Below are positions 1-32,007 of a stretch of 32,007 nt of DNA, piece after piece; the stretch's first letter is position 1, and each line of letters opens with the position of its first letter. The stretch comes from Deltaproteobacteria bacterium (lineage in GTDB: Bacteria; Desulfobacterota; Binatia; Binatales; Binataceae), in assembly GCA_021799555.1 (NCBI GenBank), contig JAJZAG010000004.1, forward strand, positions 1-32,007, in the 5' to 3' direction. The notes beneath the pieces are model-generated. The model ran no database searches and had not been told where the DNA came from. It saw only the letters and a program-made list of their open reading frames with translations. Position numbers and translations under genes: made by a program.

Positions 1-1061
1 GCAGCGGCGGCGAACTGCATCTGGCCGGGTTGCTCGGCCTGCACGATCCTCCGCGGCCAGACAGCAAGTCTCTCGTGCAAAAGCTCCGCAATTTGGGTGT
101 ACACGTAATCATGGTTACCGGCGACGGCTTGGTCACGGCGCAGGCAGTCGCCAATCAGGTTGGAATCGAAGGACGGGCATGTTCGGCGGAGGAACTGCGC
201 CAAGGTGTCGAACCGCCGCTCGACTGCAATGTCTTCGCGGGAGTTTTCCCTGAGGATAAATTCCGGTTGGTCCGCGCACTTCAGCAAGCTGGCCATGTAG
301 TTGGAATGACCGGAGACGGAGTCAATGACGCACCTGCGCTCAAGCAGGCCGAAGTCGGCATCGCGGTGGCAAATGCAACCGACGTGGCGAAAGCGTCGGC
401 GAGCCTGGTGCTGACGAATCCCGGCTTGACGGACGCTCTTGCGGCGGTCGAGACCAGCCGCCGCATATATCAGCGGATGCTGACATATACGCTCAACAAG
501 ATAATCAAGACGGTCGAGATCGCTCTATTTTTGAGTTTGGGTGTGATGCTGACCGGCGACTTTATTATCACGCCGCTCTTGATCGTCCTTCTTCTGTTCA
601 CCAACGATTTCGTTACAATGTCGATCGCGACAGACCGCGTTTCATTTTCGCCACGGCCCGACCGATGGCAAATCAGCACCTTGATGATCAATGGATACGT
701 GCTCGGCAGCCTGGTACTGTTGCTGTCGTTCAGTCTCTTTTTTTTCTGCCGCGACTATCTTCACCTTCCGCTCCCTAAATTGCAGACCTTGGTCTTCATC
801 ACATTGGTATTTACGGGCCAAGGGGCGGTCTACTTGATTCGTGAGCGCCGTCACTTCTGGCACTCTGCGCCAAGTTTATGGATGGTCGTGATATCGATCG
901 CTGACATATCTATCGTGAGCTTCCTCGCGATCCGGGGAATCCTGATGGCGCCGCTCGCCCCATGCCTCGTCGGAAGCGTGATTGCGATATGCGCGACGTA
1001 TCTGATCGCGCTGGATTTTTTGAAGGTTCCCATCTTGGGGCGTTTGATGCGGACAATTTAG
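1..1061 (+). CDS. P-type ATPase, P3A-like proton-efflux family (3' part only)
   Basis: This is the C-terminal part of a cation-pumping P-type ATPase. The frame is already open at the window edge (in-frame from base 3), so the TTG offered by the ORF track at base 30 is not a real start; the phosphorylation-site Asp and the first membrane helices lie upstream. What is visible is the end of the P domain (VTGDG hinge region, then TGDGVNDAPALKQAEVG, the Mg-binding motif) followed by the C-terminal membrane helices. The sequence FTNDFVTMSIATDR before the last helices, followed by SPRPDRW, is characteristic of bacterial plasma-membrane-type (P3A) proton ATPases rather than heavy-metal pumps. It would act in the inner membrane, using ATP to export protons. 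Ends at TAG 197 bases before the next gene. The ion specificity is inferred from family resemblance. Confidence 0.85.
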   Translation, partial: SGGELHLAGLLGLHDPPRPDSKSLVQKLRNLGVHVIMVTGDGLVTAQAVANQVGIEGRACSAEELRQGVEPPLDCNVFAGVFPEDKFRLVRALQQAGHVVGMTGDGVNDAPALKQAEVGIAVANATDVAKASASLVLTNPGLTDALAAVETSRRIYQRMLTYTLNKIIKTVEIALFLSLGVMLTGDFIITPLLIVLLLFTNDFVTMSIATDRVSFSPRPDRWQISTLMINGYVLGSLVLLLSFSLFFFCRDYLHLPLPKLQTLVFITLVFTGQGAVYLIRERRHFWHSAPSLWMVVISIADISIVSFLAIRGILMAPLAPCLVGSVIAICATYLIALDFLKVPILGRLMRTI

Positions 1062-1126
1062 TGCCGGAGCGCTTGAGTAGGGCAGTTCGGTGGTCGGGGT
1101 TGCGCCGCATGTCAAGTGCTGGAGCC

Positions 1127-1143
1127 TGACTCCAAAAGAGTCA
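1127..1143. terminator. Small hairpin downstream of the ATPase gene
   Basis: TGACTC, a 5-base loop CAAAA, then GAGTCA makes a perfect 6-bp stem 65 bases after the ATPase stop. No T-run follows, so it is at best a weak or factor-assisted terminator, or simply a chance hairpin. The remainder of the 197-base gap shows no convincing gene; the ORF running into the next gene from 1090 has no support. Confidence 0.2.
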
Positions 1144-1258
1144 TGTGTCTCCTATCGCGACTTCAAACGACGGTTGATTGAGAGGTGGCCGCACATCCGC
1201 CAAGTAAAGGTGTGGCGGCACGGTCGATGCTTACCTCCGCGCAAGAACTGGCGCTCTG

Positions 1259-2473
1259 ATGGACTTCGATTACACGACCGAGCAACAGAATTTTCGGCTC
1301 AAAACCCGAGCGTGGCTGGAATCAACCGCCGCTGAACTTTTTAACGATCTGGTCGATTCTTCACAGACTACGATAGAAAGTCTCCTCTATACGCACGACG
1401 AGGACGTCTGGCGCAGAATGCTCGAGTATCATCGGCGGCTCCACGCCGCCGGGTACTTGGCGCTCCATTGGCCGAAACAATGGGGAGGCGCCGGGGCGGG
1501 AGTCGTGGAGCAGTCAATTTACCAGGATGAAGTCCTGCGACTCGGACTACCTCTTTACGGCGCAAACAATTTTGCGATCGACAGGATCGGGCCAACTATC
1601 ATGATGCTCGGCACCGAACAGCAGAAGCAGCGGTATTTGCAGCCGATGCTGACGGGTGAAGAAATCTGGTGCCAGGGCTATTCGGAGCCAAACGCCGGCT
1701 CCGACCTCGCTGGGTTGAAGACGCACGCGGTCCCTGACGGCGACTCGTTCGTCGTCACCGGTCAGAAAGTATGGACCAGTAACGCGCATCACGCACAATT
1801 CCAGGTGCTGCTGGTGCGCACCGATTCCTCGGTGCCGAAGCATAGAGGCATCTCCTACTTGCTTGTCGATCTGCGCAGCCCCGGAATCACGGTTCGACCG
1901 CTCAAGCAAATTACTGGCGAAATGGGATTCAACGAGGTCTTCTATGATGGTGTGCGAGTCCCGCGCAGCAACTTGGTGGGACGGATGAACGAGGGCTGGC
2001 AGGTGTCGATTGCCACCTTGATGTACCAGCGTGCCTCGGGTGGCGTCCGGCATCCGGTTGAGCGCACTATCGCGGAGCTTGTGGACTTGGTGAAATCAAT
2101 CGAATTCGAACGCGTACCCGCCGCGGAGCATCCGTATGTTCGGCAGAAGTTGGCGCAGTTCGCATCTGATGCACGATGCCTCCGGCTGGGCCGCTATCGA
2201 GCGATGACAGCGCAGCTCAAGCATCGCACGCCCGGCCCTGAGAGCTCGATCGGCAAGCTGATGGCCACCGAGCTGAATCTTCGCCTCGCAATGTTCGCCG
2301 ACGAGATTTTGGGGCCATACGCGGCGCTTGAAAACGGATCAATGGCGGCGGTCGCGGGCGGGAAGTGGACCAGCCGGACTATCGCGGCGCGGGAATTCAC
2401 GATCGCTGGAGGCACCAGCGAAATCCAGCGCAACATTATCGGCGAGCGTGTACTTGGCTTGCCGAAGGGATAA
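1259..2473 (+). CDS. Acyl-CoA dehydrogenase, IAGGT subgroup
   Basis: FAD-dependent acyl-CoA dehydrogenase of 404 residues, the usual family length, introducing an alpha-beta double bond into an acyl-CoA and passing electrons to ETF. Visible are the FAD/substrate loop YSEPNAGSDLAG (about 141-152), the WTSNA segment (about 172-176) and the C-terminal signature GGTSEIQRNIIGERVLGLP (about 384-402). In medium- and short-chain dehydrogenases the catalytic base is the Glu of a YEGT motif; here that place reads IAGGT (382-386), so the base must come from elsewhere, as in the isovaleryl-CoA and long-chain types, or the protein pairs with another subunit. The start ATG is the only sensible one for the N-terminal DFxxTxEQ motif, although the ribosome site before it is weak. 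It lies 33 bases ahead of the SQR-like gene. Substrate is not predictable; bulky or branched acyl-CoA is a guess. Confidence 0.9.
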   Translation: MDFDYTTEQQNFRLKTRAWLESTAAELFNDLVDSSQTTIESLLYTHDEDVWRRMLEYHRRLHAAGYLALHWPKQWGGAGAGVVEQSIYQDEVLRLGLPLYGANNFAIDRIGPTIMMLGTEQQKQRYLQPMLTGEEIWCQGYSEPNAGSDLAGLKTHAVPDGDSFVVTGQKVWTSNAHHAQFQVLLVRTDSSVPKHRGISYLLVDLRSPGITVRPLKQITGEMGFNEVFYDGVRVPRSNLVGRMNEGWQVSIATLMYQRASGGVRHPVERTIAELVDLVKSIEFERVPAAEHPYVRQKLAQFASDARCLRLGRYRAMTAQLKHRTPGPESSIGKLMATELNLRLAMFADEILGPYAALENGSMAAVAGGKWTSRTIAAREFTIAGGTSEIQRNIIGERVLGLPKG

Positions 2474-2506
2474 TCTACGATTAGCGTCGACGGATGCGCC
2501 TAATCA

Positions 2507-3775
2507 ATGGCTGACAATAATCATCACAGAATCGTCGTTATTGGCGGCGGTACTGCAGGACTCGCCGTAGCAGCGCGGCTTAGACGCGCTGTCGATTGCG
2601 ATCTGGCAATCATCGAGCCATCGGAAACCCACTTCTACCAGCCGCTTTGGACCTTGGTCGGCGCCGGCGCAGTACGAAAGGAAGCCACCGCGCGGCGCGA
2701 AGCTGACTATATCGCGCCAGGAGCGAAATGGATCAAAGACCGCGTGGCGGAAGTATCGCCGCACCGCAACCATATCGTTACCGGATCGGGTGCACGCGTT
2801 TCGTACGACTTTCTGATTGTCGCGCCGGGCCTCGAACTCAATTGGGACGTGATCCCCGGCCTTCGCGAGGCCGTCCAGACCGGTGTCGTATCAACCAACT
2901 ACAGCTACAACCACACGGAGCGAACCTGGGAAATAATCCGGAGTTTTCGCGGCGGCACGGCTCTGTTCCACATGCCCGGCACGCCGATCAAATGCCCCGG
3001 CGCACCCCAAAAAATCATGTACTTGGCGGCTGACTATTTTCGCCGCAATCGGATTAGCGCCAATGTTGTATATGGGAGTGCGACCGCCTCGATCTACGGG
3101 GTCAAGGAGTACGCCGCAGTTCTCGACAAGGTCATCGCGCGCTACGGGATAGATGCGCGCTTCAAGCACGACCTCGTCGAGCTTCGACCGCAAAAGAAAG
3201 AAGCCGTGTTCGCGAAGCTGGATGACCCGGTTCAGAACCGTGTCACTATCCCCTTCGACTTGATGCACGTAGCGCCACCGCAGACAGCACCGGAGTTCAT
3301 CCGCACAAGCGAGCTTGCTCCGATCGGACGGCCGGGTCTTGGTTGGGTCGAGGTCGATCAATACACCTTGCAGCACAGACGCTTTCCAAACGTGTTCGCG
3401 TTAGGCGACGTTGCCGGCACTCCCAACGCCAAGACCGGCGCGGCAATTATGAAGCAGGCTCCGGTCGTCGCAGCCAACCTGATAGAGGTGATGAACGGAC
3501 GCGAGCCTCTGGCGCAGTATAACGGTTACGTGGCCTGCCCTATCACGACGGCATACGGTCGTCTGCTGCTGTGCGAGTTCGATTATACGGGGCAACCGAC
3601 GCCGACGATTCCGTGGATAAACACGATTGGCGAACGTTACGACACTTGGTTGCTCAAGCGTTACGGGCTGCCTTGGCTCTACTGGAACGTCATGATTCGC
3701 GGCCGTGACGTTCCCTTTCTTGGCGCGCGGGCGATCCGCGAAGCAGCGCTCGCGGCGGCCACGAGCCGCAGCTGA
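2507..3775 (+). CDS. Type II sulfide:quinone oxidoreductase-like flavoprotein
   Basis: A 422-residue two-dinucleotide-fold flavoprotein resembling the mitochondrial/bacterial type II sulfide:quinone oxidoreductases, which oxidise sulfide to a persulfide and pass electrons to quinone at the membrane. The FAD motif VIGGGTAGLAVAARL is at 11-25. The block GTPIKCPGAPQKIMYLAADY (158-177) carries the conserved active-site Cys163. The C-terminal FEFDY-like and LYWNVMIRGR segments also match the family. The second redox Cys of human SQOR lies in a GDC motif; here the position is Val302 (GDVAGTPNAKTG). Cys344 and Cys356 are other candidates. Val at this place appears in many bacterial homologues (from memory), so activity on sulfide is plausible but not secure; another quinone-linked oxidation is possible. 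The ribosome site is weak. The gene sits between an acyl-CoA dehydrogenase and a P-loop kinase, apparently co-transcribed. Confidence 0.75.
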   Translation: MADNNHHRIVVIGGGTAGLAVAARLRRAVDCDLAIIEPSETHFYQPLWTLVGAGAVRKEATARREADYIAPGAKWIKDRVAEVSPHRNHIVTGSGARVSYDFLIVAPGLELNWDVIPGLREAVQTGVVSTNYSYNHTERTWEIIRSFRGGTALFHMPGTPIKCPGAPQKIMYLAADYFRRNRISANVVYGSATASIYGVKEYAAVLDKVIARYGIDARFKHDLVELRPQKKEAVFAKLDDPVQNRVTIPFDLMHVAPPQTAPEFIRTSELAPIGRPGLGWVEVDQYTLQHRRFPNVFALGDVAGTPNAKTGAAIMKQAPVVAANLIEVMNGREPLAQYNGYVACPITTAYGRLLLCEFDYTGQPTPTIPWINTIGERYDTWLLKRYGLPWLYWNVMIRGRDVPFLGARAIREAALAAATSRS

Positions 3776-3800
3776 AAGGCCGCGGCGGGGGGAACTGCAC

Positions 3801-4415
3801 ATGCTATTCATCATCGGCGGAGCCGCTCGCGCGGGCAAGACGCTACTGGCGCGACGGATTTGCAATCTCAGCGACGTGGCTTATGTCTCAACCGATGAGT
3901 TGATTGTTCATCTCTCCGTGACTACTCCCGAACTTGGCTTGAACATACGTGACCCGGCGGGAAGGCGGTCGGCAATCCTGTGGCCCGTCGTCCGCCCTAT
4001 TGTCACTCAAGCGGCATGCGCACACGCCGACTTTCTGCTCGAGGGCGACGCGCTAATGCCGGCCCACGTAACTGAGATAGACTCCGTGTCGCCCGATATG
4101 GTCAGAGCGTGCTTTATCGGCTATGCGGAGGCGGACCCCTACGCTAAGCTGCGCGAAATTCGCCGCTATGCGGCGGGCCGTGAAGACTGGACGCATGAAC
4201 TGGACGACATCGCATTGCTCAGGTTGATCGTTGAACTCCGCGACTTTAGCGGGCATTTGCGGCGCGAGTGCCTCGCTCGCGGAATCGCGTATTTCGACGG
4301 ATCGTCGCACTTCTGCAGCGCATTACGCGATGCGGAAAGGTTTCTGAAATCTCCCCTCGGCTCTGCGGATGACTCGTTACGGCACCCCGCTCAATCCAGC
4401 TTGCGTTTGCCGTAG
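3801..4415 (+). CDS. P-loop kinase-like protein
   Basis: A 204-residue protein with a Walker A motif at its extreme N-terminus (IIGGAARAGKTLLAR), the layout of small-molecule kinases such as adenylate kinase-like or 2-phosphoglycerate kinase-like proteins. The segment LLEGDALMP about 80 residues later fits the second strand/substrate Asp of that fold. The ORF track extends it upstream to 3705, but ATG 3801 follows a GGGGGGAA ribosome site and places the P-loop where this family has it, so that start is chosen. It begins 25 bases after the SQR-like gene and its end overlaps the converging ThDP gene by 25 bases. The substrate cannot be told; zeta-toxin-like or nucleoside/sugar kinase roles are alternatives. 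No toxin-antitoxin partner is visible. Confidence 0.65.
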   Translation: MLFIIGGAARAGKTLLARRICNLSDVAYVSTDELIVHLSVTTPELGLNIRDPAGRRSAILWPVVRPIVTQAACAHADFLLEGDALMPAHVTEIDSVSPDMVRACFIGYAEADPYAKLREIRRYAAGREDWTHELDDIALLRLIVELRDFSGHLRRECLARGIAYFDGSSHFCSALRDAERFLKSPLGSADDSLRHPAQSSLRLP

Positions 4416-6148
4416 TACGGAAGCACGGTCTCGCTGGTATCATCGAGCGCCGGCTTTTCAGCGCGCGTTCCGGTCAATCCCGCGCTGTACATTGCAAGCG
4501 TGCCCGGCTCTATAACCTCGCGATCCGTAATCAGGTTGAGGCAGGTCGGGCGACCCGAAGCCATCGCACGCTTCAGCGCGGGTATGATGTCCGAATCGCG
4601 CTCGACCAGTTCACCCTGCGCGCCGAGTCCTTCCGCCGCACGTTCGTAATGGACCATCCCAAGGTCGGTTGCCATGTGACGACCTTTCCCCCACATCAGT
4701 TCCTGCCCATGCTTCGACATGCCCCATTGTTGATCATTGTTGATCACCACCGTCACGGGCAGGTTATGCTTTGCGGCGGTATGAAACTCGGAGAAATTCA
4801 GTCCCGCCGAACCGTCGCCGATAATGCATAGGACCTCACGGTTTGGGTGAGCTACCTTGCACGCCAGCGCGAATGGTAAACCGATCCCGAGGCATCCGAG
4901 GTAGCCGTGGGAAAGAAATCGCCCTGGATAGCGAGCCGTCCAGGCGTTGGACATCCAAGCCGCAGTCTCTCCCCCGTCCGCGACGACGATCGCGTTGGAG
5001 CTGAGCGTCTTTGCGATATCGTGCGCCATCCGGGCGGGATGTATCGGGCCGCGGCGGTCCTTGAGCGCGTCGTCAAAGCGATGACGGGCCGCATCACGGA
5101 CCACGCCAAGCTGTTCTGTCCATTGCTGGTGCGGATCGAACTTTACGTTCTTCGAAGCCTCGATAGCCTGGCGTAGGAACTCCCCACAATCTGAAACAAT
5201 TCCGAGCTCGATGTCGCGGTTGCGCCCAATTTCTTCGGGTTCGATATCGATTTGAATCACACGCGCGCCGCGTGGAATCACCGAATTGCGTCCGCCGGTG
5301 AACAAACCGATCCGCGTACCGAGCAGGATCACAAGATCCGCCGCTCCTCCATTATTCGCGTGTGCCGCAGGGTGAATAGCGCCAAAGCCGCCAAAAGCCA
5401 GCGGATGCTCCTCCGATATAGATCCGCGCGCCTTTGAGTTGGTCATCACGGGCGTATGGGTCAATTCGGCAAAGCGAGTCAACTCCTCGGCTGCCTGCGC
5501 AAACCATACTCCGCCACCGGCGAGAATCGAGGGGCGTTTGGCTTCGCGCAACCAGCTTAGGGCTTGCTTTAGCGCGTCGCGACCGGGCCCAGCGGGCGCC
5601 TTCGGTCGGTAGTCGTTTGGGAATTGTACATTCTCTTCTTCGACGCGAGCGAATAAGACGTCAATCGGCAGTTCAAGGAATACTGGACCAGGACGGCCCG
5701 ATACCGCATGGCGGAAAGCAGCCGCAACATATTCCGGGATTCGTTCGGTGTGGGTCACGCTGCGCGCCCATTTGGTGATCGGTCGCAGAATCCCCATCTG
5801 ATCAACGGCCTGTAACGGCAGCCGGTCATCATCCGCAAGCGGACTGCGCCCGCCGATCAGAATCATAGGAATCGAATCCATGTAGGCGTTGGCTGCTCCG
5901 GTAACAGCGTCAGTGACGCCTGGCCCGGCAGTGACGATCGCGACGCCGGGGCGCCCTGTTGTGCGCGCCCATCCGTCGGCCATATGTGCGGCCGCTTGCT
6001 CATGCCGGGTGTCGATTACGCGCAGTCCGTGCCGCGCGCAGGCGGCATAAATCGCGTCCAGATGGCCACCGTGCAGGGTGAAGATCTCTCGGATGCCCTC
6101 ATGCTCTAGAGCCTTGACCAACATCTCGCCGCCATCGATCTTTGCCAT
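4391..6148 (-). CDS. ThDP-dependent lyase, 2-hydroxyacyl-CoA lyase/ILVBL-like
   Basis: Thiamine-diphosphate enzyme of 585 residues with the three-domain acetolactate synthase fold. The N-terminal block has the cofactor-activating Glu50 ([14 protein letters not shown]) and the C-terminal block an intact ThDP/Mg motif, GDGSAGLNF at 444-452 ending in N470-N471. [23 protein letters not shown] and FLELPIDVL recall human ILVBL (HACL2) and bacterial 2-hydroxyacyl-CoA lyases, which split 2-hydroxyacyl-CoA into formyl-CoA and a one-carbon-shorter aldehyde or ketone; this is a memory comparison. Plain acetolactate synthase is less likely because there is no regulatory subunit or ilv neighbour. The true start is ATG 6148 with an AAAGGAG ribosome site; the 124-residue upstream extension in the ORF track is spurious. 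It diverges from the acyl-CoA dehydrogenase at 6452, suggesting shared control. Confidence 0.82.
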
Positions 6149-6451
6149 CGCTCTAACTCCTTTCTGCCGCCGACTTACTAACGCGCCGACATATTCACAG
6201 CGCGGGGTAAAGCCGGCTCGCGCATGCCGATGCAAGTGCTGTGCGTAGTTACCATGTCTGCTTATACACCGGAGGGCCGCGAACGACCACGTTCCAGAAC
6301 TTGAAGAATTGTCGCGATCGGAACCATTGCGGCGATCGGATGCATCTTGTCGCAGGCCCGAGTCTTTATTGAATAGTCGTTCAATGCGGGCACGAGGTAT
6401 GCACGCCAGTTTGCCGTCTGCCGGGGTTGAGATGCTTTCACGGAGCAATAG
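6149..6451. promoter_or_regulatory. Divergent intergenic region of the lipid/CoA cluster
   Basis: This 303-base stretch separates the two divergent transcription units and holds no convincing gene. The long minus-strand frame crossing it has no start with a ribosome site and no family-like sequence. It contains an 18-base inverted repeat at 6368-6385 and a 9-base direct repeat GCGATCGGA at 6314-6322 and 6332-6340. CGATCG-type words are common throughout this window, so the direct repeat carries little weight. Promoters for both directions must lie here, but no strong -35/-10 pair stands out. Confidence 0.5.
6368..6385. promoter_or_regulatory. Inverted repeat, candidate TetR-type operator
   Basis: ATTGAATAGTCGTTCAAT has perfect 6-bp arms (ATTGAA / TTCAAT) around a 6-base centre. 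The size and the TGAA...TTCA arms are of the kind bound by dimeric TetR-family regulators of fatty acid and CoA-ester catabolism. It lies 66 bases ahead of the acyl-CoA dehydrogenase start and about 220 bases ahead of the ThDP gene start. No regulator gene adjoins it; the only TetR gene in the window is some 25 kb away. Confidence 0.4.
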
Positions 6452-7717
6452 ATGGACACCTACCGCGAGCTGTATGTCGAGTCGCCAAGAGAGATCGAGT
6501 CGCTCAAGCAGAACGTGCATAGGTTCGCGAAGGAGGTTTTGCGCCCAACGTCAGCGGAGCTCGATCGATTAGCCGACCCGCGCGACGTAATCTCGCTCGA
6601 CTCACCGCTGCGGCGGGTGTTCAAGTCTGCGTATGGGCTTGGTTATCACGTCGCCAATATGCCAACGGAGATTGGCGGACTAGGCCTGCGCGGACTCGGC
6701 GCTCACGTCCTGCTCGAAGAGCTTTCGTGGGGTGCGGTCGATCTGGCACTGAGCATCTTGGTCGCGAGCTTTCCATTCTCGGCTGCCGCAGCCAGTGGCA
6801 ATGTCGAGCTTTACCAAAAGTTCGTGAAACCGTTCATCGATGATCGCGAAGGAAGCATGATCGGATGCTGGGCCATTACCGAGCCTCAGCACGGCTCGGA
6901 CGAGTTGGTGCCGGGGACGCCGCAATTCCACAATTCCCGCGTCAGCGGCCAGGTAATTGCGCGCGCCGATGGAGACTCGTATGTCATCAGCGGACAGAAG
7001 GCGGCGTGGGTGTCCAACGGCACGCTTGCCACTCACGCCGCGCTTTATCTGACTACGGAGCCGCGCTCAGGCATGGCCGGCGGTGGCATCGCGTTCGTTC
7101 CGCTCAATCTGCCCGGGGTGAGCAAGGGCAAGCCGCTCAACAAACTCGGTCAACGCGCGCTCAACCAGGGCGAGATTTTCTTCGACAACGTGCGCATTCC
7201 GCGCACTTGGATGCTGACCGGGCCCGACAACTATGAGCGTGAGCTCAACCGGACACTGACGTTCGCGAACAGCTCGATGGCGGCGGCATTCACCGGGGTG
7301 GCGCGGGCGGCCTACGAAGAAGCGCTCGAGTACTCGAAGCAGCGCGTTCAGGGCGGTAAAACGATTTGCGAGCATCAACTAGTCCAGAAGCATCTCTTCG
7401 AGATGTTCACCAAGGTTGAGGCATGCCGCGCGCTGTCGCGGGCCGCGGTAATTTACAACCAGACGTCAGCGACGCCGTCGCTCGAGCACGCAATCGCGGC
7501 CAAGACGTTTTGCACGCAAACCTGCTTCGAGGTTGCCAGCGATGCCCTTCAGATATTCGGCGGTAACGGGCTCAGCAAAGAATACGGTGTCGAAAAGCTC
7601 TTCCGTGACGCTCGTGCCTCGCTCATCGAAGATGGCACCACCGACGTGCTCAGTTTGGCGGGCGCATACCGCATCCTTAGTCAAAACGCAGCCGGACACT
7701 CGCCTGTTGCCGACTAA
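6452..7717 (+). CDS. Acyl-CoA dehydrogenase
   Basis: A 421-residue FAD-dependent acyl-CoA dehydrogenase. It has the substrate/FAD loop CWAITEPQHGSDELV (about 139-153), the VSNG segment (187-190), and the C-terminal QIFGGNGLSKEYGVEKLFRD helix (367-386). This is followed by LIEDGTTDVL, where Glu393 occupies the position of the classical catalytic base (YEGT in medium-chain enzymes). Unlike the enzyme at 1259, its catalytic machinery therefore looks conventional. GGAG six bases before the ATG supports the start. It opens the plus-strand run of the cluster, is followed 26 bases later by the CoA ligase, and probably acts on that ligase's product, with electrons going to ETF (not encoded here). Chain-length preference cannot be read from the sequence. 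Confidence 0.92.
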   Translation: MDTYRELYVESPREIESLKQNVHRFAKEVLRPTSAELDRLADPRDVISLDSPLRRVFKSAYGLGYHVANMPTEIGGLGLRGLGAHVLLEELSWGAVDLALSILVASFPFSAAAASGNVELYQKFVKPFIDDREGSMIGCWAITEPQHGSDELVPGTPQFHNSRVSGQVIARADGDSYVISGQKAAWVSNGTLATHAALYLTTEPRSGMAGGGIAFVPLNLPGVSKGKPLNKLGQRALNQGEIFFDNVRIPRTWMLTGPDNYERELNRTLTFANSSMAAAFTGVARAAYEEALEYSKQRVQGGKTICEHQLVQKHLFEMFTKVEACRALSRAAVIYNQTSATPSLEHAIAAKTFCTQTCFEVASDALQIFGGNGLSKEYGVEKLFRDARASLIEDGTTDVLSLAGAYRILSQNAAGHSPVAD

Positions 7718-7743
7718 GAGCGAAGCCAAGCAGGAGACTTCAG

Positions 7744-9303
7744 ATGGTGCGACTGCAGGGACCGATTGAACAGTTAATCAGGCACCGGGTTGCTCAACAT
7801 CCGGACGAGGTCTGGCTCAAGTTCAAAGACCAATATTTCACTTGGCAGCAGGTGCTTGACAACATCCACCGCGCCGCAAACGGTTTGCTCGACTTGGGCG
7901 TACAACCCGGCGAGCGCGTTGCACTGATGATGGGTAATCGGCCGGAATTTCTCTGGCTGCACTTTGCGATCGGCTTTATCGGCGCGATCGGTGTCCCGGT
8001 GAACACTTCGCAACGCGGGGCAACTCTACAGCATATCCTTGCTGACTCAGATTCCGCCGCCGTCATTTTCGAGCAGCCACTGCGCGACGCCGTCATGCCG
8101 GTCAAGGCCGCCGTGCCAAGCCTCCGGTATGCGGTAGTCGCCGATGGAAAAGCGGGCGCGGGCGTGGACTGGAACCTCGAACGCTTGCTTGACCATCCTG
8201 CGCGTGAGCCGGAAGTAGACGTAGGCAAGCTCGCGGGTGGCGGAGGCATGATGTACACCTCTGGCACGACTGGTCCTCCCAAGGGCGTTGTTGCGAGCGG
8301 TTCCGACGGTTACTCGCTGGCCGCAGTGCTCGCGGCCACGGGAGTCAAACCGGGCGAAACGATGTACACAGCGTTGCCGCTGTTCCATGGCAATGCACTG
8401 ATGATCTCCGGTTTCGGGTCGATGACGCTCGACGCAAAGTTCGCTCTCGGCGAGCGCTTCAGCGCCTCGCGCTTCTGGGACGAATGCCGCACGCACGACG
8501 CCGTAGAGTTCAACACGCTTGGTGGGATGTTGTCGATTCTGCTCAAGCAGCCGCCGCGTCCCGATGATCGCGATCATCATGTACGTGTGGTCCTATCGGC
8601 CGCGTGTCCCCCCAGCGCCTGGAAGGAGTTCGAGCGGCGTTTCGGCGTTCGCATCGTCGAATTCTACGGAATGGTCGATTCACCGGGATTGTTGCTCAAC
8701 GACACAGGCCGTGTGGGTTCGATGGGTAAGCCAGTGGGTGGCGTCGAGTTCAGGGTCGTCGACGACAACGACAATCTTCTCCCTCCCGGCAAAGTCGGAG
8801 AACTGGTCTTCCGCCATCCAAAGGGCCAGCTAAGCCAGTATCACAAGCTGCCGGACGCGACTGCCGAAGCCTATCGCGGGGGATGGTTCCATTCCGGCGA
8901 CCTCGCGATGACGGATCATGAAGGCTTTTTCTATTTCAGCGGACGCAAGAAAGCGTCCATTCGCCGCCGGGGCGAAAATATCTCGGCGTGGGAGATCGAA
9001 ACGGTCGTCAACGACTTCCCGGTCGTGCTCGAATCCGCAGCCTACGCCGTTCCCTCCGAGCTTGGCGAAGACGAAGTCAAGGTCGCGGTGGTTTTGAAGG
9101 ATCGCGCCGGGTTCTCGCCCGAAACGCTGATCGAGTTCTGCCGCGGACGGATGGCCTACTACGCAGTTCCCCGATTCATCGAGGTCCTCGATGAGCTACC
9201 CAAGACCGGAACCCACCGGATTCAGTATGCCGCTCTCAAGGCGCGCGGAATTGGCAACGCGTGGGACCGTGAAAAGGCCGGCATAAACGTCTCCCGCACC
9301 TGA
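7744..9303 (+). CDS. AMP-forming acyl-CoA ligase
   Basis: A 519-residue member of the acyl-AMP-forming ANL superfamily, which activates a carboxylic acid with ATP and transfers it to CoA. Signatures in order are the phosphate loop YTSGTTGPPKG (171-181), the EFYGM adenine motif (307-311), GWFHSGDLA (380-388) with its conserved Asp, the hinge region RRRGENIS (407-414), and the C-terminal LPKTGTHRIQ (485-494). In most relatives the last motif contains the adenylation Lys (TGK); here the aligned residue is Arg492, a variant I recall from the carnitine/crotonobetaine-CoA ligase-like branch. The motif after the adenine segment is also loose, with Asp rather than Glu in YGMVD. AGGAG seven bases before the ATG fits well. 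It is placed to activate the substrate of this cluster, between an acyl-CoA dehydrogenase and a thiolase. Confidence 0.9.
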   Translation: MVRLQGPIEQLIRHRVAQHPDEVWLKFKDQYFTWQQVLDNIHRAANGLLDLGVQPGERVALMMGNRPEFLWLHFAIGFIGAIGVPVNTSQRGATLQHILADSDSAAVIFEQPLRDAVMPVKAAVPSLRYAVVADGKAGAGVDWNLERLLDHPAREPEVDVGKLAGGGGMMYTSGTTGPPKGVVASGSDGYSLAAVLAATGVKPGETMYTALPLFHGNALMISGFGSMTLDAKFALGERFSASRFWDECRTHDAVEFNTLGGMLSILLKQPPRPDDRDHHVRVVLSAACPPSAWKEFERRFGVRIVEFYGMVDSPGLLLNDTGRVGSMGKPVGGVEFRVVDDNDNLLPPGKVGELVFRHPKGQLSQYHKLPDATAEAYRGGWFHSGDLAMTDHEGFFYFSGRKKASIRRRGENISAWEIETVVNDFPVVLESAAYAVPSELGEDEVKVAVVLKDRAGFSPETLIEFCRGRMAYYAVPRFIEVLDELPKTGTHRIQYAALKARGIGNAWDREKAGINVSRT

Positions 9304-9317
9304 CAAGGAGAATCGTG

Positions 9318-10544
9318 ATGCGAAGCACCGATCGAGTAACAGTTGCCGGCGTCGGAATGACCCGCTTCGGCAAGCATCCCGATCGCGGCGTACGCTCGCT
9401 GGCCGAGGAAGCCGTACGTGACGCGATAAAAGACGCGGGCGTCGAGCCGTCGGACGTCGAGGCGGTGTTTTTTTCCAATGCGATCGCTGGATTGATCACC
9501 GGGCAGGAAATGATTCGCGGCCAAGTTGCGCTGCGCAATATCGGAGTGCTTGGGGTACCTCTGTTCAACGTTGAAAATGCCTGCGCGTCGGCGTCCTCGG
9601 CATTCCATCTCGCCTGGATGGCGATCACGTCGGGACTTTACGATGTCGTCCTCGCAGTTGGCGCGGAGAAGATGACCCATCCGGACAAGAGCCTCACTTT
9701 CCGCGCGATTGGAACCGCTGTGGATCTCGAACAACTTCGCGAACTGAAGGAACGGATGGCGTCCGGCGAGCGCAAGCCCGATGGCGAAACCGGAACCGAA
9801 AAGAAATCCTTTTTCATGGACATCTACGCCGCTTCGACGCGTGAGTACATGAAGATCAGCGGAGCAACCGCACAAACCTTCGCCGACATCGCCGTAAAAA
9901 GTCATGCCTTCGGTGCGCAGAACCCTAAGGCGCAGTTCCATGACCGCGTCACGCGCGAGCAGGTTCTGGCCGCCAGAGAGGTATCGCCGCCGCTGACGGT
10001 TCTCATGTGCTCGCCCGTTGGCGATGGAGCGGCGGCTGCGGTCCTGATGTCGCAAAATTACGCGCGCCGCGTCGGGATATCGCGGGCTGTCGAGGTACGC
10101 GCCTCGGTAATCTTCTCGGGACGCGACCGCGCGGCGGACGAACCAACCGCGCTCGAACGAGTCGCCAAGCGGGCTTACGAGCTCGCCGCCGTTGGTCGAT
10201 CGGATCTCGACGTGAGCGAGGTTCACGATGCCGCCGCCCCGGCTGAATTGATCGCTTGCGAGGAGCTCGGACTCTGCGCTCGGGGCGCAGGTCCGAGTTT
10301 ACTCGCCAGTGGCGCGACTAATCTCGGGGGTGCCCATGTTGTCAATCCCAGCGGCGGTTTGTTGTCGAAAGGACATCCGATCGGCGCGACCGGGATTGCC
10401 CAGATCGTCGAAGTTGTCGATCAACTTCGCGGGCGATGCGGCGCGCGGCAAGTGGACGGCGCGCGGGTTGGCCTGACTGAGAATGGCGGTGGTTTTTTGG
10501 GCCGCGACGCGGCCGCGATGTCGGTTCACATCTTCTCGATCTAG
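9318..10544 (+). CDS. SCP2-type thiolase (acetyl-CoA acetyltransferase family)
   Basis: A 408-residue thiolase-fold enzyme, expected to cleave a 3-ketoacyl-CoA with CoA. Nucleophilic Cys89 lies in NACASASSAF. EVHDAAAPAELI (301-312) and the HPIGATG motif (353-359) follow. The C-terminus reads ENGGG instead of the CxGGG of classical degradative thiolases, which with the VHDA motif puts it in the SCP2/SCPx-like branch known for branched and sterol substrates. An AAGGAG seven bases before ATG 9318 favours that start over GTG 9315. It begins 14 bases after the CoA ligase. Related thiolases often need a DUF35/OB-fold partner; none is encoded beside it. Retro-aldolase or condensing activity are alternatives. 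Confidence 0.85.
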   Translation: MRSTDRVTVAGVGMTRFGKHPDRGVRSLAEEAVRDAIKDAGVEPSDVEAVFFSNAIAGLITGQEMIRGQVALRNIGVLGVPLFNVENACASASSAFHLAWMAITSGLYDVVLAVGAEKMTHPDKSLTFRAIGTAVDLEQLRELKERMASGERKPDGETGTEKKSFFMDIYAASTREYMKISGATAQTFADIAVKSHAFGAQNPKAQFHDRVTREQVLAAREVSPPLTVLMCSPVGDGAAAAVLMSQNYARRVGISRAVEVRASVIFSGRDRAADEPTALERVAKRAYELAAVGRSDLDVSEVHDAAAPAELIACEELGLCARGAGPSLLASGATNLGGAHVVNPSGGLLSKGHPIGATGIAQIVEVVDQLRGRCGARQVDGARVGLTENGGGFLGRDAAAMSVHIFSI

Positions 10545-10554
10545 GAAGAAGACG

Positions 10555-10893
10555 ATGGCGGAGCAGGCGATGGAAAATTTCGAGTCAGTCAAAACGTGGC
10601 GACGCGACCTCAGCGACCAATGGGGCGGCGATCCAATCTCGGAAGAGCCCGAAAAGCTCGAGGCGCTCGAACGTTTCTGTGAATTCGTCGGCGACGATCC
10701 CGATACGATCGTCTCCCGATGCTTTCGGGTGCGGAAATCCGACGGCGAACGCATAATCAGTGCGAAGTGGCGCGCCCACTACGCCGAAAAAGTCCGCGAG
10801 TTTCGCGAACGCAACTCCGATAATGGCTCGCGGCGCCGCGCCGCCGACGTGCTGAGCTTTCTGATTCACAACGGGGTCCTGGTTCAGGTTTAA
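10555..10893 (+). CDS. Small unrecognised protein, possible SAM-like core-binding fold
   Basis: A 112-residue, charged, soluble protein without a firm family assignment. ATG 10555 is preceded by GGAAGA and lies 10 bases after the thiolase stop, so it belongs to the same transcript; the earlier start in the ORF track runs inside the thiolase. The pattern of helices (LEALERFCEFVGDDPDTIV, then RAHYAEKVREF, then AADVLSFLIHNGVLV) resembles the N-terminal core-binding (SAM-like) domain of tyrosine recombinases, but the catalytic domain is absent and nothing else nearby looks mobile. It may be a cluster-specific accessory or subunit. No Cys pair, membrane segment or signal peptide is present. Being a real gene is well supported by spacing and ribosome site; function is unknown. 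Confidence 0.65.
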   Translation: MAEQAMENFESVKTWRRDLSDQWGGDPISEEPEKLEALERFCEFVGDDPDTIVSRCFRVRKSDGERIISAKWRAHYAEKVREFRERNSDNGSRRRAADVLSFLIHNGVLVQV

Positions 10894-10951
10894 CCCATCT
10901 CCGCGAGATAACTCCGCCGGATGATTGGCGAGCGTGAAAAGGCGAAAACCG

Positions 10952-12544
10952 ATGGCTGATGCAACTCTTGATGCGGTGATAATCGGCGCGGGCCACAATG
11001 GATTGGCGCTCGCCACATATCTGGCCCGAGCCGGTTGGAAGGTCGGGGTGTTTGAAAAGCGCGGCGAAGAAGGTGGGGGCCTCTGCACCGAAGAGTTGAC
11101 GCGTCCCGGTTTTCTTCACAATGTCCACGCCAACTACCATACGCTCGTCGGTATCTGTCCGGTCTACGATGATCTGGAATTGATGACGCGTCACGGACTG
11201 CGCTACGTATTGCCGCCAATCCAAATGGCGAGCGTATTTTCAGACGGGACCGCCCTCGTCGTCCATACCGATCTGGCCAAGACTTGCAAATCAATCGCGC
11301 GATTTTCTGGCCGCGATGCGGACACTTTTCACGAACTTTACGAGGAGGCGCGTGGCTATCGCGACCTCATACTGCGCACCTTGATGTACTCACCGCCCAT
11401 CTCGATCAAGGACATTACCAAGGCTCTCGTGGTGTGGGGCGTCGAGAAAAGGAGCAAATTTCTCTCCGTCCATTTGCGCCATCAGACGATAAATGAGTTC
11501 CTTGATCGCCACTTTGAAAACGATCGCGTAAAGGCGCATCTCTCTTTCCATGCGGCCTTGGCCGGCTACGCGACCGATCGGCGTGGACTGGCAGTCTCGT
11601 TCCCCCTGTTGGTTAGTAAAATTGACAATTGGCACGTATGTATTGGTGGTTCGCACGCGCTGGCGCACGCGCTGTGGGAAGCGCTGGCGCATGCAGGCGG
11701 GAAAGTTTTCCTGAAACACGGGGTTGAGAAAATTATCCTCGAGGACGGCAGGGCGGCTGGAGTCCGTCTCGAGGACGGCAGCATTGTGCGGGCCCGTCAT
11801 GTCGTCGCCAGTTCGATCAGCCTCGAACAAACCTTTCAGCAGATGGTGGGCACCGAAAATCTCGCACCGCCGTTAGCCCGTGAGGTAGCCGAATTTCCAC
11901 ACATGGATTGGTCGTTTTTCAGCGTTCACCTGGCGATGAACGCTAAGCCCGACTATCGCGCTGCCCAATTCGACCCCGATGTAAACCAGGCTTGGGTCGT
12001 GAATCTCGGTTACGAGAGCCCGGCGCAATTTGGGCAAGATTGGCGTGACGTTCGCGCCGGAATTCTGCCGGCGCCGCGTCCGAATGCCGCGGTCAACTCC
12101 CTGTTCGATCCGACCGATGCGCCCGATGGCTGCTTCACCGGCCTCTTGCGTCAGATGGCTCCGTTCAATCTCGCCAACGGCGGACCTCAGGCGTGGGACA
12201 AGATTGCGCGCGAGTACGGCAATCGCTGCATCGAGGTCTGGCGCCACGCCGCGCCGAATCTGACCGACCATTCGGTCCTCGAATGGACAACCTACACACC
12301 ACTTGATATTGCGCGCCGGATGCCAAACATGGTCCACGCCGATTGGATCGGCGGGCTAATCGATCTTGGCAACTTGCTTGACCATCGGCCCGGTCCGATT
12401 CTTTCGGACTACCGCACTCCGATACCCAATCTGTACATGTGCGGCGCGACACAGCATCCGCACGGCTTTGTCACATTTGCGCCCGCGTACAATGCGCTCG
12501 AGACTATCGCTCAAGACCGCGGAATCGAGAGATGGTGGTCGTGA
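10952..12544 (+). CDS. PYROXD2/CrtI-like FAD-dependent oxidoreductase (copy A)
   Basis: A 530-residue flavoprotein of the phytoene desaturase/PYROXD2 type. The N-terminal dinucleotide fold has AVIIGAGHNGLALATYLARAG followed by the FEKR ribose-binding acid and EGGG. The C-terminus carries the second FAD-contacting block, YMCGATQHPHG, ending in a helix with YNALETIA. These enzymes oxidise or isomerise hydrophobic, often polyene substrates, but many members are uncharacterised. ATG 10952 is preferred over the earlier TTG because the family starts just ahead of the DAVIIGAG strand. The gene starts 58 bases after the small protein and its end overlaps the following SCP2 gene. It is clearly related to the flavoprotein at 12968, sharing the layout PGFxHNxHAxY after the FAD motif. 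No carotenoid synthesis genes accompany it, so a role in the local lipid pathway is inferred. Confidence 0.85.
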   Translation: MADATLDAVIIGAGHNGLALATYLARAGWKVGVFEKRGEEGGGLCTEELTRPGFLHNVHANYHTLVGICPVYDDLELMTRHGLRYVLPPIQMASVFSDGTALVVHTDLAKTCKSIARFSGRDADTFHELYEEARGYRDLILRTLMYSPPISIKDITKALVVWGVEKRSKFLSVHLRHQTINEFLDRHFENDRVKAHLSFHAALAGYATDRRGLAVSFPLLVSKIDNWHVCIGGSHALAHALWEALAHAGGKVFLKHGVEKIILEDGRAAGVRLEDGSIVRARHVVASSISLEQTFQQMVGTENLAPPLAREVAEFPHMDWSFFSVHLAMNAKPDYRAAQFDPDVNQAWVVNLGYESPAQFGQDWRDVRAGILPAPRPNAAVNSLFDPTDAPDGCFTGLLRQMAPFNLANGGPQAWDKIAREYGNRCIEVWRHAAPNLTDHSVLEWTTYTPLDIARRMPNMVHADWIGGLIDLGNLLDHRPGPILSDYRTPIPNLYMCGATQHPHGFVTFAPAYNALETIAQDRGIERWWS

Positions 12545-12957
12545 AGGCCGCAAGCTCATCATTTAACGTTGCGGTGCGTCTCGCACCAGATGCGTCGAGC
12601 GGCTTGGCTTCGATTGTCCAGCAGTATCTCGAACAACAGCTTGCCGAATCGGCTGATCGGCGGCGCCGCGCGTTTCGAATCCGCGGACGCCTCGGGCTGG
12701 TCGCTACCGATTACAGCAACGCGGTCACCGTCGAGTTTACCGGCGACGAGATCTCCGTGCATGACGGGATGCACGAACCACTTGACGCGCGTATCGCTGG
12801 TACGCATCAAGCGTTGACGAAACTACTTCAGGGTGAAGCGAACCCGCTCATCGAGCATCTTCGCGGCCGCATCAAGGTGACCTCGAAGCTTCGCAATCTC
12901 TGGCTGCCGCTGCGCGTGCATCGGCTGATGAAACTGGCGCGCACTGACGCGCGGTAA
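12532..12957 (+). CDS. SCP2 sterol-binding domain protein (A)
   Basis: A protein of about 141 residues made almost entirely of one SCP2-like domain, a hydrophobic-tunnel fold that carries acyl-CoA, sterols or other lipids. The C-terminal half shows the family pattern: PLDARIAG, ALTKLLQGEANPL, then LRGRIKVTSKLRNLW and an amphipathic final helix. The start is uncertain: ATG 12532 overlaps the upstream flavoprotein by 13 bases and GTG 12541 by 4; either implies translational coupling. The pairing of a flavoprotein with an SCP2 gene is repeated immediately downstream. The likely role is handing a poorly soluble substrate to the neighbouring enzymes (inference). Confidence 0.75.
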   Translation: MVVVKAASSSFNVAVRLAPDASSGLASIVQQYLEQQLAESADRRRRAFRIRGRLGLVATDYSNAVTVEFTGDEISVHDGMHEPLDARIAGTHQALTKLLQGEANPLIEHLRGRIKVTSKLRNLWLPLRVHRLMKLARTDAR

Positions 12958-12967
12958 GGAGAAACGT

Positions 12968-14578
12968 ATGCCCGATGCATCTTACGACGCGGTTATCGTC
13001 GGCGCCGGCCACAACGGGCTTTGCCTGGCTGCATATCTGGCGCGCGCCGGCTTGCAAGTAGGAGTGTTCGAGCGCCGCCATGACGAAGGCGGCGGCGCGC
13101 ATACCGATGAGGCGACGGTGCCGGGCTTCTGGCACAACCTCCATGCGCAATACATGGAGTTCATCGACTATATGCCGTTCTACCAAGACTTCGATTTGCC
13201 GGCGTATGGTGCTCGGGTGATCAAGCCCGACGCGCAGGTTGGGATCACATTTGCTGACGGCAGACCACCGCTCATCATCTATCGTCCCGGACTCGAAGAT
13301 CTGACCTACAAGAGTATTGCGCAATATTCGAAAAAGGACGCCGAGGCGTTCACGCGCATCCGTGCGGAAGTGATGGCGAGCGATCGGTATATAGCGGCGA
13401 TGCTATATAATCCGCCGCAGACGGAACTCGCACGCGGCGGACGAGACGAAGCCGTGATGGGCAAATTGATTCAGCTCTGGCTGAACCTGGGCTTCAAGCC
13501 TCAGGAACTCTCAAAAAGCCCGAAAGTTCTGATCGATCAGATCTTCGAGTCAAGCGAAATGCGGGCAACTCTCTATCGTCAGTGCGTCGAATGGGGCGCT
13601 AATTTGCACGCTGGCGACGGGTTCGGCTTCGTGATGAGCGTTATCTGGCTTTGCGGCATCCATTACTTATCGGTGGGTGGTACGCACACGCTGGCGCATG
13701 CGATGGCGAGCGCAGTGCTTGGCAGCGGCGCCGATCTCCGGTACACGAGCCCGGTTGTCGAAATTCTGATCAGCGGCGATCGCGCTACCGGGGTCAGATT
13801 GAAGGACGGTCGGATCATCGAAGCGCGCAAGCTGGTCGCCTCCAACGCTGATCCGCGAATGACGTTCATCAACCTAATCGGTTGGGACAGGCTATCTGAA
13901 TTTCGGCGGGAACGGATGGCGAGCTGGCGTTTTGGACCCGAACACGTACTGGGCACGCCGTCATTTGCGCTCAAGTCGCCGCCAGATTACAAGTCGTCTC
14001 GCCACAATCCGGATATTAATAAGTGCTTCTATACAATCGTTGGCTTCGAGGACGATCAGCAAGTATCCGAATACATTCTGCAGGCTTATGGCGGCCAGGT
14101 TCCCGCGCGTCCCGGTGCGGGTACGTGGGTTAACTCGTTGTGGGATCCAAGCCAGGCGCCTCCGGGAATGCATGCCATGAACGGATGGTTCTTCTTTCCG
14201 CGTGCGTCCTGCCTCAGCGAAGACGAATGGGACGACGTAAGGCGCCATTACAACTCGCGATTTCTCGACTTGTGGCGCGCGTACGCTCCCAACATGACCC
14301 GCGATAACGTAGTCGCGGACCGGCTTTACGTCGCGCTCGACATGGAGCGGCGAATCGCGATGCCTGAGGGAGATTTCTCGCACGGGCGTTTTGGGCAACT
14401 TAGCTTTGAAATGCCCAGGGCGCATCTGTACCGGAGCGAGATAGAAGGCTTGTACATGTGCGGCGCATCAGTGGGCGGAGGCGGAATCAGCGCCGCTGGT
14501 GGCTATAACGCATTCAAGGTGATAGCCAACGATCTTAATCTTCCAAAAATCTGGCAACGTCCAGATCGTCTCTATTGA
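12968..14578 (+). CDS. PYROXD2/CrtI-like FAD-dependent oxidoreductase (copy B)
   Basis: A 536-residue paralogue of the flavoprotein at 10952. It has the same N-terminal AVIVGAGHNGLCLAAYLARAG with FERR and EGGG, and a C-terminal FAD block YMCGASVGGGGISAAGGYNA. The latter is closer to mammalian PYROXD2 and bacterial phytoene-desaturase-like proteins than copy A is. AAGGAG seven bases before the ATG gives a clear start, ten bases after the SCP2 gene. The middle region, where substrate specificity lies, differs between the copies, for example IHYLSVGGTHTLAHAM here versus WHVCIGGSHALAHAL in copy A. They are therefore diverged paralogues rather than a recent duplication, and may act on successive intermediates or as a heteromer. 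Confidence 0.85.
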   Translation: MPDASYDAVIVGAGHNGLCLAAYLARAGLQVGVFERRHDEGGGAHTDEATVPGFWHNLHAQYMEFIDYMPFYQDFDLPAYGARVIKPDAQVGITFADGRPPLIIYRPGLEDLTYKSIAQYSKKDAEAFTRIRAEVMASDRYIAAMLYNPPQTELARGGRDEAVMGKLIQLWLNLGFKPQELSKSPKVLIDQIFESSEMRATLYRQCVEWGANLHAGDGFGFVMSVIWLCGIHYLSVGGTHTLAHAMASAVLGSGADLRYTSPVVEILISGDRATGVRLKDGRIIEARKLVASNADPRMTFINLIGWDRLSEFRRERMASWRFGPEHVLGTPSFALKSPPDYKSSRHNPDINKCFYTIVGFEDDQQVSEYILQAYGGQVPARPGAGTWVNSLWDPSQAPPGMHAMNGWFFFPRASCLSEDEWDDVRRHYNSRFLDLWRAYAPNMTRDNVVADRLYVALDMERRIAMPEGDFSHGRFGQLSFEMPRAHLYRSEIEGLYMCGASVGGGGISAAGGYNAFKVIANDLNLPKIWQRPDRLY

Positions 14579-14591
14579 GGGGAGTTCTGCA

Positions 14592-15062
14592 ATGCCTGAG
14601 ATATACTCGATTCAATGGTATGAAGCCCTGAAAGATCTCCTCAATCGAAATCCTGAGGTCGAAAAAAATTCGCCGCGCGGTCGCTTTCATGTTCTCGCTA
14701 TTATAAATGGAGACACGCAATCGCCGTATCTTGCGCTTGGCGAGATGCGCGGATTTGTAGTTGAATTTGTTGACGGCAAATGCCTCGAGTATGCCGAATT
14801 GCGATCGTGCCCGCCGCGAAAAGGCTTCAACTTTATTTTCGAAATGTCCGCGTCAGTGTTCGAAGGGATCGCGGCCGGGCTGATCGACCTCGTGGACGCG
14901 GGATTGAAGGGAACGATTAAAATCACCGGCGATATGAGAATACTGATTCGACATGCTGAGCTTGTCAATGTGATTTACGATGTTTACGCGCGGGAGGTTG
15001 AAACTCTGTGGCCGCATGGAAAACCCTCTTCGCCGCCACAGAATCTTTCGGTGGCAGGCTGA
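14592..15062 (+). CDS. SCP2-like lipid-carrier protein (B)
   Basis: A 156-residue protein starting at ATG 14592 after a GGGGAG ribosome site, 13 bases beyond the flavoprotein stop. The C-terminal part has the SCP2-like pattern GLKGTIKITGDMRILIRHAEL followed by a helical tail. The N-terminal part has the beta-rich arrangement of larger SCP2/alkyl-sulfatase-type domains, with LGEMRGFVVEF and the EYAELR strand. It differs enough from the SCP2 protein at 12532 to belong to another branch. It is probably a carrier or accessory for copy B of the flavoprotein or for the following ThDP enzyme. Its base composition seems somewhat more AT-rich than its neighbours by eye. Confidence 0.65.
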   Translation: MPEIYSIQWYEALKDLLNRNPEVEKNSPRGRFHVLAIINGDTQSPYLALGEMRGFVVEFVDGKCLEYAELRSCPPRKGFNFIFEMSASVFEGIAAGLIDLVDAGLKGTIKITGDMRILIRHAELVNVIYDVYAREVETLWPHGKPSSPPQNLSVAG

Positions 15063-15156
15063 CCCGAAGCGAAGTCATCGGGCGAATATGAATGAAGCCG
15101 CACTATCGCCGCTGCGGGCGGTGTGGGGAGCTTTGCCGGCTTGCGAGGGACAATTT

Positions 15157-16866
15157 ATGAGCGAAATCACTGGTGCAGAATTGCTTCTGAAATGCCTGGT
15201 CGGCGAAGGCGTTCGGTTTGTGTTCGGGATTCCGTGCCCGGAAGTTGATCCGCTACTCGCCAAGCTGGAGCAGTACAACGTTCGCTTCGTCCCGGTCCGG
15301 CATGAAGCCGCGGCTGTTCACATGGCCGAAGGCCTCTACAAAACGACAGGGCAGGTTAGCGCCGTATTGGGGAATCCCGGTCCTGGCTCGGCAAACCTCA
15401 TTCCAGGCGTTATCACGGCCCGACACGAGGGTGTTCCCGTCGTTGTAATTACCGCGCAGCATCGACTTGAAGTAGTTTATCCGTCGCCACCTTCGACCTT
15501 TCAGGGCCAGGACCAACTTGATGTATTCAAGAGCGTGTCGAAGTGGAGCGGGCCGATCCTGTCATGGGACCGCATTCCAGAAGTGATGCGCATAGCCTTT
15601 CGCGAGATGTGGATCGGAAGGCCAGGGCCAGTTCATCTCGAAGTGCCCGGACCGGTTATGTACGCGATGGGAGACGATTCCAAAGTAGCGGTTCTGTCGC
15701 CACACGAGTATCGGTCGGACGGTCCGCGAGCTTCGCAGGCTCAGATCGAGCAGGCTGCAGAGTTGCTTGCGAACGCGAGGCAGCCAATCGTGATCGCGGG
15801 TTCGGGAGTGGATCGGGCCAACGCAAACGCCGCGTTGCTCGGCATTGTCGAGTTGCTCGATTGCCCTGCAATCGGCACGATGGCTGGCCGAGCGGTCATT
15901 CCGCTCGACCATCCCAACTATCTCTACGCTCACAGCACTGCCGCGGACATGGCACGGCGTGAGTCCGACGTCATCCTTGCCGTAGGGTCGCGGCTGGGAA
16001 ATCTCGATCTTCCGTACGATAAATACTGGGGCAGCCCGTCCGGACAGAGGCTCATCCAGATCGACATCGATCAACGCAATCTTGGCGTGACGCGTCCATT
16101 GGCGCTCGCAATCGTAGCCGACGTGAAAGACGCTCTCGAGGGTCTATGGCCGGTACTCGCAGGCAAGCCTGCCCGACAGTCGAATCCGGATGTTTTGAAG
16201 CGATATCGCGCAGCGGCTCAGAAGTGGCGCGAGCAACGGTTCGCCGCCATCGCCGCATGGCAAGGACCGGGAATCCATCCAGCGCACGCCTTGGAAGCGA
16301 TCGGCAAAGTCTTTGGCCGCGAAAGCATTTACGTTACCGACGGCGGCAATACTTCGTTGTGGTCACATTGGTTTCTACCCCCGACTCAGCCGCGGTCGTA
16401 CTTGAACATTCTCGAACTTGGAATGCTCGGCACCGGTATACCGTCCGCTATCGGCGCAACGCTCGCCAATCCCGGGCGAGAGGTTGTGTGCGTCACGGGT
16501 GACGGCGCGGCGGGATTCAACTTTATGGAGATGCAATCGGCGGCGCGCGAACACCTCAAACTTCGCACGATAGTATTCGCCGAAGGCTCGTGGACAATGG
16601 AAGAGCCGAACGAGCAGCGGCTCTACGGAAAGACTTTCGGAACGGCTATGGGAGTAGTGAGATGGGATCGTGTAGCGGAGGGATTGGGATGCGCGGGATT
16701 TTATGTCGAACGGCTTGAGGATCTTGAACCCGCCCTGCACGGCGCACGTGTCGCAAAGGGTCCGGCGGTCATATGCCTGCGGACTAATCATGACGCGAAC
16801 CTCGCGATTCCCGCGGAATTAGGATTCCGATTCGCCGAGGTGTATCAGGGACCGATGGGTCAATAG
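15157..16866 (+). CDS. Divergent ThDP-dependent enzyme, acetolactate synthase-like
   Basis: A 569-residue thiamine-diphosphate enzyme-fold protein. The cofactor-activating Glu50 is present (VRHEAAAVHMAEG) and the GDG of the Mg motif is at 448-450 (TGDGAAGFNFMEM). However, the segment aligned with the Asn-Asn end of that motif reads VFAEGSW, so the Mg-liganding Asn is Ala475. The sister enzyme at 4391 has N470-N471 there. It may use Glu476 or main-chain contacts, or belong to a branch with altered chemistry. The ORF track starts it at 14980, inside the preceding gene; ATG 15157, preceded by GAGGGA at good distance, gives the normal N-terminus (EITGAELLLKCLVGEGV). It closes the plus-strand run of the cluster, 94 bases after the SCP2-like gene. 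Candidate reactions are acyloin formation/cleavage, 2-hydroxyacyl-CoA lyase or 2-keto acid decarboxylation. Confidence 0.8.
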   Translation: MSEITGAELLLKCLVGEGVRFVFGIPCPEVDPLLAKLEQYNVRFVPVRHEAAAVHMAEGLYKTTGQVSAVLGNPGPGSANLIPGVITARHEGVPVVVITAQHRLEVVYPSPPSTFQGQDQLDVFKSVSKWSGPILSWDRIPEVMRIAFREMWIGRPGPVHLEVPGPVMYAMGDDSKVAVLSPHEYRSDGPRASQAQIEQAAELLANARQPIVIAGSGVDRANANAALLGIVELLDCPAIGTMAGRAVIPLDHPNYLYAHSTAADMARRESDVILAVGSRLGNLDLPYDKYWGSPSGQRLIQIDIDQRNLGVTRPLALAIVADVKDALEGLWPVLAGKPARQSNPDVLKRYRAAAQKWREQRFAAIAAWQGPGIHPAHALEAIGKVFGRESIYVTDGGNTSLWSHWFLPPTQPRSYLNILELGMLGTGIPSAIGATLANPGREVVCVTGDGAAGFNFMEMQSAAREHLKLRTIVFAEGSWTMEEPNEQRLYGKTFGTAMGVVRWDRVAEGLGCAGFYVERLEDLEPALHGARVAKGPAVICLRTNHDANLAIPAELGFRFAEVYQGPMGQ

Positions 16867-16994
16867 ATGTGAAGCGCGGTTATCCGCGAGTAGGCTCAAG
16901 GGACGGTCAGGAGCCGGACCAGAAGCAGTCAGTCTGGTTGCAGGAGGAGATGTGGAAACGCGGATGCGGTCCGGAGGGCGCTAGCGACTTCAGG

Positions 16995-18425
16995 CTATTT
17001 CGTGGTCACGCAAGCAAACGCCTCGGACGCCGCTGCCTCACCGCTGCTGATGCAATCCGGAACGCCGACGCCGCGAAATGCCGCGCCGGCAAGGAACAAG
17101 CCGCGAAGCCGAGCGGCGCGCTCTTCGGCGAATACAACGCGTTCCTGATGGCCTACGTTGTAACGTGGCAGCGCCCGTGCTTGCCGGGAGATCTCTACCA
17201 GCGTTGGTTCCGCTGCAAGACCGAGAATGTCAGCCAGTTCCAGGCGCGCGTGAGAAATTAGGTCCGATTCGTCGTAATCGCCAGCGGCGGAATCGCTGAT
17301 GAATGCGCGTACGAGCAACCCGCCCTTTGGTACCCTATTTTCAAACTTCGCACTCGAGAAGCTGACCGCTTTAAGCATTCGCCTCTCGTCGCGCGCGATA
17401 ACAAACCCAGTTCCGGCGGGTAGCCTGCAAGCGGGCATCGTAGCGAAGCCAAAGTTTACCGTGGCGACTGAGTTGTAATGGATCGAGTCGAGAGTATCCG
17501 CCAATTCTGCATCGATTTCCCTGCACAACCGCGCGGTTACCCAAGCCGGTGAAGCGCATATTACCGCTTCCGCCAAGAATTCGCCGGCGCCCGCCAGACT
17601 CAAGCGCCATCTGCCGGATTCGCGCCGTAACGAGGTCACTTCCGTGCCTAGATTGACTACCTCGCCAAGGCGCCTCACCAGCGCATCGCTCAATGTCTGC
17701 ATGCCCCCCCGCAGCGTTAGCATCGAGGATGGTTTTGCATCGGTGGCGCTGCGCCGCGGTCGCGTCGCCTTCATCGCAAGCGTCAGGCTCCGCCATCGAT
17801 GCTCCGATGCAACCATCTGCGGCATCGTCGCATGAGCGCTCAATTGATCGGGATCGCCGCCGAATATTCCGCCAATCAGCGGACCTACCATCCGGTCGAC
17901 CATCTCGCGGCCAAAGTGACGCGCGATGAATCGAGCTAGACTTTCGTCGGCATCGTTCCCGCGACGCGCGAGCAGCGGCTCGAGCGCAATTCTGACCTTC
18001 GCTCTCGTGCTGAACAGGCGGCTTGTCAGCACCGGAAGGAGACGGGTCGGCGCGCCCATCATCAATCCATCAGGAATTTCGTGCAGGCGGTTCGAGTGAA
18101 GGATATAGCTCTTGCGATTTTGCTCCTTAATCGCAATAAGTTCTCGGCTGAGGTCCAAACGGTCGATCAGACCTGTGGCCCCGGGCTTTTCGCTCACGAA
18201 GCAGTCCGGTCCGCACTCCGCCACGAACCCCTCGCGAAGAACCGTGGCGATCTTCCCTCCAGCCCGCTTCGAGCTTTCGAAAAGTGCGATTGCAAGCGGG
18301 CGGCCCAGTTCTGCAGCGAGATCGCGAAGACGGTTCGCGGCTGCGAGCCCCGTGATTCCGCCGCCAATGACAGCAACAGTTCTTAACTTTGATTGCGAGC
18401 GACCCGTCCCTGCGGATGCAGACAT
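16995..18425 (-). CDS. hemY: Oxygen-dependent protoporphyrinogen oxidase
   Basis: A 476-residue flavoprotein of the HemY type, oxidising protoporphyrinogen IX (or coproporphyrinogen III in the coproporphyrin branch) with oxygen at the inner membrane. Evidence is the FAD fold VIGGGITGLAAANRL, then GGKIATVLREGFVAECGPD, the mid-region GPLIGGIFGGDPDQLSAHATM, and a C-terminal LFLAGAAFRGVGVPDCISSG block that contacts FAD. These together are diagnostic of the family, as is the length. The start could be ATG 18425 (GAAGG before it) or GTG 18437. It diverges from pdxH with about 59 bases between starts and converges with the ThDP gene, 128 bases away. In that gap ACCAGA and TCTGGT form a 6-bp stem without a T-run. 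Confidence 0.88.
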   Translation of the reverse strand: MSASAGTGRSQSKLRTVAVIGGGITGLAAANRLRDLAAELGRPLAIALFESSKRAGGKIATVLREGFVAECGPDCFVSEKPGATGLIDRLDLSRELIAIKEQNRKSYILHSNRLHEIPDGLMMGAPTRLLPVLTSRLFSTRAKVRIALEPLLARRGNDADESLARFIARHFGREMVDRMVGPLIGGIFGGDPDQLSAHATMPQMVASEHRWRSLTLAMKATRPRRSATDAKPSSMLTLRGGMQTLSDALVRRLGEVVNLGTEVTSLRRESGRWRLSLAGAGEFLAEAVICASPAWVTARLCREIDAELADTLDSIHYNSVATVNFGFATMPACRLPAGTGFVIARDERRMLKAVSFSSAKFENRVPKGGLLVRAFISDSAAGDYDESDLISHARLELADILGLAAEPTLVEISRQARALPRYNVGHQERVVFAEERAARLRGLFLAGAAFRGVGVPDCISSGEAAASEAFACVTTK

Positions 18426-18484
18426 CGATGCCTTCACCTCTCTCGGTGGCTTCGAATATGCATTCTTCGGGCCCGAAAGTAACC

Positions 18485-19066
18485 ATGACCATTCAAGATC
18501 CTATCAACCGTTTCAATCAATGGTTTAAACAAGAATTGCGCGCCGGCTCCGTTATGCCAGAGGCAATGGCCTTGGCTACCAGCGGGCGCGACAGCGTGGT
18601 CAGTGTCCGCTATGTGCTGCTCAAACAGGCTGACGACCGCGGTTTCGCCTTCTATACGGACATCCGTAGCCCAAAGGGTCGGCAGCTCGAAGAAAATGCT
18701 CACGCTGCATTAGCATTTTATTGGCCACGGCGTCGCCGTCAGGTCCGAATCGAAGGCGTGGTGGAACCCATGCCCCCCGGACAAGCCGACGAATATTGGC
18801 TCACTCGTCCTCGGGCGAGCCGTTTGTCAGCGACAGCTTCGCGTCAGAGCCATCCACTACGGTCTCGGTCGGACTTATTGGCTCGAGTCTCACAACTTAA
18901 ACGTGACTTGCAGGGAAAGGAACCGCTGCGGCCTCATTACTGGCAGGGACTGCGAGTTGTGCCGAAAAGAATCGAATTCTGGAGAGAAGGTGCCTTTCGG
19001 CTACACCATCGCGAGCTTTATCTTCGCGATGGAAAGCGATGGCGGATGATCTTGCTCCAACCGTAA
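18485..19066 (+). CDS. pdxH: Pyridoxamine 5'-phosphate oxidase
   Basis: A 193-residue FMN enzyme making pyridoxal 5'-phosphate from pyridoxamine or pyridoxine 5'-phosphate. Family blocks in order are DPINRFNQWFKQEL, AMALATSG, SVRYVLLKQADDRGFAFYTD, SPKGRQLEENAHAALAFYW, RQVRIEGVVE, RPRASRLSATASRQS, then the C-terminal WQGLRVVPKRIEFW and RLHHRE with its substrate-binding Arg and His. The Arg-His pair at the end is intact. ATG 18485 gives the family N-terminus; the ORF-track start at 18389 would run into hemY on the other strand. It is followed six bases later by the radical SAM gene, so the two are probably co-transcribed. Confidence 0.9.
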   Translation: MTIQDPINRFNQWFKQELRAGSVMPEAMALATSGRDSVVSVRYVLLKQADDRGFAFYTDIRSPKGRQLEENAHAALAFYWPRRRRQVRIEGVVEPMPPGQADEYWLTRPRASRLSATASRQSHPLRSRSDLLARVSQLKRDLQGKEPLRPHYWQGLRVVPKRIEFWREGAFRLHHRELYLRDGKRWRMILLQP

Positions 19067-19072
19067 TCCACC

Positions 19073-20365
19073 ATGACCGGCATGCCCTTTGCTGGTCCTA
19101 CAAAGATGGCTTCGTTCTATTCATCCTTGGATAGGCGATCACTCGAAGTGAGTGCCAATCGAACGATTCGCCATGCGCGCGTCAATCTGTCTCAGCGTCC
19201 TTTCATCGTTATCTGGGAAGTGACGCGTGCCTGCGATTTGGCATGTCTCCACTGCCGGGCAACCGCGATGCCGACGCCGGACCCTTCCCAACTCACAACT
19301 ACCGACGGACTCCGATTGATTGATCAGGTCGCAGCCTTTGGCTTGCCTCCTCCGCTGTTCGTTCTGACCGGAGGTGACCCGCTTAAGCGGTCCGACCTGT
19401 CGCAGTTGGTTCGGTATGCGACGAGTTGCAGCTTGCCTACTTCGCTTTCGCCTTCAGCGACGCCTCTTCTCTCGGCGCAGGCTTTGAAGGAGCTCAAAGA
19501 CGCCGGTCTGGTTGCGATCTCGCTCAGTCTCGATGGATCAAATGCTCCGATCCACGACTCTTTCCGCGGCCGGGAACAGACCTTCAAGCGAACCCTCGAA
19601 GCGTGGGAACACGCGCACGAGATCGGATTGAAAGTCCAAATCAACACGACCGTGACGAAACGGAATCTGCTTGACCTTGCGGCGATTGCGCGGACAGTCC
19701 GCGAGCGTCGCGCGATGACTTGGAGCGTCTTTTTTCTCGTGCAGACCGGCCGTGGAAGTGGTCTACAGCAGATACTTCCGAATGAGTGCGAAGACGTACT
19801 GAACTTCCTTTATGACGTGGGCGAAATTTTCCCCGTAAAAACAACTGAGGGACATCACTTCAAACGGGTGGCGCTGCAGCGGACAATAGTCGAGCGGTCT
19901 CAAGATACGCTCGAGTCGGTGCTTCAGCCGGGAGAGACCTATCGATACTTGCGCCGTGAGTTCGGGCCGATCATCCCCAACGGCCGTCGGCGCCGACCTC
20001 CGTTGGATATCAACGCTGCACGCGGCTTCGTTTTCATATCGCACGCGGGCGACGTATTTCCGAGCGGGTTCCTGCCGATGCCGGCAGGCAATGTGCGCAG
20101 AATAGACTTGCCATCGTTATATCGATCCAGCTCGATCTTTACTGCGCTGCGCGAAGCGCGGTTGCTGAAGGGGCGATGTGGCAATTGCGAATTTGCTCCG
20201 GTCTGTGGAGGTTCTCGCTCGCGAGCTTTCGCGCAAACCGGAGATCTGCTGGCCGAAGATGCGCTATGCGCATACGAACCCGGCTCGTTCCCATACCAGG
20301 CGGAACTAACAGGACTGCTAGCTCCGATACTCAGAGACAGAGAAGTCAATACGATTGCAAAGTAG
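19073..20365 (+). CDS. Radical SAM/SPASM protein, TIGR04053-like
   Basis: A 430-residue radical SAM enzyme. The canonical cluster motif is CDLACLHC (about residues 54-61), followed by the SAM-binding LTGGDPL. The C-terminal SPASM-type cluster has CGNCEFAPVCGGSRSRAFA and a final Cys near AEDALC, giving an auxiliary iron-sulfur site. This architecture, with GGSRxRA, matches the TIGR04053 family and is related to heme-maturation enzymes such as AhbD and to peptide-modifying enzymes such as PqqE. No precursor peptide is visible nearby, and the neighbours are hemY and pdxH, so a tetrapyrrole or cofactor role is more likely than peptide modification (inference). The start is uncertain; ATG 19073 has no clear ribosome site, ATG 19106 is an alternative. 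A hairpin overlaps its stop codon. Confidence 0.8.
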   Translation: MTGMPFAGPTKMASFYSSLDRRSLEVSANRTIRHARVNLSQRPFIVIWEVTRACDLACLHCRATAMPTPDPSQLTTTDGLRLIDQVAAFGLPPPLFVLTGGDPLKRSDLSQLVRYATSCSLPTSLSPSATPLLSAQALKELKDAGLVAISLSLDGSNAPIHDSFRGREQTFKRTLEAWEHAHEIGLKVQINTTVTKRNLLDLAAIARTVRERRAMTWSVFFLVQTGRGSGLQQILPNECEDVLNFLYDVGEIFPVKTTEGHHFKRVALQRTIVERSQDTLESVLQPGETYRYLRREFGPIIPNGRRRRPPLDINAARGFVFISHAGDVFPSGFLPMPAGNVRRIDLPSLYRSSSIFTALREARLLKGRCGNCEFAPVCGGSRSRAFAQTGDLLAEDALCAYEPGSFPYQAELTGLLAPILRDREVNTIAK

Positions 20366-20388
20366 GGTGCGTTATGCCGACGTACCCT
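20364..20388. terminator. Hairpin between convergent genes, candidate terminator
   Basis: AGGGTGCGT, a 7-base loop, then ACGTACCCT form a 9-bp stem with one G-T wobble. It starts within the stop codon of the radical SAM gene and lies about 64 bases beyond the end of the oncoming ArsR-rhodanese gene. The T-rich tail is short on both sides (CTTTCC on the plus strand, ACTTTGC on the minus), so termination may be partial, but its place between convergent genes suits a two-way terminator. Confidence 0.5.
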
Positions 20389-20451
20389 TAGAGCAGCTTT
20401 CCGATTCGAGATGAGCGAATACGTCTCCTCTCCGGCTTCCGAACTTGATCT

Positions 20452-21231
20452 CTACTTGGACGACGTAGGCTCTGGTGAACTTTCAACCGGGAGTCCCGCC
20501 GCCATCCATTCGGGAAAGCCTTCGGCCAGTCGCCGCGCCTTGCGTCCGCTCTTGCGAAGAAGTTCGACCGCTCGATAACCAAGCAAGCAGTAGGGTCCTC
20601 GGCAATAGGCGACAACTTCCTTGCCGTTCCATGCGTCAGCGATCCGCATGTCGATTTCCGCCAGTTGGACTGATACCGCCCCGGCGATGTGCCCGGCCCG
20701 GTATTCGTCAGCCGGCCGCACGTCGATCACTACCGCGCTGCCGTCACGGATGCGTTCGAGCAGCTCGGAGCGCGTCAGTGGCTCGAGCTCGCTTGGATCG
20801 GTCATGTAAGTGCGCACGATTCGTTCGAGTTCCGCTGACCGGCTTTCCGCGACCCGGCGAATGACCCGGATCAGTTCGAACACCTCTGGTCCGGCCAGCC
20901 GATAGCGGACGTAAAGACCTTTTTTGCTTGCCTCGACTAGTCCGGCTTCGCGCAGGCGCTGCAGATGCTGCGAAACGTTGGCGACCGAAAGCCCCGATTG
21001 CCTGGAAAGAGCTTCGACGGTGCGATCTGTTTGGGCGAGAAGCTCAATCAGCTTTAGCCGCTGCTTGTTACCGGTGGCCTTCCCGACTCTGGCAAACTGC
21101 TCGAACATGCGATCTTGGACGGCGTCGGACGACTCCTCGCGGACCACGGCATTCGCCACCTCGCGCTCCGGAGCGACTCGATATCTCCTCGGGCGAAATG
21201 AGTGTTGCCCAGAGTCGGAAGGTCGTTTCAA
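20452..21231 (-). CDS. ArsR-family regulator fused to a rhodanese domain
   Basis: A two-domain protein of about 259 residues. Residues about 42-130 are an ArsR winged helix (FEQFARVG, then TVEALSRQSGLSVANVSQHLQRLREAGLV). Residues about 150-250 are a rhodanese domain with active-site loop CRGPYC (Cys210-Cys215) and the DVRPADEYRAGHIAGA signature. These are the only cysteines in the protein, so any thiol or persulfide sensing must use the rhodanese loop; the ArsR half lacks the sensing cysteines of BigR/SqrR/YgaV and the metal site of ArsR. The start is ambiguous: TTG 21231 follows GGAGG ideally, 13 bases after the pump gene stop; GTG 21159 (GGAG six bases before it) gives 235 residues. The far-upstream ORF-track start overlaps the pump. 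It is the last gene of the efflux operon and probably its regulator. Confidence 0.88.
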   Translation of the reverse strand: MKRPSDSGQHSFRPRRYRVAPEREVANAVVREESSDAVQDRMFEQFARVGKATGNKQRLKLIELLAQTDRTVEALSRQSGLSVANVSQHLQRLREAGLVEASKKGLYVRYRLAGPEVFELIRVIRRVAESRSAELERIVRTYMTDPSELEPLTRSELLERIRDGSAVVIDVRPADEYRAGHIAGAVSVQLAEIDMRIADAWNGKEVVAYCRGPYCLLGYRAVELLRKSGRKARRLAEGFPEWMAAGLPVESSPEPTSSK

Positions 21232-21244
21232 TTGACTCCTCCGG

Positions 21245-24200
21245 TCATGACCGAGCCTCGGATTTTCCGCTGTAAACAAGGTAATAGATGAGCGGAACCA
21301 CCAGCAGCGTGAAGCCGGTCGATGCAAAAATTCCAAAGATGAACGCCCATGCAAGGCCTGAAAATATCGGGTCCAGCGTGATAATCACCGAGCCCAGCAC
21401 GGCTGCGGCCGCCGTCAGCACTATCGGACGCAGCCGCACCGCACCGGCTTCGAGTATCGCCGCCTCTAGCTCAAGGCCGCGCGCAATTCCGAGCTGAATG
21501 AAATCGATCAGAATGATCGAGTTGCGCACCACTATTCCCGCCAGCGCGATCATTCCAATCATCGCGGTCGCGGTGAAGAAGGTCGGATCGGCAAAGCCGG
21601 CGATTGAGCGGTTCGTGATCAGGTTCAGGATGAAGAACCCGGGCATGATTCCGATCAGCGTCAGCGGTATCGCCGCCATGATGATCAACGACATCGCCAT
21701 CGAGCCGGTTTGCCCAACCAGTAGTATGAAAATCAGAAACAGCGCCGCAGCGAACGCGACTCCGAGATCGCGGAACACGGTCACCGTGATGTGCCACTCG
21801 CCCTCGCCGGTCCAGTTGATCGTATAACCCGGCGGCAACAAATGTGCGGTGCGCCCCTCGAGCCACAACACTTCGTTGACGGGGCTGATTCCTGCCGTGC
21901 CCGCCGTCACCATCGCGACCCTGCGCAGGTCCTTGTGAAAGATCGGTTGCTCCTGAACGGTTCGCTGGATTCTGCCAAGCTCGCCCAGCGTAACGAGCTT
22001 TCCGTCGGCGCCGCGCAACTCCACCGCCATCAATCCCGAGACCGTCGAACGCTCGGGCCTGCCCGCGCGCAACTCGATCATGAGCGGGTTCCGTTCGCTA
22101 TCGATGTGCACTGTACCGACGGCTTGCCCGCCAAGCATGATTGCAATCGTCTTGGCGGCTTGTCCGGCGGTAATCCCGTTAAGCGCGGCTTTGCGCCGGT
22201 CAAGAACAAAATCGAGTTGCGGAGCGGCGGTGACCGAGAAGTCGTCAGGCGATACGAGGCCACCGGTTTGCGAGAATATTCTTTTTAACTTGCGGCCATA
22301 GGTGAGCAGTTGACCGTATTCCGCCCCAGGCGGTCCGTAGATTTCCGCGACCACCGAAGCAAGGACGGGAGGACCGGGCGGACTCTCGACGATCTTGGCA
22401 AGCCTGACATGATCGCGCCGCGCGATTGTGTTTACTTCAGGTATCAGGCGAAGCGCGATTTCGTGCGACGACTCGAGTCGGCGTGCCTTGGGCGCAAGAT
22501 TAATCCGGATGTCGGCCTGTGAAGGTTCGCGCCGCATATAGTAGTGTCGCACCATCCCATTGAAATCGAACGGCGAATCGGTACCCACATAAGCTTCAAC
22601 GTTGCTAACCTCGGTGACCCGCGACAGAAGATTCTCGAAATCGAGTACGACCGCGTTGGTCGCTTCCAGTGGGGTTCCTTGCGGCATATCGATGACGAGG
22701 TCCAGTTCGTTCTTATTGTCGAACGGCAGCATTTTGACTGGCACTAACCCGAACACGACAAGCAGGACAGAAAATACGAGACTCGCGACAATCGCAGCCA
22801 GAAATAGGTGCGCGCGCCGGCGACTTTCCATTAACGGGCGCAAGAGCCGCGCGTATATTTCTCTCACCATACCGCCGTGATGCGCTTCGTCGGCATCGGT
22901 TGGTTCGTCGTACTCGCGTTTAAGCAGATGGAAAGCGGCCCACGGGGTAATCGTGAAGGCGACGATCAACGACATCAACATCGCCATCGGCACGTTGAAC
23001 GGCATCGGACGCATATACGGTCCCATCATGCCGGTCACGAACAGCATCGGAATGAACGCCACAATCACGGCGAAGGTCGCGAGAATCGTCGGCGGCCTGA
23101 CCTCATCGACCGCGATCAACGTTGCCTCGCGCGGAGGATTCTCCCGCAGCCTCAGGTGCCGGTGGATATTTTCAACATCAACAATCGGGTCGTCCACGAG
23201 AAGGCCAAGCGATAGAATCAGCGCAAACAGGGTAACTCGATTTATCGTGTAACCCGCCAGCAAGTTGGCGACGAGCGCGATAGAAAGCGTTACCGGCACT
23301 GCGATTGCCACCACGAAGGCTTCCCGGCCGCCGAGCGAAAATGCCAGCAGCACCACAATAACTCCTACTGCGATAAGCAATTCGCGCACCAGATCGTTGA
23401 CCTTTTCGTCAGCCGTCTCGCCGTAGTTTCGCGTGACCAGGACCTGCACATCGGCCGGTATCGCAACGCCACGGAGCGCCTCGACCTTGGCTAGCAATCC
23501 TTCAGCGACCGCCACCGCGTTGGTTCCGTGGCGTTTAGCAAACGCGATCGTAACCGCCGGATAAATCCGTCCCCGCTCACCAACCGAATTGAGCTCGAAT
23601 TGTCCCGGCTCGTTGATTAGGGTGCTGCGCGCGGGGCCGAACGAAATATTCGTATAGTCAACAGCTTCGGCTGGTCCGTCGAGCACCTTGGCTATCTGAT
23701 GCAGGTAGATCGGCCGCCCGCTACGAACCGCAACGACGATATCCTTGACCTCGCCGGCGCTGCGCAAAAATGGTCCACCCTGCACGACATACTCGCGATT
23801 ATCGCGTGCAAACCCACCTGCTGGCAGATTTACGTTCGCGCCCCGCAACGTCTGTGCGACCTCAAGAGCTGTCACGTCATGCCCGGCCATTCGCTGTGGA
23901 TCCAGTATCACCCGTACTAAGCGCGGTCGTCCGCCGACCACAAAAGATCGTCCGGTATCAGGCACCTGCTGCATACGATGCAGTATTTCGTCGGCGATCC
24001 GGCGCAGCTCGGCGTCGCCTTCGGCGGCGCTGTAAAGCGTGACCGTTACGATCGGTACATCGTCAATTCCGACTGGCTTTACGATCCATCCGGTTACGCC
24101 CGGTGGCACCGCATCGCGGTTTGATGCGAGCTTGTTGTAAATCTCGACGAGTGCTTTGGTCCTGTCATAGCCGACGCGGAAGCGCACCGTGACCATCGCC

Positions 24201-24499
24201 ATGTTCGGCTGGGACGACGAATAGATGTGCCGGACGCCGTCCATCTCCCAGAGCCGCTTCTCGAGGTTGACCGTAACGAGATTTTCAACCTCAGCCGCGC
24301 TGGCACCGGGCATCTGCACGATAATGTCCGCCATCGGTACTGAGATCTGCGGATCTTCTTCGCGTGGGGTCACCGCTAACGCAACCACACCGGCGGCTAG
24401 CGAGGCGAGCAACAATAGAATCGAGAGATTCGATCCGAGGAACAGGTCAACGATTCGCGCGGTGAAACCGAGCTCGGGCGATTTACTATTGTCGGTCAT
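21245..24499 (-). CDS. RND efflux pump permease (AcrB/hydrophobe-type)
   Basis: A 1084-residue inner-membrane RND transporter, full length, with the first helix at about 25-43, a large periplasmic part, and a second set of helices from about 555 and 880 onward. The proton-relay pair is intact in helix 4, LSLGLLVDDPIVDVEN with Asp436-Asp437. The N-terminal region TPREEDPQISVPMADI is typical of a proteobacterial branch usually found with its own adaptor and TolC genes. It would form a tripartite pump with the two genes upstream, driven by proton influx. ATG 24499 overlaps the adaptor gene by 14 bases, suggesting coupled translation. Substrate cannot be read from the sequence; the charged residues typical of CusA-type metal channels were not recognised. 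Confidence 0.93.
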   Translation of the reverse strand: MTDNSKSPELGFTARIVDLFLGSNLSILLLLASLAAGVVALAVTPREEDPQISVPMADIIVQMPGASAAEVENLVTVNLEKRLWEMDGVRHIYSSSQPNMAMVTVRFRVGYDRTKALVEIYNKLASNRDAVPPGVTGWIVKPVGIDDVPIVTVTLYSAAEGDAELRRIADEILHRMQQVPDTGRSFVVGGRPRLVRVILDPQRMAGHDVTALEVAQTLRGANVNLPAGGFARDNREYVVQGGPFLRSAGEVKDIVVAVRSGRPIYLHQIAKVLDGPAEAVDYTNISFGPARSTLINEPGQFELNSVGERGRIYPAVTIAFAKRHGTNAVAVAEGLLAKVEALRGVAIPADVQVLVTRNYGETADEKVNDLVRELLIAVGVIVVLLAFSLGGREAFVVAIAVPVTLSIALVANLLAGYTINRVTLFALILSLGLLVDDPIVDVENIHRHLRLRENPPREATLIAVDEVRPPTILATFAVIVAFIPMLFVTGMMGPYMRPMPFNVPMAMLMSLIVAFTITPWAAFHLLKREYDEPTDADEAHHGGMVREIYARLLRPLMESRRRAHLFLAAIVASLVFSVLLVVFGLVPVKMLPFDNKNELDLVIDMPQGTPLEATNAVVLDFENLLSRVTEVSNVEAYVGTDSPFDFNGMVRHYYMRREPSQADIRINLAPKARRLESSHEIALRLIPEVNTIARRDHVRLAKIVESPPGPPVLASVVAEIYGPPGAEYGQLLTYGRKLKRIFSQTGGLVSPDDFSVTAAPQLDFVLDRRKAALNGITAGQAAKTIAIMLGGQAVGTVHIDSERNPLMIELRAGRPERSTVSGLMAVELRGADGKLVTLGELGRIQRTVQEQPIFHKDLRRVAMVTAGTAGISPVNEVLWLEGRTAHLLPPGYTINWTGEGEWHITVTVFRDLGVAFAAALFLIFILLVGQTGSMAMSLIIMAAIPLTLIGIMPGFFILNLITNRSIAGFADPTFFTATAMIGMIALAGIVVRNSIILIDFIQLGIARGLELEAAILEAGAVRLRPIVLTAAAAVLGSVIITLDPIFSGLAWAFIFGIFASTGFTLLVVPLIYYLVYSGKSEARS

Positions 24500-25592
24500 T
24501 TGATCCTCGCGGCGAGGAATCTGTGATCACACGGTCGCCCGCGTTGAGACCCGCCAAAACTTCGACGCGATCATCCATCGCGCGGCCGAGCGCCACCTGG
24601 CGGACTTCCACGACGCCGCGAACAATTAGTCGGACCGTGGTGAGCTGACCAACTGACTGCACCGCATCGCGCGGGATGCTAAGAATTTTCTCCTGGCCGG
24701 CGCCAAAACTTGCGCGCGTGAACATTCCAGGCCGTAGTCGCATCCCCCTCGGCAACGGAGCCCGGACGATAAAACTGCGGCTGGCCGGGTCCGCGGCCGG
24801 AACGACTTCACTCACGCGAGTCTCAATAGTGCGCCGCTCGGAACCAACTTCGACTTGCAGCGGCATCCCCACGCTGACCTGATCGGCGAGCGCGTCCGGA
24901 ACCGTCAGCTCGACGCGGATTGCATGATTGTCGTAGAGCCGCACCAGCACCTCGCCCGGCATCGCGATATCACCCGGCTCGACCATCCTCGCAACCACGA
25001 CGCCGTCGACCGGCGAGCGAACGGTTGCGTAGGAAAGTGCGGCGCGCGCAGCTTTCACGGCGGCGCGTGCGCGAGCGACGTTGCCGATCGTCGATTGATA
25101 AGCTGAGCGGGCACTATCGAATTCGCTTTGCGTGACAGCGCTGCGTTTCAGGAGTGCCGAGTAGCGTTCATAGTCGGCAGCCGCGCGCGTAAACTCCGCT
25201 TGCGCGGCTGCCAACGCGCCTTGCGCCTGTGCTACCTGCGCCCGAACGTCAGCCGAGTCAAGCTCAACCAGGATCTGACCACGCCGTACGTGATCGCCTG
25301 CGCGTACCATAACGGCGTCGACCGTCGCACTCATGCGACTCGATGCGTCCACTGGCACGCTGGATTGGACGCTGCCGATAACTTCCCGCCGGATCGGCAC
25401 AATCTGCGCCAAGACAATCGCGGTCGGTTCATTGGAAAATTGAGCGGCCGTTTCGGCGAGTACGCCCGGCGCTATCTTCCCATATCGCAAGATCTCAGCG
25501 ACTATCACCGCCAGCAGTACCGCGCCGGCAATCGCAACCCACACTGCCCTTGCCGACGGTTGTCGAATTTCTTTCCGGAGGTTCATAGTCAT
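24486..25592 (-). CDS. RND pump membrane fusion protein (HlyD/AcrA family)
   Basis: A 368-residue periplasmic adaptor joining the RND pump to TolC. It has an N-terminal membrane anchor (about 14-36) and the lipoyl-like half DAVMVRAGDHVRRGQILVEL. An alpha-helical hairpin rich in Ala and Gln follows, then the second lipoyl half SPVDGVVVARMVEPGDIAMPG and beta-barrel and membrane-proximal domains. No lipobox Cys is present, so the anchor is a helix rather than a lipid. Its start overlaps the TolC stop (ATGA); an in-frame ATG two codons later is an alternative start. Order and overlap with its partners show one transcription unit. Confidence 0.92.
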   Translation of the reverse strand: MTMNLRKEIRQPSARAVWVAIAGAVLLAVIVAEILRYGKIAPGVLAETAAQFSNEPTAIVLAQIVPIRREVIGSVQSSVPVDASSRMSATVDAVMVRAGDHVRRGQILVELDSADVRAQVAQAQGALAAAQAEFTRAAADYERYSALLKRSAVTQSEFDSARSAYQSTIGNVARARAAVKAARAALSYATVRSPVDGVVVARMVEPGDIAMPGEVLVRLYDNHAIRVELTVPDALADQVSVGMPLQVEVGSERRTIETRVSEVVPAADPASRSFIVRAPLPRGMRLRPGMFTRASFGAGQEKILSIPRDAVQSVGQLTTVRLIVRGVVEVRQVALGRAMDDRVEVLAGLNAGDRVITDSSPRGSNDRQ

Positions 25593-26965
25593 CTACCCGC
25601 TAACTCGGAAGGCGAGCGGCCGATTGAAAGATCCAGCGCCGATCGCGCGACCAGCACCGCAATAATCGCTCGTACTTCGCCCATGTCCGCTTGCTGGCGT
25701 ACCGCCTGCGCATCGAGCACGTCGACATTGGTCGAGAGTCCGTTGCCATAGCGGTCCTCGAGAATTCGCAGCGCCTCGCTTGCGTAGCGGTGGTTGTCGC
25801 GCGCGACCTGCACATTCTTCTCCGCGGCACTCAGCGTCCGGTAGGCGCTCTCGACTTCCAGCGCGATCGCATGCCGCAGATCATTGGCGACGGTGACGGC
25901 ACGAGCCCGCCGGGCTTGGGCCGCGTCCACATTGCTCTTGGTGGCTAAGCCGTTAAACAGATTTACTTGGGCATAAGCGAAGACCGCGAAATTGTTGCCG
26001 CCGCGCGTCAGTTGTTCGGAGTCGTTCTCATACGCAGTGGCGACGCTTATCGAAGGTAGATAGTCCGCGCGCGCAATTTTTACCGCCTCTTCAGCCTGCT
26101 TGACCTGCGCAGCCGCGATCTTGATCTCAAGACGATCGGAAGCCGCCTCGGCGAGCAATTTATCAAGTGGCACGGCACCGGACGGAGCAAGGGTCTTGAG
26201 CACGCCCGGATTCCAAATCGGAGCCAAAGATTCGCTCTCGTCTCCGAGTGCATGCGCGAGCGCGGCCCAAGAAATCCTGAGCTGACTTTCGGCTACGGTC
26301 TGTTCTTCTTCGAGGCTTCCCACTGCCACGTCGCTTCGGAGCACATCAGCCTTGACGGCCTTGCCGTACGCGAACATATTGCGCGCCTGATCGAGATGGG
26401 ACCGGGCGGCATCAAGCGCGCGCTCAACGACGCCGACGCGCTGCTCGGCCAGGACAGCCGTGTAGTAGTCCTTGATTACGGCAAACGCAATTTCGTCGCG
26501 TGAGCGCGCCGCACGCCATCTTTCCGCGTCGCTGCCAAAGCGGGCCGCCCTGAACGACGCCAGCAGTCTTCCGCCCGCAAAGACCGGAACCGAAAAACGC
26601 ACTTGGCTCTGAAAGTTCGACAGCGTAGCCGGATGGTTTAGGCGGCTCAGATTAAAATCGGCTTGGCTGAATTCCTGCTGAGCAAGGAGATTTGAAAACA
26701 CCAGAACCGGATTATTGGTTTCGGTATAATTCTCAATCGCGTCCAGCCTCGGAAGCATCGCGCCGCGTGCAACTCCAATGTCCGCCTTAGCCGCATCGCT
26801 TTGAAGCGTTGCCGCCTTAAGCGTTCGATTGCGCTGCATCGCAATCTCAATCGCCTCGGCCAGCGAAATTCGCCGCCGCTGCGGCGGTGCGGCCGCAGCG
26901 CCGTTGGCCAATGCGAGAATGACTAGAATCGAGAGCGTGACTCTGACGCTCGAGAAACTGCGCAT
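25589..26965 (-). CDS. TolC-family outer-membrane efflux channel
   Basis: A 458-residue outer-membrane factor with a Sec signal peptide (hydrophobic core VTLSILVILALANGAAAA, cleavage expected shortly after) and two OEP repeats of long coiled coils. These are ISLAEAIEIAMQRNRTLKAA at the N-terminus and the related LDKLLAEAASDRLEIKIAAA after the middle. Strand-forming segments such as NNFAVFAYAQVNLFNG follow each helical half. ATG 26965, with GGAGG five bases before it, is chosen over the ORF-track start 69 bases upstream because it yields a proper signal peptide. It is 65 bases after the OsmC-like gene and provides the exit duct of the pump. Confidence 0.92.
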   Translation of the reverse strand: MRSFSSVRVTLSILVILALANGAAAAPPQRRRISLAEAIEIAMQRNRTLKAATLQSDAAKADIGVARGAMLPRLDAIENYTETNNPVLVFSNLLAQQEFSQADFNLSRLNHPATLSNFQSQVRFSVPVFAGGRLLASFRAARFGSDAERWRAARSRDEIAFAVIKDYYTAVLAEQRVGVVERALDAARSHLDQARNMFAYGKAVKADVLRSDVAVGSLEEEQTVAESQLRISWAALAHALGDESESLAPIWNPGVLKTLAPSGAVPLDKLLAEAASDRLEIKIAAAQVKQAEEAVKIARADYLPSISVATAYENDSEQLTRGGNNFAVFAYAQVNLFNGLATKSNVDAAQARRARAVTVANDLRHAIALEVESAYRTLSAAEKNVQVARDNHRYASEALRILEDRYGNGLSTNVDVLDAQAVRQQADMGEVRAIIAVLVARSALDLSIGRSPSELAGR

Positions 26966-27030
26966 TACAACCTCCTCTCGACCCCCCGCACTGATCCCGT
27001 TTGGCACGCGGCTGGGCCTTTCCGCACGGT

Positions 27031-27486
27031 TCAATGCTGGCTTGATGGACGGACCACCGACACCGTCGGTTCAAGAAGCGTCGCCGCCCGCAATGACGCG
27101 GTGATGAGACAGGATTTCTCGGCCTTCTCAAGCAGGCGCGCGCCTCGCTCGGAATCAGCTGCCGCATCAAGTTCAAGCCGCGGCCGCAACACAAACCTGG
27201 TGAAGCGCGTTACGCCCTCGACGCGCTCGAGCAAGCCTTCGGCCTCACAGTCCAGCCTGATCCAATCAAACTTCGAGGCTCGCGCGACCGCGCGAAACGT
27301 CAGGATGAAACAACCGATCACCGATGCAGTGATCAACGATTCGGGCGACCATAAGTCGCCGGCACCCCCGAATTCCACGGGACTCGCGGACAGCAGATCG
27401 GGAAGGCCTTCAGACGAAAGCTTCACAGCACCATTGGGACCGCCTTCGGCGTTGACGCGATAGTGATGCGGCAGTGGGATCATCAC
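27031..27486 (-). CDS. OsmC/Ohr-like protein
   Basis: A 151-residue protein of the OsmC fold. Family members reduce organic or fatty-acid hydroperoxides with a Cys pair. Cys59 lies in the N-terminal helix SLITASVIGCFILTF and Cys126 in KAEKSCLITASL, the two positions of the peroxidatic and resolving cysteines. The N-terminal strand region GLPDLLSASPVEFGGAGD ahead of SPESLI also matches. GGAGGA six bases before the ATG supports the start. It sits second in the efflux operon, between the DUF2892 gene and TolC. A thiol-based oxidoreductase in a putative sulfur-responsive operon suggests it deals with peroxides or persulfides, but the substrate is unknown. Confidence 0.8.
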   Translation of the reverse strand: MMIPLPHHYRVNAEGGPNGAVKLSSEGLPDLLSASPVEFGGAGDLWSPESLITASVIGCFILTFRAVARASKFDWIRLDCEAEGLLERVEGVTRFTRFVLRPRLELDAAADSERGARLLEKAEKSCLITASLRAATLLEPTVSVVRPSSQH

Positions 27487-27544
27487 TTGTCCTCCAGATG
27501 CGGCTGATGTGGGTCGATGGAGCTACGCCCGAACGGAATACAGG

Positions 27545-27802
27545 CTATCGCAGCAGCGGTGATGATTTGTCGATCGCACCGACGCTCGAGACGTCCTTGG
27601 AGGCACTCCTCTGCGGCGAGCCGACTCCGAAGTGACGAAGAATCATTTCGGCCGGGCAGAAGCCCGTAAGCGCCGACTGAAACAGATTGATCCCGACGAA
27701 CAGCGTCAGCAGCAACCAGTATCCGCTTACGAAGTATCCCAGCGCCAAGCTGATAACTACGAGGCTTCCTGCGATTAGACGGACCGATCGTTCGATTGAC
27801 AT
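27545..27802 (-). CDS. DUF2892 (YgaP-like) inner-membrane protein
   Basis: An 85-residue protein with one hydrophobic hairpin (about 8-45) of the DUF2892 type, marked by IERSVRLIAG at the start and ALTGFCPAEMIL after the second helix. In E. coli YgaP this module forms the membrane part of a rhodanese protein; here it stands alone, with the rhodanese fused to ArsR at the far end of the operon. ATG 27802, with GGGGAG seven bases before it, is preferred to the ORF-track start nine codons earlier. It is the first gene of the efflux operon, 58 bases ahead of the OsmC-like gene. The single Cys of the GFCP motif could accept sulfane sulfur (inference). Confidence 0.8.
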   Translation of the reverse strand: MSIERSVRLIAGSLVVISLALGYFVSGYWLLLTLFVGINLFQSALTGFCPAEMILRHFGVGSPQRSASKDVSSVGAIDKSSPLLR

Positions 27803-27831
27803 TGCCGTTCTCCCCGTTAAAGTATTCAAGC

Positions 27832-27854
27832 GATTAATTGAACATTAACCAATC
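27832..27854. promoter_or_regulatory. 23-bp dyad, candidate operator of the efflux operon
   Basis: The stretch reads, on the minus strand, GATTnnTT, seven bases, AAnnAATC: an imperfect palindrome with eight of eleven symmetric positions paired, or nearly so. It overlaps the -10 region of the putative promoter and ends 30 bases before the DUF2892 start. AT-rich dyads of this size are typical ArsR-family sites, so the ArsR-rhodanese protein is the obvious candidate ligand. Confidence 0.45.
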
Positions 27855-27869
27855 AAACCCTCAAGTCAA
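27842..27869 (-). promoter_or_regulatory. Putative promoter of the efflux operon
   Basis: On the minus strand TTGACT (27869-27864) is followed after 16 bases by TAATGT (27847-27842). The -35 is close to consensus, the -10 moderate. It would give a leader of about 30 bases before the DUF2892 gene and is overlapped by the dyad. Confidence 0.35.
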
Positions 27870-28404
27870 GCATGTGTCACGCTGGGAACCCCAAGCGAAT
27901 GCCGTGCCAGGCGTGGTTAACTTGATTTTCTCAGATATCGGATCTTGCGGCAGCCGTGCCCGAAACGGCACCGGGCGAGTATCCGCGCATCGGAATCAAT
28001 TCGGGCCCGCGCAAGGGGCCGCAATCAATCGTCGAGTTCCACGCGATTCGTGGCAAGCGGCACTTGGTCCCCGCAATTGCGTTTATCTCGCGCGGAACTG
28101 TATCCAATCGAGACATATCGCGATTAAGTTCGCAGGTTAATGAAGCTGAGATTCACATTTGAGCTCTCGCAGGAGTTGAGGACGATGGAAGGGTCTCGGC
28201 ATCGCTTTTGCTGGTCTTCGGGTCTCATGTGAGATGTGATGGCCGCGAGTTCTCTTAGGAACGATCCTGTTCTCTCCGGCGGAGGTTTGAGCCATAGCGT
28301 TCTCTTTCGCCGACTCGAGAGATTGAGCCTCCGGCTGGCGATGTGGGTCGGTTACGACTTGTCTTTCGTGCTATGACTTTCTTGCGAACTGGAGCGCAGA
28401 AGCT
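27855..28404. other. Gene-poor stretch, about 550 bases
   Basis: The region between the efflux operon and the nitronate monooxygenase gene holds no recognised gene. The best frame is a 68-codon one on the plus strand (GTG 27956 to 28162; EYPRIGINSGPRKGPQ near its start) with protein-like composition but no ribosome site and no recognised family. A 15-codon frame from ATG 28185 follows a GAGGA. Promoters for both flanking genes should lie here. A decayed gene is possible. Confidence 0.3.
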
Positions 28405-29550
28405 ATGAAGTCACCAATATCTTCCATGCTTGGAATCGATTTTCCCCTCGTCGCCTTCAGCCATTGCCGTGATGTCGTTGCCGCGGTGAGCAAGGCGGGA
28501 GGGTTTGGAGTCTTGGGCGCCACCGCATTCACGCCCGAACAACTCGAACTTGAACTCAAGTGGATCGACGACCATATCGATGGCAAGCCGTACGGCGTGG
28601 ACGTGCTGATTCCCGAACATCTTTCGATCAAGGACGAAAAAGGAGTCACTTACGGCGCGCTCGCTAAGCGCGTTCCACAGCAGCACAAGGATTTCGTCAA
28701 AGATCTTCTCCGCAAACACGGTATAGAACCCTCGCAGGTCATCGAGGGTGAGCAGTCGCGGCCGTCCGAAGGGCTGATCTCAATGCAGCAGGAGAATGCC
28801 TTAAGGCTGATCGAAATTTCCTTCCGTCATCCCGTCGGCCTGATCGCGAACGCGCTCGGCGTGCCGCCGGAACAGATGATTGAGATGGGACACAAGCATG
28901 GCGTGCCGGTTGCGGCGCTGGTCGGCGCGCCCGAGCATGCGGTCCGCCAAGCCAAGGCGGGGGTCGATATTATCGTCGCCCAAGGCGGTGAGGCGGGAGG
29001 GCATTGCGGGGAAGTAGCGACGATTGTGCTCATCCCGGAAGTCCTTCGCGCGATTAAACCAATTCGGAACATTCCCGTCCTCGCGGCTGGGGGTATCATG
29101 ACCGGCCGCCAGATGGCTGGGTGCATGGCGATGGGCGCGGCAGGGGTCTGGACCGGGTCAGTATGGCTTGCGACGACGGAGTCTGAGACCTCGCAGGTCT
29201 TCCGAGAAAAAATGATCGAGGCGCGCTCCCGCGATACGGTTCGATCCAAGTGCCGAACAGGCAAACCCTCGCGCCAACTCCGCTCTGCATGGACCGACGC
29301 GTGGGAAGGCCCGGGCAGCCCCGGTGCTCTACCGATGCCATTGCAGAGTCTGGTCAGCGAACCGGCGCTGGCGACGGCGCAGCGATTCGCCGAGCGAAAC
29401 AACCCTCAGGCGCGAGAGTTGGTAACCTACTTTGTCGGCCAGGGCGTTGGCCTGGTGGACAGCGTCAAGACATGCCGGACAGTTGTGCAGGAATTCATGG
29501 AAGATTTTGCCACCGCCGTCAGCGATTTGAACGCCACGATAGATACATGA
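28405..29550 (+). CDS. Nitronate monooxygenase-like FMN enzyme
   Basis: A 381-residue TIM-barrel flavoenzyme of the nitronate monooxygenase/2-nitropropane dioxygenase family, which oxidises alkyl nitronates; some relatives act as FabK-type enoyl reductases. Family blocks are the N-terminal MLGIDFPLVAF, SKAGGFGVLGA, the flavin/catalytic GGEAGGHCGEV with His200, and the phosphate-binding PVLAAGGIMTGRQMAGCMAMGA. The length fits the class I enzymes with a C-terminal extension. ATG 28405 has only a weak ribosome site (GGAG 12 bases ahead). It stands alone between gene-poor stretches. In this setting it could be detoxifying or part of an unsaturated-lipid pathway; the sequence does not decide. Confidence 0.82.
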   Translation: MKSPISSMLGIDFPLVAFSHCRDVVAAVSKAGGFGVLGATAFTPEQLELELKWIDDHIDGKPYGVDVLIPEHLSIKDEKGVTYGALAKRVPQQHKDFVKDLLRKHGIEPSQVIEGEQSRPSEGLISMQQENALRLIEISFRHPVGLIANALGVPPEQMIEMGHKHGVPVAALVGAPEHAVRQAKAGVDIIVAQGGEAGGHCGEVATIVLIPEVLRAIKPIRNIPVLAAGGIMTGRQMAGCMAMGAAGVWTGSVWLATTESETSQVFREKMIEARSRDTVRSKCRTGKPSRQLRSAWTDAWEGPGSPGALPMPLQSLVSEPALATAQRFAERNNPQARELVTYFVGQGVGLVDSVKTCRTVVQEFMEDFATAVSDLNATIDT

Positions 29551-29972
29551 GCAGTTTCCTGGGAACGTTTGCCGGCAATGTGATCCGGCTACAGCAAATC
29601 AAATTACAAATCCTTTGACGGCATCTGGCTTTCTTCTGATTCCTTGTCCGTTCGAGCCCAATGCTAACCGGTGAACTAGGCGATTTCGGACTCGGGCGGA
29701 GCCACGATGCCGTGATTTGCGCGGCCCGCGACCGTCTCGAGCCGTCCGTATATCTCTAAGAGGCAATCGTGCGCGGAACGATCGCTTGGGGGCCGCTGCG
29801 GATGACGGCGGCGGCTCCCATTCCAGTGCGGGGTTTATCGACGTTCGCTGAAGACTCGACGCAAGCGGCGGCGTCGGCCCCGAGATTGTTGATTTGACCG
29901 GCGCCGTCGAGCAGCGATTGACAACGAGCGCGCTATCTCTGTGATCGCAGCGGCCCCCGAGAGCGATAATAA
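29551..29972. other. Gene-poor stretch, about 420 bases
   Basis: No recognised gene lies between the convergent nitronate monooxygenase and HCCA-isomerase genes. On the minus strand a 58-codon frame without a start codon (29932 down to the TAG at 29756) has a protein-like, Ala/Gly-rich sequence, including DKPRTGMGAAAVIRSG, and could be the tail of a decayed gene. No clear hairpin terminator with a T-run was found. Confidence 0.3.
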
Positions 29973-30578
29973 TTATGGAGACCGCGGTATCAGATCCTCG
30001 ACGTCGCGGAGGCGATCCTTGCCGAAAAAAATTTCGTCGCCGACGAAAAAAGTGGGTGATCCGAAGGTTCCGCGCTCGACCGAGCATCGGGTGTTTTCGA
30101 GCAGCCGCTCCTTGACCTCCGGGGTCTGTGCGAGTGCGAGAATCCGCTTCGCTGGCAAGCCTGATTCTTCGAGCGCTTTTTGAAGCACTGCGGGGTCGTC
30201 CATTTTTTTGGGATCCGCCCACATGTGTCGGTAAACTTCGTCCACGTACCGCGAGAAAACCCCAATTGATTCGGCGGCGATCGCGCCGCGCATCAACACA
30301 AGCGTGTTTACCGGAAAATACGGATTCGTCGTGAACCGGGTTATCCCGTGACGTCGAATGAAGCGCGCGGTTTCGAGCCGTTCGTACTCGGGTTTATTGC
30401 GGATGCCTTTCAGGCTCTCAGCGGGCGAGCGATTGTTTGTCAGCTTGAACACGCCACCAAGCAAAACCGGGACGTACTCGAATGTTACTCCGGTACGCTT
30501 TTCGATCTCGGGAATGACCAGATGACTCAGATAGGCATTAGGACTGCCGAAATCAAAATGAAATTCAATCTTTCTCAT
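29973..30578 (-). CDS. DsbA-family 2-hydroxychromene-2-carboxylate isomerase-like protein
   Basis: A 201-residue thioredoxin-fold protein of the kappa-class GST/HCCA isomerase type. The N-terminal strand and turn FHFDFGSPNAYL put Ser12 where the active-site Ser of this family lies, replacing the Cys pair of DsbA. RFTTNPYFPVNTL supplies the glutathione-side loop, and SPTFFVGDEIFFGKDRL is the cis-Pro region near the C-terminus. Typical members isomerise aromatic ring-cleavage products or act as glutathione transferases; many lie outside aromatic pathways. It starts four bases after the SDR gene stop and is the last of three co-directional genes with the TetR regulator. Confidence 0.85.
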   Translation of the reverse strand: MRKIEFHFDFGSPNAYLSHLVIPEIEKRTGVTFEYVPVLLGGVFKLTNNRSPAESLKGIRNKPEYERLETARFIRRHGITRFTTNPYFPVNTLVLMRGAIAAESIGVFSRYVDEVYRHMWADPKKMDDPAVLQKALEESGLPAKRILALAQTPEVKERLLENTRCSVERGTFGSPTFFVGDEIFFGKDRLRDVEDLIPRSP

Positions 30579-30582
30579 TGAA

Positions 30583-31326
30583 TCACCACTTTTCGCCGAA
30601 CGGACGAATTTCCTGCTCGAAGGTCCACGCGTCGCGCGGTTGCTGGTACAGTTGCCAGTATGCCTCCGCCACCGCCGAGGGACGCATTAGCCGGTCAGGC
30701 GCGAGATTACTCAGTGCAGCGTCCCCTTCGCGCTCGCGAATCCGGTCGCGGACCCACGCGGTATCCACCCCGGCGTCGATGATTAGATGCGCGACGTGTA
30801 TATTCCTGGGCCCGAGCTCGCGGGCCATACTCTGCGCGACGGCGCGCAGACCGAACTTTGCGCTGGCGAAGGCCGCATAACCAATTCCGCCGCGTACGCT
30901 GGCAGTTGCTCCAGTGAAAAAGATGCATCCGCGGGCCCGCGGAAGCATCAGGCGCGCGGCTTCGCGTCCCGCTATGAATCCCGAGTAACAGCCCATCTCC
31001 CAGACCTTGCGGAAGACGCGATCGGTGGTCTCGAGAATTGGGTAGTTGACGTTCGCACCGATATTAAAGATGCATACCTCGAGCGGCGCGTGTGCATCGG
31101 CTTCCTGGAGGAACGCGTTCAAGTCAGTTTCATTGCGTGCGTCGAGAGAGCGCGCGGTGATGCGACCGTGTGAGGCCTCGACTTCGGCGACCAACGGCGC
31201 GAGCTTGTTACCGTTGCGGCGGCCGGCGAAGACCCAGAAGCCTTCGGCGGCGAATCGTTTGGCGATCGCACCGCCGATATAATCGCCGGCGCCGATCACG
31301 GCGACACTGGCATTTCTCATTTCCAT
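30583..31326 (-). CDS. Short-chain dehydrogenase/reductase family protein, Tyr-less
   Basis: A 247-residue Rossmann protein of the SDR superfamily. The nucleotide motif is VIGAGDYIGGAIAKRF (10-25), the FNIG variant of NNAG is at 87-90, TGATAS holds the catalytic Ser143, and FASAK (153-157) stands where YxxxK is expected. The catalytic Tyr is thus Phe153 while Lys157 remains, so usual alcohol/ketone chemistry is doubtful; I recall a branch of SDRs with this change. GGAGGA six bases before ATG 31326 fits. The start overlaps the TetR gene end by 10 bases, so translation is probably coupled. Function may be non-redox binding, regulation or another reaction. Confidence 0.82.
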   Translation of the reverse strand: MEMRNASVAVIGAGDYIGGAIAKRFAAEGFWVFAGRRNGNKLAPLVAEVEASHGRITARSLDARNETDLNAFLQEADAHAPLEVCIFNIGANVNYPILETTDRVFRKVWEMGCYSGFIAGREAARLMLPRARGCIFFTGATASVRGGIGYAAFASAKFGLRAVAQSMARELGPRNIHVAHLIIDAGVDTAWVRDRIREREGDAALSNLAPDRLMRPSAVAEAYWQLYQQPRDAWTFEQEIRPFGEKW

Positions 31327-31964
31327 CGGCGATCCTCCGTGGGTTCGTTTCGTCCTAAATCGCGGCCGCTCAGACGCCGACGCGGCGGGGTAGCGAGGGA
31401 CTTCACGTGGTTGGCGGCGGCGGCTAGCATCTGTTCAGAGAAGGTGCTGTCGGTAACGGCCCGTGCGAGAATCAGTGCGCCAACCATGCACGAAAACGCT
31501 GCGACTGCTTCGTTGACGCGTCGCGAGCGGTCCCGCTGCGGCATCAGGTGGGCGATGGATTCAATGGTGCTTTTCAATTCCTTGGTGAACGCTTTGCGGA
31601 CTGGCTTCGATTGCCGCGCAATATCCCCGGCCAGCGCTGCGACCACACATCCGCGGCCCGGCGAATCGCGATGCGCCGGCGAAAGATAGTTGGTGACGAT
31701 CTCTTCGAAGACGTGCGCGTCGCGGCCGCCTTCCACGGTTCTCCGCCATCTGCGCTGCGAGCGCGCGAAGGCGAAGCGAATTGCTTCGGCGGCTATAGAA
31801 TCTTTGGATTCGAAATGGCTGTAAAGTCCGCCATGAGTGAGGCCGGCTGCTTCAGTGATAGAGTCAACCCCGGTCTCGGCAATACCATGCTCGCGGAACA
31901 GACGCGCAGCGGCGGCGACGATTTGCTCGCGATTACGGGCGGCGGTTTCCTTTGATACGCGCAT
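31317..31964 (-). CDS. TetR/AcrR-family transcriptional regulator
   Basis: A 215-residue TetR regulator. The N-terminal helix-turn-helix is clear (REQIVAAAARLFREHGI, then SITEAAGLTHGGLYSHFESK), and the ligand domain contains GRGCVVAALAGDIARQS, a Cys-containing block typical of the YxaF/NemR-like branch. The start is ATG 31964 or GTG 31967; the ribosome site is weak, with an AAGGAG further up. It is first in a three-gene unit with the SDR and HCCA-isomerase-like genes and probably autoregulates it. The window ends about 40 bases upstream, so its operator cannot be examined. Cys-based sensing of electrophiles is an inference. Confidence 0.88.
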   Translation of the reverse strand: MRVSKETAARNREQIVAAAARLFREHGIAETGVDSITEAAGLTHGGLYSHFESKDSIAAEAIRFAFARSQRRWRRTVEGGRDAHVFEEIVTNYLSPAHRDSPGRGCVVAALAGDIARQSKPVRKAFTKELKSTIESIAHLMPQRDRSRRVNEAVAAFSCMVGALILARAVTDSTFSEQMLAAAANHVKSLATPPRRRLSGRDLGRNEPTEDRRWK

Positions 31965-32007
31965 CACCTGGCCATCCGCTCCTTGAGGTCCCTGCTCGTT
32001 TGATAAT

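Follow-up and report, generated by a model that had tools for sequence, protein, structure and literature searches.

An ArsR-rhodanese fusion protein with an invariant loop cysteine pair as a candidate thiol-switch regulator of an RND efflux operon

Where would an ArsR-type regulator sense its signal when its only cysteines lie in a fused rhodanese domain rather than in the DNA-binding half, and which genes would it control? A 32,007-nt stretch of DNA from a bacterium of the Binataceae (contig JAJZAG010000004.1), hereafter the window, raises this question through a single gene encoding an ArsR-rhodanese fusion protein.

Domain architecture of the fusion protein and its family

The open reading frame spans positions 20452–21231, as the first-pass annotation had it without giving a strand, and reads on the minus strand from a TTG codon at 21231 into a protein of 259 amino acids. 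Placement of the start codon is uncertain: a GGAGGAG motif lies just 5′ of this TTG, most of residues 1–28 have a pLDDT below 50 in the structure model, homologs mostly start near window residues 33–42, and an alternative ATG at 21108 corresponds to residue 42. The choice alters the numbering, counted here from the TTG, and not the finding, and neither start adds a cysteine. Pfam placed an HTH_5 domain (PF01022) at residues 56–100 (20932–21066; E 5.9e-11, 42.5 bits against a cut-off of 22) and a Rhodanese domain (PF00581) at residues 154–244 (20500–20772; E 7.3e-17, 62.1 bits against a cut-off of 22.2), while the ArsR/SmtB family model NF033788 scored 69.9 bits (cut-off 55), assigning the protein to this fold. 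In the structure model (mean pLDDT 84), the ArsR part contained helices 35–53, 56–65, 72–79 and 83–95, a wing at 99–112 and a helix at 115–131, and its structural matches included CzrA, NolR and HlyU; the structure searches found no solved structure with ArsR and rhodanese domains together. Residues 210–215 form the six-residue rhodanese active-site loop CRGPYC (20587–20604, minus strand), modelled between strand 205–209 and helix 216–227. As first noted, the whole protein holds just two cysteines, Cys210 and Cys215, both within this loop in VVAYCRGPYCLLGY.

The one-polypeptide architecture, initially regarded as unusual, turned out to belong to a large family across at least five phyla, with at least 585 related loci in GTDB genomes and 195 plasmid records carrying the fusion, including those of Lactobacillaceae, Rhodococcus, Sinorhizobium, Priestia and Deinococcus. 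The window protein has the features of this family, namely both domains, the loop C-[RG]-G-x-x-C and an operator TATTCAA-N8-TTGAATA at its target promoter. Other, uncharacterised ArsR-rhodanese proteins have the two domains and the invariant loop in common with it, and many have the operator, whereas the group of the window protein is distinguished by its tie to an RND pump and by a regulator gene placed last in the operon. A search of the open literature, with subscription journals outside its reach, found no characterised ArsR-rhodanese fusion.

Conservation of the rhodanese-loop cysteine pair

Both Cys210 and Cys215 were retained in all 119 homologous loci (a few of which were fetched twice), in 77 of the 77 members of the non-redundant alignment, and in 11 of 11 distant homologs from five phyla with 28–49% identity, these homologs having been drawn from related genomes, a phylum sample, GTDB genomes and plasmids. 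By contrast, the residues between the two cysteines vary in the distant homologs (PY, AY, PF, RF, KV, RL and NL). The two patterns with which GTDB genomes were searched both leave out Cys215, and one includes Cys210; since Cys215 is in neither pattern and 29 of the 77 homologs have H or W where the retrieval pattern demands Y, the invariance of Cys215 is no retrieval artefact. The invariance of the pair throughout the family likewise led to the rejection of a private mutation of the source genome. Although a single protein might hold two cysteines by chance, chance does not account for their conservation across these alignments.

The claim that the ArsR half lacks cysteine was true of the window protein but extended to only 79 of the 119 loci, the other 40 having some cysteine in that half; the commonest state in the non-redundant alignment is two cysteines in all (46/77). 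One clade of the fusion family carries a second, co-occurring cysteine pair at window positions 66 and 118 (L051, L063, L071, L100, L103, L106, L112, L113 and L119), with L098 having cysteine at 66 and not at 118. This pair does not occupy the SqrR positions and might act as an additional switch or bind a metal.

Comparison with SqrR, BigR, YgaV, SoxR and sHdrR revealed shared features, including the ArsR winged helix, a proposed two-cysteine switch and operons under their own control that contain rhodanese or sulfur genes; in Escherichia coli ygaV-ygaP, an ArsR protein is paired with a rhodanese-YgaP_TM protein. In YgaV, a SqrR/BigR homolog, C31 and C98 form the sulfide-reactive pair (PMC9774250). 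YgaV and the window protein are 32% identical over their shared part, with C31 aligned to Glu63 and C98 to Glu129, the latter match coming from an ungapped extension by eye after the aligner had split C98 off. Neither the 77 homologs of the alignment nor the 11 distant ones had a cysteine at position 63 or 129. In addition, the BigR model scored 28 bits on the window protein, against a cut-off of 155, and the operator spacing differs, ATTCAA-N8-TTGAAT (that is, ATTC-N12-GAAT) in the window family versus ATTC-N8-GAAT for SqrR. Membership in SqrR/BigR was therefore rejected because the defining winged-helix dithiol is missing, although the protein may nonetheless work like SqrR/BigR. Unlike those of SqrR, BigR and YgaV, its cysteines lie in the fused rhodanese loop, and what would be new relative to ArsR-type thiol or sulfur sensors is that the sensing site has moved into the fused domain.

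The loop also departs from that of ordinary rhodaneses. GlpE, PspE, the YgaP rhodanese and RDL2 share with it the rhodanese fold and a catalytic cysteine at loop position 1, whereas position 6, which is Cys215 in the window protein, is Arg or Thr in them; most other rhodaneses in related genomes have Arg there (CASGTR, CRVGVR, CHHGIR). RDL2, DUF442 and TST require an Arg or Thr at the loop end to cleave thiosulfate (PMC8533005). Every homolog of the fusion family that was checked has cysteine in its place, suggesting that position 6 is more suited to a resolving thiol than to thiosulfate sulfurtransferase activity. Cysteine at position 6 is not unique to the fusion family, as rhodaneses with the loop C[SA]GGxCH also have it there; three such non-family proteins were encountered in related genomes (L173, L175 and L185).

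Predicted operator and operon of the regulator

The regulator gene is the last of a minus-strand operon that opens with an 85-aa YgaP-like transmembrane protein (PF11127; 27545–27802) and continues with an OsmC-like thiol peroxidase-type protein (27031–27486), a TolC-type outer-membrane channel (25589–27034 as the longest ORF, the scanned form using an internal start at 26965), an RND periplasmic adaptor (HlyD/MFP; 24486–25592) and an RND efflux permease (ACR_tran; 21245–24499). The first-pass annotation was silent on what the regulator controls, and a predicted operator was found at the head of this, its own RND-pump operon. An inverted repeat, ATTCAA-N8-TTGAAT, stood out upstream of homologs, with the fuller form TATTCAA-N8-TTGAATA learned from relatives, and in leave-one-out scoring 85 of 114 distinct homolog upstream regions beat the best of 570 shuffles. 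A matrix built without the window scored 27.9 at 27818–27849 (GTTAATGTTCAATTAATCGCTTGAATACTTTA; core TTCAA-N8-TTGAA at 27825–27842), compared with −1.1 for the next best site in the 32-kb window and 12.8 for the best of 100 shuffles. The centre of the site lies ~31 bp before the first operon gene. The exact core pattern occurs at six places in the genome, and the five outside the window score at most 6.8 with the matrix. In the two closest relatives, which have the same gene order (L123 and L124), sites with scores of 24.2 and 20.8 stand at the operon head and none stands before the regulator gene itself; the site thus follows the head of the operon, which speaks for a genuine operator. Taking sequence evidence as the basis, the predicted operator and target assignment are well supported, although further ArsR regulators might recognise the same operator. 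No promoter on the operon strand before the first gene emerged from a sigma-70 scan; a weaker TTGACT-N16-TAATGT seen there by eye only is not claimed as a promoter.

The same pump adjoins the regulator in 10 of the 20 relative loci examined, with permeases 69–78% identical and often divergent transcription. In a tree built by a quick method, a branch with 99% support parts the window protein and its two closest relatives from the other pump-linked regulators. The pump operon seems to have two lineages of regulator, most of whose members share this kind of predicted operator. Set side by side, the pump operons of the window (20452–27849), L123 and L124 and those of L133–L142 give the impression of an exchange of regulators.

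Organic compounds are common substrates of RND pumps. Together with the catalytic cysteine that the rhodanese fold keeps, this would agree with a rhodanese that merely rides along as an enzyme or scaffold while the true inducer, a pump substrate, binds the winged-helix half. Such a passenger would hardly call for a second cysteine that is absolutely kept in a loop devoid of the Arg or Thr for thiosulfate cleavage, nor for a loop that stays constant while the target genes differ between lineages, and we consider this explanation highly improbable.

Fusion proteins are automatically annotated as 'metalloregulator ArsR/SmtB family transcription factor', which invites the alternative that the loop dithiol is a binding site for As(III), Hg(II) or Cd(II). 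Indeed, the window protein resembles SmtB, CzrA and CadC in its fold, its match to NF033788 and a long inverted-repeat operator overlapping the promoter, and genes for arsenic methylation (ArsS or ArsM) occur near some homologs. Its half-sites (TTCAA...TTGAA) differ from the TGA...TCA of the 12-2-12 repeats given for regulators of the SmtB type; the CadC operator may be closer to that of the window. Metalloregulators carry an ELCV-type cysteine box in α3 (PMC5658604) or a His/Asp metal site in α5, whereas the window protein has no cysteine in such a box and no histidine in helix 115–131, where the α5 His/Asp site would lie, so that a classical metalloregulator was rejected for want of metal-site residues. 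The window operon contains no metal genes, and its permease scored 262 bits with the heavy-metal RND model, far below the cut-off of 701. These points make metal or metalloid sensing by the loop improbable, and if the loop instead responds to sulfur or thiol stress, hundreds of proteins labelled 'metalloregulator' would be reclassified as sensors of that kind.

No classical sulfur-oxidation gene is present within the window operon. About 17 kb from the regulator, the plus strand at 2507–3775 encodes an FAD/NAD-linked oxidoreductase resembling type III sulfide:quinone reductase, whose match to NF049943 (217 bits) is below the cut-off of 525.

Predicted operators and gene neighbors of distant homologs

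To carry the operator across phyla, the same matrix was run on distant plasmid loci absent from its training set. Sites stand 22–40 bp ahead of regulator or thioredoxin genes in Lactiplantibacillus plantarum and Levilactobacillus brevis and ahead of the DsbA gene in Ligilactobacillus salivarius. In Priestia they precede YtxJ (bacilliredoxin-type), trxA and further redox genes, and in Deinococcus a metallo-hydrolase gene heading an operon that ends in the regulator. Each of these sites beats the largest of 200 shuffles of its own locus. The operator is not universal, because the Rhodococcus, Nonomuraea, Acidiphilium and Salinibacter loci had no strong site with this matrix. On the Priestia aryabhattai plasmid p-LAD5 (L193), an 8.6-kb stretch contains at least five strong sites that lie ahead of or close to the genes for trxA, YtxJ, a zinc-binding dehydrogenase and two oxidoreductases (SDR and FAD), an arrangement that looks like a thiol-stress regulon carried by a plasmid. 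The operator and regulon prediction could be tested in common laboratory bacteria.

Near other homologs, we found genes for DsrE, SQR/FCSD-like proteins, rhodanese, VTT-rhodanese, TauE-like proteins, cysteine desulfurase and a metallo-hydrolase-rhodanese fusion. The idea of an exclusively sulfur-related context was weakened by the commonest single immediate neighbor in the genome sample, a fatty-acid hydroxylase (28/147), which is no sulfur gene; given this neighbor and the ArsS and ArsM genes, the context is in good part, and not exclusively, thiol or sulfur. The fatty-acid hydroxylase gene is often transcribed away from the regulator gene, with the operator between the two. In L037, L045, L055, L069, L126 and similar loci, the homologs have arsenosugar genes (ArsS radical SAM, ArsM methyltransferase) nearby, along with VTT-rhodanese and fatty-acid hydroxylase genes.

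The proposal of the first-pass annotation that sensing takes place in the rhodanese loop gains support from the invariant loop pair, the empty SqrR/BigR positions, and the sulfane-sulfur and thiol-redox neighbors and operators of distant homologs. We put at roughly 60% the best explanation, autorepression by a protein that detects sulfane sulfur or thiol oxidation with the dithiol of its rhodanese loop. It is favored because the loop cysteines are invariant while the residues between them vary, because positions 63 and 129 are never cysteine and loop position 6 is Cys rather than Arg, because predicted operators stand at the operon head and before redox genes in Bacillota and Deinococcus, and because sulfur genes lie near other homologs. 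It is weakened by the top-ranking fatty-acid hydroxylase and the arsenic methylation genes, by a window operon without a classical sulfur-oxidation gene, by extra ArsR-half cysteines in a third of the homologs, and by the chance that other ArsR regulators share the operator.

What we infer of the switch, namely repression, persulfide or disulfide chemistry, transmission and direction, together with an exported compound, would run as follows. A repressor, dimeric by analogy with its fold family, is predicted to bind TATTCAA-N8-TTGAATA at its own operon promoter. The signal would be read in the rhodanese domain, where Cys210 would take up sulfane sulfur or be oxidised and Cys215 would resolve the modified Cys210 into a disulfide or polysulfide bridge. 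This change could pass via helix 133–142 to the winged helix and lower DNA affinity, thereby derepressing the pump and the thiol-protection genes. The protein probably senses reactive sulfur or thiol stress and switches on the efflux-pump operon here and thioredoxin-type genes in distant relatives, its likely signal being sulfane sulfur or oxidative thiol stress, two inputs that the sequence does not separate.

A protein that is mainly a redox or electrophile sensor, with a loop pair that forms a disulfide under hydroperoxides, hypochlorite or disulfide stress and without any sulfane sulfur, would accommodate the OsmC gene of the window operon and the lactobacillar genes for thioredoxin, thioredoxin reductase and DsbA that follow the operator. 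We regard this reading as unlikely, as a rhodanese domain is specialised for accepting sulfane sulfur and as other homologs have DsrE, SQR-like, cysteine desulfurase and metallo-hydrolase-rhodanese genes beside them.

Were the rhodanese-loop dithiol sensor correct, the signal chemistry would reside inside a well-understood enzyme active site, and the RND pump operon would be explained as part of a thiol-stress response. More tentatively, and as a possibility that falls short of probable, the family may constitute a cross-phylum repressor class in which sulfur or thiol sensing has moved from the DNA-binding half to the fused rhodanese site, with a persulfide-to-disulfide switch at loop positions 1 and 6, one shared operator and a portable regulon comprising RND efflux, thioredoxin/DsbA/bacilliredoxin and sulfur oxidation.
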